Shown here: in pieces, positions 1 to 64,000 of the stretch
Layout of the letters: each line of letters starts with the position of its first letter
Numbering within the stretch: position 1 is the stretch's first letter
DNA from: Gammaproteobacteria bacterium
GTDB lineage: Bacteria; Pseudomonadota; Gammaproteobacteria; Eutrophobiales; Eutrophobiaceae
Assembly: GCA_947480335.1 (NCBI GenBank)
Contig: CANKCB010000010.1
Coordinates: 1 to 64,000, forward strand
Direction: 5' to 3'
DNA length: 64,000 nt
Notes under the pieces: model-generated
What the model saw: the letters and a program-made list of their open reading frames with translations, nothing else
Told to the model about the DNA's origin: nothing
Database searches by the model: none
Made by a program: the position numbers and the translations under genes

Positions 1-126
1 AGCAGCAGCTTGAGACTGTGATTCTGTCATTTGAGGCGTAGAATTCGTTCCACCATCACCGCTACCACAAGCTGAGAGAAGCAGAAATAGTGTGAGTGAC
101 AAGACAATTACAAGAAATTTTTTCAT
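1..126 (-). CDS. Lipoprotein, N-terminal part only (cut by window edge)
   Basis: The minus strand opens with ATG at 126 and stays open for 42 codons to the window edge. The first residues are a classic lipoprotein signal: MKK, a hydrophobic stretch rich in Leu and Val, then the lipobox LSAC at residues 17-20, so the mature protein should be lipidated on Cys20. What follows is Gly/Ser/Thr/Gln-rich and looks like a flexible linker. A GGTGG-type ribosome site precedes the start. The functional domain lies outside the window, so no role can be given. Confidence 0.75.
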   Translation of the reverse strand, partial: MKKFLVIVLSLTLFLLLSACGSGDGGTNSTPQMTESQSQAAA

Positions 127-305
127 AGAACCACCGCGTATTTAAGGGTAATAAAGTAGTAGGTAAACTTATAATGCAAATACCGGATCAGATTAAGTCA
201 CAAATCAACAGCTATGACGATACGTCAATTTCAAGCACTCAGCTGATGAAGGCCTGCAAATAACAAGATAAACAGATAAAGCTTGATTAACCACACAGGG
301 CTGTC

Positions 306-425
306 ATGGGATGGCTAATTGAACGACCTAAAATTGAGAGTGGTCGCGCCACGCTCTATGATGAGGATGTTGTCGATGTCGCTTTGAGATTATTTAGGAA
401 ACAAGGTTACAAGATTCCGGACTAG
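306..425 (+). CDS. Small open frame, 39 residues, unknown
   Basis: ATG at 306 to TAG at 423-425 encodes a 39-residue, charged, soluble peptide containing RPKIESGRATLYD and ending in RLFRKQGYKIPD. An in-frame stop lies a few codons upstream, so it is not the tail of a longer frame. I see no clear ribosome site and do not recognise a family. Its place next to the tRNA-Arg fragment suggests it could be debris of an integrated element, but it may equally be non-coding. Confidence 0.2.
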   Translation: MGWLIERPKIESGRATLYDEDVVDVALRLFRKQGYKIPD

Positions 426-476
426 TTGCATCAGGTCAAAGGATAGCTTATATCCTGTCATTACAACACAGCAAAT

Positions 477-521
477 TGGCGCGCCCGGAGAGATTCGAAC
501 TCCCGACCCCCTAGTTCGTAG
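477..521 (-). other. Partial tRNA-Arg(ACG) 3' half, probable att site
   Basis: Read on the minus strand these 45 bases are the 3' portion of a tRNA-Arg: anticodon loop CTACGAA (anticodon ACG), the 3' side of the anticodon stem, a 5-base variable loop, T-stem GGGAG, T-loop TTCGAAT, CTCTC, the acceptor strand CGGGCGC, G73 and encoded CCA. The match stops exactly at the 5' edge of the anticodon loop; the bases above 521 do not continue the D-arm or acceptor 5' strand. It cannot form a tRNA. Copies that begin at the anticodon loop are the usual att cores left by tyrosine-recombinase elements. By geometry the element would lie above 521, with the intact tRNA at its far end. Confidence 0.75.
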
Positions 522-984
522 ATTAATAACCTATAAGTTTCTAAGCGGAATCTTCAGATTAAAAATATTGATGGAACTTTCAACACAACCTAGTTTCACC
601 AAGCGCCTTTAATACAGATCGGGATACACGCCCACTTTTCTCAAATTAACTTTCATCGTGAATCGTAGTAATTCCTTGTTAGCAACTGTCAGTGTTTTTA
701 TTCCTGCTGCATAAAACTATTTAACGCTATTTTTACAGTAATTTAATTCTACGTTAATTGCGCACACTGAATAATCCAGCGCAGAGAACTTTCATCGATC
801 AGTATAGGTCACAGATGACAGCGACTGAATTTTTAAACTAACAAAATGTATTACCGGATATTGTTGACGCAAGGAGTTGTTTAAAAAATACCGATCAGAT
901 TGTTAGTTGAAACAAATCAGTTCAACCGGTTTTATGTCAGCCATATTGACGAACCAGAATGCTAACTCTTACACAGGGGATCAC

Positions 985-1446
985 ATGCAACGTTTGTTAC
1001 TGTCTTTATTTGTTCTCGTCATCGTCTCCACCAGCTCGGCCTATGCCGCAACACCATTAACCGCCGAATCATTTAATCTAGACCAATACAAGGGCAAGGT
1101 GGTATATCTGGATTTCTGGGCTTCCTGGTGCGGGCCGTGCAAGTTTTCCTTCCCCTACATGGAACAACAGTCTTACCTGTATCGCGACAAGGACTTTGTC
1201 ATCATCACGGTCAATCTGGATAAGTCGAACGAAAAAGCCCAGGCCTTTCTGCGTGATGTGAACACCAAACTTCCGGTCATCTTTGATCCAAATGGCGTGC
1301 TCGCCGAAAAATACGCGGTCAAGGATATGCCGACTTCTATCCTGTTCGATAGAACTGGCAAGCTGCGCACGGTGCATCAGGGCTTTTTCAGGAACAAGGA
1401 ACGCGAATACACAGCGCACATACTCGAATTACTTAACGAAAAATAA
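985..1446 (+). CDS. TlpA-like periplasmic thioredoxin-fold protein
   Basis: A 153-residue thiol:disulfide oxidoreductase of the TlpA/ResA type. Residues 1-22 are a signal peptide (MQRLLLSLFVLVIV, cut near AYA), followed by a thioredoxin fold with active site W48-C-G-P-C52 and the cis-proline loop KDMPTS near residue 116. The frame is open from 907, but I place the start at ATG 985 because the signal peptide begins there and an AGGGGA ribosome site lies 4 bases before it. First gene of a tight operon with DUF4266, DUF3570, apbE and a ScsB/DsbD-like gene. By family it reduces periplasmic disulfides, drawing electrons from a DsbD-type protein; here the last operon gene is the obvious donor, and the Cys-x-Cys tail of the DUF4266 lipoprotein a possible client (inference). 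Confidence 0.85.
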   Translation: MQRLLLSLFVLVIVSTSSAYAATPLTAESFNLDQYKGKVVYLDFWASWCGPCKFSFPYMEQQSYLYRDKDFVIITVNLDKSNEKAQAFLRDVNTKLPVIFDPNGVLAEKYAVKDMPTSILFDRTGKLRTVHQGFFRNKEREYTAHILELLNEK

Positions 1447-1464
1447 TCAGGCGGACATACCATT

Positions 1465-1689
1465 ATGAAAATGACCAAATCATTGCTGGCAGTGATAAGT
1501 CTCACAGTGTTGTTATCGGGCTGTTCCGGTGTGGGAGTCAAACCCTGGGAACGCGACATCATGGCGACAAAGGCGATGCAGTTGAATACGCAGCCTAATA
1601 TCACGGCATTCCATGATCATAATTATTTCAGCAAGGAAGGCTCCAGCGGCGGGCGCACATTTGATGGTGGAGGTTGCGGATGCAATTGA
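1465..1689 (+). CDS. DUF4266 domain lipoprotein
   Basis: A 74-residue lipoprotein. The signal peptide ends in lipobox LLSGC, so the mature chain is only about 54 residues. It shows the DUF4266 pattern: GVKPWERD just after the lipid site, HDHNYFSKEGSSGG in the middle, and a Gly-rich tail ending in GGGCGCN. The Cys-x-Cys end could bind metal or form a redox disulfide. The gene follows the TlpA gene by 18 bases and overlaps the DUF3570 start. DUF4266 is, to my knowledge, regularly coupled to DUF3570; no biochemical function is established for it. Confidence 0.85.
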   Translation: MKMTKSLLAVISLTVLLSGCSGVGVKPWERDIMATKAMQLNTQPNITAFHDHNYFSKEGSSGGRTFDGGGCGCN

Positions 1690-3038
1690 AAAAACGTAAA
1701 AACGGCCAGGTACTCAAATCACTGGGTCTGGTCACAGCCAATTTATTCATGGCCACACACGGCATGGCACAGGCGATTGATGATATTGCCAATGAGCTGG
1801 GCACGACTTCGCTGGATACAGCGCTATTGTTTTATCAGGAGTCCGGCGATCGGGTACGTGCAATTGAACCGGTTTCCAGTCTGAAGATCACCGGCGAAAA
1901 CGGCAATGTGCTTTATGCACGAGTTACTTATGATTCACTGACAGGTGCAACGCCTAATGGCGCTGCACCCTGGACTGGCACCCAGACATTTACCACACCG
2001 GCTCCCCCGCCAGATGAAGACATGTCTGTGACCAGTGCATCGGGTCGCAAGACTTATGTGACCATACCGGGCACGGGCACGCGGGTAGCACAATATACCG
2101 CTGCGGCCAATGAGCTGCCGCTGGATGCCGGGTTCAAGGATACCCGTTATGCGCTGGATCTGGGTTATTCCAGTTTATGGGATACCGATACGACCACCAG
2201 TTTTGGCTTGAGCGGATCCAAAGAGAAAGATTTTACTTCCTATTCGTTGAACGCTGCCATCTCGCAGGCACTGTTTGATAAAAATACGACGCTGGGTCTT
2301 GGATTGAATCTGGAGTTTGATACATCCGACCCACAGTATGGTATTCCAACACCGATGACGGAAATGAACGGTCTGCTCAAGGGACCTTCTGATTCGAAAA
2401 CGGTGACCAGTATCAATGCAGGCATTACCCAGGTAATGAACCGCATCTGGTTGTTTCAGCTGAATTATAATATCGGCTGGAGCAATGGTTACCAGACAGA
2501 CCCGTACAAAATCGTTTCGTTAGTCAATCCTGTAACCGGCGCACCGGTCAAATACTTGTATGAAAGTCGTCCGGATTCACGCGTACGCCAGAGCGTGTAC
2601 ATGGGAAACAAGATTGCACTGGGGTCCACTGTCGCAGACATCTCCTTGCGCTATTATCATGATGACTGGGGTATCAATTCGATAACAGCAGAAGTGTCCG
2701 ACAGGATACCGATCTCGGATCGGCTGTTTATCGAACCGGAAGCGCGATACTACACTCAGGACGCGGCTGACTTCTTCAATTATTATTTACTGAATGGGTC
2801 AACCAAACCTGAATTTGCCAGTGCCGATGGTCGTTTAGCCAAATTCAACGCCTTGACACTGGGTGTTAAACTCGGTTATTCGTTTACCCCGGACAGCGAG
2901 GTGTATCTGGTGGCTGAAGACTACAAACAAAAAGGCGATGCGAAAGTGGCCGGCGCACCCGGCGCACTGGCGAATGAAACCTTTTTCAGTGGGGTGCACG
3001 CGGCCAGCCTGATGATGGGGTTCAAGTACAGATTTTAA
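1680..3038 (+). CDS. DUF3570 outer-membrane beta-barrel protein
   Basis: A 452-residue DUF3570 protein. After a signal peptide (cut near HGMAQA, about residue 32) come alternating amphipathic stretches with many aromatic residues, ending in FKYRF, as expected of an outer-membrane barrel. Residues 85-91 read DSLTGAT, which fits the ApbE target pattern D-x-x-(S/T)-G-A-(S/T); Thr91 would be the FMN-bearing residue. An apbE gene follows after 17 bases. The frame is also open from TTG 1674, but ATG 1680 has a GGAGG site about 7 bases upstream and is preferred; it overlaps the DUF4266 gene by 10 bases. Family membership is confident; flavinylation is inference. Confidence 0.85.
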   Translation: MQLKKRKNGQVLKSLGLVTANLFMATHGMAQAIDDIANELGTTSLDTALLFYQESGDRVRAIEPVSSLKITGENGNVLYARVTYDSLTGATPNGAAPWTGTQTFTTPAPPPDEDMSVTSASGRKTYVTIPGTGTRVAQYTAAANELPLDAGFKDTRYALDLGYSSLWDTDTTTSFGLSGSKEKDFTSYSLNAAISQALFDKNTTLGLGLNLEFDTSDPQYGIPTPMTEMNGLLKGPSDSKTVTSINAGITQVMNRIWLFQLNYNIGWSNGYQTDPYKIVSLVNPVTGAPVKYLYESRPDSRVRQSVYMGNKIALGSTVADISLRYYHDDWGINSITAEVSDRIPISDRLFIEPEARYYTQDAADFFNYYLLNGSTKPEFASADGRLAKFNALTLGVKLGYSFTPDSEVYLVAEDYKQKGDAKVAGAPGALANETFFSGVHAASLMMGFKYRF

Positions 3039-3055
3039 CCAGGATAACCAGTTGA

Positions 3056-3919
3056 GTGGCCGACACACAGGTATATACATTCAGTGCGATGGCATCGCCA
3101 TGCGAGGTACGGGTCGATTGCGACGACCCGATGCTGGCGATACAACTCGGCCAGATTGCGGAAGCCGAAGCCAAACGTATTGAAGCCAAATTCAGTCGTT
3201 ACCGCGACGACAGTGTGATCACCCGGATCAATTCGTCCGCTGGCCAACCACTCGAAGTCGATAGTGAAACCGCTGCATTACTTGATTACGCAGACAGTTG
3301 TTACCAACTCAGCGGTGGACTGTTTGATGTCACCTCCGGTGTACTGCGACGGATCTGGAAATTTGATGGTTCAGACAACATTCCCACTCAGCATCAAATC
3401 GACGAATTGCTACCGTTGATTGGTTGGTCCAGGGTCAGCTGGAAAAATCCGCAACTGATTCTGCCCGCAGGTATGGAAATTGATTTCGGTGGTCTGGGTA
3501 AGGAATACGCTGTGGATTCTGCCCTGCTGAAAATCAAACAACAATCCAGTGTGCCTGTGCTGATCAATTTTGGTGGCGATCTGCGTGTGTCTGGCCTGCG
3601 CCGAAACAATCAACGCTGGTTGGTCGCGATTGAAGCGGCTGATGGAACCGGTATCACCTCTTCGCGTATCGAACTGGCCAGTGGTGGTCTGACCACCAGC
3701 GGTGATGCCCGCCGATTTCTGTTAAATAATGGTGTGCGTTACAGTCATATTCTGGATCCACGTAAAGGTTGGCCAATCAAACACGCCCCACATTCTGTTA
3801 CCGTTGCCGCACCCACCTGCATGCAAGCTGGCATACTCTCTACATTGGCCATGCTTCAGGGCAAGAAAGCAGAGCAATTTCTCCAACGTGAAAGTGTGCG
3901 TAGCTGGGTGATCCGTTGA
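3056..3919 (+). CDS. apbE: FAD:protein FMN transferase, ApbE family
   Basis: A 287-residue ApbE-type enzyme, which moves FMN from FAD onto a Ser/Thr of a target protein through a phosphodiester bond, Mg-dependent. Visible motifs are FSAMASPCEVRV at the N-terminus, IDFGGLGKEYAVD near residues 141-153, NFGGDLR near 175, and LTTSGD followed by SHILDPRKG near 225-240, which together form the FAD and metal site. The start is GTG 3056; a TGA directly before it rules out an upstream extension, so there is no signal peptide or lipobox although most relatives are exported. It lies 17 bases after the DUF3570 gene, whose DSLTGAT sequence is a plausible target. Modification before export, or export of ApbE by another route, would have to be assumed. 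Confidence 0.92.
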   Translation: MADTQVYTFSAMASPCEVRVDCDDPMLAIQLGQIAEAEAKRIEAKFSRYRDDSVITRINSSAGQPLEVDSETAALLDYADSCYQLSGGLFDVTSGVLRRIWKFDGSDNIPTQHQIDELLPLIGWSRVSWKNPQLILPAGMEIDFGGLGKEYAVDSALLKIKQQSSVPVLINFGGDLRVSGLRRNNQRWLVAIEAADGTGITSSRIELASGGLTTSGDARRFLLNNGVRYSHILDPRKGWPIKHAPHSVTVAAPTCMQAGILSTLAMLQGKKAEQFLQRESVRSWVIR

Positions 3920-3924
3920 ACTCT

Positions 3925-5988
3925 ATGATGATCCATAAAATTCTTGTTTCCTGTTTATGCTTGCTGATAACTGTCCCGTCGATAGCGGCCAGTACCGCAA
4001 CGACCCCGCACTTCACCGCTGAACTGGTTGCCGAAAGTTTGACTCCGGCAGCTGGAAAGAACCTGACTGTGGCGATTGTGATAGAACCGCAAGCTGGCTG
4101 GCATACCTACTGGAGTAATCCTGGAGAAATTGGTTTGCCACCCGATCCGCACTGGACATTACCAGCAGGCGTAACGGCTGGCACGTTACAACATCCTGTT
4201 CCGACACAAATGGTGGTTGAAGACATCATTAGTCATGTGCATGAAGGCACCACCATACTGCTCAGTGATTTCGCACTGGACTCCACCTTGGCGTCTGCAA
4301 CCCGATTACCCATCGGACTGAAACTGGATGTGCTTATTTGTTCAGAAAGTTTGTGTATACCGGAAAACGTCACGGTTGATCTGGTGCTGGTAACAGGAGA
4401 TGGCGCAGCAGACAGCGCGGTCGCTTCCTTGTTTGCACAGGCTCGCTCTCAACTGCCGAAGACATTCACTCCAGAACTCACCTATACGATCACCGATACC
4501 GATCTTCAATTGCAATTACCGGAATTGCTACCGGCAAATATCGTTGTGGCACAGTTTTTCCCTGATACGGATGGTCAGGTCGTGCGCGGCAAACAAACCT
4601 TGCGTACAAAGTCTGGCCAGCGTGTACTCACAATTCCACGCAACGGCTTACCGACGGACGCGCCTTTGTCAGGCTTGTTACGACTCGAGATTGCGGGCAC
4701 AGAACCCGCTGTAAAAGGTTTTCATATTATTGCCCATGCGGGTTCGTTAGTGCCAGCTGCGATCCCGGAACCAGTCGATGTCAGTTTCTGGCTGGCGTTG
4801 GCCGGAGCAATACTTGGTGGATTATTACTTAACCTGATGCCCTGTGTATTCCCCATACTCAGCCTCAAGGCACTGACACTGGTGAAGGCCGGTGGTCATG
4901 AAGCAGAGACACGTATCGAGGCGATTGGTTATACGATGGGAGCGATTACCGTGCTCGTCATGCTGGGTGCGATCGTCTTGTTGTTAAAACAGGCAGGTCA
5001 TGCCGCAGGTTGGGCATTTCAGTTACAGGATCCCCGCGTCGTTGCCGTGCTGGCTTTATTGGTCATTGCGATTGCGACCAACCTGGCTGGTTTGTATGAA
5101 CTGCCTTCGTTCAGTTTCGCAGTCGGTCAGCGTAAGGGCTTGTGGGGCGGAATTGGATCAGGCGCACTGGCTGCATTTGTAGCCACACCCTGTACAGGGC
5201 CGTTCATGGCTGGCGCGTTGGGCACCGCATTGTTGTTACCCGCACCAGCCGCGCTGGCTGTCTTTGCCGGTCTGGGATTTGGACTCGCCTTGCCATTTCT
5301 TGGACTCGCTTATTACGCTCCATTAAGACGCTGGTTGCCCAGGCCAGGGAACTGGATGCAAACTTTCCGTCGTTTGCTTAGCCTGCCAATGTTTGCGACA
5401 GCCGTCTGGTTATACTGGATAGTGGGGCGCGAGGCGGGTGTGGTCGCGATGACCGAATCGGTGACTGCAACTTTAATACTGGGTCTGGCCTTATGGTGGT
5501 ACGGGCTCAGACAAAATGTTGGCCAGTCTGCTACTCCGGTGTTGTTCCCGATGATTGCATCTGTATTACTTGCACTGGGGATAGCCAATACACAGAGTGT
5601 TGCATCAGAATCCGGTAATCGCTTACTGAATAACCAACCCTATTCAGCCGCACTGTTGGCAGAAATTCGAGCCAGACACCAACCGGTGTTCCTGTATCTG
5701 ACGGCTGACTGGTGCATGATTTGTAAAGTCAATGAAGCGACCAGTTTATCTTCGGCTGATGTCGCGCAGGCATTCTCCAAAGCCGGAGTCGCTGTGCTGG
5801 AAGGTGACTGGACGCGTGGCAACCCGGAAATCAGTCAATTACTGCAAAGCCAGGGACGCGCCGGAGTCCCCTTGTATTTGTGGTATTCAGGAGACAAACC
5901 ACCGGTTGAATTACCGCAAGTTTTGAGCCCGTCGATGCTAGTGGCACTAACTGACTCGGTGGATTCAGTCAGTGTCCTATCCCAATGA
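3925..5988 (+). CDS. ScsB/DsbD-like thiol:disulfide interchange protein
   Basis: About 687 residues in three parts: a signal peptide and periplasmic N-domain of the ScsB type with a Cys pair CSESLC near residue 140; a polytopic membrane domain starting around residue 290 with conserved LMPCVFPILSLK and a second ATPCTGPF cysteine; and a C-terminal thioredoxin domain with active site ADWCMIC near residue 597. All three Cys pairs needed to pass electrons from cytoplasmic thioredoxin to the periplasm are present. Last gene of the TlpA operon; apbE ends 5 bases before ATG 3925. TTG 3916, which would overlap the apbE stop, is a possible alternative start. In context it probably recharges the TlpA-like protein (inference). 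Confidence 0.88.
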   Translation: MMIHKILVSCLCLLITVPSIAASTATTPHFTAELVAESLTPAAGKNLTVAIVIEPQAGWHTYWSNPGEIGLPPDPHWTLPAGVTAGTLQHPVPTQMVVEDIISHVHEGTTILLSDFALDSTLASATRLPIGLKLDVLICSESLCIPENVTVDLVLVTGDGAADSAVASLFAQARSQLPKTFTPELTYTITDTDLQLQLPELLPANIVVAQFFPDTDGQVVRGKQTLRTKSGQRVLTIPRNGLPTDAPLSGLLRLEIAGTEPAVKGFHIIAHAGSLVPAAIPEPVDVSFWLALAGAILGGLLLNLMPCVFPILSLKALTLVKAGGHEAETRIEAIGYTMGAITVLVMLGAIVLLLKQAGHAAGWAFQLQDPRVVAVLALLVIAIATNLAGLYELPSFSFAVGQRKGLWGGIGSGALAAFVATPCTGPFMAGALGTALLLPAPAALAVFAGLGFGLALPFLGLAYYAPLRRWLPRPGNWMQTFRRLLSLPMFATAVWLYWIVGREAGVVAMTESVTATLILGLALWWYGLRQNVGQSATPVLFPMIASVLLALGIANTQSVASESGNRLLNNQPYSAALLAEIRARHQPVFLYLTADWCMICKVNEATSLSSADVAQAFSKAGVAVLEGDWTRGNPEISQLLQSQGRAGVPLYLWYSGDKPPVELPQVLSPSMLVALTDSVDSVSVLSQ

Positions 5989-6458
5989 GCACAGTCTTAA
6001 ATTGAGAGTAGACTGAAACAACTACTCGTTGTGTGCGGCGCACAAATCTTTATCTCTCTGTTATTTAAGCGTTTATTAACTCAGGTGAATCACGATCCTT
6101 CTGTCTTTGCCATTACCGGCCGAATCCGCAATCAACAAAATCTTGGGTAAAATGCTCTGGTTAATGGAATCAGTGACTCGATAGACATCTCACCCTCTCT
6201 CTTTAATTTAGATATACCGCATACTCTAATTCTGCTGCTGAACCGAAATTTCGATACAAGTTAGTTAGCAGGCATTTCCGGCATATTTCTTGACAAAAAT
6301 TGCCGCCTATCCTAACAATGGCGCATTGATTTTCAGCTTCTATGTACATTTGCATGATGCTCTGCCATCTGCAAAAATTTCAGCAATACACAACAGTATT
6401 TCTACAGCATCAAATTTGTCTTTTTTTTGTAACACAACTTAGGAAGGGGGAAGTAAGT
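5989..6458. other. Intergenic region before TonB-dependent receptor
   Basis: This 470-base stretch has no supported gene. It contains the candidate promoter at 6290-6319 and a long leader of about 130 bases before the receptor start. I see no clear terminator after the ScsB/DsbD-like gene and no recognised riboswitch or regulator site. Confidence 0.5.
6290..6319 (+). promoter_or_regulatory. Candidate sigma-70 promoter for the receptor gene
   Basis: A perfect -35 hexamer TTGACA at 6290-6295 is followed after 17 bases by TAACAAT at 6313-6319, a poor but possible -10. It points to the TonB-dependent receptor at 6459 and implies a leader of about 130 bases. Confidence 0.4.
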
Positions 6459-9400
6459 ATGACGTCAAACCTTTATAAATATATTAAATTTCCAACGGCG
6501 CTGGTGTTAGCCACCGTAGTTGGAAGTTTAGTCCCGGAAACTCCTGTCTTTGCCCAAGGTGCACAGCTTGAAGAGATCGTCGTGACAGCACAGCGTCGCG
6601 AGCAATCACTTCAGGAAGTCCCGATTTCGATCGAGACCTACTCTGGTCGTGATATCAAAATGCAGGGTTATCGTAACCTTGATGATATGGCGAAATTCAC
6701 GCCGTCCGTTGTGATCAGCAACGGCGTGCAGGAACAGAACGTTGCCATCCGCAGCTTTTCGACTCGCGGTAATTCATTGACACTGGAATCGGCCGCACCG
6801 GTATTTCTTGATGGTGTGTATTTCGGTCGTATGTCCATGGTCAAGACTGCGTTTCTTGACGTTGGCAGCGTTGAAGTTCTGAAAGGACCACAGCCACTGT
6901 ATTTTGGTATGAATGCCACCGCTGGTGCGTTCAATATCCAGAGCCAGCGTCCAGGTGATGAGTGGGAAGGTGATGTTTCTGCCGAGTTTGGCAACAATGC
7001 CCAGCAGGAATTTACCGGTGCGTTTGGTGGACCGTTGACCGACACCGTCGGCCTTCGTGTAGCCGGCACCTACGAAACCAATGATGGCGTGGTTTATAAC
7101 CGCTACAACCCAGGCGAAAAGTTACCCAAATTTAACCATCTGGGTGGCCGTGTTGCACTGGAATGGAAACCAACTGAACAGCTGACCATCTTCGGTAAGG
7201 TTGATGGTTCACGTCAGCGTAACGGTAGTGAAATCACGATGGGCTGTCTGACTGGCGCACCGATTTCCGGATTTGGAAATACCCCGACACTGGGTGAAAC
7301 TGAATCATTAGAAGGGCAGTTCGGTAATGAGCGTTCTGTATTTGCACCAGCACCAAATGGTATAGGTGATTTCACCGGTATTATTCAACCGGAAGTTACC
7401 GCACCAGGTGATTGCTTCAAAGGCAATCTGGCATTCAGCCGCGGTGGACCGTACAGAGCACCACCCGCGAACGTTAACTCCAGCCAGAACAGCGACAGAT
7501 TGCAAGACGGATCTGTGGATGGTCGTGGTGTATTTCAGGCGTTCTATACCACCGAAGGGGGTGAATTTGGTGTAGGTGGCAAGGACATGGGCGGTACCGA
7601 CGGCAAGGACAACATTAATGCCTGGAACAGCCTGCTGGACGTGAAATACGATCTGGATAACGGTATCACTGCTACTTCCCAGACCGGCTTTGTCAAACTT
7701 GATCGCCAGGCCGCCAGAGATTTCGTACTCAGCCCGTTCCTGTTAGGTCATCAGCCCAAGTTTGAAGACTATAGTCAATGGAGCCAGATGGTTCAGTTGG
7801 ACTCGCCCGCTGAAGGCTATGATATGAACTGGGATGTTCCTGGTGGTGTCAACATCGGTTTCATGACCCAGGCCTTCTTGCAGCTCGGTTATCTCGATGC
7901 ACAAAATGGTAACGGCGAATCCGGTTCCATCCGTCGTCCTATGCGTTTCAATACTGTGTGGGAAGACTCACGTTGGGCATCCGGTTCGTGGAACCTGACG
8001 TTCAACCTGATGGATAAACAGTTGTCCCTTCAGGTTGGTGGCCGTTATACCGACGTGAAGAAAGATGTGCATGTCGCTGGTTGGGGCGCAACTTTCATAT
8101 TTGATGAAGTACCGTGTAACTCAGCTGGTACCGATTCGAACCCGGCAACCTGTACACCGGATCCGGACTTCAAGCGCGTCAACCCGGCGCTGACCACGTT
8201 CACGGTCTGCGACCCGATTACAGCCAAGGGTGGTCCGCTGTTAAATACTTGCGGTACAACCGGCGCCGTGGATACCCGCTTTACTCAGGCCAGACAGGTA
8301 CGTATCGACAGCCCGCAGTTATTGCTGCCAGGTGCCAGAACCAACAATCTATGGGCGTCCAGCTTCTGGAACTTCCGCACCGGTGGTGCGTCGTCTGTGC
8401 CACTTAACTACCGTGGCGGCAGGGTACCGGCAGTTGGTTTGACTGCACCGGTATTTGCTAACCAGGATGGTCCCTGGGATGCAACCCAGAAAGCGGATAA
8501 CTATTCCGACCAGTTCGTGTTGAGCTATACACCGAATGCGTTGAATGGGGATCATACTTTCTATGGTAAGTATGTGGAGTCGTTCAAGGGTCCGGTCACA
8601 GACACAGCCCAGGGCACCTTGCCTGCCACCTTTGACGAACTCACCTTCTCGCCTGAGTATGTAGTTGGTTGGGAAGTGGGTGCCAAGGGTATGCTGTTTG
8701 ACAGCCGTATCCGTTACGACATTACAGCGTTCAGAAATACGTTCAGTGACTTGCAGACAATTGGTGCGGCTCCGGCAAATAACGCCGCCGGTCAAACCTC
8801 TGTCAGTTTGAATGCTGGCGAGCAACAGGTTGATGGTATTGAAGTTGCCTTGCAAGCAGCAGCAACCGAAAACCTGACCCTGAATGTGGCTGCGACTTTC
8901 CTCGATGGCATATTCAATACTTTTGAAGGTGACGGTTGTTCAGTCAATAGTCAGGTAGCGGCAGCGATTGATGCGACCACGCCAGTAGCTTCGGGCGGTT
9001 CCAGAGAAAACCGTACAGCGGCTGAAATTACAGCTGCGAATACGATACTGGCTAACGTTGCAGCTAACCGTCGTGCCGGGCTGCCAACCCGAGCAGAATT
9101 ACCAGAGGAGTTTTTCTACGCTGGTGGTTGCCGACTGGTTGCAGGCCCTGGTACAGACGGCTTGATATATGGAGCCACGACCATCTCGCGTACCGGTGTG
9201 AAACCACCTGATACCCCGAGCTGGAAATTCTCACTCGGCGCCAACTACTCACATCCGTTCATGGATTCGTACAACTGGTTTGTCGATGTCAGGGGCTTTA
9301 TCTCTGATGGTAGCCGCAGTGGTCGTTCCAACGATCCGGCAACAACGGTGTTTTTCGATACGCATGGCGACATGAACGTTTCCGCCGGTTTTGGCCCGCA

Positions 9401-9560
9401 GGATGAGAAATGGCGTGTAGTAGGGTTTGTACGCAATATCCTGGAAGACAGGGAAACCTACCATCCGGAATTCGATATCATTGATCTCGGACTGGTAACC
9501 ACCACGATGGGTCCGTCCAGCTTCAGGTCTTACGGCGCGCGTCTGGAGTATAACTTCTAA
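6459..9560 (+). CDS. TonB-dependent outer-membrane receptor
   Basis: A 1033-residue receptor that takes up a bulky nutrient across the outer membrane using TonB energy. Residues 1-31 are a signal peptide ending in VFAQ; the TonB-box-like LEEIVVTAQRRE follows, then the plug domain and a long beta-barrel with a C-terminal aromatic end LEYNF. The start at ATG 6459 is set by the signal peptide and an AGGAAGGGGG ribosome site 8 bases upstream, although the frame is open from 6342. The barrel is longer than in siderophore receptors of about 700 residues and resembles receptors of organic-matter-degrading gammaproteobacteria. The substrate cannot be read from sequence. It stands alone, ended by a strong terminator, near the divergent DUF1592 cassette. 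Confidence 0.92.
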   Translation: MTSNLYKYIKFPTALVLATVVGSLVPETPVFAQGAQLEEIVVTAQRREQSLQEVPISIETYSGRDIKMQGYRNLDDMAKFTPSVVISNGVQEQNVAIRSFSTRGNSLTLESAAPVFLDGVYFGRMSMVKTAFLDVGSVEVLKGPQPLYFGMNATAGAFNIQSQRPGDEWEGDVSAEFGNNAQQEFTGAFGGPLTDTVGLRVAGTYETNDGVVYNRYNPGEKLPKFNHLGGRVALEWKPTEQLTIFGKVDGSRQRNGSEITMGCLTGAPISGFGNTPTLGETESLEGQFGNERSVFAPAPNGIGDFTGIIQPEVTAPGDCFKGNLAFSRGGPYRAPPANVNSSQNSDRLQDGSVDGRGVFQAFYTTEGGEFGVGGKDMGGTDGKDNINAWNSLLDVKYDLDNGITATSQTGFVKLDRQAARDFVLSPFLLGHQPKFEDYSQWSQMVQLDSPAEGYDMNWDVPGGVNIGFMTQAFLQLGYLDAQNGNGESGSIRRPMRFNTVWEDSRWASGSWNLTFNLMDKQLSLQVGGRYTDVKKDVHVAGWGATFIFDEVPCNSAGTDSNPATCTPDPDFKRVNPALTTFTVCDPITAKGGPLLNTCGTTGAVDTRFTQARQVRIDSPQLLLPGARTNNLWASSFWNFRTGGASSVPLNYRGGRVPAVGLTAPVFANQDGPWDATQKADNYSDQFVLSYTPNALNGDHTFYGKYVESFKGPVTDTAQGTLPATFDELTFSPEYVVGWEVGAKGMLFDSRIRYDITAFRNTFSDLQTIGAAPANNAAGQTSVSLNAGEQQVDGIEVALQAAATENLTLNVAATFLDGIFNTFEGDGCSVNSQVAAAIDATTPVASGGSRENRTAAEITAANTILANVAANRRAGLPTRAELPEEFFYAGGCRLVAGPGTDGLIYGATTISRTGVKPPDTPSWKFSLGANYSHPFMDSYNWFVDVRGFISDGSRSGRSNDPATTVFFDTHGDMNVSAGFGPQDEKWRVVGFVRNILEDRETYHPEFDIIDLGLVTTTMGPSSFRSYGARLEYNF

Positions 9561-9583
9561 TAGTAGTCAGTAATAAAAATCAG

Positions 9584-9623
9584 TCCCCGGTTGTGCCAAC
9601 TGGCATAACCGGGGATTTTTTTT
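9584..9623 (+). terminator. Rho-independent terminator after receptor gene
   Basis: The arms TCCCCGGTTGTGCCA and TGGCATAACCGGGGA form a long, slightly imperfect GC-rich stem, followed directly by eight T (9616-9623). It lies 24 bases after the receptor stop codon. Confidence 0.9.
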
Positions 9624-9820
9624 GCCTACTCGTTACATCTCACTAGTCTCATTACGCAATTCCCGGTATTAAGTTACCGTTCTAACACGTGATTAAATCG
9701 TTCCATTGCATGAGCTGGTACTTGTCTCCTGCGCAATCTCTACACAAGTTAAGCGCCAGAAATATACAGACGATCTGTGGCTGGCTGCTGATCTAGATTG
9801 TATTAGCTCAGGGGGTTGTT

Positions 9821-9850
9821 TGTTTGCCCGGGTCTGAGCCCGGGCAAACA
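9821..9850 (-). terminator. Perfect 12-bp hairpin, probable end of ankyrin operon
   Basis: TGTTTGCCCGGG, a 6-base loop, then its exact reverse complement. It lies 28 bases beyond the stop of the minus-strand ankyrin gene. No real T-run follows on either strand, so it may be a weak terminator or an mRNA-stabilising hairpin. Confidence 0.5.
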
Positions 9851-9878
9851 TCAAGTATGTTACTGGCAGTGAACTGGA

Positions 9879-11474
9879 TTACTTGATTTCAACGTCACCG
9901 GCGGAGGGGTCACGAATGATACTGACATTCGTTGTTGCAGATTTTTCCTGTTGCACCAGTTTATTCCGTTCGACTGGTTTGGCACCCAGAGACAGCAACA
10001 AGCTGGCCGTGGTTTCATGTGTACCATACGAACCTGTGCTTTGCAGAGAAGGACTGATACCGGATGCCATCGACCAGGGTGTTTCACCATTTTTGTTGCT
10101 GGCATTCACATTTGCACTACGCTCTGCCAAAAACTGCACGACCATATCCGCACCGGAAAACGCGGCCATATGTATGGCGGTATTACCACTTTCGTCCTTA
10201 CCATTCACATCGGTTCCCAGTTCTACAAGCACTTTGACGGCTGCCAGCGCCTGCTGCACTTCTTCGGCATTGGACAGATCGCCACGCTGATGTGACAGCG
10301 TGCAGGCTGAACGGGCCGCTGCAATCAGGGCTGTAGTACCATCTTCCTTGGCCAGATGAATATCTGCCTCGTACTTTGCCAACAGCGACAACAAGGCGGC
10401 ATCTGCCGAGGCAGCAGCAAGCAAAAATGGTGTGGCACCGGCGGTGCCGGTCATGCTGTCGCAATTACCACGTATCTCCGGACCGATACTGTAATTTTTG
10501 GCAATCTTTGCATTTGGATCGGCGCCAGATTCGAGCAAGGCTTTGGCCAGTTTAGGCATATTGGCTGGCCTAACTCTATATACCGGATCGTAGGTATAAC
10601 CATGGATACGCGAGAGTCCATTGTACAAGGCGTAATGCAGGGCCGTGACGCCGTTGTCGTCTTTTGATTCGAAATCCGCACCGCTTTTCAGTAACAACAA
10701 TGCTACCTCTTCATGACCACTCGCGCTGGCAACGACCAGTGTATTGCCGTCTTCCTCTGTTGCGGCATCCGGATCGGCGCCGGCTTTTAACAGCAAGCGT
10801 GCGGACTCCACATCACCGGATCGTGCTGCAAACATCAATGCCGTAAATCCACCCGGGGAGGATTTCCATGTACAGATACGGCACGTGTTAGGTACCTTGT
10901 CAGCGGTCGCCAACGTTTTGGCGTTTACATCTGCCCCATGTTTCAGCAACAGTTTCACGATGTCGGTATGACCCATGCCGGCAGCCCACATCAGTGCAGT
11001 CTGGCCCTGACTTGTCTCGCTTGCATTCACATTCGCACCGGCCTTGATCAGGGCGGCAACCGTTTCGGTAGCCCCCGTGCGAGAACATTCCATCAGCACG
11101 GTTTCACCTGTCCACAAGGCTGCATCGGCTTTGGCGCCGGCCTTGATTAACCGGAGTCCCATTTCGTCACTGTGATTGGTACAGGCCAGATGCAGTGGGG
11201 TGACATTATAAACATTGGCCGGACTCGCATTCGCACTGGCATCCAGTAACAAGCCGGCAGTTTCGAGATCGTTTTTATGTGCCGCCCAGTGCAAGGCTGT
11301 GGTGCCATCTGATTGTGCGGCATTCACATCAATCGATTTGTTTTTGATTAAGCTTCGGATTGCATCGTGATCACCGTGTTTAACCGCATCGATTAAACGG
11401 CTATCACTGGCAGCGTTTGCCACTAACGGAACAGCCAGCGCAACTATCAACACAAGTTTGCGGTACAGAGTCAT
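9879..11474 (-). CDS. Exported ankyrin-repeat protein (cassette A)
   Basis: A 531-residue protein with a signal peptide (MTLYRKLVLIVALAV, cut near ANA) followed by tandem ankyrin repeats of about 33 residues with the usual G-x-T-x-L-x-x-A-A pattern (GTTALHWAA, QTALMWAAGMG, FTALMFAARSG, NTAIHMAAFSG), covering most of the chain. The start at ATG 11474 is set by the signal peptide and a GGGGAGA ribosome site. Ankyrin stacks bind proteins, so a periplasmic scaffold or chaperone role for its operon partners is likely (inference). It is the third gene of the DUF1592 / DUF1552 / ankyrin set and has a paralogue at 37043-38464 that shares the C-terminal LLLSLGA-(K/T)-P motif. Confidence 0.88.
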   Translation of the reverse strand: MTLYRKLVLIVALAVPLVANAASDSRLIDAVKHGDHDAIRSLIKNKSIDVNAAQSDGTTALHWAAHKNDLETAGLLLDASANASPANVYNVTPLHLACTNHSDEMGLRLIKAGAKADAALWTGETVLMECSRTGATETVAALIKAGANVNASETSQGQTALMWAAGMGHTDIVKLLLKHGADVNAKTLATADKVPNTCRICTWKSSPGGFTALMFAARSGDVESARLLLKAGADPDAATEEDGNTLVVASASGHEEVALLLLKSGADFESKDDNGVTALHYALYNGLSRIHGYTYDPVYRVRPANMPKLAKALLESGADPNAKIAKNYSIGPEIRGNCDSMTGTAGATPFLLAAASADAALLSLLAKYEADIHLAKEDGTTALIAAARSACTLSHQRGDLSNAEEVQQALAAVKVLVELGTDVNGKDESGNTAIHMAAFSGADMVVQFLAERSANVNASNKNGETPWSMASGISPSLQSTGSYGTHETTASLLLSLGAKPVERNKLVQQEKSATTNVSIIRDPSAGDVEIK

Positions 11475-11505
11475 ATTATTTCTCCCCAGTTGTGTTTCCG
11501 GTCGC

Positions 11506-12843
11506 TCAGGCCAGTGACAGCAAATCAAGTTTACCGGTACTGTCACCGAATTTATCCGTCTGGATACCCAGTTTATCCAGTATGGTCAGATACATATTGG
11601 CGACGGGCGTCCCTTCCTTGTAGCGGAGATGATTGCCTCCCTGCAACTGCCCTGCTCCGCCACCAATCAACAGCATCGGCAAGTTCTGCAGCAGATGACT
11701 ATTGCCATCGCTCATGGAACAACCATACATCAGAATCAGGTTATCCAGCAGTGAACCATCCACGTCCGGGGTTGCCTGCAGCTTATCGAGGAAATAACTG
11801 ACTAATTGTGAATGATACAGATTGATCATTGACAGTTTTTTCAGGTTAACCGGATCGTTCCGATGATGTGATAACGAATGATGTACATCACGCACTCCGA
11901 TTTCCGGATAGGTTCGATTACTTTGTTCCGGACCAGTCATAAATGTGATCATGCGGGTCATATCAGTCTGGTATGCCAATACTTGCAAATCAAACATCAG
12001 CTTTAGATGTGCCGCAAATTCGGTCGGTATGCCGGTGGGCGGTTCCATTGAGGGCATTTTGTCTCCAGATTGCTGTTCTGCCATCTGGATGCGGTGCTCC
12101 ACTTCGCGGATACCTTCAAGGAATTCCGTCAGACGGCTACGATCACCACCACCGAGTGACTTCATCATCCGTTCAGTAGCCTGTGTCACTGAATCCAGAA
12201 TACTTTTTTCCTTCTGGATGCGTGCCATACGCACAGCCGGATCGGTGCTATCTCCAAATAATCTTTCAAACACGGCGCGTGGTCGATACTCAATCGGCAA
12301 CGGTGTGGTGGGGGTACGCCAGGACAGTGTACTGATATAGGCACAACTCCAGCCTTTTTCACAATTACCGACCGCATCACTAGTGTGTAAACCCAGTTCC
12401 AGTGATGGCAATTGTGTCTGCTTGCCCAGTTCGCCGGCGACGATTTGATCGATGGATATCCCGGTCTTGCCTTCACGTAGAGGATGCACGCCGGTTAAAA
12501 ACACACCGCCCGCCCGTTCATGTGGCGCTGTCTCCCCTTCACCCGGTCTGGCATCACCTTCATTATTATTCAGCCCGGTGAGTACCAACATTTTGTCCCT
12601 GTAGGCAGAAAGTGGTTCCAGTGTAGGTGAAAGTTTGTAGGACTTGCCTGTGACTTCGGGCGTCCAGTCCTTCATATTCATGCCATTGGGTGAATAGATA
12701 ATCGAAAAACGACGCGGGGCAACCTGGCGCTGTGCTGTGGTGGCCAGAGCCGGAGTCATCGCCTCCAGCACAGGCAGTGCAATGGTTGCGCCTGCGGCGC
12801 GCAGGAACGATCGACGGGGCATGGACTTTTTAAAGATCATCAT
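11506..12843 (-). CDS. DUF1552 protein with twin-arginine signal (cassette A)
   Basis: A 445-residue DUF1552 protein. The N-terminus PRRSFLRAAGATIALPVLEA is a twin-arginine export signal, so it is probably folded in the cytoplasm before export. DUF1552, as I recall, is related to DUF1501 and the alkaline phosphatase/sulfatase fold; visible conserved stretches include NGMNMKDW, HERAGGVFLTG, HHSLSHHRNDP and LDNLILMYGCSMSDGN. It overlaps the DUF1592 gene end by 14 bases, and the ankyrin gene follows after 31. DUF1552 and DUF1592 proteins are commonly paired, especially in Planctomycetes; the substrate is not known. A close paralogue sits at 35674. Confidence 0.9.
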   Translation of the reverse strand: MMIFKKSMPRRSFLRAAGATIALPVLEAMTPALATTAQRQVAPRRFSIIYSPNGMNMKDWTPEVTGKSYKLSPTLEPLSAYRDKMLVLTGLNNNEGDARPGEGETAPHERAGGVFLTGVHPLREGKTGISIDQIVAGELGKQTQLPSLELGLHTSDAVGNCEKGWSCAYISTLSWRTPTTPLPIEYRPRAVFERLFGDSTDPAVRMARIQKEKSILDSVTQATERMMKSLGGGDRSRLTEFLEGIREVEHRIQMAEQQSGDKMPSMEPPTGIPTEFAAHLKLMFDLQVLAYQTDMTRMITFMTGPEQSNRTYPEIGVRDVHHSLSHHRNDPVNLKKLSMINLYHSQLVSYFLDKLQATPDVDGSLLDNLILMYGCSMSDGNSHLLQNLPMLLIGGGAGQLQGGNHLRYKEGTPVANMYLTILDKLGIQTDKFGDSTGKLDLLSLA

Positions 12844-15253
12844 GATTGGGTGCCCTCCTCATTAAAAATGGTGTGCTGTTGATCACGGATCGGATCAATA
12901 AAGATAATTGATAGTCTGGTCCGGTTTGCCGGATAATAGTGCGCATCGCCGGTGCATCGGTATGTTCAAGCACACGACCGAGTGCGTAGGTAAGCATTTT
13001 TTCTACTACGGTCAGCACAAAATCCTCACGCCGCTTTTCCAGTAAGACTTTGCGCAATCCATCAAACCCCTCAAAGCTGGTGCCGTCAGGCAAGGCACCT
13101 GACGCATCGATCGCGGAACGAGAGGCGGTATCCATGCTTCTCCATTTACCGGTCGCATCAAAATTCTCCAGAGCGAATCCAAGCGGATCCATGACCTTGT
13201 GACAACTGGCACATACCGGATTGGCGCGATGCTGTTCCATGCGCTGACGCATATTCAACACCTTGCCATCATCGTTCTTGTCTCGCAGCCCCGGAACATT
13301 TGGTGGTGGTGGCGGTGGCGGTGCACTGAGTATATTTTCCAGTACCCATTTACCGCGTATCGTCGGTGCCGTGCGGTTCGCATACGAAGTTACTGTGAGG
13401 ATACTACCCTGACCAAGCAAGCCGCCGCGCGGCATATTTTTCAGGGATACCTTACGGAAATGATTACCATAGACTTCCGGTATATCGTAGTGCCGTGCCA
13501 GACGCTCATTCACAAAGGTATAGTCCGCATCGAGCAACTCCAGCAAGGGTCGGTCATTGCGGAAAATATATTCAAAGAACAGCTTGGTTTCCGTCTGGAA
13601 AGCCAGTCTCAGATTGTCTTCAAAGTAGGGAAACAATTCTATATCCGGCGAGACCACATTCAGCTTGCCCAGATTGAGCCATTGTGCGGCAAAATTATCG
13701 ATCAACGCATTTGAACGAGGATCATCCAGCATCCGTGTGATTTGCTTTTCCAGTACTTCTGGCTGACTGAGTTGACCGGATTCTGCAACCGTCAACAATT
13801 GCTTGTCCGGAATACTGCTCCAGAGAAACAGGGACAGCCGGGTGGCCAGTTCCTTATCGGATAAACGGTAAACCGCGCCTGGGTCAACCGTTTCAGGCGC
13901 GCGTTCTGCCAGAAACAGAAACTCGGGGCCGGCAAGTATACGTTCCAGTGCGGTACCAATGCCTGCCTCAAATCCGGCTTGCGGCTGACCCTGTCGGTAA
14001 AACCCGAGCAGTTCTTCCAGCTCATCACCGGTGGGATCCCGTCGATAAGCCTGATGCGCGAGGCTGGTCAGAATATCGCGCGCGCATTTCTCATCATTAC
14101 TGTCAGCTGGTTTACAGCTAAACACCTTGTTACGGCTGGCCGTTGTACCCAGGCCAGTCGGGTTAAACGGACCGCCTATGGCGACTGTGCGTACACCGGG
14201 CTCGCCCCCTTTGTACTGGGAATAATCATAGACCGTATGACGTGGTGTGAGCGGATCTTCATCGAGCGTGGTCTCTTTCAAAAAGGCCACCGTAATTACC
14301 CGCTTACCGGCCTTCGCCGGGAATCGCACTTCCAGTGCCTTGTCTGCGTAACGTTCATATTCTTCCTGGGCAAACTCACCCTGGGATGAAGTGGAAAATA
14401 GCTGCGACGTTTTTCCTAACTTTTCGCCGCCTATGGTAAACAACGCAATGCGTTTGCCATCCATGCGCACATCCAGCTTGTGCGGCTTGTTCACCATGCC
14501 GCGAATATAGTCACGGTAATTCCTTAACAAATCGACCTTGATCACGTATTCGCCGTCCATCGGGAACTGGTGTGAAATGGCGATACCCCCTCTCGAACCG
14601 AACGGCAGCTCCTCATTCATCCGATCTTCCTGCAACAGTTCATTGGGAACGTTGTAATAATCAAAGCCGGGATGGATATTCGGGTCACCGATTGCCTGTA
14701 AGCGGACTTTTCGCGCGGCGGCAACATATTGTTCAACCAGCAACGGAGAGATGGTTAACACCGATCCCATATTATTAAAGCCGGACATCGCATTGTCTGC
14801 CGGTAGCAAGGCTTCATCCTGGATATCGACGGCGAGCAAATCACGTACCGAGTTGATATATTCATTACGATTGAGACGACGTAGCACAGGTTCACCGGGC
14901 GTGGGATGTTCCAGTGCGTACTGATCCAGACTGGTTTCAAGATAGTTGGCAAATTCCCGGTAAACAGGGTCTTCCGGTCTGGGCATGCCGGAAGGCGGCA
15001 TGGTTCTGGCCTTTAATTTGCGCAGCACTTTTTCCCAGATGGCACCATCGACACTGACATCTTGCACATCGGCCTGTTGCAAACTCAGTCCGGCCGTTTT
15101 TAATGCGTCATTATGACAAGCTATACAATAGGTATTCAGGGTTTCCCGATAGTGGGCTGCCGCTGTTTGCTCCGGCTTTTGTTGCGCTACACAAACCTGG
15201 CTGACAGTCACCGTCATAGCCACGCCCAGAATAATTCCAGAAACCTTGCTCAT
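12830..15253 (-). CDS. DUF1592/DUF1588 diheme cytochrome-like protein (cassette A)
   Basis: An 807-residue exported protein with the multidomain order typical of planctomycete-type cytochromes: signal peptide (MSKVSGIILGVAM, cut near CVAQ); a cytochrome c-like domain with heme motif CIACH near residue 43; DUF1587 (LRRLNRNEYINSVRDLL); a central beta domain; DUF1595 and DUF1592; DUF1588 with the proline-rich run before NVPGL and a second heme motif CASCHKVMDPLGFALENFD; and C-terminal DUF1585. Two CxxCH motifs imply periplasmic electron transfer. ATG 15253 is chosen because the signal peptide starts there, after a G-rich ribosome site. It leads the operon with DUF1552 and ankyrin genes; the substrate is unknown. 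Confidence 0.9.
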   Translation of the reverse strand: MSKVSGIILGVAMTVTVSQVCVAQQKPEQTAAAHYRETLNTYCIACHNDALKTAGLSLQQADVQDVSVDGAIWEKVLRKLKARTMPPSGMPRPEDPVYREFANYLETSLDQYALEHPTPGEPVLRRLNRNEYINSVRDLLAVDIQDEALLPADNAMSGFNNMGSVLTISPLLVEQYVAAARKVRLQAIGDPNIHPGFDYYNVPNELLQEDRMNEELPFGSRGGIAISHQFPMDGEYVIKVDLLRNYRDYIRGMVNKPHKLDVRMDGKRIALFTIGGEKLGKTSQLFSTSSQGEFAQEEYERYADKALEVRFPAKAGKRVITVAFLKETTLDEDPLTPRHTVYDYSQYKGGEPGVRTVAIGGPFNPTGLGTTASRNKVFSCKPADSNDEKCARDILTSLAHQAYRRDPTGDELEELLGFYRQGQPQAGFEAGIGTALERILAGPEFLFLAERAPETVDPGAVYRLSDKELATRLSLFLWSSIPDKQLLTVAESGQLSQPEVLEKQITRMLDDPRSNALIDNFAAQWLNLGKLNVVSPDIELFPYFEDNLRLAFQTETKLFFEYIFRNDRPLLELLDADYTFVNERLARHYDIPEVYGNHFRKVSLKNMPRGGLLGQGSILTVTSYANRTAPTIRGKWVLENILSAPPPPPPPNVPGLRDKNDDGKVLNMRQRMEQHRANPVCASCHKVMDPLGFALENFDATGKWRSMDTASRSAIDASGALPDGTSFEGFDGLRKVLLEKRREDFVLTVVEKMLTYALGRVLEHTDAPAMRTIIRQTGPDYQLSLLIRSVINSTPFLMRRAPNHDDL

Positions 15254-15461
15254 GAGCCCGTTACCCCCCCCGTTACAAACGCGTTGATGCATCAAATTAC
15301 AACACTAAAAGTCAGTATATACCATACTAATCATCGGGCAGAATCTGCCATTACCTCCAGACTGAACGAAATGGTGACGTACCCTGCTGAGCAGATTAAC
15401 ATAGCAACCTTATGTGCACGTGCATCATGCCAGAAATAATATTTTTCCAGGGGGAGATGGT

Positions 15462-16895
15462 TTGAGTTCTTATCCGTTAGTCGTTGATCTTGATGGAACA
15501 TTGATCCGGACAGACATGCTGCATGAATCAGCAATAGCGGCTGTACATGCTCAACCTCTGGTGTTGTTGCGTATCCCTTTCTGGCTGGCAAGTGGCAAGG
15601 CCGTGTTGAAACAACAGTTGTCCGGGCTGGCACAAATAGACCCGGAAAAACTGCCGTACCACACCGAACTGCTCGACTGGTTAAAACAAAAATAGGCTGA
15701 AGGCACCCGACTGATACTGTGTACGGCATCGGATCAGTCCTTTGCCAATGCTATTAACGAACATCTTGGTATATTCGATGAGGTGATTGCCAGCGATGGC
15801 ACTGTAAATGTGTCCGGCCATAACAAGGCTGAAATATTGCAAAAACGTTTTGGCCGCGGTGGATTCGATTACGTAGCCAACTCGTACAAGGACCTGCCAG
15901 TCTGGCAACAAGCCAGACGGGCTATTGTGGTAAATGCTGGCGATACGCTGGTCAGCAAGGCAGCCAAACTCTGTGAAGTTGAAAAGATTTTTCCAAAATC
16001 CGTCACTGGTTTCAGCACCTGGCGTCGCATGCTACGTCTGCATCAATGGCTGAAAAACCTGCTATTGTTTGTGCCACTGCTTGCCGCTCACGAACTGACC
16101 AATATTGATCACCTGATTTCCCTGCTGCTGGCATTTTTTTCCTTCAGTCTGTGCGCTTCTTCGGTATACATCACCAACGATTTGCTGGATCTGGACAGTG
16201 ACCGCCAGCATCCACGCAAGTGCAAGCGCCCGTTTGCATCAGGACAAGTGCCTATCCAGACCGGGGTAATACTGGCACCGTTGTTACTACTGACAAGCCT
16301 GTTACTGGCCTGGCAAGTGGGCAGTGAATTTTTTATCTGGCTGATTGCCTATTTTGTACTGACCTGTATTTATTCGCTGATACTGAAACGGTTGTTATTA
16401 CTCGACTGTCTGACTCTGGCGATGCTGTACACGCTGCGAATCATTGCCGGTGCCGCTGCGGCACATAATACGCTGTCGTTCTGGTTGCTGGCTTTCGCCG
16501 TGTTCCTGTTCTTATCACTCGCCTTTGTCAAACGTTATGCCGAACTGGAAATCCAGTTGCTCAGTGGTCAAAACAAGGTGCATGGTAGAGGGTACTACAC
16601 AACGGATGCACCCTTGATACAGTCACTTGGCGTGACATCTGGTTATGCCTCGGTGCTGGTACTGGCGCTGTATCTGAACAGTGAGGCAGTCATCAAACTT
16701 TATCAGGCACCGGAAATAATCTGGGGCACGGTACCGGTGTTATTGTTCTGGATCAGCTGGATGTGGATGCAGGCACACCGCGGCAAGATGCATGATGACC
16801 CGCTGGTATTTACCATCACCGACAAGGCCAGCCTGCTTGCCGGTGCAATCTTTGCCGTGATAGTCGTGCTGGGCAGCACAGGGTGGTCATGGTAG
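15462..16895 (+). pseudogene. HAD-UbiA fusion gene interrupted by in-frame TAG
   Basis: One reading frame encodes an N-terminal HAD phosphatase domain (VVDLDGT near residue 10, LCTASDQ near 90, GHNKAE near 118) joined to a UbiA prenyltransferase domain, but TAG at 15693-15695 interrupts it in the HAD domain. The frame on both sides is identical and the sequence across the stop (WLKQK, stop, AEGTRLILCTASD) is what an intact HAD domain would show with one residue replaced by the stop. A single base change from AAG or CAG would explain it. The start is TTG 15462 behind a GGGGGAGA ribosome site; no ATG works. It could be a true nonsense mutation, a sequencing error, or suppressed. It heads an operon of DprE1- and DprE2-like genes, where the fused enzyme would make and dephosphorylate polyprenylphosphoryl-5-phosphoribose. 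Confidence 0.8.
15783..16895 (+). CDS. UbiA-family prenyltransferase part, DPPR synthase-like
   Basis: The segment downstream of the amber codon that could still be translated from GTG 15783 (370 residues). It keeps the end of the HAD domain and the whole UbiA domain: about nine membrane segments and the two Asp-rich motifs, NDLLDLDSDRQHP with KCKRP, and YSLILKRLLLLD. The first motif closely resembles the mycobacterial decaprenyl-phosphate phosphoribosyltransferase (Rv3806c, NDxxDxxxDxxHP...RP), which attaches 5-phosphoribose from PRPP to decaprenyl phosphate. Rv3806c has no HAD part, so the UbiA domain may work alone if re-initiation occurs. Its stop overlaps the DprE1-like start by 7 bases. 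Confidence 0.75.
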   Translation: MIASDGTVNVSGHNKAEILQKRFGRGGFDYVANSYKDLPVWQQARRAIVVNAGDTLVSKAAKLCEVEKIFPKSVTGFSTWRRMLRLHQWLKNLLLFVPLLAAHELTNIDHLISLLLAFFSFSLCASSVYITNDLLDLDSDRQHPRKCKRPFASGQVPIQTGVILAPLLLLTSLLLAWQVGSEFFIWLIAYFVLTCIYSLILKRLLLLDCLTLAMLYTLRIIAGAAAAHNTLSFWLLAFAVFLFLSLAFVKRYAELEIQLLSGQNKVHGRGYYTTDAPLIQSLGVTSGYASVLVLALYLNSEAVIKLYQAPEIIWGTVPVLLFWISWMWMQAHRGKMHDDPLVFTITDKASLLAGAIFAVIVVLGSTGWSW

Positions 16896-18181
16896 CGGTA
16901 TCTTCCTGGGGCAGGCTGAATCGTCTTGAACATGATGTGATCGCAATAGCAGATCGACGTCTGGCCTCACAGCAGATCTGCCAGTCCCACCCCGGTATTG
17001 CTCATGGTATGGGCCGAAGCTACGGTGATGTCTGTCTGAATCCCGGCGGTATTTTATGGAAATCCACCGGACTGGATCGATTGATCCAGTTTGATGAACA
17101 GACTGGTCGGCTGGTTTGTGAAGCCGGTGTGTTGTTGCGTGATATACAAAGACTAATGGTGCCGCGAGGCTGGATGCTGGCTGTTACCCCGGGGACACAA
17201 CTGGTTACTGTCGGTGGTGCGATCGCCAATGATGTGCACGGCAAGAATCATCATGTACATGGATCGTTTGGTAATCATCTGCTGCAACTGACATTGTTAC
17301 GCACAGATGGCGAGATCATCGAATGCGGTCCACTCCATCACGCAAACTGGTTTGCGGCCACCGTCGGTGGTCTGGGTCTGACCGGTTTTATACTCACCGC
17401 TGAAATCCAGCTCAGACGTGTTGCCGGTCCCTGGCTCGAATCCGAAACGATACCTTATGCCAATCTGGAAGAGTTTTTCACTCTTGCGGATGACTCCGAA
17501 ACGGGTTTTGAGCATACAGTTTCCTGGATAGATTGTCTTTCAGGTGGCAGAGGGTTGTTCATGCGGGCCAACCATTCCAGTCATCAGCAGTTGTTCACGA
17601 ACAAACCGTCGAAATGGCGGATACCTCTGGTTCCTCCTGTGTCACTGATCAACAAGTACAACCTGGCACCGTTCAACAGTACCTACTACCATTTGAAGAA
17701 ATCACACACTGGTCGGAGCATCGTTCACTATGAACCGTTCATGTATCCGCTGGACAATGTGCAGGACTGGAATCGACTGTACGGCCCCGGCGGATTTTAC
17801 CAGTACCAGAGCGTGGTCCCGCGAGAAGCTGGCATGGACGCAACCCGCGCAATGTTGCAGGAAATTTCCCGCTCTGGCGAAGGCTCATTTCTGGCTGTAC
17901 TGAAAACGTTCGGTGAGATTGTCTCTGCAGGCATGTTGAGTTTTCCCAGACCCGGTGTCACGCTGGCACTGGACTTCCCCAATAACGGTGAAAACACCCT
18001 GCGTCTGTTTGAACGTCTGGACAAGATTGTGGGAGAAGCGGGTGGACGCATCTATGCTGCAAAAGATGCGCGCATGCCCAGAAGCCTGTTTGTTTCTGGC
18101 TATCCACGCCTGGCAGAATTTATGCCGTTACGGGATCCAGGTATTTCCTCGGCGATGTCACGTCGATTGATAGGGAGTTAA
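16889..18181 (+). CDS. DprE1-like FAD oxidase (decaprenylphosphoryl-ribose 2'-epimerase subunit)
   Basis: A 430-residue FAD-binding protein of the vanillyl-alcohol-oxidase fold, closest by eye to mycobacterial DprE1, which oxidises the 2'-OH of decaprenylphosphoryl-ribose. Diagnostic stretches are GMGRSYGD near residue 35, VTVGGAIANDVHGKNHHVHGS near 110-130 (the DprE1 FAD/active-site loop), LSFPRPG, and GGRIYAAKDARMP near 385 with the Tyr and Lys of the active site. At the position of the mycobacterial Cys387 (sequence VCVDFP there) this protein reads LALDFP, with Ala near residue 360. ATG 16889 is preferred; GTG 16883 is possible. It overlaps the UbiA gene and is followed one base later by the DprE2-like gene. 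Confidence 0.88.
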   Translation: MVAVSSWGRLNRLEHDVIAIADRRLASQQICQSHPGIAHGMGRSYGDVCLNPGGILWKSTGLDRLIQFDEQTGRLVCEAGVLLRDIQRLMVPRGWMLAVTPGTQLVTVGGAIANDVHGKNHHVHGSFGNHLLQLTLLRTDGEIIECGPLHHANWFAATVGGLGLTGFILTAEIQLRRVAGPWLESETIPYANLEEFFTLADDSETGFEHTVSWIDCLSGGRGLFMRANHSSHQQLFTNKPSKWRIPLVPPVSLINKYNLAPFNSTYYHLKKSHTGRSIVHYEPFMYPLDNVQDWNRLYGPGGFYQYQSVVPREAGMDATRAMLQEISRSGEGSFLAVLKTFGEIVSAGMLSFPRPGVTLALDFPNNGENTLRLFERLDKIVGEAGGRIYAAKDARMPRSLFVSGYPRLAEFMPLRDPGISSAMSRRLIGS

Positions 18182-18182
18182 C

Positions 18183-18938
18183 ATGTCAACCAAGAAACAA
18201 CGTATCGTCATCATCGGAGCCACTTCACTGATCGCAGAACATTGCGCCCGGCTGTGGGTCATGCAAGCATCCAGCGACATGATCCTGGTGGGTCGGGATT
18301 CAGCCAGAATGGAACAAATTGCAACTGACCTGAAGGTGCGTAGTCCCGGCTCACAGATAAAGTGCATGCAAGCTGATTTTATCGCCGCAGACAAAATTAC
18401 CGAACTGGTAGCATCAATTAAAAACGAGGGTGCTGTTGATATTGTACTGATTGCCCATGGTTCCTTACCGGATCAACAAAAGTGTCAACAGGATTTGTTG
18501 CTGTGTCAGGACACCTTGCTTATTAACGGGCTCTCTCCGGTGCTGTTTGCCGAAGCGTTTGCCACGTCAATGCAAAAAGCCAACCGGGGGACATTGGCCA
18601 TCATTGGATCAGTTGCTGGTGATCGGGGACGCAAATCCAATTACATCTACGGTTCGGCAAAAGGCTTGGTCAGCCGTTATGTACAGGGTATGCAGCATCG
18701 ATTCGCCAACACCAGGGTCAAGATTGTGTTAATCAAGCCAGGCCCCACAGACACGCCGATGACTTCACATCTGAAACAGCAGGGGGCAAAGTTGGCCAGT
18801 GCAGAGGAGGTGGCTCTTCATATTGTCAACGGCATCTCAAAAGGCGCGTTAACAATCTATGCTCCACCGATTTGGAAACTGATCATGATGATTGTTCGGC
18901 ATATACCTGCCTTCCTGTTTAATCGCCTGAATATATGA
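18183..18938 (+). CDS. DprE2-like short-chain dehydrogenase
   Basis: A 251-residue SDR. The nucleotide-binding motif is GATSLIAEHCA near residue 12, the NAG-equivalent is AHGSL near 95, the catalytic Ser lies in GSVAGDRG, and the Y-G-S-A-K motif is complete near residue 160. The C-terminus is hydrophobic, as in DprE2, suggesting membrane association. Directly behind the DprE1-like gene, it should reduce the 2'-keto intermediate to polyprenylphosphoryl-arabinose (family knowledge plus context). AGGGAG precedes the start; its TGA overlaps the next ATG (ATGA). Confidence 0.85.
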   Translation: MSTKKQRIVIIGATSLIAEHCARLWVMQASSDMILVGRDSARMEQIATDLKVRSPGSQIKCMQADFIAADKITELVASIKNEGAVDIVLIAHGSLPDQQKCQQDLLLCQDTLLINGLSPVLFAEAFATSMQKANRGTLAIIGSVAGDRGRKSNYIYGSAKGLVSRYVQGMQHRFANTRVKIVLIKPGPTDTPMTSHLKQQGAKLASAEEVALHIVNGISKGALTIYAPPIWKLIMMIVRHIPAFLFNRLNI

Positions 18939-21046
18939 TCCGACCGGAGTTGCTGCTCAGATACAAGTGGGTAATTGCCTGGGCGGCCTTTTCATTACTT
19001 ATCACCGGGATGGCCATAGTTGGTGGGTTCCGCCATTTCTCGGCCGTACCTAACTGGGATATGTGGGGTGGCACAGTACAATTCTATTTTAATGTGATGG
19101 ATGGCGACTCATCGGTCTGGTGGGCCCAGCATAATGAACATCGACCGGTACTGGCACGATTACTGTTCTGGATCGATTTTTACTTCTTTGATGGTCTAGG
19201 CATATTTCTCATAGTCGCCAATTACCTGCTGGCCGCTTTGGCGGCACTGGTGTTCTGGTTATTTTTGCGAGACTTGCAACAGGAACAAGCTGCAACAGAA
19301 CGGGAAATTGCCACCGGGCTGTTAATCACCGCCTGGCTGTTCCTGTGGTGCCAGTCGGAAAATTTCACCTGGGGGTTTCAGAGCCAGTTTTTTATGGCGC
19401 AACTATTACCACTGGCTGCCCTGCTGTGGCTGGCTCGTTCAATCGACAAGACTCCCCTGTCGTTTGCACTGGCGTGCCTGCTGGGAGTGCTCTCAGCCGG
19501 TGCGATGGCGAACGGTGTACTGGCACTACCATTGATGCTTTGTTGCGCGCTTTTATTACGCCAGTCAGCACAACGATGCGCCATACTGCTTGGTCTGTCA
19601 GCGCTTGTGCTCGGAGCCTATTTTTATGACTATCATGCACAGGAAGGTCACGGCCATCTTTCAGTCGCGCTGCAGGAAATGCCGGCAGATTTATGGACCT
19701 ATATACTCCGATATCTGGGTAGCTGCTTCTATTATTTATATGAGCAAGGAAATGATGGCAAGCTGGCAGCTGAACGATCCGGACTCTTTCTAATCATCGG
19801 TTCTGTATTACTCGGGCTATACCAGTTATTCTCACAAAAAAAATCACCGGCAATGCTGGCACTGCTGTTTTTTATCCTGTACATCGGGGGTACAGCCGTA
19901 GGTACGGCTGGCGGCAGGGTGATCTTCGGACTGGATCAGGCCTTCAGTTCCCGCTACACCACACCTTCATTGATGGCCTTTGCCGCGCTGCTGGTTGCCG
20001 CAGATCCACTCCTGTGTCGTCTCAAAGGTAAAGTCTGGACAGCCATCCTGCTGCTACTGTCCATTACCCTGTGTACACATATGTTCAAGCTTCAGGTAAG
20101 TGCGCTGGAAGTGGTGGATGACCAGTTAGCAAAACGGGATATGGCCGGGTTGGCTATTGCGTTGCATATTCAGGATAGCGTGATGATTGGAAACATTTAT
20201 CCGGATTCTGCCTATGTGCAAGACCTGGTCAAAAAAGCTGTTGCAGGCCGATATACAATTTTTGCCAGGACACCTTATCTGGATCTGGTCGATCAGTTCG
20301 ATAAACCCTGGACTATACAAAACGGCATCAAATGTATGGGTGCACTGGATCGGATTGAAGCAATCGATGGTGATACGAATCACATCAGGGTCTTTGGTTG
20401 GCTGTTCAACGAGGAACAGGACCGCACACCCCGACTGATACGATTTATTGATCCTTCAGGCAAGGTGGCCGGGTTTGCCCGGACTGGAATCCCCAGACCG
20501 GATGTGGCCAAAGTGATCGACAGACGTGCCAGCTATTCCGGGTTTGGTGGTTATCTACGCACCAGAGTGGCAGATACAGAAATTATCGCTGTGGGGGACC
20601 AACCGGATTGCCAACTACCATTAAAAGTACCTACCCAGCTATATCATGTATCGAGTCAGGACCCAGCCAGCACCAGCGATTATTCAGGGATGATACTGGC
20701 CGGAACCATCATGGAAAATAGCGGCTGGACCGGTAGCGACTATTACCATTCCACTTTTGAGAAACTGCAGGTGTTGGGCACCTTTATCCAGTCGGACGTT
20801 GACAAGGGTAGCCTGAGCCTACGTGCACACCGCGGTGATCGGTTCTACTACCGATCCGGCCCCACCGGTGGTCATCAGTTAATGGATATCAATGCGGGGA
20901 AAATTATTACACCCTTACCAGTATCTACAAGCTGGACCCTGATAGAATTATCCGATCAACATTTGCCGGATGAGTTTATATTAAAACTAATCGATGATGG
21001 CTCAGCACTGGGCGAATGGTCTGCCATTGCGCTGGTTAAAGAATGA
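18935..21046 (+). CDS. Polytopic GT-C-like membrane protein, candidate glycosyltransferase
   Basis: 703 residues: about eleven hydrophobic segments in the first 390 residues, then a soluble C-terminal half of mostly beta character. The first periplasmic loop after segment 1 carries PNWDMWGG and, a little later, HNEHRPVLAR. An acidic residue in this loop followed by a polar motif is what GT-C glycosyltransferases using polyprenyl-phosphate sugars show. The ATGA overlap with the DprE2-like gene ties it to the arabinose pathway, so I infer a transferase using the lipid-linked pentose. I cannot assign it to a numbered GT family, and the C-terminal domain (from about residue 450) is not recognised. 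Confidence 0.65.
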   Translation: MIRPELLLRYKWVIAWAAFSLLITGMAIVGGFRHFSAVPNWDMWGGTVQFYFNVMDGDSSVWWAQHNEHRPVLARLLFWIDFYFFDGLGIFLIVANYLLAALAALVFWLFLRDLQQEQAATEREIATGLLITAWLFLWCQSENFTWGFQSQFFMAQLLPLAALLWLARSIDKTPLSFALACLLGVLSAGAMANGVLALPLMLCCALLLRQSAQRCAILLGLSALVLGAYFYDYHAQEGHGHLSVALQEMPADLWTYILRYLGSCFYYLYEQGNDGKLAAERSGLFLIIGSVLLGLYQLFSQKKSPAMLALLFFILYIGGTAVGTAGGRVIFGLDQAFSSRYTTPSLMAFAALLVAADPLLCRLKGKVWTAILLLLSITLCTHMFKLQVSALEVVDDQLAKRDMAGLAIALHIQDSVMIGNIYPDSAYVQDLVKKAVAGRYTIFARTPYLDLVDQFDKPWTIQNGIKCMGALDRIEAIDGDTNHIRVFGWLFNEEQDRTPRLIRFIDPSGKVAGFARTGIPRPDVAKVIDRRASYSGFGGYLRTRVADTEIIAVGDQPDCQLPLKVPTQLYHVSSQDPASTSDYSGMILAGTIMENSGWTGSDYYHSTFEKLQVLGTFIQSDVDKGSLSLRAHRGDRFYYRSGPTGGHQLMDINAGKIITPLPVSTSWTLIELSDQHLPDEFILKLIDDGSALGEWSAIALVKE

Positions 21047-21055
21047 GGATGTGAT

Positions 21056-21994
21056 GTGAATGACAAGAAAATAATCCTGCCCGGCGGCGCCGGTCTGGTT
21101 GGTCAGACTCTGGTCGCACGACTGCGCGCCAGAGGCTATTCACAGATTGTGGTACTCGATAAACACCGTGCCAATCTGGAGATTCTGAAAAAGGTACAAC
21201 CTGACATTATCGCTGAATATGCAGATCTGGCTGAACCGGGTGACTGGCAGCGACATTTTAAAGGTGCGGAAGTAGTGGTCATGTTGCAGGCCCAGATTGG
21301 TGGCAATGATTACCAGCAATTCATACGCAATAATGTCGAGTCAACGCGGCTGGTTCTGGAAGCAATCCGCCAGTATCAGGTGCCCTATCTGGTACACATC
21401 AGTTCCTCGGTAGTGGAATCGGTTGCAGATGACTTTTACACCCGTAGCAAAAAAGCACAGGAAAAAATGGTTTTGGAAAGTGGCATTGCCTGTCCGGTAT
21501 TGCGTCCGACACTGATGTTTGGCTGGTTTGATCGCAAGCATCTTGGATGGTTATCCCGCTTTATGGCCAAAGTACCGGTATTCCCCATTCCGGGAAATGG
21601 CAAATTCATGCGTCAACCACTGTATGCGGGCGATTTTTGTGACATCATCATCAGCTGCATCGAACGTCGTATCCGTGATGGCATCTATAATATATCCGGA
21701 CATGAAAAAATTGATTACGTGGACATCATCCGTGAAATTAAACGCGCTACCCACGCACAGTCAGTGATATTGCATATACCCTACACCCTGTTTTACCTGC
21801 TGTTATGGATCTGGGCACTGTTTGACCGCAATCCGCCCTTTACTACCCAACAACTTGCAGCGCTGACCGCGCGGGACGAATTTGAAGTGATCGACTGGCC
21901 CACGATTTTCGGCGTGCCTTATACGCCTTTTAAAATGGCGCTTGAAGAAACCTTCAATCATCCTGTGTACAGCAAAGTAGTACTGGAGTTCTAG
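21056..21994 (+). CDS. NAD-dependent epimerase/dehydratase family protein
   Basis: A 312-residue extended SDR with the Rossmann motif GGAGLVGQTL at residues 9-18, a catalytic-type HISSSVVES near 120 and Y-T-R-S-K near 140, so the catalytic set is complete. The start is GTG 21056 after GAGG; an ATG two bases earlier is out of frame and stops at once. It follows the GT-C-like gene by 9 bases and ends one base before the next gene. Such enzymes alter nucleotide- or lipid-linked sugars; the substrate here is unknown. A stretch near residue 245 is hydrophobic (LFYLLLWIWALF), which is unusual for soluble epimerases and may tether it to the membrane. Confidence 0.8.
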   Translation: MNDKKIILPGGAGLVGQTLVARLRARGYSQIVVLDKHRANLEILKKVQPDIIAEYADLAEPGDWQRHFKGAEVVVMLQAQIGGNDYQQFIRNNVESTRLVLEAIRQYQVPYLVHISSSVVESVADDFYTRSKKAQEKMVLESGIACPVLRPTLMFGWFDRKHLGWLSRFMAKVPVFPIPGNGKFMRQPLYAGDFCDIIISCIERRIRDGIYNISGHEKIDYVDIIREIKRATHAQSVILHIPYTLFYLLLWIWALFDRNPPFTTQQLAALTARDEFEVIDWPTIFGVPYTPFKMALEETFNHPVYSKVVLEF

Positions 21995-21995
21995 C

Positions 21996-23282
21996 ATGGG
22001 ACAAAAAATTGCGGTACTGGGAGCCGGTCCTATGGGACTTGCTGTAGCCTATCAACTCACGATGGATGGACATCAGCCTGTCGTATTTGAAGCCGATGAT
22101 CGTGTCGGTGGCATGACCGCCTGTTTCGATTTTAATGGTCTACAAATCGAACGCTACTATCATTTCCATTGCATCTCTGACAGCGGGTTTTTGCGAATGC
22201 TGCAGGAACTGGGAATTGCAGACAAGATGCGTTGGGTGGAAACACGGATGGGATACTGGTACCAGAACCAGTTACAAGCCTGGGGTAATCCGGTCGCACT
22301 GCTAAAATTTCGCGGTCTCGGATTAATTGCCAAATTCCGTTATGGTTTACATGCCTTTCTGGCAACCAAACGCACCAACTGGCGAACCCTGGACAAGGTG
22401 GAAGCCACGGCCTGGATTCAACGTTGGGTAGGTCAGGAAGCGTATGAAATATTATGGCGCCGTTTGTTCGACTACAAGTTTTATGATTATGCGAACGGAC
22501 TGTCAGCGGCCTGGATCTGGAGCCGTATCCGACGCATAGGTCGCTCTCGCTATAATCTGTTTCGTGAAAAATTGGGTTATCTCGAAGGCGGTTCAACTAC
22601 CTTACTGCAATCGATGAAAATGGCGATCGAAAGCCGGGGCGGTATTATCAGACTACAATCTCCCGTCAGCCAGGTTGTGATTGCAGCCGGGCAAATACGG
22701 GGAGTGATGGTGAATGGCCAGCTTGAACCCTTCGATAAAGTGATCAGCACGATTCCTTTACCGTACGTTCCCAGACTGATGCCGGATTTGCCGGCAAAAA
22801 TCCTGGCGCAGTTTCAGTCTGTCAAAAACATTGCTGTGGTCTGTGTCATTGTAAAACTACGCAAGTCTGTCACCGAAAACTTCTGGCTGAACACGAACGA
22901 TCCGGAGATGGACATTCCAGGACTGGTGGAATACACCAATTTGCGGCCTCTGGATCAGCATATTGTGTATGTTCCATTTTATATGCCGGGTGAACATCCC
23001 AAATTTGCCGAACCGGATCAGGTTTTTCTCGACAAGGTCAGACGCTACCTGAAAAAAATCAATCCTGATCTGATTGATACGGACTTCATCGATCTACGTG
23101 CCAGTCGTTATCGATACGCACAGCCTGTGTGTGACCCGGGTTTTCTCGACAAACTGCCGCCAGTCGCGCTTCCAATCAAGGGACTCTGGGTGGCAGACAC
23201 CTCCTATTACTATCCCGAAGATCGGGGCATTTCAGAAAGTATCGATTTTGGCAGAAACATGGCCAGGTCAGCGGTTCTGTGA
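21996..23282 (+). CDS. FAD-dependent oxidoreductase of the UGM/amine-oxidase superfamily
   Basis: A 428-residue flavoprotein. The N-terminal dinucleotide motif GAGPMGLAVA at residues 8-17 is followed by the acidic end FEADDRVGGM, then ERYYHFHC near residue 52. The C-terminal FAD motif GLWVADTSYYYPEDRGISESIDFG is clear. The overall plan resembles UDP-galactopyranose mutase and protoporphyrinogen oxidase relatives often found in surface-polysaccharide clusters. Its place in the arabinose-type operon suggests a sugar or lipid-sugar substrate, but this is inference. Its stop overlaps the gtrA-family start (GTGA). Confidence 0.8.
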   Translation: MGQKIAVLGAGPMGLAVAYQLTMDGHQPVVFEADDRVGGMTACFDFNGLQIERYYHFHCISDSGFLRMLQELGIADKMRWVETRMGYWYQNQLQAWGNPVALLKFRGLGLIAKFRYGLHAFLATKRTNWRTLDKVEATAWIQRWVGQEAYEILWRRLFDYKFYDYANGLSAAWIWSRIRRIGRSRYNLFREKLGYLEGGSTTLLQSMKMAIESRGGIIRLQSPVSQVVIAAGQIRGVMVNGQLEPFDKVISTIPLPYVPRLMPDLPAKILAQFQSVKNIAVVCVIVKLRKSVTENFWLNTNDPEMDIPGLVEYTNLRPLDQHIVYVPFYMPGEHPKFAEPDQVFLDKVRRYLKKINPDLIDTDFIDLRASRYRYAQPVCDPGFLDKLPPVALPIKGLWVADTSYYYPEDRGISESIDFGRNMARSAVL

Positions 23283-23680
23283 TTAAGCCTTTCCTGTCGC
23301 GACAGTTTCTGGTTTTTTTACTGACTGGTGGCACCGCCGCTGTTATCAACTTTGGCAGTCGTATTCTGTATAACCATTGGCTGGGCTTTTCCGCTTCCAT
23401 CATGCTGGCTTACCTGACCGGCATGATAACGGCGTTCATTCTAGCCAAACTGTTTGTGTTTCGTGATAGCACACAAGCATTACATCGTTCGGCTATGTTT
23501 TTTATTCTGGTCAACCTGGTGGCTGTCATGCAGACCTGGTTGATCAGTCTGGGCATGGCTTATTATTTATTGCCCGCAATTGGTATCACCTCCTATGTGC
23601 GTGAACTGGCTCATGCGACTGGTGTTGTGGTTCCGGTCTTTACCAGTTATCTGGGACATAAGCGCTGGTCGTTTCGATAA
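23279..23680 (+). CDS. GtrA-family membrane protein
   Basis: A 133-residue protein with four membrane segments and the GtrA pattern: RQFLVFLLTGGTAAVINF at the first segment and SYLGHKRWSFR at the C-terminal end. GtrA proteins help move or handle polyprenyl-phosphate-linked sugars; mycobacterial Rv3789, next to dprE1/dprE2, belongs to this family. GTG 23279 overlaps the preceding stop by 4 bases, so it closes the operon. A role in flipping the lipid-linked sugar made by the upstream genes is the simplest reading. Confidence 0.88.
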   Translation: MIKPFLSRQFLVFLLTGGTAAVINFGSRILYNHWLGFSASIMLAYLTGMITAFILAKLFVFRDSTQALHRSAMFFILVNLVAVMQTWLISLGMAYYLLPAIGITSYVRELAHATGVVVPVFTSYLGHKRWSFR

Positions 23681-23728
23681 TGACGGGTATTGAGCAGAGA
23701 CCCCGCTAGACAGGTTGTGCCGGCAGGC

Positions 23729-23756
23729 TTGAATCTACAGTAATTTGGACTATAGT
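23729..23756 (+). promoter_or_regulatory. Candidate promoter giving a leaderless transcript
   Basis: TTGAAT (23729-23734), a 16-base spacer and TATAGT (23751-23756) make a good sigma-70 match. The ATG of the small Cys/His protein starts only 8 bases after the -10, with no ribosome site between, so transcription may start at or next to the start codon. No clear Zur palindrome is seen. Confidence 0.4.
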
Positions 23757-23763
23757 AGCTCTT

Positions 23764-24039
23764 ATGACTCTTGCACAACGCAACCGCATCATATTCATTG
23801 CACTGGTCTTGTTGATCAGTCAGATGGCGTTGATTGTCCATGCCACAGTGCATGACTCTGAACTGAATTGTCAGTTATGTCTGTCTCAAGCACACTCTTC
23901 GACCGGGATACTACCCTCTGCAATCATAATACCGGCATCCCATGCTACTGAAAAATCGGTGGCTGCAGGCTCCAATCCACAAGCACATTCCAGCCAGCCC
24001 AGAGCATTTCTACAGCGCGCACCACCCGTCATTTCCTGA
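23764..24039 (+). CDS. Small exported Cys/His protein (DUF2946-like)
   Basis: A 91-residue protein with an N-terminal hydrophobic signal or anchor (IIFIALVLLISQMALIVHA), then HATVHDSELNCQLCLSQAHSS, a His/Cys cluster able to bind metal, and a C-terminal end RAPPVIS typical of small proteins I associate with DUF2946. It precedes a porin and a ZnuA/ZnuB pair, so a role in periplasmic zinc handling or sensing is likely, but this is inference. The start has no ribosome site; see the promoter entry. Confidence 0.65.
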   Translation: MTLAQRNRIIFIALVLLISQMALIVHATVHDSELNCQLCLSQAHSSTGILPSAIIIPASHATEKSVAAGSNPQAHSSQPRAFLQRAPPVIS

Positions 24040-24108
24040 TTCAGCTTAAATCTGAGGCCACCTCTGAACAGGAGGCTGGTTTAATTGATTCATATCAGGA
24101 GACAAATA

Positions 24109-25449
24109 ATGAAATGCTTGTTACGTAGCGGTATCTGTTTATTGCTGTTGGCTTTTTCCGTATCAACGTTTGCGCAGGACAGTAATGAAAGCGCAGCAGA
24201 CTTGCGCAAGGCTATAAATCAGTTACGACAGGAGTACGAATCCAGAATCCAGGCACTCGAAAAAAGAGTCGCAGAAGCAGAACAGCAGTCTGCAAATAGC
24301 CAGACTTCTCCTCAACCTGTTACGGCTGCCAGCTCAGTCAGCAGTGGCAATTCTGCCTTTAACCCGGCAATGGGAGTAATTTTCAGTGGTCAGGCGTGGA
24401 ACTACCAACATGATCCTGAAGGCTACCAGATTCCCGGGCATCCTTTCGGTGGTGAGGCAGGCCCCGTGGCTGAAGGATTGTCTATAGGTGAAACAGAAAT
24501 TGATATCAGCGCGAACGTCGATGATAAGTTTACCGCCTGGCTCACAACCCCTATTGTGATCGAAGATGGTGATGCAGGAATCGAACTGGAAGAAGCCTGG
24601 ATTGAGACCACAGCGTTACCCGCCGGATTTTCGGCACGAGTAGGGCGATTCTTTTCCAATATCGGCTATCTGAACAATAAACATGCGCACGCATGGGATT
24701 TTATTGACCAGCCCCTGGCCTATCAGGCTTTCCTTGGTGGCCAATATCTGGATGATGGCCTGCAACTCCGCTGGCTTGCCCCAACCGATTTGTACATTGA
24801 ATTGGGTGGCGAAGTCCTGCGTGGCGATCGTTATCCCGCAGTTGGCGCAACGCACTCGGGGATCGGCAGCCATACCCTGTTCGCCCATATGGGTGGAGAT
24901 GTTGGTGACAGTAACAGCTGGCTGGCCGGCGTCTCATATCTCAGGGCCGACAGTACTGATCGTATATCCGGCAGTGTGAATGACCCACTGCTGTTTACTG
25001 GTAATGCGGACATTATCATTGCCGACTTTACCTGGAAGTGGTCGCCTTATGGTAACTGGCAACAGAAGAATTTCGTATTCCAGACTGAATACCTCCAAAA
25101 CAATGAAAAGGGGGATTACACCCTGTCCGGCAATCAGGTACTGGCCTACGACGATCATCGGAGTGGCTGGCATGCGCAGGCCATTTTTCAACCGTTTCCG
25201 CAATGGCGTTTCGGGGCACGCTACGACATATTGTCCGCCGGCAATCCGGGTTTGATTTTTAGCGGAACCGCACTCGAGCCACTCGGGAATAATCCGGACC
25301 GTTACAGTTTCATGGTGGACTGGTCTAACAGCGAGTTCAGCCGACTGCGCTTACAGTTGACACGTGATGAAGCCGGTCTCGTATCCGATACCCAATTCGG
25401 GTTGCAATACATCTACAGCATTGGTGCCCACGGTGCGCACTCATTCTAG
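24109..25449 (+). CDS. Outer-membrane porin of the zinc operon
   Basis: A 446-residue protein with a signal peptide (MKCLLRSGICLLLLAFSV, cut after TFAQ), a short coiled coil (residues about 27-60, LRQEYESRIQALEKRVAEAEQQ-like heptads), a Ser/Thr/Gln linker, then a beta-barrel to the C-terminus. The coiled coil plus barrel plan is that of trimeric specific porins. The start at ATG 24109 is set by AGGAG and the signal peptide; the frame is open from 24085. It sits between the small Cys/His gene and the znuA-like gene, suggesting outer-membrane passage of zinc or a zinc complex (context inference). Confidence 0.8.
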   Translation: MKCLLRSGICLLLLAFSVSTFAQDSNESAADLRKAINQLRQEYESRIQALEKRVAEAEQQSANSQTSPQPVTAASSVSSGNSAFNPAMGVIFSGQAWNYQHDPEGYQIPGHPFGGEAGPVAEGLSIGETEIDISANVDDKFTAWLTTPIVIEDGDAGIELEEAWIETTALPAGFSARVGRFFSNIGYLNNKHAHAWDFIDQPLAYQAFLGGQYLDDGLQLRWLAPTDLYIELGGEVLRGDRYPAVGATHSGIGSHTLFAHMGGDVGDSNSWLAGVSYLRADSTDRISGSVNDPLLFTGNADIIIADFTWKWSPYGNWQQKNFVFQTEYLQNNEKGDYTLSGNQVLAYDDHRSGWHAQAIFQPFPQWRFGARYDILSAGNPGLIFSGTALEPLGNNPDRYSFMVDWSNSEFSRLRLQLTRDEAGLVSDTQFGLQYIYSIGAHGAHSF

Positions 25450-25465
25450 GTTGAGGACAAATTCC

Positions 25466-26362
25466 ATGAATCGCATATTAATTTATACCTTATTAATTAT
25501 GTTCCCGCTGATGTCTCATGCCGAGTTACGGATATTTGCCTGTGAACCAGAATGGGCGGCGGTAGCTGATGAGATTGGTCACGATAAAGTTACGACATAC
25601 AGTGCAACGACAGCCATGCAGGACCCGCATTATATTCAGGCACGGCCCAGCCTGATTGCACAGGTACGGCAGGCGGACATAGTCATCTGCAGTGGTGCAC
25701 AACTGGAAATCGGCTGGTTACCCATGTTACTGGCCAAGGCCAATAATCCATCGGTGCAGCCAGGCAGTCCTGGTCATATTGTCGCCAGCAGTTTCGTACA
25801 ACGACTGGAAGCCCCGTCCAGTGTGGACAGGAGCCAGGGCGATGTTCACCCGGAAGGGAATCCGCATATACAGACTAATCCCCATAACATCGCGCTGGTT
25901 GCGATTGCATTGACGGAACGTATGCAACAACTTGATCCTGCAAACGCCGCAGCCTATGCAGATGGACTGAAAAAATTCCAGGCTCGTTGGGACGAGGCCA
26001 TCAGTCGTTGGGAACAACGTGCACTTCCGCTTAAAAACAAAAAGGTCATCACCCATCACAAATCCTGGCCTTACCTGGAACAATGGCTTGGTCTGGTTGA
26101 AGTCGCCAATCTGGAGGACGTACCAGGCGTCCCGCCAACCGTTTCCCACCTGAGCGACCTGGCTTCCCGGTATGGTAAGGGTGGCGCAGACTTTATTATC
26201 CGCGCACCATTTCAGGACAGTAAGCCGTCGGAGTGGTTATCAGAGCGCGGCGGAATCCCGATGCTGGCACTACCGTTAACAGTCGGCGGCAATGACAAAT
26301 CTACCAATCTGTTCAGCTTCTTCGATAACATACTGGATCAACTGTTGGGTGTTACGCCATGA
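25466..26362 (+). CDS. Zinc/manganese-type ABC transporter binding protein (ZnuA-like)
   Basis: A 298-residue periplasmic metal-binding protein of the cluster A-I family. Signal peptide MNRILIYTLLIMFPLMSHA; candidate metal ligands are His in DPHYIQARPS (about residue 50), His in GNPHIQTNPHN (about 138), His in THHKSWPY (about 198) and an acidic residue near 265. The long His-rich loop of typical ZnuA is reduced to a few residues (DVHPEGNPH). The start is ATG 25466 by signal peptide; the frame runs open from 25364 inside the porin gene. The permease gene overlaps its stop (ATGA). Confidence 0.88.
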   Translation: MNRILIYTLLIMFPLMSHAELRIFACEPEWAAVADEIGHDKVTTYSATTAMQDPHYIQARPSLIAQVRQADIVICSGAQLEIGWLPMLLAKANNPSVQPGSPGHIVASSFVQRLEAPSSVDRSQGDVHPEGNPHIQTNPHNIALVAIALTERMQQLDPANAAAYADGLKKFQARWDEAISRWEQRALPLKNKKVITHHKSWPYLEQWLGLVEVANLEDVPGVPPTVSHLSDLASRYGKGGADFIIRAPFQDSKPSEWLSERGGIPMLALPLTVGGNDKSTNLFSFFDNILDQLLGVTP

Positions 26363-27132
26363 ATCTCACCTCTATCGACTGGACAATAGTAGGCCCGGCC
26401 ATGTTGGCTGGCATACTGGTACTCACTACCCATGTTCCATTGGGACAGGAAGTACTGAAACGCGGAATTATTTTTATCGATCTCGCCATTGCCCAGATTG
26501 CCGGTCTTGGCGTAATTGCAGCGGATACCTTTATTGGCGTGGCAGAAGGCACAATTGTACAAATATCTGCAGTTACTGCCGCATTACTCGCAGCCGCAGG
26601 ATTGAACTGGACAGAAAAACACTGGCCCAGGATACAGGAACCCTTGATCGGCATCCTGTTTGTGCTCGCGGCTACCGGTAGTATTTTATTGCTGGCAGAA
26701 AATCCGCATGGTGGCGAATATCTGAAAGACTTGCTGGTTGGACAGATATTATGGTCTACCTGGTCTTCTTTGATACCCATCAGTGTGCTGTATGCCATCC
26801 TGCTGCTGGTCTGGTTTACCCTGAAAAATAAAATCGGACGTATCGGATTTTATATCACGTTTTCATTTGCGGTAACTGCATCGGTACAATTGGTCGGTGT
26901 GTATCTGGTATTTGCCAGTTTAATCATACCTGGTCTGGCAACTTCTCAGCTTCAGGGAAACAAAAGACTCTTTATTGGTTATCTGTCCGGAGCCCTGTCC
27001 TATTTTATTGGCATACTGCTATCTTCCTGGCTGGATCTGCCTACAGGAGCGATCATTGTGTGGGCTATGGCTGTTACTGGAATTGTAACCGGCTACATCA
27101 TCAGACTGACCGGTAGCAGAGATTCTCTCTAA
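26359..27132 (+). CDS. Metal ABC transporter permease (ZnuB-like)
   Basis: A 257-residue ABC-3 family permease with seven to eight membrane segments. Family stretches include LGQEVLKRGIIFIDLAIAQIAGLG at residues 29-52 and GVYLVFASLIIPGLA near 190. It overlaps the binding-protein gene by 4 bases and ends the operon. The ATPase (ZnuC) that normally completes this transporter is not encoded here; it must come from another locus, or the pair may share another system's ATPase. Confidence 0.88.
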   Translation: MNLTSIDWTIVGPAMLAGILVLTTHVPLGQEVLKRGIIFIDLAIAQIAGLGVIAADTFIGVAEGTIVQISAVTAALLAAAGLNWTEKHWPRIQEPLIGILFVLAATGSILLLAENPHGGEYLKDLLVGQILWSTWSSLIPISVLYAILLLVWFTLKNKIGRIGFYITFSFAVTASVQLVGVYLVFASLIIPGLATSQLQGNKRLFIGYLSGALSYFIGILLSSWLDLPTGAIIVWAMAVTGIVTGYIIRLTGSRDSL

Positions 27133-27151
27133 CGGTTATTCAGTAGTGTGT

Positions 27152-28006
27152 TCATTGATTCCCGGATTCACTGTCAACGGGTGGCAATGAGCGTATATAA
27201 GCGATAACAGCTTCCAGATCAGCTGAAGTTAACTGACTGGTAGTGGTACGGATCACTTCGTCCATGGTGGTGTTGGCTACATCACCATCCGGCTTGTCAC
27301 CTGTCTTCAAAAACTGTTTCAGTTCTTCATCCGTCCATTGCTGTAAATCTCCCGGCGCCAGGCTGGGAGCAGATTTATCCTCTGCAAGCGAGCCACCTCC
27401 CAGATGGCGTTCCCGGATAACAGCACCCAGACTGTTGCGTTGGGTATGACATTCACCACAGTGGCCGAGCACATCGACCAGATAGGCACCACGATTGGTA
27501 ATAGTCGTACTGAATCTGGAACTGAAGTAAAGCCACTGCCAGGGTCCGAGTAACCAGCGCTGGTTGTAGGGAAATTGCAGTTCATGTGTCTGGTTAACCT
27601 GATTGATAGCTGGCAAGGACTGCAGGTATGCCCAGATATCGCTCAGATCAGAATCTGTTATTCCGGAATAGGAAGGATAGGGAAAAGCCGGATAGTAATG
27701 CTGGCCATCCGGTCGCACACCTGTACGCAGTGCACGCAGGAAATTGGCTTCAGTCCAGCTACCAATACCGGTCTGCTTATGCGGGGTAATATTTGGTACA
27801 TGAAAAACTCCGAACGGCGTCTGCAAGATCCGGCCACCGGCAAAAGGTCGGGCATCGACCGTATTATTGGTATGACAACCCGCACAACCGGCGGCAGCAA
27901 CCAGATATTGACCATGAGCTGCATTACCCGCCGCATGGACAAACAGGGGGAATGTACAACACAGCAAGACGATAATTTTTTTATACAATCGGGGAAATAA
28001 ATTCAT
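27152..28006 (-). CDS. Exported diheme cytochrome c
   Basis: A 284-residue protein with a signal peptide (YKKIIVLLCCTFPLFVHA) and two cytochrome c domains, each with one heme motif: CAGCH near residue 41 and CGECH near residue 170. The sequence GGRILQTPFGVFHVPNITPHKQTGIG is typical of the diheme subunits of membrane alcohol/aldehyde dehydrogenases and related gluconate-type cytochromes. No dehydrogenase gene is adjacent, so the donor is unknown. ATG 28006 is chosen by the signal peptide; GTG 28042 is an alternative. It converges on the zinc operon with only 19 bases between stops. Confidence 0.85.
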   Translation of the reverse strand: MNLFPRLYKKIIVLLCCTFPLFVHAAGNAAHGQYLVAAAGCAGCHTNNTVDARPFAGGRILQTPFGVFHVPNITPHKQTGIGSWTEANFLRALRTGVRPDGQHYYPAFPYPSYSGITDSDLSDIWAYLQSLPAINQVNQTHELQFPYNQRWLLGPWQWLYFSSRFSTTITNRGAYLVDVLGHCGECHTQRNSLGAVIRERHLGGGSLAEDKSAPSLAPGDLQQWTDEELKQFLKTGDKPDGDVANTTMDEVIRTTTSQLTSADLEAVIAYIRSLPPVDSESGNQ

Positions 28007-28075
28007 CACACAGCGACGAGCATACAAACTCACTTTTATCACCTGACAGCTGGCTACCGGAAATCGCTGTAGAGC

Positions 28076-29953
28076 CTAAATTTGCACCCGGGTTCCAAGT
28101 TCGACTACCGAGTTATCCGGCAACTTGAAAAATTCGGCGATGTCTCCGGAATTGCGGCTCATTGTGGCAAACAGTTTTTCCCGCCAGCTCACCATACCCT
28201 TGCCTGGTGTGGGCACCACCGTTTCGCGGCTCAGGAAATAGGTTGATTCAAAAGCAACAATCTCCAGTCCATACTGTTTGCAGTCCTCGAGTATTTCCGG
28301 GATGTTTGTCTCATTCATGAAGCCCAGTTTAATGACCACCTTCCAGAACTGCTCGGTCAATTGAGTCACTTCAAGACGTTGCTCGGGAGGCACTGTGGGA
28401 ACGTCTTCAAACTTGACCGTCAGGATGATATTTTTCCTGTGCAATACCTGATTGTGCTTCATGTTATGCAGTAATGCCTGCGGAACCACCTTCGGGTTCG
28501 CGACGGCATAAATGGCTGTCCTGTCAGCAATATTGACCGAGTTGAAATCCAGCTGTTTGATGAACGGGATCAGTTCAAGTCCGTCTTTTTGTATGCTCTC
28601 AACCAACAATACCCGTCCGCGCGCCCATGTGGTCATCACCATAAAGATGGTCAGACCCATTGCGAGTGGAAACCAGCCACCATCAAAGAATTTAATAATG
28701 CATCCTGCTACCAGGAACGCATCGATAATCAGGAAAAATCCGGTTGCCAGTATGGCCGCCACGGAAGGTACCTTCCACGCAAAACGCATAACAAAAAATG
28801 TCATCACCGTTGTAATCATCATATCAATTGTGACTGCAACACCGTAAGCGCCTGCCAATGCTGAAGAACTTTTAAAAGCGATAACAGCGATCAGCACGCC
28901 CGTCAGCAATACCCAGTTCACCGACGGAATATAAATCTGACCCTGGGATGTTTCCGATGTGTGCATGATCCGCATTCTCGGAAAATACCCGAGCAGGATT
29001 GCCTGCTTTGTCATTGAGTAGGCCCCCGAGATAACCGCCTGCGAAGCAATGATCGCCGCGACAGCAGAGAGAATAACGGCCGGGATCAACAAATACTCAG
29101 GGAACATATGGTAAAAAGGGTTTGCCAGCGCAGAGGGATCTTTCATCAGCAGGGCGCCTTGTCCCATATAATTCAAGGTCAATCCTGGTAACACCAGTCC
29201 CGTCCAGGCCAACTGAATCGGCTTTCTGCCAAAATGCCCCAGATCCGCATACAAAGCTTCCGCGCCGGTCAATGCCAGAACGATAGCACCTACACTTGCC
29301 AGTACCAACGGTCCCCGATCCGCCAGGAAACTCAAGGAATGCAATGGATTCAACGCAGCAAGGATAGAAGGTTCCTGGACGATATGAATAACTCCGGAGA
29401 CTCCCAACACCGTAAACCACAGTACAATGATCGGGCCAAAAAACTTTCCAACTGCCTGGGTCCCGTTTCTTTGCACCAGGAACAGGCCCACCAGAATGAC
29501 GATAGCGCCAGGCAAGATATAGGGTTGCAGATCCGGGGTCACTACTTTCAGACCTTCCAGCGCACCCAGCACCGAGATAGCAGGAGTGATGACACTGTCC
29601 CCGTAAAACATGGTTGACCCAAATACGCCCATCAACAGCAACAACTTTCTTAACGCAGGCTTGTCCCTGATTGCATTCGTTGCCAGCGAAGTCAGGGCCA
29701 GCCCTCCCCCTTCACCCCGATTGTCTGCGCGTAGAACCAGAAGCACATATTTAAACGTCACTACGATCATCAGCGCCCAGAAGATAACCGACACCGCGCC
29801 AATCAGGTTTATTGAATTCAATACAACTCCTGAATCTGGAGCGAATACTTCCTTAACTGTATATAGCGGACTGGTACCGATATCACCATACACCACACCC
29901 AAGGCAGCGAGCGTGAGCGCGGCTGTTCTGGATTTATTTTCGTTTACGTGCAT
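28076..29953 (-). CDS. kup: Kup potassium uptake protein
   Basis: A 625-residue Kup/HAK/KT potassium-proton symporter, the usual length of the family. The N-terminal signature [20 protein letters not shown] (residues 17-36) is unmistakable, followed by about twelve membrane segments and a cytoplasmic C-terminal domain of some 170 residues. An AAGGG ribosome site lies before ATG 29953. It shares strand with the diheme cytochrome gene, 69 bases apart. Confidence 0.96.
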
Positions 29954-30306
29954 TGACTACCCTTGAATTTCTGTACCGGCAAATACCATCCGGCATGTGA
30001 ATACAGGTTCGTATGAATCCATCCAGGTTAAGGCTAAAACTCTCTGATTTAGACAGGCTGGATGACAACATTAACTGGTTAGTAGTTTCGGGACAGGTAT
30101 TCCCTGCTGTAAGAATCATCTGGTTTGTGTTATTCCGTGCCTTTTGAGTTTACGCGGTTTATATTGATTATTAAAGCACTCAATATGGCCGTCTAAATAC
30201 TTGTGCTGACTGTCTACAGACCTTATTATCTGCAAGTCACTGTTAGAGGCTGGCCCGCCAGTTAAACGGGCCTTATCCATTTTTCATTATCCTCAAAAGG
30301 CTACTC
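29954..30306. other. Divergent intergenic region
   Basis: These 353 bases separate kup (minus) from the beta-barrel gene (plus). A TATTAT at 30224-30229 could be a -10 for the plus-strand gene, but its -35 is poor (TTGTGC). GGCCCG and CGGGCC arms around 30252-30274 form a short hairpin in the presumed leader of the downstream gene. No gene is seen. Confidence 0.4.
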
Positions 30307-31029
30307 ATGAATTCCAGAAAATCCGGGCTATTATTGCTAGTGGTGTTACTTTGCCAGCTGCTGCCAAACAATGCAGCTGCACAACAACGTCGCCCTGCAC
30401 AGTTTTCTTTTAACTTTTATCCTTATTTGTCCGATGTAAAATCAGATTCGGACTTCACCGTTTCCGCCCTGGTACCGCTGCCGGGCAGATTTTCCTATTT
30501 CAGTTTTATCAATTTCAACGAAACCATTTCAAACGGCGATTCCAATTTCATGTTGACTGAACAAAACCTGAACTGGCAAGTATCGGAAAAACTGCCGCTG
30601 GATCTGGTGGCACAGGATATTATCCGCAAAGGCCATGACAACGATACCATACACCTTGGCATACGCTGGAGACTGAACAGCACGCCCCTGCTCACCGCCT
30701 TTTTCAAGGCGATCAATCTGAGCTATGCCATCCAGATTTTTCCATTGAGGATTGATGAACGTGACGTGGGCGGCATGCAAATTTCCCATGCCTATCAGAT
30801 GACATTTCCCTATATTTCCGATCGGCTTTATCTGGGTGGCTTTATTGATCACAATATTAACGAATCAGCCCGTCCTGGTCAGACCCGCGACAACATTGTC
30901 AGTGAAACCCAGTTCGGCGTCCGGTTATATAAACAGCTATATGCCGTAGCTGAGTATCGTATCAATGATTACCGGCGTTCGGACAATACCAATCTGGGCG
31001 CAGGCCTTGAAATCAAGACCAGCTGGTAA
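30307..31029 (+). CDS. Predicted outer-membrane beta-barrel protein, unknown
   Basis: A 240-residue exported protein: signal peptide (SGLLLLVVLLCQLL, cut near AAAQ), then alternating amphipathic strands rich in Tyr and Phe and ending in a hydrophobic/aromatic LEIKTSW, as expected of a small outer-membrane barrel of perhaps 10-12 strands. An AAAGG ribosome site precedes it. I do not recognise the family. It is followed on the same strand by the DUF3293 and sulfatase-fold genes with short gaps, but shared function is not evident. Confidence 0.7.
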   Translation: MNSRKSGLLLLVVLLCQLLPNNAAAQQRRPAQFSFNFYPYLSDVKSDSDFTVSALVPLPGRFSYFSFINFNETISNGDSNFMLTEQNLNWQVSEKLPLDLVAQDIIRKGHDNDTIHLGIRWRLNSTPLLTAFFKAINLSYAIQIFPLRIDERDVGGMQISHAYQMTFPYISDRLYLGGFIDHNINESARPGQTRDNIVSETQFGVRLYKQLYAVAEYRINDYRRSDNTNLGAGLEIKTSW

Positions 31030-31048
31030 TCTCTTTGGCCGGTTTTGA

Positions 31049-31477
31049 ATGTTAAATACAGCCATGTCACAAGTTTCAGTCAACGCGTTTATGCAGGCTG
31101 AATACCGTGTGCAGGATGATCACAACCTATTGGTGCTACGCGTCGGACACTATAGTAAGCCACTGCAGGACATTCACATCCGGTTTGGTGCCAGCAGTTC
31201 AGCCTTTATCACGGCATACAATCCCCGCAGTGAGATCCAGAGTCTGCAAAAGAATGAAACCGCCACACAATTACTCCAACAGGATTTGCATGCGACCAGC
31301 TATAGTTCGCTGCCTGCAACAGGGCGTGATACAAAATCACTCTGGCCGGATGAACCAGGCTTTCTGGTTATTGGCATTTCCTGCAAACAAGCGCTCAAAC
31401 TTGCAGAAAAATATCATCAATTGGCTATCCTGTTTGCTGACTCGCATGCCATACCACAACTGGAAATTATCGGATAA
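31049..31477 (+). CDS. DUF3293 family protein
   Basis: A 142-residue soluble protein matching DUF3293: an N-terminal EYRV region, FITAYNPRSEIQSLQKNE near residue 55, and a C-terminal PGFLVIGISCKQALKLAEKYHQLAILF followed by PQLEII. The family is widespread in gammaproteobacteria and has no known function. ATG 31049 or ATG 31064 could be the start; neither has a strong ribosome site. Confidence 0.75.
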   Translation: MLNTAMSQVSVNAFMQAEYRVQDDHNLLVLRVGHYSKPLQDIHIRFGASSSAFITAYNPRSEIQSLQKNETATQLLQQDLHATSYSSLPATGRDTKSLWPDEPGFLVIGISCKQALKLAEKYHQLAILFADSHAIPQLEIIG

Positions 31478-31486
31478 TCGCTGTAG

Positions 31487-33139
31487 ATGAACACACAGCA
31501 AGAGCAACTGAAAACCACATTGCGCAACTGGACGGGACTGGCGCTCGCGCTGTTTGTGCTGAACTTTGTGCTGACATTTCATAATGTCTGGCCAACATTA
31601 TGGATTACCACTCACTTTGAGTTATCCATTGAAATGGCCATGCTGTTACTTGTACTGGCATTATATATACGTTGGGCAGGAGCCGTCTCATCGCGTGTCG
31701 TTTCCGCGCTCGCCGCGATTCTGACTGTCATGACTATCGGACGCTATGCTGAAGTCACGGCTCCGGCACTGTATGGACGACCAGTGAATATTTACTGGGA
31801 CGCCCAGTATCTGCCGCATGTGGCAGCCATGATGATTCAGTCCACCCATCTGTTGCTGGTGCTGGCATTGTTTACCGGCATTCTGCTGTTTCTCACCAGT
31901 ATATTCCTGATCCTGAGAACCGCACTAAACCGTATCGTAAGTGGTACGGAACAGGGATTTGTCAGTCTTGTTACCGGGTTGTTGGTTATCTTTTATTTGT
32001 GCGGGTATCTGGGTCTGCCAGTACGCAAACTGAATCTGTATTCAGTACCAGTCACCAGAACTTATTGGCAACAAGCCGGTTTCATTGCCTCCGCACTCGC
32101 AGAAGAAGGCAAGCTTGATGTAATACCGACAGCCAATCCATTGGGTGAATTTCCACTACCCAAATTGAACGGGGCTGACGTGATCATTGATTTTGTTGAA
32201 TCCTATGGAGCGATCGCTTTCGATTCTCCCGTGGTGGCCGAAGCGATTGCCCAAAGTCGCGAAAATCTGGCTTCAGCTATCGCGCAAACAAAGCGGCGGG
32301 TTGTTTCAGCCTACGTGGTCTCACCCACCTTTGGTGGCGGCTCCTGGCTGGCACATTCCAGTTTTATGACCGGTCTCGAAATTAACAAGAACAGCACTTA
32401 CGATTTATTACTGACCAAATCCCGGCCAACGCTGGCAAGCCGATTTACTGCACTGGGTTACCGATCCATTGCGCTGATGCCAGGACTGCGCAATGAATGG
32501 CCGGAAGGCACTTTCTATAAGTTTGCCAGCATCTATGGCTCCAATGAACTGGATTATCATGGTCCGGAATTCGGCTGGTGGCGTATACCTGATCAGTATT
32601 CACTCGCGAAACTGGCCGAGATCGAACTGAATAAACAAAACCGGCCCCCTCTATTTCTGATGTTCACCAGTATCAGCTCACATATGCCATTTCGGCCTAC
32701 TCCACCGTATCAGCCAGAGTGGTCGCGTATACTCTCCGCCAATCCGTTTGATAACGGCCCGGTACAGGATTCACTGATCCTGTTACCGGAATGGACCAAT
32801 ATGCAGCCTGCCTATGCCGGCACATTGAGTTATACCTTTGACTATCTAGGCGGTTTTTTCAGGGAACATCCCGATCAGGATTTCTTCTGGGTAATTATTG
32901 GTGATCATCAGCCAGTTGCTCTGGTCAGCGGTGAAGGTGCACGCTGGGACGTACCAGTACATATCGTCTCGGCTAATGATGCAATTATCAATTCACTGTT
33001 GCAAATGGGGTTTGTTGAGGGCCTGACACCTTCATCCAAACCCATCGGAGCCATGCATGAATTGACGGCCAGACTGCTGGATATGCTCGCTGGAAACGAA
33101 CCAGTACAGCTTGCCAGCCTGCCACAGCAACAAAAATAA
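31487..33139 (+). CDS. Membrane sulfatase-fold protein (LTA-synthase/EptA-like architecture)
   Basis: A 550-residue protein with about five membrane segments in the first 190 residues and a C-terminal alkaline-phosphatase/sulfatase domain outside the membrane. Metal-site stretches are visible: ADVIIDFVESYG near residue 230 (first Asp/Glu), FGGGSWLAHSSFMTGL near 285 where the nucleophile Thr/Ser normally sits, and FFWVIIGDHQP near 467 (Asp-His pair). The layout is that of phosphoethanolamine or phosphoglycerol transferases acting on envelope lipids or glycans; the substrate cannot be told. It starts 9 bases after the DUF3293 gene. Confidence 0.75.
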   Translation: MNTQQEQLKTTLRNWTGLALALFVLNFVLTFHNVWPTLWITTHFELSIEMAMLLLVLALYIRWAGAVSSRVVSALAAILTVMTIGRYAEVTAPALYGRPVNIYWDAQYLPHVAAMMIQSTHLLLVLALFTGILLFLTSIFLILRTALNRIVSGTEQGFVSLVTGLLVIFYLCGYLGLPVRKLNLYSVPVTRTYWQQAGFIASALAEEGKLDVIPTANPLGEFPLPKLNGADVIIDFVESYGAIAFDSPVVAEAIAQSRENLASAIAQTKRRVVSAYVVSPTFGGGSWLAHSSFMTGLEINKNSTYDLLLTKSRPTLASRFTALGYRSIALMPGLRNEWPEGTFYKFASIYGSNELDYHGPEFGWWRIPDQYSLAKLAEIELNKQNRPPLFLMFTSISSHMPFRPTPPYQPEWSRILSANPFDNGPVQDSLILLPEWTNMQPAYAGTLSYTFDYLGGFFREHPDQDFFWVIIGDHQPVALVSGEGARWDVPVHIVSANDAIINSLLQMGFVEGLTPSSKPIGAMHELTARLLDMLAGNEPVQLASLPQQQK

Positions 33140-33298
33140 CCAGAATAATCAGCAGGGACGGACAAACCAGAATTCCTGCGGCGTTACACATTGACGCTGC
33201 CATCACCCACCCACTACACTTGATCTATCAACATTCGTTCCGGGTATCAGTCACCACGACTGCCCCGTAACCTGAATCCTGGGGGGGATTGCAAATCT

Positions 33299-35677
33299 AT
33301 GCTGACCAAGACACGCTCATGGGTACCATCCTGTCTGTTTACATTGTTCGTATTCATCGCATTCACGGCTACAGCACAGCAACAGTCTGCCAATGCAAAA
33401 GAGTCCGCTCGCGAAACCCTGAATCATTATTGCGTCACCTGCCATAACGAAACACTTAAAACAGCCGGGCTGATGCTGGACAAGCTCGACCCGGATCAGG
33501 TCGCCACCGATGCGTTGAAGTGGGAAAAGGTCGCACGCAAATTACGTGGTCGCACTATGCCCCCGGCCGGAATGCCCAGACCGGATGAAGCCACATACAA
33601 CAAGCTGGTTGCCCATATAGAAGGCAATCTGGATAAAAACGCAAAGGATCATCCGAATCCGGGCCGACCGACGCTGCATCGATTGAATCGCTCAGAATAT
33701 GCGAATGTAATCCGCGACCTGCTGGCACTGGAAATCAACAGCCGGGATTTGTTACCCGCCGATGATATCGGTTACGGTTTTGACAATATCGGGGATGTAT
33801 TGACTGTTTCACCTTATCTGCTGGAACGCTATCTGTCCGTCGCTTCTAAAATCAGCCGTCTCTCCATTGGTGATACACATCAATCCGCCAATTTCCAGAC
33901 CTATGATGTGTCACGTTATCTGATCCAGGATGATCGCATGAATGATGACCTGCCCTACGGCTCGCGAGGCGGGATTGTGATACGTCATCATTTTCCAGTG
34001 GATGGTGAATATTTAATCAAGGTCAAATTACAGACAGGACGTTTTGACGAAATCATCGGTATGGACAAGGAGCGCAAGCTGGATATCCGCCTTGATAACC
34101 AGCGTCTGCAACGGTTCACCGTCGCAGCCAGCGCACAGGGCGACGTTGAAGTTCATGGTAATGGCGTAGATCCGGACGAGCACCTTGAAATCCGTCTGCC
34201 CATCAAGGCAGGTATGCATACTGTTGAGGCCACCTTTATAAAGGACACGGTCAAGGAAGAAGGCATGCTGGATAAGTATGCTGCGCCCACGGCTAATCAG
34301 GAACAGGCGTTCTTTGAAGGCGTAGGCAAATTGTCCATTGCCGGACCATTTAATATTACCGGACCAGGAGACACACCCAGCCGCAGGAAAATATTCTCCT
34401 GCCAGCCCTCAGCTACACTGTCAGAAGATGAATGTGCGCGCCAGATCATTACCACACTTGCCCGCAGTGCCTATCGTCGTCCGGTAGCCGAAAGTGACAT
34501 GCCGGTACTGCTACGCATGTATGAACAAGGCAAGGCGGAAGACGGATATGAAGGCGGTATCAGAATGGCCTTGCAAAAAATTCTGGTATCACCCGAATTT
34601 TTGTTCCGTATGGAGTTTGATCCGGAACACATCGCTGCGAATGGTAATTACCGAATCAGCGATCTTGAACTGGCCTCGCGACTTTCCTTCTTCCTGTGGA
34701 GCAGCCTGCCCGACGAAGAACTGCTGACTCTGGCAGAAAAAAACCAGCTGCATAAACCATCCGTACTGGAGAAACAAACCAAACGAATGCTGGCTGATGA
34801 ACGCTCACGTGCACTGGTCAACAATTTTTCCGGACAGTGGCTGTATTTAAGAAATATGGCCCGCGTACAGCCAGACCCGATTGCTTTCCCGAATTTTGAT
34901 GAAAACCTGCGCGACTCCATGCAAAAGGAAACTGAATTGTTACTGGAAAGCATGCTGCACGAAGACCACAGCGTGGTTGAATTACTCGACTCTGACTATA
35001 CTTTTATAAATGAACGCCTGGCCAGACACTATGGCATAGAGGGTATCTACGGTGCCGGATTCCAGCGCGTCAAGATTACCGATCCGCGACGCCGTGGCTT
35101 ACTCGGCCAGGGCAGTATTCTCACAGTGACTTCCTATCCGAACCGGACTGCCCCAACCATACGTGGCAAATGGGTTCTTGAACAGTTACTTAACTCGCCA
35201 CCACCGCCACCACCACCGAATGTCCCTTCTCTGAAAGATGATAAAAGCACCAAGGTTTTGACCATGCGCCAACGCATGGAGAAACATCGTGCCAACCCGG
35301 CCTGTGCGGTATGCCACAAGGTGATGGATCCGTTGGGATTTGCGCTGGAAAATTTTGATGGTCTGGGCAGATGGCGTGAAACCAGTGGCACTAATAACAG
35401 CCCGATTGATTCTTCAGGTGAACTGCCTGATGGCACCAGTTTTGATGGGCCAGCTGGACTGCGTGAGGTTTTGCTGAAACAGAAGGAATTATTTGTAGAC
35501 ACGTTTACCTTGCGCTTGATTACCTATGCTCTTGGTAGGGGTGTTGAATATTACGATTATCCGGTCATACGCAAAATACGCCAGGAAGCCGCTGACAGCG
35601 ATTATCGCTGGTCGGCCATTATCAACGGTATTGTTAACAGTATTCCCTTTCAGATGAGGAGGGCCAACCAGCCATGA
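33299..35677 (+). CDS. DUF1592/DUF1588 diheme cytochrome-like protein (cassette B)
   Basis: A 792-residue paralogue of the protein at 12830-15253 with the same domain order: signal peptide (cut near ATAQ), cytochrome-like domain with CVTCH, DUF1587 (LHRLNRSEYANVIRDLLALE), central beta domain, DUF1595/DUF1592, DUF1588 with a proline run, the second heme motif CAVCHKVMDPLGFALENFD, and DUF1585. A GGGGGGG ribosome region precedes ATG 33299, as in cassette A. First gene of the second cassette; the DUF1552 start overlaps its stop (ATGA). Confidence 0.9.
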   Translation: MLTKTRSWVPSCLFTLFVFIAFTATAQQQSANAKESARETLNHYCVTCHNETLKTAGLMLDKLDPDQVATDALKWEKVARKLRGRTMPPAGMPRPDEATYNKLVAHIEGNLDKNAKDHPNPGRPTLHRLNRSEYANVIRDLLALEINSRDLLPADDIGYGFDNIGDVLTVSPYLLERYLSVASKISRLSIGDTHQSANFQTYDVSRYLIQDDRMNDDLPYGSRGGIVIRHHFPVDGEYLIKVKLQTGRFDEIIGMDKERKLDIRLDNQRLQRFTVAASAQGDVEVHGNGVDPDEHLEIRLPIKAGMHTVEATFIKDTVKEEGMLDKYAAPTANQEQAFFEGVGKLSIAGPFNITGPGDTPSRRKIFSCQPSATLSEDECARQIITTLARSAYRRPVAESDMPVLLRMYEQGKAEDGYEGGIRMALQKILVSPEFLFRMEFDPEHIAANGNYRISDLELASRLSFFLWSSLPDEELLTLAEKNQLHKPSVLEKQTKRMLADERSRALVNNFSGQWLYLRNMARVQPDPIAFPNFDENLRDSMQKETELLLESMLHEDHSVVELLDSDYTFINERLARHYGIEGIYGAGFQRVKITDPRRRGLLGQGSILTVTSYPNRTAPTIRGKWVLEQLLNSPPPPPPPNVPSLKDDKSTKVLTMRQRMEKHRANPACAVCHKVMDPLGFALENFDGLGRWRETSGTNNSPIDSSGELPDGTSFDGPAGLREVLLKQKELFVDTFTLRLITYALGRGVEYYDYPVIRKIRQEAADSDYRWSAIINGIVNSIPFQMRRANQP

Positions 35678-37026
35678 TGATCTTCAGAAAAGCCATACCC
35701 AGACGCAGTTTTCTACGCGGTGCAGGTGCCGCTCTGGCCCTGCCATTTCTTGATGGCATGATACCGGCACTTGCGGCAGCCACTGACCCGGCAGCCATAC
35801 GACCCACACGACTTTCGTTCATCGAGGTACCAAACGGTATCATCATGAATCAGTGGAGCCCGGCAACCGAAGGTGCAAACTTTCAACTGACACCAGTATT
35901 GCAACCACTGGCGGCCTTTCAGGACCGCATGCTGGTATTGAGTGGTCTGGCCCAGAATGAAGCCGGCAGACACGAAGGGGAAGTCGGAGGGGATCATCCG
36001 CGTGCCTGCACGGCATTTCTGACTGGTTCACATGCCCGTATGACTTCAGGAGCTGACCTGCGTGCCGGCATTTCCATTGATCAGATTGCTGCCCAGGAAT
36101 TCGGAAAATACACCCAACTGGCATCACTCGAAGTCGGGATGGAATCAGCTGAAATTGTCGGTTCCTGTGAATCGGCCTATAGCTGCGCTTATTACAATAC
36201 CGTGTCCTGGCGCAATGACACCACACCGCTACCCATGGAAAATCGTCCGCGCGTAATATTTGAACGCCTGTTTGGTGACAGTGGCAGCACCGATCCGAAA
36301 ATACGCAGACAGCGACTGCAGGAAAACAGCAGCATACTGGATGCTGTTATGGAAGATGTGACCCGCATCCAGAGTCGGCTTGCCGCGACCGATCGTGGCA
36401 AGATTGACCAATATCTGGAAGCCGTCAGGGACGTTGAAAGACGCATTCAACAAGCCGAAGCCCAGTTTGATCGGGAGCTGCCACAGATGGCTGGCCCGGT
36501 TGGTGTGCCGGAGAAGTTCTCTGATTTCTACAAATTAATGGCTGACCTGCAGGTACTCGCCTGGCAGAGTGATATGACCCGAGTTTGTACTTTCCAGATT
36601 GGTCATGAAATGAGTAACCGTGCCTATCCTGAACTCGGATTCGGCGATGCTCATCATTCTGTTACCCATCATCAGGGAGATGCGGAAAAGATTTCCAAAA
36701 CCATCAAGATCAATATTTTTCATGCCCAGCTACTGAGTTATTTCCTCGACAAGTTACAATCAACCAAAGATGGCGATGGCTCACTGCTGGATCATACATT
36801 GATGCTCTACGGCAGTGCGCTCAGCGATGGCAACCTGCATATCTTCAAGGATTTGCCCTTGCTGTTATTTGCAGGCAATACCACCGGTATCAAGGGTGGT
36901 CAGCATTTACGTTTTGCACATGACACGCCGATGACCAATCTGTTATTGACCATGCTGGAACAGGCGGGAATACATCTGGACAGTTTTGGCGATAGTACCG
37001 GAAAACTGCCTTTGCCACTGGTCTAG
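35674..37026 (+). CDS. DUF1552 protein with twin-arginine signal (cassette B)
   Basis: A 450-residue paralogue of the protein at 11506-12843, visibly similar along its length. The Tat signal is PRRSFLRGAGAALALPFLDG. The same conserved blocks appear: NGIIMNQW, HPRACTAFLTGSHA, HHSVTHHQGD and LDHTLMLYGSALSDGN. It overlaps the DUF1592 gene by 4 bases, and the ankyrin gene follows after 16. Function is unknown; the strict pairing suggests an exported complex or a two-step reaction with the heme protein. Confidence 0.9.
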   Translation: MMIFRKAIPRRSFLRGAGAALALPFLDGMIPALAAATDPAAIRPTRLSFIEVPNGIIMNQWSPATEGANFQLTPVLQPLAAFQDRMLVLSGLAQNEAGRHEGEVGGDHPRACTAFLTGSHARMTSGADLRAGISIDQIAAQEFGKYTQLASLEVGMESAEIVGSCESAYSCAYYNTVSWRNDTTPLPMENRPRVIFERLFGDSGSTDPKIRRQRLQENSSILDAVMEDVTRIQSRLAATDRGKIDQYLEAVRDVERRIQQAEAQFDRELPQMAGPVGVPEKFSDFYKLMADLQVLAWQSDMTRVCTFQIGHEMSNRAYPELGFGDAHHSVTHHQGDAEKISKTIKINIFHAQLLSYFLDKLQSTKDGDGSLLDHTLMLYGSALSDGNLHIFKDLPLLLFAGNTTGIKGGQHLRFAHDTPMTNLLLTMLEQAGIHLDSFGDSTGKLPLPLV

Positions 37027-37042
37027 TACGGGAGAGAAATAT

Positions 37043-38464
37043 ATGTCATCCAGTCTTAAAGCAATATTGTCGCTGATTATGCTGCTTAACAGTTGCCAGC
37101 TCTTTGCTGCAGGCACCAGCCTGGTCGAAGTCACGAAAACCGGTGATGTCAAGGCCGCACAAACACTGCTGAAATCTGGCAGTGATATAAATCAGACTTC
37201 GGCCGATGGCACCACCGCACTGGCTCATGCATCACACCGAAACGATTTGCCCATGGTCGATTTGCTGTTGCAGGCCGGAGCCGATGTTAATATTGCCAAT
37301 GATCTGGGTGCCACAGCCCTGTATTTGGCCGCTGCCAGTGCTGACGAAGGATTGATAAAAAAACTGCTGGATGCCGGCGCCAATCCGAATGCCGGCCTGC
37401 TGTCAGGAGAAACACCATTAATGGCCGCAACTAACCGGGGCAAGATGGCAACCGTAAAATTATTACTGGATCATGATGCGGATCCGAATGCCAGTGAATC
37501 CAATTCCGGCCAGACCGGATTAATGTGGGCCGTTGCTGACAAGCACAAGGAACTGGTCCAGCTGCTGGTGGAGTCAGAAGCTGATGTCCATCTGGGATCA
37601 AAGTCCGGATTTACCGCGCTGATGTTTGCTGCCCAACAGGGTGATCTTGAGTCTGCGAAGATTTTACTGGCTGCCGGATCACAGGTAGATGAACTGATGC
37701 CTAAAACCGGACTGACGCCGTTACTGATTGCCAGTGCGAGCGGTTTTGAGGAAGTCGCCACACTGCTGCTTGAACGTGGCGCCAGTACCGCAACCCTAGA
37801 TAGTAAGGGCAATACGGCCCTGCATCTTGCCGTTCGTAACCAAAATGCACTTGGTGTGGTAAAAAGTTTACTCAAACACGGTGCCAATCCGAATGCCCGT
37901 CTGAATCATCCGAAAGGCAAATTATTGACACCGACCGAACTGAATTTGCAAGGAGCAACGCCACTATTACTTGCAGCCGATATCGATAACTATGATGCCA
38001 TCACCGCACTGCTGGATGCAGGTGCGGATCCTAAAATTCCGACTGAACAGAAAGTTACAGCATTGATGATGGCCACAGGCGCCGGTGCTGCACCTTCCGA
38101 GGAACGACCTGCCGAGGTGATGGCACAGGCACTAAAAACAGTAAAACTACTGGTCGACCTCGGTCTGGATGTGAATGCAATCGGTCATTTTGGCTGGACC
38201 CCTTTACATCTGGCGGCCTATCACGGTGAAAATGATGTAATCAAGTATCTGGTGGAAAAAGGGGCAAAACTGAATGTGATGGACGGATTTGGCCAGACAC
38301 CCTTGAGTATTTCCAATGCCATTGTCACCGAAGGTATTGGCGATGCATATCGCCAGACACCGCGTTCGTATCGGAAAGAAACAGCAGAACTCCTGTTATC
38401 TCTTGGCGCCACACCACTGGAAAAATCCGGCGTCAAACGTGTGTCGGAAAGAGCAAGTCGATAA
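37043..38464 (+). CDS. Exported ankyrin-repeat protein (cassette B)
   Basis: A 473-residue ankyrin protein with a signal peptide (LKAILSLIMLLNSCQLFAAG) and about ten repeats (GTTALAHASHRND, SGFTALMFAAQQGD, GNTALHLAVRNQN, FGWTPLHLAAYHGE). The start is ATG 37043 with GGAGAG 6 bases upstream; the longer frame from 36986 overlaps the DUF1552 gene and lacks a signal peptide. It shares the C-terminal LLLSLGATP block with the cassette A protein but is about 60 residues shorter. A periplasmic binding or chaperone role for its two partners is inferred. Confidence 0.88.
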   Translation: MSSSLKAILSLIMLLNSCQLFAAGTSLVEVTKTGDVKAAQTLLKSGSDINQTSADGTTALAHASHRNDLPMVDLLLQAGADVNIANDLGATALYLAAASADEGLIKKLLDAGANPNAGLLSGETPLMAATNRGKMATVKLLLDHDADPNASESNSGQTGLMWAVADKHKELVQLLVESEADVHLGSKSGFTALMFAAQQGDLESAKILLAAGSQVDELMPKTGLTPLLIASASGFEEVATLLLERGASTATLDSKGNTALHLAVRNQNALGVVKSLLKHGANPNARLNHPKGKLLTPTELNLQGATPLLLAADIDNYDAITALLDAGADPKIPTEQKVTALMMATGAGAAPSEERPAEVMAQALKTVKLLVDLGLDVNAIGHFGWTPLHLAAYHGENDVIKYLVEKGAKLNVMDGFGQTPLSISNAIVTEGIGDAYRQTPRSYRKETAELLLSLGATPLEKSGVKRVSERASR

Positions 38465-38486
38465 CAGTCATATCACCGACTGTTTT
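38463..38486 (+). terminator. Short terminator after cassette B
   Basis: AACAGTC and GACTGTT arms around an 8-base loop, followed by TTT. It starts at the ankyrin stop codon and reaches the tyrS stop on the other strand. The stem is short, so this is a tentative call. Confidence 0.4.
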
Positions 38487-39696
38487 ATCCCTGATTGATA
38501 GTAACTTTCGCGAACTTGCGTTTGCCTACCTGTATCACATAGCTACTGCTGGCGTTGAGTCGGACGTCCCGATCTGAAATTTTTTCTCCGTCTACCTTGA
38601 CCGCGCCCTGACTGATCATGCGGATTGCTTCCGAGGTGCTGGAAGTTAAATCGGCCTGCTTCAGCACAGAAGCGATTGCGATATCCCTGGTACCCGCCTC
38701 GGCTGTCAGAATAACCTCGGGCATCTCTTCCGGGATCTGGCCGTGCCGGAACCGATTGATAAACTCATCACGAGCCGCATCAGCGATCTGTTTACTGTGG
38801 AATCGGGCAACCAGCTCTTCGGCCAGCTGAATCTTGATATCGCGCGGATTGGCTCCGGTGTTTACATCCTGTTTGAGCCGATCTATGTCAGCGCTGGATC
38901 GAAAACTGAGCAGATCATAATAACGCCACATCAACGTATCCGAGACAGACATAATTTTCCCGAACATTTGATCGGGGGCATCATTGATGCCGATGTAGTT
39001 ATCCAGTGACTTGGACATTTTTTGCACGCCATCCAGACCTTCCAGTATCGGCATGGTCAATATGACCTGGGGTTCCTGTCCTTCCTCGCGCTGCAGCTCC
39101 CTGCCCATCAACAGATTAAATTTCTGATCGGTACCACCCAGTTCTACGTCAGCCTTCATTACCACGGAATCATAACCCTGTATTAACGGATAAAGGAATT
39201 CGTGTATCGAGATGGGCAAATTGCCGGCATAGCGTTTTTTAAAATCATCCCGCTCCAGCATTCTGGCAACAGTAGATCGGGCAGCCAACTTGATCATGCC
39301 GATCGATCCGAGCTTTTCACACCACGTTGAGTTAAAGCAAATCTCGGTGCGGTCCGGATCCAGAATTTTGAATACCTGTTGCTGGTAGGTTTTGGCATTG
39401 GCAATAATATCGTCGCGTGTGAGCGGCTTGCGCGTCACGTTCCTGCCGGTGGGATCACCAATCAGCCCGGTAAAATCACCGATCAGAAACAGAATATGGT
39501 GACCCATATCCTGAAAGTGACGCAGCTTGTTGATTAATACGGTATGCCCAAGATGCAGATCCGGTGCAGTAGGATCAAATCCTGCCTTGATCCGAAGCGG
39601 TTTACCTCGCTCCAGTCTGGTCATGAGTTCCTGTTCGTGGATGATTTCATCTGCTCCACGTTTCAGCAACGCCATGGCTTCATTTATTGTACTCAT
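38485..39696 (-). CDS. tyrS: Tyrosine--tRNA ligase
   Basis: A 403-residue class I aminoacyl-tRNA synthetase that charges tRNA-Tyr. The HIGH-type motif is HLGHT at about residue 46, KMSKS lies near 233, and a C-terminal S4 RNA-binding domain ([19 protein letters not shown]) closes the chain. Length and layout fit the bacterial TyrRS subtype found in Pseudomonas (TyrZ-like). It diverges from the M23 peptidase gene, the usual arrangement of this block. Confidence 0.97.
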
Positions 39697-39826
39697 ATAT
39701 CTGTCCTAACCTGAGCGGGACCCTGGGTCAACCGATGATTTAACGATGACATTAATTCTTCATTCCTGCATTGACCTGTCTGGACAATGGCGCTATGGTT
39801 TACCTAATAATTATCCTGTAATAATC

Positions 39827-41272
39827 ATGACTTACAAAATTTATGTAAAATCCGACTATAAACCGGTTGTGCGCTGGATACCAGATCGTCCCTGGTATTT
39901 GCGACCACGTGGATTTATCTGGGCCACTACCGGATTTCTGGTTTCGGCTACAGCCGCCATCATATCATCCATGGCTCCATCTTCCGAATGGGAGTCAGTC
40001 GATACCGACTTCTACCCTGATCAGGTCATTGCAGAAAGTCTTGATTTCATCACCGTCAACTCCCAATACCGCCCGATCAAACAACCCGAAACGGTAAATG
40101 TCGATCCGAATGCCGAGCAATGGCATAAAATCAAGGTATCAACAGGTGACAGCCTGTCACTGATATTTGATCGGATGAAAATCTCCCCTGCCGTACTCTA
40201 TACCATCATGACTTCCGGTCAGGACACCAAGGCACTGAAATACCTGATGCCAGGACAGGAGTTGCGTTTCCTGACTGCCGGAGGAGTACTGAAGACGCTC
40301 GAATACGATCAGGATATGTTAACCACCCTGCAAATCAATCATGAAAACGGCGCCTATACCAGCAAATTGATCAAGACAGAACTGGATATAAAGGTACTGG
40401 AAACCGGTGCCACCATAGACAGTTCACTGTTCACTGCCGGCCAAAAAGCTGGCTTGTCAGACAATCTGATCATGCAACTGGTAGCAATCTATGGTTGGGA
40501 CATCGATTTTGCGCTGGACATTCGTGAAGGTGACAGCTTCAAAATCATCTATCAGGAACAATATAAAGAGGGCGTCAAAGTTGGTGAAGGACCCATACTG
40601 GCAGCCCAGTTTGTCAACGTAGGCAAACAGTTTCGCGCAATCAGATATGAATTACCGGATGGCAAAAGGGAATATTACTCGGATACCGGTACCAGCATGC
40701 GCAAGGAATTTCTGCGCACTCCGGTGGATTTCACACGTATCAGTTCCGGCTTTAGCCTGAGTCGCAAGCACCCGGTACTGAACAAGATCCGTGCACACAA
40801 GGGTGTCGACTATGCCGCCCCTACCGGTACACCAGTCAAGGCGGCTGGCAATGGGACGATCATGATGGTAGGAACAAATGGTGGTTATGGTCGCACGGTC
40901 GTAATTAAACATGGCAGCCAATATTCAACTCTCTACGCACACATGTCGAAATATGCCTCTGGCCTGAAAAAAGGTATGCGTGTCAAACAGGGACAGACCA
41001 TCGGCTATGTGGGTATGTCTGGACTCGCAACCGGTCCGCATCTGCATTATGAATTCCGTATCAATGATGTTCATCACAATCCGTTGACCGTTACCTTCCC
41101 GATGGCCGAATCCATCTCCGGCAAGCAACTCGCTGATTTCAAGGCCAAATCAGCAATGCTGTTCACCCAGCTGGATAAACAAAGTGACCATGCCGGTCCA
41201 CAGTTGATTGCTCTCACAGAAGAGAATTCTCTGCAACCTCCTGCCCAGACACCGAACAAAACGCAACCCTGA
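39827..41272 (+). CDS. M23 family murein endopeptidase (MepM-like)
   Basis: About 481 residues. One membrane anchor near residues 30-50 (FIWATTGFLVSATAAIIS), then a LysM/Csd3-like N-terminal region with WHKIKVSTGDSLSLIFDRM, and the C-terminal lysostaphin-type zinc peptidase: HKGVDYAAPTGTPV (first His and Asp) and GPHLHYEFRIN (the H-x-H ligand) near residue 405. It cleaves peptidoglycan cross-links from the periplasmic side. ATG 39827 gives the best N-terminus; the frame is open from 39746. anmK follows after two bases, so cell-wall cutting and recycling are coupled. Confidence 0.9.
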   Translation: MTYKIYVKSDYKPVVRWIPDRPWYLRPRGFIWATTGFLVSATAAIISSMAPSSEWESVDTDFYPDQVIAESLDFITVNSQYRPIKQPETVNVDPNAEQWHKIKVSTGDSLSLIFDRMKISPAVLYTIMTSGQDTKALKYLMPGQELRFLTAGGVLKTLEYDQDMLTTLQINHENGAYTSKLIKTELDIKVLETGATIDSSLFTAGQKAGLSDNLIMQLVAIYGWDIDFALDIREGDSFKIIYQEQYKEGVKVGEGPILAAQFVNVGKQFRAIRYELPDGKREYYSDTGTSMRKEFLRTPVDFTRISSGFSLSRKHPVLNKIRAHKGVDYAAPTGTPVKAAGNGTIMMVGTNGGYGRTVVIKHGSQYSTLYAHMSKYASGLKKGMRVKQGQTIGYVGMSGLATGPHLHYEFRINDVHHNPLTVTFPMAESISGKQLADFKAKSAMLFTQLDKQSDHAGPQLIALTEENSLQPPAQTPNKTQP

Positions 41273-41274
41273 TC

Positions 41275-42375
41275 GTGCGATATATCGGCCTTATGTCCGG
41301 AACCAGTATGGACGCGATCGACGCGGCGCTGGTAGACATTAATAACAACCAATTATCAGTCATTCATTATCACCAGTTTCCAATCAGCCGCGAAATTCAG
41401 CAACGCATCAGATCTATCAACGCAGAAACCCGTCTGGTAGATATCAGCGAACTGGATGCGATACTCGGAGAGTTATTTGCCGAAGCAGTGATCAGCCTGC
41501 TGGAACAGTCGGGACAACCTGCCTCTGCCATCACTGCCATCGGCAGTCATGGACAAACTGTCTTGCACTTGCCGGAAGCGCCACATGCCCGTACTGTACA
41601 AATTGGTGATCCATCCAGAATTGCAGTGCGTACCGGAATCACCACGGTGGCTGATTTTCGCCGTAATGACATCGCGGCTGGAGGACAGGGTGCGCCTTTG
41701 GCTTGTGGATTTCATGCCTGGCGATTTCGCCATCCACGCCAAAATCGCATCATTCTAAACCTTGGCGGCATTGCTAATATAACCCGACTGCCAGCCGATC
41801 CATCACAGGCAGTTACCGGGTTTGATACCGGCCCGGCCAATGGCCTGATGGACAGCTGGATACAATTGCACTTGCAGCAGGAGTATGATCAGGATGGGCT
41901 ATGGGCCGCATCAGGACATTGCAATGAACAATTACTTATGAGATTGCTGGATGAGCCCTACTTCAATCTGGCACCACCGAAAAGTACCGGCAAGGATTTG
42001 TTTAACCTGCACTGGTTAAATCAACAGATATCCTCGTCCGGTTTGCAGCTTGCTGCCGCGGACATACAAGCCTGTCTGTTGGAATTGGCGGCCCACAGTA
42101 TCAGCGCAGCCATCACACGATATGCAACGGATACAGACGAAGTGCTGATTTGCGGTGGCGGGGCTCATAACCAATCGCTGGTACAACGACTCATCGAACT
42201 GTTACCCGGAATGAAGATACAAAAGACTGACGTATATGGCATCAAAGCCGATGCAGTCGAAGCCGTCACCTTTGCCTGGCTGGCGAAATGCAGACTGGAT
42301 AATATCACTGCGAACATACCAACGGTTACCGGGGCACGGCGGTCCGTTGTATTAGGTGCGATTTACCCGGGTTGA
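41275..42375 (+). CDS. anmK: Anhydro-N-acetylmuramic acid kinase
   Basis: A 366-residue kinase that opens and phosphorylates 1,6-anhydro-MurNAc to MurNAc-6-phosphate in peptidoglycan recycling. The N-terminal phosphate loop GLMSGTSMDAIDAAL at residues 5-19, GSHGQTVLHLP near 89, and ILNLGGIANIT near 157 with FDTGPANGLMD are diagnostic. It starts at GTG 41275, two bases after the M23 gene. Confidence 0.96.
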   Translation: MRYIGLMSGTSMDAIDAALVDINNNQLSVIHYHQFPISREIQQRIRSINAETRLVDISELDAILGELFAEAVISLLEQSGQPASAITAIGSHGQTVLHLPEAPHARTVQIGDPSRIAVRTGITTVADFRRNDIAAGGQGAPLACGFHAWRFRHPRQNRIILNLGGIANITRLPADPSQAVTGFDTGPANGLMDSWIQLHLQQEYDQDGLWAASGHCNEQLLMRLLDEPYFNLAPPKSTGKDLFNLHWLNQQISSSGLQLAAADIQACLLELAAHSISAAITRYATDTDEVLICGGGAHNQSLVQRLIELLPGMKIQKTDVYGIKADAVEAVTFAWLAKCRLDNITANIPTVTGARRSVVLGAIYPG

Positions 42376-42379
42376 ACTC

Positions 42380-42416
42380 AAAAAAAGGGTGGTGTGCATA
42401 GTGCACACCACCCTTT
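42380..42416 (-). terminator. Bidirectional terminator between anmK and cytochrome c'
   Basis: A 12-bp GC-rich stem (GGGTGGTGTGCA, loop TAG, exact complement), extended by A/T pairs. On the minus strand it ends in seven T, giving a strong terminator for the cytochrome gene; on the plus strand the T-tract is only three long. Confidence 0.85.
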
Positions 42417-42429
42417 GATTACTTGCAGA

Positions 42430-42912
42430 TTATTTCTTTTCTTCTTCTACCCTGAAAGCGTCATGACAACCACCACATTCCTTGATGTCCTTGACCATGG
42501 CCTTGGCGCCTTCAATATCCGTAACAGCCAGCGTGGCAACCTTTGCAGCCTTGTCTGAAAGCTCGGTGGCTTTTTTGGAAAAATCGGCCTGATTGGTCCA
42601 GATATCCGGCTTGGCAGTGGATTTACCAACAATTGCGTTCAAGGTAAAGGCTTCGGGAATTACCTTGGACAATGCCGCGATGGCGTTGGCAGAATTGGCA
42701 AATGCAACTGCGTCTGTTGGACGTTTGCCATCTGCCATAGCACGCAGTACACCGCGTTGCGCAGCCAGTACATGCATCAGTTCCTGACGACCCTTTACTG
42801 CTTTTTCTTCCGGTGTCGGCTTCTTTTTTTCGCCTGCATCCTGCGCAGACACGACAGCCAGACCCAACAATGACACCATCACCGCGATTGAAAAAATCCT
42901 GATAAACTTCAT
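42430..42912 (-). CDS. Cytochrome c' family protein (class II)
   Basis: A 160-residue exported c-type cytochrome: signal peptide ending near VVSAQ, a Lys/Glu-rich start, four predicted helices and a single heme motif CGGCHDAFR close to the C-terminus (about residues 147-155), the mark of class II cytochromes (cytochrome c' or c556 type). These carry electrons or bind NO in the periplasm. It lies between anmK and erpA, genes that are neighbours in Pseudomonas, so it seems to be an insertion into a conserved block. Confidence 0.85.
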   Translation of the reverse strand: MKFIRIFSIAVMVSLLGLAVVSAQDAGEKKKPTPEEKAVKGRQELMHVLAAQRGVLRAMADGKRPTDAVAFANSANAIAALSKVIPEAFTLNAIVGKSTAKPDIWTNQADFSKKATELSDKAAKVATLAVTDIEGAKAMVKDIKECGGCHDAFRVEEEKK

Positions 42913-43057
42913 ATTAATCTACCCCCTGAGTAAGTTCATGAGCTAATTACTACTGTCAGGAGCCATACAACCCACCCCTGATTCTGCCGGCAATGATGAT
43001 ATTCCCCAATTTATTTATCAGCAACTAAAAACCGGTGCAGACTGAAGTTTTAACAAT

Positions 43058-43082
43058 CAAAAAAGGGCGCCAGAGCGCCCTT
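43058..43082 (-). terminator. Terminator of erpA
   Basis: AAGGGCGC, loop, GCGCCCTT, followed on the minus strand by a T-run (complement of the A at 43059-43064). It lies 25 bases beyond the erpA stop. Confidence 0.85.
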
Positions 43083-43106
43083 GTTGACAAATCGATGACC
43101 GTTTTA

Positions 43107-43472
43107 CTACACGGAAAATGAAGAACCACAACCGCAGGTAGTGCGAGCATTCGGGTTACGGATGACAAACTGGGCACCTTCAAGCCCTTCGGAATAGTCA
43201 ATTTCGGCTCCGGCAAGATATTGTATGCTCATTGGATCAACCAGCAACTTTACACCTTCACGCTCAATCACCGTGTCACCATCGGTGGTTTTTTCGTCAA
43301 AAGTGAATCCGTACTGGAACCCGGAACAGCCGCCACCACTGATATAGACTCTCAACATCAAACCGGCATTACCCTCATCCTCAATCAGCTCCCTGACTTT
43401 GGATACGGCAGAATCAGTGAAATTGAGTGGATCCGGTACATAACCGGAGGAGATTTCGAGATTGTTTTCCAT
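43107..43472 (-). CDS. erpA: Iron-sulfur cluster insertion protein ErpA
   Basis: A 121-residue A-type carrier that delivers Fe-S clusters to apoproteins. The three cluster-binding cysteines are present: [11 protein letters not shown] near residue 49 and the C-terminal CGCGSSFSV. It has the [20 protein letters not shown] block of the family. An AAGGT ribosome site precedes the start. The bactofilin gene lies upstream on the same strand. Confidence 0.96.
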
Positions 43473-43536
43473 AGCTTAATTACCTTTATACCGCTGGCTG
43501 AGATTGATCAGTATAGCAAAAGACCTAGTAAAATGC

Positions 43537-43959
43537 TCAAGTATCGTGTTCAGGGAGATCAAAAGCATCCGCTGTGCTTGACGCCGTGTGTACCGATGGG
43601 GTGGTATGAACCAGTTTACCGTTTACTTCGGCACCAATCGCCATTTCAATCAAGCTGTAATAGACATTACCCGTAATCTGGGACTTGGATAAGAGCTCGA
43701 CATGGGCGCTACTGTGCACATCGCCCCTAACTTCACCATTGAGTACGACATACGGAACCTTAACCTCCCCTTCAATCCGTCCATGGTCACTCAACTGCAA
43801 CATCGAGGTACCGTCATCGTCGATTGCATACACATTACCCATAATGACCCCTTCAACATGCAAGCCACCAGTAAATTTCATATCACCGTTAATTACGGTG
43901 TGCTGACCTACCAACGTATCGATTCGGGTGGTCTTGCGTTTCTGTTTTTTGCCCCACAT
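43537..43959 (-). CDS. Bactofilin (polymer-forming cytoskeletal protein)
   Basis: A 140-residue bactofilin. After a short basic tail comes the right-handed beta-helix core: IDTLVGQHTVINGDMKFTGGLHVEG and repeated Gly/Val turns (GRIEGEVKVPYVVLNGEVRGDV), with a disordered C-terminus. Bactofilins polymerise without nucleotide and organise cell shape or wall synthesis. An AGGAG site precedes it. Its neighbours M23 peptidase and DUF6776 suit a role in envelope organisation. Confidence 0.93.
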   Translation of the reverse strand: MWGKKQKRKTTRIDTLVGQHTVINGDMKFTGGLHVEGVIMGNVYAIDDDGTSMLQLSDHGRIEGEVKVPYVVLNGEVRGDVHSSAHVELLSKSQITGNVYYSLIEMAIGAEVNGKLVHTTPSVHTASSTADAFDLPEHDT

Positions 43960-43981
43960 CTGTCAGGCTCCTGATAGTGAT

Positions 43982-44680
43982 TTATAATGGCCAGTCATAG
44001 GTTTTGCTGATCGCCGGTTCGCCGCTGGTCGGTCTGATTTGTACCATAACATGATCAGCCACGAACCCATCAGCCAGTTGAAACTCGTATTCCAGCCTCT
44101 TGAAACTTTTAATCTCGAATCCAAAGTCTGTTTTCTTGTCAAGCAAGCTGGCCAAATCCAGCTGTTGTCTTTGTCCGTTACTGACCCCTTCAATCGTAAC
44201 GGCAAAACTGCCTTTCATAACAGTATCATTTTTTGAAACATGGGTTAAGACCAGTTTCAACAGATACCAGTTTTTCCGGCTGGACGGTTCGATAAACAAT
44301 CCGTGTATATCCAGCCCGACCGTTTTCCGCGCTGAATCCATTACCCCCTGATAGAACTCGAGTTCGCGTTTCAGTTTGTAGATTTGGTCCTGCAACGCGA
44401 TCATGTCCTTTTGCAGCAACACCGCGGTTTCCTTATCCAGCCGGGTGGTCTGTTCGAGCATGATAATCCTGTCGTTCAGCTCGCTGTTCTGTTTTTCCAG
44501 CTGATGATTGGCTTCAAGCACTGATCGGGTGTCATTATTGTTATTGTTGTTCTTAAGCAGAGAACTCCAGTAACTACTATCCAGTAACAACCACGTAATC
44601 AGGGCAATGAGTACACTCAGTGTAATCACGGCAATAATCGATTGCCAGGGCCGGTGTGTCTTGATTACCAGTCGCGGCAT
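43982..44680 (-). CDS. DUF6776 family membrane-anchored coiled-coil protein
   Basis: A 232-residue protein with one membrane segment (residues about 13-33), a run of six Asn at residues 44-49, a coiled coil (about 55-115) and a C-terminal beta domain of some 110 residues. It occupies the place of P. aeruginosa PA0663 between argC and the bactofilin gene. Function is unknown; M23 peptidase, bactofilin and this protein may act together at the wall. It is 22 bases upstream of the bactofilin gene. Confidence 0.8.
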   Translation of the reverse strand: MPRLVIKTHRPWQSIIAVITLSVLIALITWLLLDSSYWSSLLKNNNNNNDTRSVLEANHQLEKQNSELNDRIIMLEQTTRLDKETAVLLQKDMIALQDQIYKLKRELEFYQGVMDSARKTVGLDIHGLFIEPSSRKNWYLLKLVLTHVSKNDTVMKGSFAVTIEGVSNGQRQQLDLASLLDKKTDFGFEIKSFKRLEYEFQLADGFVADHVMVQIRPTSGEPAISKTYDWPL

Positions 44681-44715
44681 AGTACCATCTCAGTCCAACC
44701 GCCTGAAATACTGCA

Positions 44716-45747
44716 TCATGGGTAACAGGCTGCAGCAATCAAACCGGTAGTTTCAGGCAAACCAAACAGGATGTTCATGTTCTGGATAGCCTGACCCGCC
44801 GCACCCTTGACCAGATTGTCCTCGACCGCCAGGATCACAGCAGTATTGCCGTTTTGTGGTTTATGACAGGATATCCGGCAGATATTGGTGCCCCTGACTG
44901 AACTGGTATTCGGGTGACTACCCAACGGCATTACGTCGACAAACGGTTCATCACGATACCGATCCGCATACAGTTTGTGCAAATCAATATCCGGGTTGTT
45001 CAACGTCGCATACAAGGTAGCATGGATACCCCTAATCATCGGTAATAGATGTGGCACAAACACCAGACCGATCGGATCTTTGCTGACCGATTGCAATCCT
45101 TGCCGTATTTCAGGCAAATGCCGATGCCCCGGAACAGCATAGGCTGAAAACGAATCAGCCGCTTCACAGTAATGATGCGCCATGGACAGCTTGCGACCAG
45201 CGCCACTGACTCCGGATTTCGCATCTGCAATCAGGCTGCCCGGATTCACCAGCTGTTTTTCGAGCAAGGGCAAAAAGCCAAGCTGCACGGCTGTGGGATA
45301 ACAGCCGGGGTTGGCAATCAGTCTGGCCTTGCGTATTTGTTCCCGGTTCAGTTCCGGCAGACCATACACGGCTTCGGACAACAAATCGGGGCATTCATGT
45401 TTTTGACCGTACCATTTTTCCCATTCCGCTACATTCTTCAGCCTGAAGTCGGCGGATAAATCGATAATGCGGGTACCTTTTTCCAGCAACGCTGGCGCAC
45501 TCTGCATGGCTGTACCATTGGGTGTCGCGAAAAAAACCACATCACAGGCACCCAGCGTACTGATGTCCGGCTCAACATACACCTGATTGATCATGCCCCT
45601 GAGTGAGGGGAAAATGTCACTGACCTGCTTGCCTTGCTCGGAACGTGAGGTGACCACCTGCAGTTGTACCTGCGGATGCTGCGCCAGCAAACGCATCAAC
45701 TCCACTCCGGTGTATCCGGTTGCTCCGACAATTCCAGCCTTAATCAT
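44716..45747 (-). CDS. argC: N-acetyl-gamma-glutamyl-phosphate reductase
   Basis: A 343-residue enzyme for the third step of arginine synthesis, reducing N-acetylglutamyl-phosphate with NADPH. The N-terminal motif [10 protein letters not shown] at residues 8-17 and the active-site Cys149 in NPGCYPTA are present, and [12 protein letters not shown] lies near 220. The frame is open from 45834; ATG 45747 is preferred by homology and a GGA about 9 bases upstream, with ATG 45753 an alternative. Confidence 0.95.
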
Positions 45748-45857
45748 GTTCATGGTTCCAGTTGTTTGTCCCGGTATGATACGAGTTGAGGTGGGTGAGG
45801 AAAAGCAAAAAAACCGCCGATTCATGACCGGCAACCCCGGTTCACTGCCTTTTACCT

Positions 45858-45875
45858 GATTATACCGTTATAATC
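45858..45875 (+). promoter_or_regulatory. Palindrome over a TATAAT -10 box
   Basis: GATTATA, CCGT, TATAATC is a perfect 7-bp inverted repeat that contains a consensus TATAAT (45869-45874). No good -35 is seen on the plus strand. It lies between argC and hemJ and may be an operator overlapping a promoter for hemJ, about 105 bases upstream of its start. Confidence 0.35.
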
Positions 45876-45981
45876 GCTGCATGCAGATACTTACCGCAGG
45901 CCAGACAAGACGAGTGACGAGCTCACGAATACACAGCACTGCTTACCAGCAAACCTGCTATGACATCGAGAACCAAACAGC

Positions 45982-46407
45982 ATGCTCTGGTTAAAAGCGC
46001 TGCATCTGATTTTTATGGTGACCTGGTTTGCCGGATTGTTTTATCTGCCACGTCTGTTTGTCTATCACGCCATGAGTGAGGACAGCATCAGCAAGGATCG
46101 CTTCAAGATCATGGAAAGAAAACTATACTATGGCATTACTACACCTGGCGCATTGCTGACTGTACTATTTGGCCTGCTCACACTGGGTCAGATGGGCTGG
46201 TCTGCCTATAGTGGAAGTTACTGGTTGCCGGTAAAACTGGGGCTGGTATTGCTGCTGATTATCTACCATCTGTATTGCGGCGTACTACTGCAAGATTTCA
46301 AGCATGACCGTAATAAACACGGTCACATCTGGTATCGCTGGTTTAATGAAATTCCGGTGATCTTTCTGATCGCCATTATTATTCTGGTGGTGGTCAGACC
46401 CTTCTAG
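45982..46407 (+). CDS. hemJ: Protoporphyrinogen IX oxidase HemJ
   Basis: A 141-residue integral membrane protein with four segments. The N-terminal KALHLIFMVTWFAGLFYLPRLFVYHA (conserved His8 and the YLPR block) is diagnostic of HemJ, which oxidises protoporphyrinogen IX in heme synthesis. A conserved Lys/Leu stretch WLPVKLGLVLLL lies near residue 81. hemL lies 2 kb downstream; together they cover an early and a late step of heme synthesis. Confidence 0.94.
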   Translation: MLWLKALHLIFMVTWFAGLFYLPRLFVYHAMSEDSISKDRFKIMERKLYYGITTPGALLTVLFGLLTLGQMGWSAYSGSYWLPVKLGLVLLLIIYHLYCGVLLQDFKHDRNKHGHIWYRWFNEIPVIFLIAIIILVVVRPF

Positions 46408-46451
46408 GCAAAGAGTAGTCGGTGAGGTAATTGCGGGACAGCATTAACCGC

Positions 46452-46616
46452 CTAAATTTCCACCATATCAAAATCTTCCTTACGCGCTCCACAGTCAGGG
46501 CAAGTCCAGTTAATCGGTACGTCTTCCCACAGCGTACCTGGCAGTATACCGTCATCCGGCCATCCCAAAGCCTCATCATAGATATAGCCACAAATCACAC
46601 ACATGTATTTTTTCAA
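46452..46616 (-). CDS. Rubredoxin
   Basis: A 54-residue gene on the minus strand. The product starts [14 protein letters not shown] and has the second metal knuckle [12 protein letters not shown]; four Cys hold one Fe. GWPDDGI and GTLWEDVP are typical rubredoxin turns. The start is TTG 46616, with AGGAG 8 bases upstream; ATG 46604 would remove four residues. It is a small cytoplasmic electron carrier. thiD is divergent 57 bases away. Confidence 0.93.
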
Positions 46617-46672
46617 GCCACAGACTCCTGATTTTTTTCCGTGAGATTATTATCCATGTAGAATAGATTGCA

Positions 46673-47467
46673 ATGAAAACATTGACCGAACATCCCCCTG
46701 TGGTATTGGTGTTCTCCGCACATGACCCATCCGGAGCGGCCGGGATACAGGCGGATATCGAGAGTATCAACAGTAATGGTGCCCGCTGCATTTCCGTACT
46801 GACTGCCACCACCACCCAGAACACCTCGGTGTTTGAGGCCATACAACCCTTACAGGCCACTGATTTTAGAAATCAGGCAGCCCTGCTGCTGGCGGACATC
46901 CAGGTCAACGCGATTAAAATCGGACTGACCGGTAGCGTTACCGTTATTGACGAAATTGCCCGTGTCATTAAAAAAGCCGGTTCATTACCGGTTGTGCTCG
47001 ACCCGGTACTGCATGCCGGAACCGGAGCTGGATTGGCCACGAATGAAATCATTGCCAGTCTGAAACAGCAACTGCTGCCATTAACAACAATACTGACTCC
47101 AAATGTGCAGGAAGCTTTGCAGCTTACTGGCGCGATTGATGCTGATTCAGCAGCGAGGACCTTGCTGGATCTGGGCTGTCAGCAGGTACTGATTACCGGT
47201 GCTGACACACCAACAACCAGGGTGATCAATACGCTGTACCGACAACATTCCGAACCACTCGAATTTACATGGGAACGACTGCCGGGAGTTTACCATGGTT
47301 CCGGTTGTACATTGGCGGCCGCGATCGCCGCTCTACTGGCACAAGGTGTTGAGAGCGTTGAAGCTGTTACCCGCGCGCAGCAATTTTGCTGGAACAGCTT
47401 GAAGTACCATCTGCAATTGGGGAAATCGCAATTCCATCCGGACAGAAATTTCCAGGACAGAACGTGA
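46673..47467 (+). CDS. thiD: Hydroxymethylpyrimidine/phosphomethylpyrimidine kinase
   Basis: A 264-residue ribokinase-fold kinase that makes HMP-pyrophosphate for thiamine. It shows VFSAHDPSGAAGIQADIES at the substrate-binding N-terminus, VLDPVLHAGTGAG near 103, LTPNVQEALQL near 140, and the anion hole/catalytic GSGCTLAAAIAA near 207-218. It overlaps thiE by one base (TGATG). Confidence 0.94.
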   Translation: MKTLTEHPPVVLVFSAHDPSGAAGIQADIESINSNGARCISVLTATTTQNTSVFEAIQPLQATDFRNQAALLLADIQVNAIKIGLTGSVTVIDEIARVIKKAGSLPVVLDPVLHAGTGAGLATNEIIASLKQQLLPLTTILTPNVQEALQLTGAIDADSAARTLLDLGCQQVLITGADTPTTRVINTLYRQHSEPLEFTWERLPGVYHGSGCTLAAAIAALLAQGVESVEAVTRAQQFCWNSLKYHLQLGKSQFHPDRNFQDRT

Positions 47468-48108
47468 TGTCTACTACCCGCATTAATCGCGGCCTTTACC
47501 TTATCACTGAACATGTACAGCTGGATTTTGCCAGCCTGCTGGCCATTACAGAATCCGTACTGCCGCTGGGTATCTCGGTACTGCAGTACCGCAACAAGTC
47601 CACCGATTATGAGCAGAAAATGGAGCAAGCCAGGCAACTTCAACAACTGTGTCAAACATATAAGGTGCCGTTTATTATCAATGATGATCTGCAACTGGCG
47701 ATCAGTCTGGGTGCGGATGGCGTGCATCTGGGGCGGGATGATGGCGATTGCAAATCTGCACGTCTGCTACTGGGCGCACAAAAACTGATCGGTGTCTCTT
47801 GCTATAATGACCTGGCAAGGGCTGAACAGGCTGTAAATGAAGGTGCAGACTATATCGCTTTTGGCGCCATGTTTGCGACCTCAACCAAAACCAATACCGT
47901 ACACGCATCAACCGATCTGATCACACAGGCAAAACAACGATATACTGTGCCACTTGTGGCTATCGGTGGAATTACACCGGAAAACTGTGAGCCGATCATC
48001 GTGGCTGGCGCTGATTTACTGGCGACGGTCAGCAGTGTGTATCTGGCAAGCAATCCATCAGATGTGGTAATTAAATTCAATCAACAAATGGTAAAATATT
48101 CATCATGA
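47467..48108 (+). CDS. thiE: Thiamine-phosphate synthase
   Basis: A 213-residue TIM-barrel enzyme that joins HMP-PP and thiazole phosphate to thiamine phosphate. Motifs are VLQYRNKS near residue 39, [24 protein letters not shown] near 72-95, [17 protein letters not shown] near 135-145 and AIGGI near 165. The start at ATG 47467 is set by overlap with the thiD stop; GTG 47464 is possible. The next gene, hemL, overlaps its stop (ATGA). Confidence 0.94.
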
Positions 48109-49373
48109 ATCTGTTCAAACGAGCACAGCAGGTAATACCTGGTGGAGTCAATTCACCGGTGCGCGCATTCAAAGGTGTCGGTGGCGATCCCGTTTTTTTT
48201 AGCCGCGGCAGTGGCGCACTGATATATGACACCAACAACAAGCCCTATATCGATTATGTCGGTTCCTGGGGTCCGTTGATACTCGGCCATGCCCATCCAG
48301 ATGTGTTGCAACAGGTAATCAGTACCGCTGAAAAAGGTCTCAGTTTCGGCGCACCGACTGAAATTGAAATCGAAATGGCCGAACTGATCTGCAAGTTGAT
48401 GCCAAACATCGAAAAGGTTCGCATGGTGAACTCGGGCACCGAGGCGGCCATGAGCGCCATTCGACTCGCTCGCGGTTTTACCGGTCGTGACAAAATCGTC
48501 AAGTTTGAAGGGTGTTATCATGGTCATGCCGACTCGCTGCTGGTCAAGGCAGGTTCAGGTGCGTTGACACTCGGCGTACCCACGTCCCCCGGCGTCCCCG
48601 CAGACTTTGCCCGTCACACTCTGACGCTGTCCTATAACGATACGGCGCAGCTACGTGAACTGTTCACCCAATCAGGCAATGAAATCGCCTGTGTAATCAT
48701 TGAGCCGGTTGCAGGAAATATGAACTGCGTTCCTGCAAACCAGGAGTTTCATGATTGCATAAGAGAACTGTGCAATGAATTTGGCAGTCTGTTGATATTT
48801 GATGAAGTAATGACCGGATTTCGGGTCGCGCTCGGCGGCGCCCAGTCTCTGTATGGAATCAAACCGGATCTGACCATACTGGGCAAGATAATCGGTGGCG
48901 GCATGCCGGTAGGAGCTTTTGGTGGACGCGCTGATATCATGAATCATCTGGCTCCCGATGGACCGGTCTATCAGGCAGGCACCCTGTCGGGTAATCCTGT
49001 CGCCATGGCCGCCGGAATAGCAACGCTGAAAGCGATCAGTAAACCGGGATTTTATTCATCACTGGAACGCAAAACTGAACAACTGATGACAGGTTTGTGC
49101 CTCGCGGCAAGCAACGCATCGATCCCGTTTTCAACCAATGCAGTTGGCGGGATGTTTGGATTATTTTTTTCCGCCGAGCAGGAAATCCGTCGCCTGGATC
49201 AGGTCATCGCCTGCAACCAGCCACACTTCAAACAGTTCTTCCATGGCATGCTGGATCAAGGAATTTATCTTGCACCCTCAGCGTTTGAAGCCGGTTTTGT
49301 CTCGGCAGCACATACTGACGAACAGATACAGACCACCATCAGCGCTGCTGAAACTGTTATGGCGAAGCTTTAA
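48105..49373 (+). CDS. hemL: Glutamate-1-semialdehyde 2,1-aminomutase
   Basis: A 422-residue PLP enzyme that makes 5-aminolevulinate for heme. The N-terminal signature is [30 protein letters not shown] lies near 137, [13 protein letters not shown] near 227-239, and the PLP lysine is K261 in [17 protein letters not shown]. It forms an operon with thiD and thiE, an order common in gammaproteobacteria. It overlaps the convergent SIMPL gene by 4 bases. Confidence 0.96.
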
Positions 49374-50050
49374 TAAAACTGGATTGAGCCGGTTACTGTC
49401 ACGATTAACTTGCTGCTACCCGCTTCAACCGCAGGAGCGGCCGCTTCCATTTTAGCCATCGACACCCTGGTGTCCTGATACATGACCGGACCGGTCTGGC
49501 CGGTATTGACCTGTATATTCACAATTCTATAATTCTTGTTATCCATGTGTTCGCGGATAATTTCCGCACGTTGTCTGAACGCCACCATTGCTTCACCGAT
49601 CAGTTCATTCTCAATCCTGATCCGGGTTGGTTTGGTCGGGGAAAAATGCATCTGGTTCACATGCAGCTTCTGCTGCAAATCGCCCACCAGTCTGGTCAGA
49701 TCAGCGATATCAACACTGCGCAGGTACAGTTCCTGACTGGCGCGCCAGCCGACGATAAATCTGTCGCTGTACTCGGGGTACGTCTGGTAGGAACGTGTAC
49801 TCACATCAATATTCTTGTTAGCACGGGACAGGTCCAGTGCCCATTGCATGGTGGTATTGACCTCGTCCGCGATCATCTCCGGCTTGTTGCCTTCTGCTTC
49901 AACCAGCATGGTAACTTCCAGCTGATCATTCTCCACCTCCCTTTCTGCCTGGGCATCTATATTCACCAGATTAAACAGCCTGTCGACTTGTGCACTGACT
50001 GTCAGTGAAAATGACAGTAAAAGCAGACTACGGGTAATAAATCGCAACAT
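49370..50050 (-). CDS. SIMPL (DUF541) domain periplasmic protein
   Basis: A 226-residue exported protein: signal peptide ([15 protein letters not shown]), then the SIMPL/DUF541 domain with [15 protein letters not shown] and [13 protein letters not shown] helices and the C-terminal [10 protein letters not shown] strand. The family forms oligomeric periplasmic or outer-membrane assemblies (BP26-like), sometimes linked to stress resistance. No operon partner. Confidence 0.85.
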
Positions 50051-50314
50051 GGTGCTTCCTCCAACAAATGGGAATAATGAGGGAAATTATACTCCAGAGT
50101 GCAAAATTACCTATTCGGACATAAATCTGCATTAATCCTGTCGAAATGCAGCGGAGGCTGGAGTATGATGCGGAAAATTTTTAGATGGTACAGTGTATTT
50201 TGCAGATGATTACCGTGCAGTCTCCTGTTTACAACAACGCTGTTGCAGCGCATCCCCGCGCTGTGTTTCTGTATTCTGTCAGATTCTGATTTCTCATTTC
50301 TTTCCTGAGATACC

Positions 50315-51250
50315 ATGCCGCCTAGAACCACACCTGAATCAATCGCCAATGGCACAGTCAGAATGGTGGACGGTGAGGAACGTGTCTACTACGATGGATA
50401 CTGGATACGTTATTACGAAAGTCCGGAAACACTGTCCTACAAGAAACAACTGATCGACTTACTTACCCGCCGCGTTTTTCACCATACAGAGCCTGGTATC
50501 AATACACCCAGCGATCGTCTGGAAGAAGTTCGTGCTGCCTATGAAGTTGAAAATGATCCCTACAGAAAACGGGTACTGGCAGCGATGCTGGCTGGCGCCT
50601 TGCTCAACCGTGGCTCGGAAATTTTGACCCATATTGTTGAACTGGAAGAAAAAGGGGTCGATGTCAGCCCGGAAAGTGGTTTGTTAAAAAAATGCGGTAG
50701 TTGTTTCATGGGCGCGCTGGAGTATGGCAAATATATTCATCCGAACATGGGACTGGAAGGACTCGAAGGTCTGGAAGAACTTTGGGGTGAACCATTCAAG
50801 GCATTTTCCATGCCGGTCAAACAGTTTCTGGAATCGCGTTATATCAAGATTGCGCAAACCATGCGCGAAATCGATTCAATTACCGACAAGCTGTGTTCGA
50901 TATTCAAGAAGACTCCGTTACTGTCACATTTGGTACCCACCATCAAGGAACTCGGCGCCAGCGCAAAATTGGCTACTGAGACCATGCGCAGCGATCCCAG
51001 AATGATCGAAATCTGGCCCCGGTTTGTCGGTGCTTCAGACAAGACCTTTGCGGCCAAAATCAATATACCCAACGAAAGCGCCAAGAAACTGCACGCATTG
51101 GGACAACGCGGTCTGAAACTGATCCAGGATGGTTCCACCCTGATTATCAGTCATACTTATAGCCGGGTACCGATGCCGAACAGCACACGTGACTTCCTGC
51201 AACGCTGTGACAATTTTATGGTGAAATACGGATCACAACTTTGTAAGTAA
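50315..51250 (+). CDS. Conserved hypothetical protein, soluble
   Basis: A 311-residue protein with no signal peptide or membrane segment. The N-terminus contains RMVDGEERVYYDGYWIRYY; the rest is mainly helical with charged surfaces, and a short repeat GLEGLEGLEELWG near residue 147. I do not recognise a family or catalytic motif. It is monocistronic between the divergent SIMPL gene and the convergent FAD oxidase gene. Confidence 0.6.
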   Translation: MPPRTTPESIANGTVRMVDGEERVYYDGYWIRYYESPETLSYKKQLIDLLTRRVFHHTEPGINTPSDRLEEVRAAYEVENDPYRKRVLAAMLAGALLNRGSEILTHIVELEEKGVDVSPESGLLKKCGSCFMGALEYGKYIHPNMGLEGLEGLEELWGEPFKAFSMPVKQFLESRYIKIAQTMREIDSITDKLCSIFKKTPLLSHLVPTIKELGASAKLATETMRSDPRMIEIWPRFVGASDKTFAAKINIPNESAKKLHALGQRGLKLIQDGSTLIISHTYSRVPMPNSTRDFLQRCDNFMVKYGSQLCK

Positions 51251-51305
51251 GTGCCGGGTTTCCGGCAGCAGGCCCACAGTACACCCGCAGTTGATTACAC
51301 TCTGG

Positions 51306-52700
51306 CTATGCTCGACCAATAACCCGTCCTGGATTCAGTATATGATTTGGATCGAGTGCTGATTTCAGCGTCTGCATCAGTACAATTTCTTCCGGACTGC
51401 GTGACAGGTGCAACCACGGTTTTTTTAACATGCCTATACCATGCTCAGCCGCGACACCACCCTGATGTGCGCCAGTAATGCGATAAACAATATCATAAAT
51501 CCTTCGGGTATCTTCGCGTTTGCCGGTAGTGGCGATTAAATGCAGATTGCCGTCACCGATATGGCCAAATATCAACAGGAACAGATTACCAAACTCCCTT
51601 TGTAATTCCTGTTCAATTTCCCTGATACAGGATTCAGTTTGATTCAACGGAATACCAATATCGAAATTTGCCTCGTATTTGACCATGCGTAAAATTTCAC
51701 CCACCGCATCACGAATCGCCCAGAAGTCCTGCCGATCCTGCACTGAACTGGCGATGACCGCATCTGCGATACGACCGGCTTCCAGTTCCTCAAAAAGAGC
51801 CTGCTGAAATCTGGCTTCATCCTTGTCTGTCTCATTGCCTTCCGACTCCAGCAACACATAAAAATTATGGTGCTGACCGAATGGATCGCGACGGTGTTTC
51901 ACTTCATCAACAGCATATCGATAATAATTTGCCCACATGGCCTCAAACGCACTGATGACAGGCAGTTTTTTCTTCATCGATTTAAGCAGTGCAATCACAT
52001 CGCTGAAATTAGTCATCGCACATAAAGCGGATGTCCTGGATGATGTGGCCGGAAAGAGTCGCAGTATCGCCTCGGTAACCACACCAAGCGAACCTTCGCT
52101 ACCGATGAACAAATGTTTCAAATCAAAACCGGTATTGTTTTTCAGCAATTTGTTTCGAGAGGCAATGATGGTGCCATCGGCCATAACCACTTCCAGCCCG
52201 AGAACCAGCGATCGTGTCATACCATACTGGATTACCTGATTTCCTCCGGCATTGGTCGCGATATTGCCCCCAATGGTACAGGAGCCTCTTGCCCCCAGAT
52301 CCAGCGGCAACATGAAACCGGCTTCGCGCGCCGCCAGTTGTAGTGTCTCCAATGGGGTACCGGCGCGGGCGGTCAGTGTCATTGACTCCGCATCCAGTTC
52401 AACCACACCTTGCAATCTCTCCAGACTGAGTACCCATTCGCCGGTTTGTGGCGTTGCCCCACCAGCCAGTCCCGTCAGTCCACCCTGTACCACCAAAGGC
52501 TGTCTGGATTGATTACACAACCGCAAAATCGTACTAACGGCCTCTGTAGAGTTCGGTCTGAAAACCACGTCAGGCAGACAGGGGTTTTCCCGGCTCCAGT
52601 CCACGGCATAACGCGGCTCGACCTGCTCCCCCTGTAAGATGGCCGAATGGCCGATTTCAGCGGTGATACTGTCCAGTAATTGTTTTGCTGTTAGGCTCAT
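51306..52700 (-). CDS. FAD-linked oxidase, D-2-hydroxyacid dehydrogenase type (GlcD/D2HGDH-like)
   Basis: A 464-residue flavoenzyme. The N-terminal FAD domain has VVQGGLTGLAGGATP near residue 75, LDLGARGSCTIGGNIATNAGG near 135-155 and FIGSEGSLGVVTEAILRL near 210. The C-terminal substrate domain has the metal/substrate His motif FGHIGDGNLHL near 375 and AAEHGIGMLK near 412. The family oxidises D-lactate, glycolate or D-2-hydroxyglutarate; no Fe-S partner is adjacent, so a D-2-hydroxyglutarate or D-lactate type is most likely. It diverges from the aminotransferase gene. Confidence 0.85.
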   Translation of the reverse strand: MSLTAKQLLDSITAEIGHSAILQGEQVEPRYAVDWSRENPCLPDVVFRPNSTEAVSTILRLCNQSRQPLVVQGGLTGLAGGATPQTGEWVLSLERLQGVVELDAESMTLTARAGTPLETLQLAAREAGFMLPLDLGARGSCTIGGNIATNAGGNQVIQYGMTRSLVLGLEVVMADGTIIASRNKLLKNNTGFDLKHLFIGSEGSLGVVTEAILRLFPATSSRTSALCAMTNFSDVIALLKSMKKKLPVISAFEAMWANYYRYAVDEVKHRRDPFGQHHNFYVLLESEGNETDKDEARFQQALFEELEAGRIADAVIASSVQDRQDFWAIRDAVGEILRMVKYEANFDIGIPLNQTESCIREIEQELQREFGNLFLLIFGHIGDGNLHLIATTGKREDTRRIYDIVYRITGAHQGGVAAEHGIGMLKKPWLHLSRSPEEIVLMQTLKSALDPNHILNPGRVIGRA

Positions 52701-52868
52701 GTCTGTCCGCTTCAGTGGTAGAGGTTCAGGTAGGACTCGATTATAGTCATATTACCGGACAATTTTGAATCTCCCTTAACCACACAAGCCAATTTGGTGT
52801 ATTATTTCCGGCCTTAAACACCGTTAAACCCTGCAATTTTTGATTATTCATAATGAACTGGAGCCTAC

Positions 52869-54059
52869 ATGTTCGAAGCGTTTGAAAAACTGCCCGATGA
52901 TCCCATACTCGGATTAACCACAGCCTATCTGAATGATAGCAACCCAAAAAAAGTTGACCTCGGTGTCGGCGTATATCGTGACGAACAAGGCAAGACACCA
53001 GTGTTTGATGCAGTCAAACGCGCGGAAAGAATCAAGCTGGAAAAGGAAACTTCCAAAACCTACACCGGTATCGAAGGCGATCCTGTTTTCAACGAACAGA
53101 TCCAGAAACTGATACTGGGAGCGGATCACCCATCACTGAAGGATGGACGTTCGTGTGCGATTGTTGGCCCGGGTGGTTCTGGTTCACTACGTGTCGGTGC
53201 TGAAGTCATCAACAGCTGGAAGCCGGGCGCAAATGTCTGGGTAAGCCGACCGAGCTGGCCCAACCATATCCCGTTAATTGGTACCGCAGGCCTGACCATG
53301 AAGGAATATCCTTACTATTATGAACAGGCTCATCAAATCCGGACCGATGAAATGCTGGGTCAAATCTCAAAACTCGGTAGCAATGATGTGCTGTTATTGC
53401 ACGCCTGCTGTCATAACCCGACCGGTGCCGATCTGGATATGAATCACTGGAAGGAAATTGCCCGTCTGGCACAGCAGAACGGCTTCACACCGTTTGTGGA
53501 TTCGGCCTATCAGGGTCTGGGACGGGGTCTGGATGGTGATGCCGAGGGCCTACGTTATCTGGCCGCGGCGGTTCCTGAAATTATCATCGCCTATTCCTGT
53601 TCCAAAAATTTCGGTCTGTATCGTGAACGTGTCGGTGCGCTGCAAATTGTGACAAAAAACCAGACTTCTACCGAGGCAGTCAGATCGCATATGAAGTCAG
53701 TCGCACGCAGACTTTATTCTGTACCGCCTGCACATGGCGCCATACTGGTTGGTATGATCCTGTCTGATCCGGAACTGAAAAAGAGCTGGGCGGCGGAACT
53801 GGACGGTATCTGTACCCGAATTAACAGCCTGCGTGTACAGCTTACTGACATGCTGGCAAAGAAAGGATCCAGACAGGACTTCAGCTTTGTCCGCTCACAA
53901 TACGGCATGTTTTCCATGCTGGGGTTGTCAGTCGAACAGGTACAGCGTTTGAAGAAAGATTACAGCGTTTATATGGTAAACAGCAGTCGAATCAATATTG
54001 CCGGAATCAGCAACAGTAATATTGACTATCTGACGGATTCCATCCTCGCCGTTATTTAA
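52869..54059 (+). CDS. Aspartate/aromatic aminotransferase (class I, AspC/TyrB type)
   Basis: A 396-residue PLP aminotransferase. The N-terminus MFEAFEKLPDDPILGL and VDLGVGVYRDEQGKTPV are diagnostic of the Iα aspartate/tyrosine group. Further marks are HNPTGADL near 181, the PLP lysine K246 in YSCSKNFGLYRERVG, and MFSMLGLS near 350. It transfers amino groups between Asp or aromatic amino acids and 2-oxoglutarate. A GGAG site precedes it. Confidence 0.93.
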   Translation: MFEAFEKLPDDPILGLTTAYLNDSNPKKVDLGVGVYRDEQGKTPVFDAVKRAERIKLEKETSKTYTGIEGDPVFNEQIQKLILGADHPSLKDGRSCAIVGPGGSGSLRVGAEVINSWKPGANVWVSRPSWPNHIPLIGTAGLTMKEYPYYYEQAHQIRTDEMLGQISKLGSNDVLLLHACCHNPTGADLDMNHWKEIARLAQQNGFTPFVDSAYQGLGRGLDGDAEGLRYLAAAVPEIIIAYSCSKNFGLYRERVGALQIVTKNQTSTEAVRSHMKSVARRLYSVPPAHGAILVGMILSDPELKKSWAAELDGICTRINSLRVQLTDMLAKKGSRQDFSFVRSQYGMFSMLGLSVEQVQRLKKDYSVYMVNSSRINIAGISNSNIDYLTDSILAVI

Positions 54060-54075
54060 ACCCTGTTCTGATAAA

Positions 54076-54112
54076 TTCAGGCCTGCATTACTGCTGGTAA
54101 TGCAGGCCTGAA
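54076..54112. terminator. Perfect 16-bp hairpin between convergent genes
   Basis: TTCAGGCCTGCATTAC, a 5-base loop TGCTG, then the exact complement. It starts 16 bases after the aminotransferase stop and ends 10 bases before the stop of the CDGSH gene on the other strand, so it can end both transcripts. T-tracts are weak on both sides. Confidence 0.75.
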
Positions 54113-54122
54113 ACAATAGAAG

Positions 54123-54362
54123 TTACAACTTGCTATGGGTACCATCACAAAACGGCACATTCCCGGTTTGTTTACAGGCACACAAAAATTTCTTGCCGGT
54201 TTCGGTTGCTTCAAACTTGAGCGGGGCAAATTCACTGCCCTTGTGTGAACCATCACAAAATGGCTGATTCTTGCTCATACCGCAGGCACACCAGCTGTAC
54301 TTTTCACCCTTGACCAGATCCACACCAATTGGCGCCTTTTGTGCGATTACAGGTTTGCTCAT
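54123..54362 (-). CDS. Double CDGSH-type iron-sulfur protein
   Basis: A 79-residue protein with two CDGSH zinc-finger-like motifs: CACGMSKNQPFCDGSH near residues 25-40 and CACKQTGNVPFCDGTH near 61-76. Each C-x-C...C...H set binds a [2Fe-2S] cluster with one His ligand (mitoNEET-like fold). There is no signal peptide. The role is likely redox or cluster transfer; the partner is unknown. Confidence 0.92.
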   Translation of the reverse strand: MSKPVIAQKAPIGVDLVKGEKYSWCACGMSKNQPFCDGSHKGSEFAPLKFEATETGKKFLCACKQTGNVPFCDGTHSKL

Positions 54363-54388
54363 GATTATTTTCTCCTTACAGTTTACTT

Positions 54389-55183
54389 TCAGGTTTTATT
54401 CTTTAAATGTACCAATGCAATCTTGTGCAGGGAACGGTTAGCCGCTGCCACTACCTTGCCACCTTGTAGTGCTGGTTTGCCTTCCCAGTCTGTCACGACA
54501 CCACCTGCCGACTCGATCAGCGGTATCAGGGGCAGGATGTCATAGGCCTGCAAATCGGCTTCGACCACCAGATCAACATGGCCTGCCGCCAGTAGCGTAT
54601 AGCCATAACAATCCGTGCCGTAACGTGAATACCGGCAGGCTTTTTCAAGCCTCTGAAACGCTGATCGATCAGCGGCAGATTTAAACAGATTCGGATGGGT
54701 ACAACACAGGATAGCATCGGTCAATGTTCGGGTATTGCGGGCATGTAACTGCTGTATTGCATTCCCTTGTTTATGCCAGGCCGAGTGACGATCCGCATAA
54801 AACGTTTCTCGTACAAACGGCTGGTGCATCACCCCCAGAACAGGCCGACCTGCTTTAAGCAGTCCCAGCAAGGTACCCCACATCGGGGTGCCGGCTATGA
54901 ATCCGCGTGTACCATCAATCGGGTCGATAATCCAGGTATAGGCCCCTCCTTCAAGCACACCCTGCTCTTCACCGGTAATGCCATGGTCAGGATACTGCTT
55001 CTGGATCTGCCTGCGTAGATAGAGTTCGATTTCGCGGTCCGCCTCCGTCACCGGATCGAACCGTTCGCTGGACTTGTTATCTACCTGTACGGCAGTCCGG
55101 AAATATTTTCTGGCAATACGGCCCGAGGCTATGGCAATCTTGATTGCAAAAGCCAGCATCTGTTGTTGCAAGTCATGGGACAT
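54389..55183 (-). CDS. Inositol-monophosphatase family protein (histidinol-phosphatase-like)
   Basis: A 264-residue Mg-dependent phosphatase. It has DPVTEADREIE near 43, GITGEEQG near 68, WIIDPIDGTRGFIAG near 85-99 (metal site with the Asp-x-x-Asp-Gly motif) and a C-terminal DLQAYDILPLIPLIESAGG near 213. The DGTRGF form and Tyr-rich C-terminal region resemble the HisN-type histidinol-phosphate phosphatases rather than SuhB. Either inositol-type or histidinol phosphate is possible. Confidence 0.85.
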   Translation of the reverse strand: MSHDLQQQMLAFAIKIAIASGRIARKYFRTAVQVDNKSSERFDPVTEADREIELYLRRQIQKQYPDHGITGEEQGVLEGGAYTWIIDPIDGTRGFIAGTPMWGTLLGLLKAGRPVLGVMHQPFVRETFYADRHSAWHKQGNAIQQLHARNTRTLTDAILCCTHPNLFKSAADRSAFQRLEKACRYSRYGTDCYGYTLLAAGHVDLVVEADLQAYDILPLIPLIESAGGVVTDWEGKPALQGGKVVAAANRSLHKIALVHLKNKT

Positions 55184-55348
55184 AACGTTTACAGGATCAT
55201 CCGGATTAAGTGAACTGAACTATACCTGACATTTAATGGTTGTGGCAGATCTGTCCGGGTTACAACCCGGCAAACAAAGTTTGTTGTGGAGAAACAGACC
55301 AAAATACTGCTATCGTTATCCGGTCAAATGACTGCCGTGGAGGCGCGC

Positions 55349-57013
55349 ATGGAAAATTTTGATGTTCCCATGTTGATGAACAGTCTTCCGCTTATCATGA
55401 ATATTGGCAAATGGCTGGGTATCAGTCTCGGCCTGCTCTATATCGTTGCCGCATTCGGTATCAGCATGCTGGCAGCCCGTCTCCGTCATCCCCATGCGTG
55501 GATTGCCTGGATACCGGTAGCCAATCTTTACCTGTTGTGTCGTCTGGCAAAAGTCAGCCCACTATTTATACTTTTTGCCATAGTACCAGTACTCAATCTA
55601 TTCATACTGGCTTATCTCGGTACCTGTATCGCTCCGCGTGTAGGTAAATCAGCGGTACTTGGCGCCATACTCGGTTTTCCGATTCTGGGTGCATTTATTC
55701 CTTTGCTACTGGCAACAGGAAATAATATTGAACCACTACCTGAAGGTGCAAAAGCACCCTCAACTTCACCCATCGTATATGCCCTCATTAATGCCGGTGT
55801 TGCAGCCGGATTGATCATCCTTGCCGGTGTTGGAATCAAAATGGCCAACAAGATGACTGAACGAGTGACGCCCACCGCAGAGCAGGCGGCGGCTACATTA
55901 CCCAAACGAATGGCCGGTACCCTCACCGAATTTCCAATTGATACCAATACCGACGATCCTGCACGACCAGTTAATGTAATGACGGTCGGTTTCGCCTCCG
56001 GCAATGCGGCAGAATCCGTTTCACCTGTGGGACTGCAATCATCGCAACTTCCCCCCTGGATTGATCCATCATCGTTGCCAACGATGGCTGAAAGTGCCAT
56101 GTCCGCTGACTATCATTCTGACAAGTCCAGCGCACAGGTGAGTGTGGTCACCCTCGCCATGCGCGATAATGCAACCTCAACCCTGACTCCACCCAGCCAG
56201 ACCGCATTAAATGAACTGGGGCAGAATACGAAGGTAAGTGGTGTTGAATTACAGAGTGCCAGTGGAGTCAAATATCAGGGCTACCATGTCAGTACGCCCA
56301 CATCCAGTTACTATGCGTTGCAACAGGCAGAGAACCAAACTGCCATTATCATCTCTGCCAACGATGCGGCAGGCGTGGAAATTGCCGAAAGACTCGCCAG
56401 CAATATAGGCAATGGCAACGGCCTGCTCGAATTTGAACAATACCGCAACTCCTTTGGTCAGATGCCTTCAACTCCGACAGGGTCCAGCATGGCATTCCTG
56501 AAATCTTTCACTGAAGATGATATTGCACTAATGGTCAGGCAATTTGATCAGGGACTGAATCAGGCGCGTGCCGAAGGAGAAGTCGACCCACAAATAGCAT
56601 CCCTGATAGACATGGCTCGTGCCATAGTACCCAGCAATGTTTCAGTTGCCTATTACACAACATCGAGTCCACAGAAACTCTACGGGGCAGCCGTGGCGGG
56701 TTATTCAAGCTCGACGATCTCATGGACCGCCTTGCAAACTCTGGGTGTATTGCAATCTGTCATTCCGGGGCAGATTCCTGCCGAGATCGCCGCGGATTTA
56801 CCTTTTGACTATACTCTGAATCCGATACAAGTAGGCGAAGCCTCCGGTTATATCTTTGATGCCAAAAGTAAGGAGTCTACGAATGCGGAATTCCCTGTTC
56901 ATGGTGGCGTAATCCTGTTACGACAGGGAGCTTCCATTGTGTTACTCGGTGAGGCCGGCTCGACGTCAGAGGCATTGCTCAGCTGGGCCGAAAACTACGT
57001 GTCCGGGAACTAA
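55349..57013 (+). CDS. Membrane protein with DUF5684-like N-terminal region, unknown
   Basis: 554 residues. Three to four membrane segments in residues 10-115 include AARLRHPHAWIAWIPVANLYLLCRLA, a pattern seen in DUF5684-type proteins; another segment lies near 145-165. The remaining 380 residues form a large soluble, probably periplasmic domain rich in Ser, Thr and Ala with no motif I recognise. ATG 55349 has a GGAGG site 5 bases upstream; the frame is open from 55286. It stands alone between a phosphatase gene and fadE. Confidence 0.65.
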   Translation: MENFDVPMLMNSLPLIMNIGKWLGISLGLLYIVAAFGISMLAARLRHPHAWIAWIPVANLYLLCRLAKVSPLFILFAIVPVLNLFILAYLGTCIAPRVGKSAVLGAILGFPILGAFIPLLLATGNNIEPLPEGAKAPSTSPIVYALINAGVAAGLIILAGVGIKMANKMTERVTPTAEQAAATLPKRMAGTLTEFPIDTNTDDPARPVNVMTVGFASGNAAESVSPVGLQSSQLPPWIDPSSLPTMAESAMSADYHSDKSSAQVSVVTLAMRDNATSTLTPPSQTALNELGQNTKVSGVELQSASGVKYQGYHVSTPTSSYYALQQAENQTAIIISANDAAGVEIAERLASNIGNGNGLLEFEQYRNSFGQMPSTPTGSSMAFLKSFTEDDIALMVRQFDQGLNQARAEGEVDPQIASLIDMARAIVPSNVSVAYYTTSSPQKLYGAAVAGYSSSTISWTALQTLGVLQSVIPGQIPAEIAADLPFDYTLNPIQVGEASGYIFDAKSKESTNAEFPVHGGVILLRQGASIVLLGEAGSTSEALLSWAENYVSGN

Positions 57014-57077
57014 ACCACGAATTATCCGCACCGACGCGGATGCAATAGACTGGTTTTATTTGCCGGACTGTCTGTTG

Positions 57078-59513
57078 TTATTGGCTAATATGACTGAATG
57101 CATCGTAGGGAAAATCGTCGACATTGATGATATCCATGATCTTCGCATCAAAATCACGCATACGCTCGGCAGCGTCATTATCCAGTACACCAGCGCTGGC
57201 TGCCGCGTTGATTAAAGGCAGTCCCATCAAATCCGGCATCCGTTTTTCCTTGACCGCTTTGCGCATAGTGGCGATAAACGGTTCCATTTCATCAGCGAGT
57301 ACCAGCAGCTGATCCAGTTTGCCGACCTGATTAAAATCACTGGCAGTCAAATAGGCCCCCTCGGTTAACAGCTTGCGCGTCTGGGTATTGTGCGTGACCA
57401 GTCCGGCAATCTGTTTTTCCAGCGTGTCAGCTGGCATGGCAAATCGGGCTCCCAGCGGGAACACCATGCATTGCAGCTTCCAGGCCGCCAGTCGGTTTGG
57501 CAAATTCTGCAAAAGCTCGATCATTGCCTTCTGGTATTGATGTAACAAATACTGGCAGGACCATTCCACTACCGGCTTCAGCTGGGCGGGCGCGCCGTCG
57601 TCTTCATATTGTTTCAATACCATGCTGACCAGATACAGGTTACTTAATAAATCCCCGAGTCTTGCTGATATCATTTCGCGTTTCTTCAGTGAAGCCTGCA
57701 TGGTCAACATCGCCACATCGGCTACCACGGCAAATGCTGCACTCAGCCGGTTCACCTGTCGATAATAAGGTGCCAGAGCAGACGGAAATGCCCCCTGTAT
57801 GAACAACGAACCTGTCAGTGCACTGACAAAAGCCAGCGCACTATTTCTGATGGTATTGCCCGCATGTTCAAATAATACCCGGTCAAACTCATTAACAACT
57901 TCGGTCGTCCCGGTTTTACCTGCCAGTTCCATTTCCTTCAACACGTAAGGATGACAACGGATTGCACCCTGTCCGAAGATCATCAGGCTGCGTGTCATGA
58001 TGTTGGCGCCTTCCACAGTGATCGCGACCGGAACGGATTCGTAGGCTGCTGACAGAGTATTTTTGGGGCCTTTCATAATTGCCTTGCCGCCCTGGATGTC
58101 CATACCATCATTAATGATCTGTCTGGCCATTTCCGTACAATGGTATTTCAGGATGGAGGCAGCAACAGCCGGTCTCGCGCCCCGGGTAATCGCATGCGCT
58201 GTCTGTAATGTCGCCGCATGAATGATGTAGTTAAAACCGGCCATTCTGACCAGTGGCTTTTGCACACCTTCAAACTCGGCCAGCGGCAACCCAAACTGAC
58301 GGCGGATACGGGCATAGGCACCGGTAGCCGCAAGGGTGTTTCTCGCAATTGAATTTGAAATGGTCGGTAAACTGATCGCCCGACCGGTAGACAGACATTC
58401 AATTAACATACGCCAACCATGCCCGGCCATGGCCTTGCCGCCAATTATAAAATCCAGTGGCACAAAAATGTCCTTACCACGAATAGGACCGTTAAGGAAT
58501 GGATCGCCAATTGGGTAGTGACGCCTGCCGATTTCAAGCCCGACTGTATCCCGTGGTAATAGTGCGCAGGTGATACCGTAATCATCCGTACTCCCCAGTA
58601 AATGATCCGGATCCTGCAATCGAAACGCCAGACCAACCAGCGTGGCAACCGGTGCCAACGTGATATAACGTTTGTTGATGTTCAAACGCATACCAATGAT
58701 TTGTTCGCCTTGCCACTCTCCCTTACAGACCGTACCGGTATCCGGAATCGAGGTCGCATCAGAACCCGCCAACGGTGCAGTCAGTGCAAAACAGGGTAAT
58801 TCCTGACCGGAGGCCAATCTGGGCAAGTAGTGTTGTTTCTGGGCTTCGGTTCCATACCTGACCAGCAGCTCACCCGGCCCGAGTGAATTGGGCACACTGA
58901 CAAAATTACCGACTACGCTTCCGGTACTGAACAATCGTGTCAACACTTGTACCTGCGCCACAGCAGACAGTTCCAGACCGCCATACGCTTTTGGAATTAT
59001 CATGCCGAGAAAACGGTTGGTCTTGATGAAATCGACAACCTCTGGCGGAATATCCGCCAGACGGTAGTTGATATCCCAGCTGTTGACCATCGCACACAAC
59101 TGTTCAACCGGCCCGTCAATAAACGCTTGCTCTTCTGCTGTCAGTGTAGGCTTGCCGACACCGAGTAATTTTTGCCAGTCGGGTTTACCACTGAAAATTT
59201 CACCTTCCCACCAGACTGTACCGGCCTCTATGGCAATGCGTTCGGTCGCGGAGACTGGGGGCAATACCTTACGGTACCAGGACAAAAACGGCGCGGTGAA
59301 TCCCTTGCGTCTGATATCGTCCACAGACAACATCGCCAGTACCACACTGGACAACAGCAGCAGGGTAAACAGGAACACAGACAAACTACCGGTGATCAAG
59401 GCTCCTACGATTAACAGACCATTCGCAATGGCCGAGGATCTCAGGCTGGCTCGAAACAGGGCAAGCAGGATGGCGCCGGTAAAATAGGTGAGGATGATAT
59501 ATACACTGTTCAT
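57078..59513 (-). CDS. fadE: Acyl-CoA dehydrogenase, FadE type
   Basis: An 811-residue protein matching the large FadE form (about 814 in E. coli). Two N-terminal membrane segments (residues about 5-65) are followed by the acyl-CoA dehydrogenase domain (LGMIIPKAYGGLELSA near 170; FALTAPLAGSDATS near 240; EGVQKPLVRMAG near 420) and the C-terminal DUF1974 domain with YLLHQYQKAMIELLQNLPNRLAAW. It does the first oxidation step of fatty-acid beta-oxidation. A GGGAG ribosome site precedes it. The acetoacetyl-CoA reductase gene lies upstream on the same strand. Confidence 0.95.
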   Translation of the reverse strand: MNSVYIILTYFTGAILLALFRASLRSSAIANGLLIVGALITGSLSVFLFTLLLLSSVVLAMLSVDDIRRKGFTAPFLSWYRKVLPPVSATERIAIEAGTVWWEGEIFSGKPDWQKLLGVGKPTLTAEEQAFIDGPVEQLCAMVNSWDINYRLADIPPEVVDFIKTNRFLGMIIPKAYGGLELSAVAQVQVLTRLFSTGSVVGNFVSVPNSLGPGELLVRYGTEAQKQHYLPRLASGQELPCFALTAPLAGSDATSIPDTGTVCKGEWQGEQIIGMRLNINKRYITLAPVATLVGLAFRLQDPDHLLGSTDDYGITCALLPRDTVGLEIGRRHYPIGDPFLNGPIRGKDIFVPLDFIIGGKAMAGHGWRMLIECLSTGRAISLPTISNSIARNTLAATGAYARIRRQFGLPLAEFEGVQKPLVRMAGFNYIIHAATLQTAHAITRGARPAVAASILKYHCTEMARQIINDGMDIQGGKAIMKGPKNTLSAAYESVPVAITVEGANIMTRSLMIFGQGAIRCHPYVLKEMELAGKTGTTEVVNEFDRVLFEHAGNTIRNSALAFVSALTGSLFIQGAFPSALAPYYRQVNRLSAAFAVVADVAMLTMQASLKKREMISARLGDLLSNLYLVSMVLKQYEDDGAPAQLKPVVEWSCQYLLHQYQKAMIELLQNLPNRLAAWKLQCMVFPLGARFAMPADTLEKQIAGLVTHNTQTRKLLTEGAYLTASDFNQVGKLDQLLVLADEMEPFIATMRKAVKEKRMPDLMGLPLINAAASAGVLDNDAAERMRDFDAKIMDIINVDDFPYDAFSHISQ

Positions 59514-59568
59514 TGTAATCTCCCTCTGTAAACCATAGCTGTATTGTAGACGCTGGAAGAGTAAAACG

Positions 59569-59611
59569 CCCGGGTGACTTGCGTGCCGATTGAGCGGACT
59601 AACACCCGGGG
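59569..59611 (-). terminator. Inverted repeat after acetoacetyl-CoA reductase gene
   Basis: CCCGGGTG and CACCCGGG arms separated by about 26 bases; on the minus strand a short TTTT follows. It lies 19 bases beyond the reductase stop. The loop is long, so the call is tentative. Confidence 0.4.
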
Positions 59612-59629
59612 CAGGATACCAGTTGCTGA

Positions 59630-60352
59630 TTAGTACATATGCTGGCCACCATTAATACTCAGTGTGGAACCGGTAATAAATCCGGCATCATCACTGGCAA
59701 GAAACACCACGCCACGGGCAATTTCGGACGATTCACCCAAACGACCGACCGGAATCTTCGCAACGATTTTTTCTAGAATATTCGGAGGTACCGCGCGTAC
59801 CATTTCGGTGGCGATATAACCCGGTGCAATTGCATTCACGGTAATGCCCTTGGCCGCACCTTCCTGAGCCAATGCCTTGGTAAACCCGTGTATGCCGGAT
59901 TTGGCGGCCGCATAATTCACCTGGCCATACTGTCCTGCCTGACCATTGATTGAACCGATATTGACGATGCGACCATATTTTCGATCGCGCATACCATCAA
60001 TCACCGCGCGACATGTATTAAAACAGGATGTTAGATTGGTCTGGATCACGGCGTTCCATTGTTCAAAGGACATTTTCTGCAAGGTGGCATCACGTGTGAT
60101 TCCGGCGTTATTAATCAGTACTTCAATTGGTCCAACTTCTGCTTCAATCTTGTGGACAGCAGCCTGGGTATCTTCAAAATTACCGACATCAAAACGGTAT
60201 ATCGGAATACCTGTTTGCTGGTGAAAGGATTGTGCAGCCGTTTCATTGCCGAAGTAATTTGCGACCACGTTAAACCCGGCTTGTTTCAATGCCAGAGAAA
60301 TTGCCTCGCCGATTCCTCGCGTGCCCCCGGTTACCAGTGCCACTTTTGCCAT
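59630..60352 (-). CDS. phaB: Acetoacetyl-CoA reductase
   Basis: A 240-residue NADPH-dependent SDR. It has TGGTRGIGEAIS near residue 8, NNAGITRDATLQKM near 84-97 (the RDATLQKM block marks PhaB/PhbB), the catalytic Ser in NIGSINGQAGQ, Tyr-x-x-x-Lys in NYAAAKSG near 150, and the C-terminal STLSINGGQHMY typical of PhaB. It makes (R)-3-hydroxybutyryl-CoA for polyhydroxybutyrate. An AGGAGGAGA ribosome site precedes it. No phaC or phaA lies in the window. Confidence 0.93.
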   Translation of the reverse strand: MAKVALVTGGTRGIGEAISLALKQAGFNVVANYFGNETAAQSFHQQTGIPIYRFDVGNFEDTQAAVHKIEAEVGPIEVLINNAGITRDATLQKMSFEQWNAVIQTNLTSCFNTCRAVIDGMRDRKYGRIVNIGSINGQAGQYGQVNYAAAKSGIHGFTKALAQEGAAKGITVNAIAPGYIATEMVRAVPPNILEKIVAKIPVGRLGESSEIARGVVFLASDDAGFITGSTLSINGGQHMY

Positions 60353-60555
60353 TGCGATCTCCTCCTACAAAAATATTGAAAATTAACGATTTTATTATGT
60401 CAGTTCCAACACATAGACAATATCCAGATAAGCAGATGAAAACAAACATTATTATCAGAATATTGCGCCTGAACATGCGAATTCATTTCCGGTGCCGGCC
60501 GGGAATTCTGAGGCGAAATAATTCCGGAAATTCTGTATTTAAAACAGGTGTCCCA

Positions 60556-60601
60556 GCGTTATCATATTAGCATGGGCGTTATGACATCTTGATGATAACG
60601 C
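60556..60601 (+). promoter_or_regulatory. Repeated GCGTTAT half-sites upstream of TPR gene
   Basis: GCGTTATCAT at 60556-60565 is perfectly inverted at 60592-60601 (ATGATAACGC), and a third half-site GCGTTAT lies between them at 60576-60582. Spacing is close to 20 bases, about two helical turns. It ends 46 bases before the start of the TPR/TonB-C gene, a good place for a regulator site; alternatively it forms a leader hairpin. Confidence 0.4.
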
Positions 60602-60647
60602 AGAACCCGAAATAATTCAGACGCTAACGAAACAGGACCTCAACCAA

Positions 60648-62099
60648 ATGTTGAATAACTATCTGTATACCTTACTGGTCAGCGTTTCAGTGTCCATGGC
60701 CAATATCACGCTGGCGGCAGAAACAGATGAGAACACTTTGGCAGATACTGTCCAGGCGGAGGAATCAGATCCCTCTGCCGATTCGGCTGCTACCACGGCG
60801 GACACAGACAAGGCTCCCTTGACGGAGGAACAGATTGAACGTGAACGCACCATCAGCCGATATGCCGAGCAGATACAAAAGCTGGAAAGTGAAAGTGGCG
60901 TTTATAACAGCGAACTGGTAGAGCAACTGCTTGGACTGGGTCTTGCCTATGGTAGCGGCGGCAACCATGTGGAAGCACTGAAAGTCTATCAACGCGCCTT
61001 GCAAATCAGTCGTGTTAACAACGGTCTGCATACGCTGGATCAGATTCCGATTCTGGAACGTATCATTGAAACGAATTCCGCCATGAAGCACTTTGACGAG
61101 CTGAATCAAAACTATAACTACATGTTATGGGTATATGGTCGTAACTACGGTGGTCAAGATGCTCCGGCAATGGCGCCTGTTCTGGAGCGTGTGGCCAACT
61201 GGCATCTGGGTACCTATGAGGCCAATACCGCCCCGCAATCGGTGCCCCATCTGATTGCCGCCAGTAATAGTTTTAGAAAAGTGTTCGCTTTAAAGGGTGC
61301 TATCCAAAATCCGGACAACCCGGAACTGATTGCCCCCTTGTATGGTATTTACCAGTCACATTTAAAGCTGGTGGAAAGGTTTGGTTTTATTTCTCCGATG
61401 CGAGTAAGGGAAATCTACGATCCTTCCCAGTATGCTCCTGGTGGCATGCCGGACTATATCAAGTACATCAATTTTATCCCGCGTGAGTTCAGCCGGGCGG
61501 ATCTGAATGATTTCCAGAAACTGGAGCCTTATACGTTATCTGCGATACAAAACAGCTTTATTCTGGGTCGTGATGTGCTCACTGAAATTCTCCGTATCTA
61601 TGAAGTCAATCCGAAACTACCCGCGCTCGACTATGCCAGGACCTTGATGGAACTGGCAGACTGGTTATTCAAGTTTGAACAAAAGGATCGTTCCGGACCG
61701 GTTTACATCAAGGCCTACCAGCTCCTGACAGACATTAGTCAGGGGGATGTAACCCGGATTGACAAGACGTTTACCGAACCGCATTCACTCGGCCTGATTG
61801 GAACCAATACCTATGGGGCGGCACAAGCGACCAATCTCGCGGGCAAATCCGATGAGGAAATCCAGCAGTTTTTGTCGCAAGGGTTAAAAGACAAGCTCTA
61901 TCTTGCTGCCAGTTTCAATATCAGTTCCTATGGTACCGTCAATAATTTTGAGGTTATCCAGTCTAATCCGGACAACCCCCGGTTCAGGAATGATGTGAAA
62001 CGCAAAGTGCAAACCGTGCCTTTTCGTCCAAAGTATGAAAATGGTAAACCAATACAACAGGAAAACGTTAAGATGGTGTATACGTTCCAAAACGAGTGA
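60648..62099 (+). CDS. TPR protein with TonB-like C-terminal domain
   Basis: A 483-residue exported protein: signal peptide (cut near LAAE), an acidic Ser/Thr/Asp-rich stretch (residues 25-65), a TPR-like helical region (LVEQLLGLGLAYGSGGNHVEALKVYQRALQISR near 88-120) and a C-terminal domain of about 80 residues (YLAASFNISSYGTVNNFEVIQSNPDN...VPFRPKYENGKPI) that resembles the TonB C-terminal fold. There is no N-terminal anchor for ExbB/ExbD beyond the signal, so energy transduction is doubtful. It is followed by two lipoprotein genes with 10-base and overlapping junctions. Confidence 0.75.
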   Translation: MLNNYLYTLLVSVSVSMANITLAAETDENTLADTVQAEESDPSADSAATTADTDKAPLTEEQIERERTISRYAEQIQKLESESGVYNSELVEQLLGLGLAYGSGGNHVEALKVYQRALQISRVNNGLHTLDQIPILERIIETNSAMKHFDELNQNYNYMLWVYGRNYGGQDAPAMAPVLERVANWHLGTYEANTAPQSVPHLIAASNSFRKVFALKGAIQNPDNPELIAPLYGIYQSHLKLVERFGFISPMRVREIYDPSQYAPGGMPDYIKYINFIPREFSRADLNDFQKLEPYTLSAIQNSFILGRDVLTEILRIYEVNPKLPALDYARTLMELADWLFKFEQKDRSGPVYIKAYQLLTDISQGDVTRIDKTFTEPHSLGLIGTNTYGAAQATNLAGKSDEEIQQFLSQGLKDKLYLAASFNISSYGTVNNFEVIQSNPDNPRFRNDVKRKVQTVPFRPKYENGKPIQQENVKMVYTFQNE

Positions 62100-62109
62100 T
62101 GGAAATTCT

Positions 62110-63324
62110 ATGAAAACTGCCCATAAACACCTTTTTACCTTGGCGGTGATCCTGCTGATGTCGTTAGCGGCTGCCTGCAAAACACAGGAAGTCAAGGAAT
62201 CCAGTTCGAGTCCAAGTTCCAGTTCCAGTTCCAGTTCAAGTTCCTCATCAAGTACATCTTCCAGCTCGTCCTCGAGCTCACAGTCATCGAGTTCTTCGTC
62301 CAGTTCATCTTCTAATAACTCATCTTCTTCCTCGTCGAAATCGTCAACCCCCTCCTCAACGAGCAACCCCGGCAGTGCCAGCACCCAGAGCAGTGGTTCC
62401 TCGCAGACTCAGGGTTCAACGGCCAGCCAGGGTAGCATGAACCCATCCGGCTCTACAGGCACTGGGCAAAGCGGAACGCAGGGCACTGGGACGTCGACCT
62501 CATCATCAAGCGGTGTATCTGTTTCGGTACAGCAACCAGATGATGTACTGGATCAGGCCATGGAAGTGTTTAATACCGCTGGACAGAACCAATCCGGGAA
62601 CAAGCAGATACCGGGTCAAACAACTTCAGGCTCTAATGGCAGCGGACAGACCACAGGCAGTCTGCCATCCGGTAGCACAGGATCTACCGCCAATAACGGT
62701 ACCGGCACAGTTGGTACCAGACAAAGCACAGGCGGCATAATACCAGGCACCAGCGGCACACCGGGACAAACCGGTCAATCTGGTCAATCCGGACCGGCTG
62801 GCACAGGCAACACCTCTGGCAGTGGTTCACCCAGAGTACTGGTCATTGGCTCTGGTGCGCCGGTGGCTACCGATCAGGAACGGGTTGAAACCATGGATCG
62901 TGAGCTGGATAAAAGCATGGGTGTATTTGATGGCGTCATACTGAGCAAACGCCAGGAAGTCATTGCAAGAACCAATGAAACTGGCGCAGGTCAAATACCC
63001 GCTGGCAGCAGCACCGCGGCCAATAGCGGAAGTGGTAGTGATGCCGGTTCTGTATCGCCGCCTTTGCTAACGGGCGGTTCAGGTAATGCGAACCAGGGAG
63101 AAACAACCGGTGCGATGCCTGATGCCCAGGGCGACAATCGCAAGGGAGAATACCAGAATAAAGGTAATGCTACGGTTCCGGCAGACATCTCGGATGGCAG
63201 TGATGATGATATCGTCGCCAGACAGTTGCGTGAGGCGGCCATGCAAGAAAAAGATCCGGTTTTACGCGAAAAGCTCTGGAACGAATACCGCAAGTACAAA
63301 GAAGGAGTGCAGGCAAAGAAATGA
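62110..63324 (+). CDS. Ser/Gly-rich low-complexity lipoprotein
   Basis: A 404-residue lipoprotein: signal peptide with lipobox LAAAC near residue 22, then about 60 residues that are nearly all Ser, then a long Gly/Ser/Thr/Gln/Asn-rich region with short repeats (GQSGQSGPAG, SGTPGQTG). Two similar ordered islands are seen, DVLDQAMEVFN and ELDKSMGVFDGVI, and a charged C-terminus. It looks like a spacer or surface-display protein; no enzyme domain is seen. ATG 62110 is set by the signal peptide. Its stop overlaps the next start (ATGA). Confidence 0.75.
   Translation: MKTAHKHLFTLAVILLMSLAAACKTQEVKESSSSPSSSSSSSSSSSSSTSSSSSSSSQSSSSSSSSSSNNSSSSSSKSSTPSSTSNPGSASTQSSGSSQTQGSTASQGSMNPSGSTGTGQSGTQGTGTSTSSSSGVSVSVQQPDDVLDQAMEVFNTAGQNQSGNKQIPGQTTSGSNGSGQTTGSLPSGSTGSTANNGTGTVGTRQSTGGIIPGTSGTPGQTGQSGQSGPAGTGNTSGSGSPRVLVIGSGAPVATDQERVETMDRELDKSMGVFDGVILSKRQEVIARTNETGAGQIPAGSSTAANSGSGSDAGSVSPPLLTGGSGNANQGETTGAMPDAQGDNRKGEYQNKGNATVPADISDGSDDDIVARQLREAAMQEKDPVLREKLWNEYRKYKEGVQAKK
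62200..62345 (+). repeat. Ser-codon low-complexity repeat
   Basis: A run of AGT/TCC/TCA/TCT/TCG serine codons, first as near-perfect AGTTCC units and then mixed. Its complement is open on the minus strand and would read as an acidic Glu/Leu/Asp protein, which is an artefact. Confidence 0.8.
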
Positions 63325-64000
63325 GTACAGCTACAAGACTATTAATATCGTTAATGATCGCGACTGGTCTGCTTACCGGTTGTGGTTCGACGACTATAAA
63401 ATCTACCCAACATAACCCGATTGTGCATAATGCACAGCCCGTGGCAGAGCAGGATTTGCTGGATGTCGGAGTAGACATATTCAAGCCGGGCGTGGATCAG
63501 ACATCAGCAGAGAAAGAAGGCGTCTATCTACAAGTACGCAATGCCGAAGCCCGTTATTTCCCGGCCCAGATTGTGGAAACCCTACAAAACAGTGGCAACT
63601 GGGGCGTAGTCAGATTAATCCCCGGTCGACAAAGCGAAATGGATGTCTGGGTGGATGGACAAATCCTGCAATCGGATGGCGAACAATTACAGTTGCAAAT
63701 TACCGTGCAGGATTCGACCGGCAAGACCTGGTACACCAAAAACTACAAGGGTATCGCCAGCAAATATGCGTATGACAATAGTATCCGTAGTCGCAATGAA
63801 GAGCCGTTCCAGGGTGTCTACAATGACATTGCCAATGATCTGCTCGTGTGGTTCCAGAAACTGAAACCTACCGACATTGCCAACATCCGCACAATCACTG
63901 AACTGAAGTTTGCCAGACAGTTTGCACCGGATGCTTTCAACGATCATATTGAGGTCAGCAGCAAGGGTATTTATACGATCAAACGACTGCCAGCTGCCAA
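63321..64000 (+). CDS. Lipoprotein, C-terminus cut by window edge
   Basis: ATG 63321 overlaps the preceding stop (ATGA) and the frame stays open to the window end, at least 226 residues. Signal peptide with lipobox LLTGC near residue 21; then LLDVGVDIFKPGVDQ, an NAEARYFPAQIVETLQNSGNWG block, VWVDGQILQSDGEQLQLQITVQDSTGKTWYTKNY (a beta-rich domain) and an NDIANDLLVWFQKL helix. The family is not recognised by eye. It probably acts with the two genes before it, all exported. Confidence 0.8.
   Translation, partial: MSTATRLLISLMIATGLLTGCGSTTIKSTQHNPIVHNAQPVAEQDLLDVGVDIFKPGVDQTSAEKEGVYLQVRNAEARYFPAQIVETLQNSGNWGVVRLIPGRQSEMDVWVDGQILQSDGEQLQLQITVQDSTGKTWYTKNYKGIASKYAYDNSIRSRNEEPFQGVYNDIANDLLVWFQKLKPTDIANIRTITELKFARQFAPDAFNDHIEVSSKGIYTIKRLPAA

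Follow-up and report, generated by a model that had tools for sequence, protein, structure and literature searches.

The closest described system is the DUF3570 protein of Chlorobium luteolum. Méheust et al. 2021 (PMC8238504) showed in E. coli that the cognate ApbE flavinylates this protein, and stopping flavinylation takes mutation of both of its [S/T]GA[S/T] sites. The two proteins were co-expressed in the E. coli cytosol, and DUF3570 was taken from the pellet and purified under denaturing conditions (PMC8238504). As these passages describe the experiment, the substrate was therefore not a folded membrane barrel, and the reaction can occur in the cytosol. The same passages report that genes for DsbD, thioredoxin, DUF4266, DUF3570 and ApbE cluster together, and they leave the function of DUF3570 open. 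The passages of PMC8238504 that were searched contain no treatment of where in the barrel the sites lie, of a missing ApbE signal peptide or of a changed active site. A follow-up study in 2024 modelled other flavinylated domains, and DUF3570 was not among them.

ApbE proteins have a conserved active-site trio, which is S241, H257 and D285 in V. cholerae ApbE (PMC12052999). The Asp of this trio, D285 in V. cholerae, is D301 in L. monocytogenes FmnB (PMC12052999). In E. coli ApbE, D280 is a ligand of metal 1 and E169 is a ligand of metal 2 (PMC4767422).

Here, we describe a DUF3570 locus in a window of 64,000 nucleotides, the whole stretch of gammaproteobacterial DNA that was analysed (contig CANKCB010000010.1). 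We propose, with a probability of roughly 0.55, that FMN is attached to T91 of DUF3570 in the cytosol before export and that electrons pass from thiols to this flavin and on to the cell surface. Within this reading, the barrel and the position of the site are predicted, and we infer the cytosolic timing, the electron path and the acceptor. New here are the predicted location of the site within the barrel, a likely explanation for the missing signal peptide of the linked ApbE, and an ApbE clade with Glu/Gly exchanges.

Organization of the DUF3570 locus

Five genes on a single strand (TlpA-DUF4266-DUF3570-ApbE-DsbD) form one operon at window positions 985-5988. The locus thus has the DsbD, thioredoxin-like, DUF4266, DUF3570 and ApbE genes of a DsbD-type DUF3570 flavinylation cluster in one place. 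Its features are as follows.

985..1446, forward strand: TlpA/ResA-like periplasmic thioredoxin with a signal peptide and WCGPC (Pfam Redoxin/AhpC-TSA/Thioredoxin)
1465..1689, forward strand: DUF4266 small lipoprotein (PF14086, 72 bits) with lipobox LSGC-S and C-terminal CGCN
1680..3038, forward strand: DUF3570 protein of 452 aa (PF12094, 338 bits) with ATG start and signal peptide
1932..1952, forward strand: putative flavinylation motif D85-S-L-T-G-A-T91 within the DUF3570 ORF, FMN expected at T91
3056..3919, forward strand: apbE, 287 aa (PF02424, 230 bits), GTG start, of the clade with KEYAVD and QAGILST
3503..3505, forward strand: codon of ApbE Glu150, a Gly in canonical ApbE, adjoining the residue aligned with E. 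coli E169
3830..3832, forward strand: codon of ApbE Gly259, which replaces the canonical Asp (V. cholerae D285, L. monocytogenes FmnB D301, E. coli D280)
3916..5988, forward strand: DsbD-like protein with DsbD_N, DsbD_TM and a thioredoxin domain (PF11412, PF02683, PF13899)

The DUF4266 and DUF3570 genes overlap, as do the apbE stop and the DsbD-like gene, and apbE begins 17 bases past the DUF3570 stop. The first-pass annotation had placed apbE at this distance in the same operon and DSLTGAT at residues 85-91 of DUF3570, and both observations are accurate. Family membership is clear for the DUF3570 protein (cut-off 25 bits, profile positions 11-426 of 427) and for ApbE (cut-off 25.6 bits, profile positions 2-258 of 266).

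The DsbD-like protein is a candidate inner-membrane source of electrons, and the TlpA/ResA-like thioredoxin is a candidate electron carrier. DsbD, thioredoxin and DUF4266 neighbours are kept across DUF3570 loci, and a TlpA-like thioredoxin gene adjoins most of the loci surveyed. The C-terminus of DUF4266 is CGCN in 85 of 95 homologues and CGC[Y/G/E] in 8 more. Asp occupies the +2 position of the lipobox in none of the 74 homologues scored. Since the DUF4266 lipobox in the window also lacks Asp at +2, sorting to the outer membrane, beside the barrel, is expected.

Further genes accompany DUF3570 clusters elsewhere. The commonest extra neighbours are OmpR-type response regulator genes (29 loci, e.g. 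L108:8821-9480), a family named by eye that may lump unrelated regulators. VIT1-type iron transporters, also named by eye from sequence, occur in four Bacteroidota clusters, echoing a remark on iron in the passages seen of PMC8238504. In one green sulfur bacterium (L217, 3248-11531), four DUF3570 copies lie upstream of one signal-less apbE and dsbD. An ORF common to the green sulfur bacterial clusters L211, L214, L215, L217 and L219 contains VVSGASGGG in the copy that was read; it could be a further flavinylation target, or the match could be due to chance. A complete TlpA-DUF4266-DUF3570-ApbE-DsbD cluster is carried by the 1.85-Mb plasmid pTHAF191d_b of Vibrio sp. THAF191d (L232), without annotation in the record used.

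Predicted barrel and position of the flavinylation site

DSLTGAT is the sole D-x-x-[ST]-G-A-[ST] in the window DUF3570 protein, which thereby has the sequence pattern of an ApbE flavinylation substrate. Among shuffled versions of the protein, 0.76% contained the full motif and 10% the bare [ST]GA[ST]. The protein is not of the two-site type known from C. luteolum, in which a second [S/T]GA[S/T] follows about 20 residues on. Judged by this motif, FMN is expected at T91. The idea of DUF3570 as an ApbE substrate, put forward in the first-pass annotation as a function not yet described, is therefore supported in substance but not in novelty, because flavinylation of a relative was already published in 2021, as passages of PMC8238504 report.

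AlphaFold2, run with 66 sequences, gives a 16-strand barrel for the window DUF3570 (pLDDT 89, pTM 0.85). PDB matches to the model are outer-membrane barrels, the best with a Z of 22.2 and an rmsd of 3.2 over 283 residues. The strand faces alternate; the loops at one end of the barrel are long, and the turns at the opposite end are short. This asymmetry is usual for outer-membrane barrels, and the orientation was assigned by the usual rules for such proteins. A signal peptide, an even number of amphipathic strands and barrel closure, all as predicted, classify DUF3570 as an outer-membrane beta-barrel, in agreement with the initial annotation.

On the side of the long loops, strand 3 finishes with D85-G89, and loop L2 begins with A90-T91. 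T91 is thus predicted to lie where strand 3 ends on the extracellular side, at the barrel mouth or close to it. It stands just past the strand end in the model and is not buried within a strand, an outcome that the first-pass annotation had named as evidence against its idea. D85 belongs to the polar face of strand 3, which is turned to the lumen. Conservation is concentrated on the same side of the barrel: 24 of 29 conserved strand positions are in its extracellular half, and 25 conserved residues are in outer loops and 0 in periplasmic turns. In the model of a two-motif DUF3570 from green sulfur bacteria (pTM 0.84), one site directly follows strand 3 and the other immediately precedes strand 4. 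With a single loop between these sites, two FMNs would be near neighbours at the barrel mouth.

Distribution of DUF3570 and conservation of the motif

A contig scan that used the window DUF3570 as query yielded no more than two relatives, and whole-genome family searches were hence used. DUF3570 is present in 71 of 274 genomes of the class of the window genome, in 29 of 398 genomes drawn from the phylum, and in 86 of 296 genomes of the phylum of a Cytophagaceae genome. Neither the other four genomes of the window genome's genus nor 20 additional genomes of its family contain DUF3570, which suggests that it was gained by transfer. About 500 bases before the operon, window positions 478-508 on the minus strand resemble the 3' half of a tRNA, and no full tRNA was found in the window. 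This element is perhaps what is left of an integration site, which would agree with the absence of DUF3570 from congeners.

The motif column was compared in 101 DUF3570 copies, those contained in the fetched stretches. The column reads [ST]GA[ST] in 68 copies, [ST]Gx[ST] in 8 and [ST][SA]A[ST] in 20, and 5 copies fall outside these classes. The motif is thus a family feature, as the first-pass annotation had surmised, and its loss from most DUF3570 proteins beside apbE, which would have spoken against flavinylation, was not seen in this alignment. D85 is nearly invariant and is kept even where the motif Gly is lost. That loss of the motif tracks absence of apbE was considered and rejected, because [ST][SA]A[ST] copies also adjoin apbE, of another type.

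The class of the motif is paired with the type of the linked ApbE. All 57 [ST]Gx[ST] copies with a readable ApbE in the stretch are beside an ApbE without a hydrophobic N-terminus. The 13 [ST][SA]A[ST] copies with a readable ApbE are all beside the canonical Asp-type, which has a signal peptide in 9 cases; signal peptides were judged here from hydropathy and reading-frame limits, not by SignalP. The pairing extends to green sulfur bacteria, the group of C. luteolum: of 16 genomes tested, 12 carry the FMO protein. Eleven of these 12 have Gly-type DUF3570 motifs, and any apbE in the stretch is signal-less. The twelfth (L222) differs: its motif is DMVSAAS, and its ApbE is of the Asp-type and has a signal peptide. 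The motif class changes 3-4 times on the DUF3570 tree, and the enzyme type divides in one split on the ApbE tree. Because of such clustering, the pairing counts as a small number of independent events and does not prove co-evolution.

Two kinds of unusual copies were met in the survey. In L156 and L163, DUF3570 copies with Gly motifs and no apbE in the stretch are nested in the [ST][SA]A[ST] clade, and their motifs are possible reversions. Proteins of about 900 aa in L096:6982-9741, L104:5366-8077 and L146:5766-8501 consist of DUF3570 followed by a second, His/Met-rich half. This C-terminal half has no Pfam match and is possibly a second barrel with a role for metal.

An ApbE without a signal peptide

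The window ApbE has no hydrophobic N-terminus and thus lacks the lipoprotein or secretory signal of the canonical FMN transferase. A TGA at 3053-3055 lies in frame directly 5' of the GTG start, so that the protein has no longer N-terminus and no room for a signal peptide. A misread start was rejected on this ground. In L134 and L135, which have DUF3570 without a linked apbE, the signal-less type of ApbE is encoded elsewhere in the genome. The pairing of signal-less ApbE with DUF3570 spans two phyla. As far as sequence comparison can tell, the missing signal peptide is the rule of a distinct ApbE clade. The annotation was right that it is missing, but what it called odd is conserved.

Once the barrel has been inserted, an enzyme in the periplasm cannot reach a site on its outer face, and a cytosolic ApbE acting on the unfolded precursor would solve this problem. 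An unlikely alternative is that DUF3570 is nevertheless flavinylated in the periplasm, either because the linked ApbE is exported non-classically or because a separate canonical ApbE acts and the linked one is otherwise employed. Canonical ApbEs are periplasmic, congeners of the window genome carry one, and the [ST][SA]A[ST]-class loci mostly have ApbEs with signal peptides. However, the inaccessibility of the folded barrel from the periplasm, the conservation of the signal-less pairing across two phyla and the activity of the cognate ApbE in the cytosol in the 2021 co-expression, as given in passages of PMC8238504, all argue for tagging before export. So does the search of the assembly for ApbE, which found the DUF3570-linked ApbE and no second copy, although yajQ, which adjoins canonical apbE in a congener, is also missing from the assembly and a gap is possible.

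The window genome also has RnfA, B, C, D and G on contig C6 (L133:5364-9609), and Rnf flavinylation needs an ApbE. The lack of a second ApbE was dropped as proof that the linked enzyme serves RnfG/RnfD, given the possible assembly gap.

Exchanged residues in the ApbE active site

In an alignment that includes FmnB (7esa), the window ApbE has S215 and H231, and the canonical Asp is Gly259. It does not have the canonical Ser/His/Asp set and is assigned here to a variant clade within the ApbE family. This clade and the canonical enzymes differ cleanly at two alignment columns (window numbering). At position 150, Glu is present in 57 of 58 clade members, and all 16 canonical rows have Gly. At position 259, all 58 clade members have Gly, whereas the 16 canonical rows all have Asp. 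Gly/Asp is also found in all of 29 further ApbE rows from relatives, which are partly the same genes. The catalytic Ser and His are kept throughout the clade (58/58), and Thr is kept in 54/58. On the ApbE tree, one branch splits the Glu/Gly and canonical types with an SH-aLRT of 96. The ApbEs beside Gly-motif DUF3570 in FMO-bearing green sulfur bacteria are signal-less with Gly for Asp, and these relatives of C. luteolum, not its own ApbE, represent it in the comparison.

E150 and G259 were placed on E. coli ApbE through its sequence around E169-G170 and T284, by which G259 probably corresponds to D280 and E150 follows the counterpart of E169. A carboxylate is lost at 259 and another is gained at 150, near the same metal centre, which suggests a re-tooled rather than a dead active site. 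Loss of the canonical Asp could also mean weak or altered catalysis in the clade. In the extreme case, the Glu/Gly ApbE would be degenerate, and this lineage would retain DSLTGAT chiefly because the barrel needs it structurally, with no FMN on it. The replacement of the catalytic or metal-binding Asp in every member and the conservation of D85 in copies without the motif Gly fit this picture. It is nonetheless quite improbable: Ser, His and most Thr residues are retained together with the reciprocal gain of Glu, motif class and ApbE type segregate without exception, and FMN transfer has been demonstrated for a relative, as passages of PMC8238504 report.

Proposed route of FMN and electrons

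In the preferred reading, the linked cytosolic ApbE would attach FMN to T91 of the unfolded DUF3570 precursor before or during export. The barrel would then insert in the outer membrane and present FMN at the outer tip of strand 3. Electrons would leave the cytosol through DsbD, which would hand them to the TlpA-like thioredoxin; the CGC tail of the lipoprotein DUF4266 would receive them next and pass them to FMN. From FMN, they may reach a cell-surface acceptor, which is perhaps a metal ion. A role of the FMN in repair or folding of outer-membrane proteins, as a thiol oxidant or reductant through DUF4266, would suit a thiol system (DsbD, TlpA) as the electron source and the CXC pair of DUF4266, but it is improbable in view of conserved residues on the outer face, none being in periplasmic turns, and of the iron transporters of some Bacteroidota clusters, iron being mentioned also in the passages seen of PMC8238504.

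Cytosolic tagging with surface electron transfer can be framed more specifically. In this tentative form, which we rate below an even chance, a dedicated cytosolic ApbE lineage with a relocated carboxylate would tag the barrel precursor before export, and one or two FMNs at the extracellular mouth would end a thiol-driven, haem-free path.

Comparison with known systems

A site at the outer face of DUF3570 raises the testable question of whether electrons can reach the cell surface without cytochromes. If a cytosolic ApbE serves an outer-membrane protein, the Sec and barrel-assembly machineries can handle an FMN-bearing chain. How the metal site of ApbE works could readily be tested with the reciprocal Asp/Gly and Gly/Glu swap.

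The window shares all five gene families with the DsbD-type clusters described in passages of Méheust et al. (PMC8238504). The C. luteolum DUF3570 has two motifs, whereas the window protein has one. The ApbE of the soluble fumarate reductase of Klebsiella (PMC12052999) is cytosolic and resembles the window ApbE in having no export signal and a linked target. Its target is, however, cytosolic. Two cytosolic ApbEs of this kind, beside flavocytochrome c on Pantoea and Rahnella plasmids, have the canonical Gly/Asp (AKGYIAD, DGDIYTT) and not the Glu/Gly signature.

If the proposed path is right, DUF3570 is comparable to the Mtr-type porin-cytochrome conduits, in which a barrel likewise brings a redox centre to the outer face. 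The barrel of the Mtr complex, 6r2q_B, is among the Foldseek matches of DUF3570, a match to barrels in general that shows no function. The two systems differ in their carriers, as multihaem cytochromes serve in Mtr, whereas a covalent flavin and thiol carriers would do so in the DUF3570 system.
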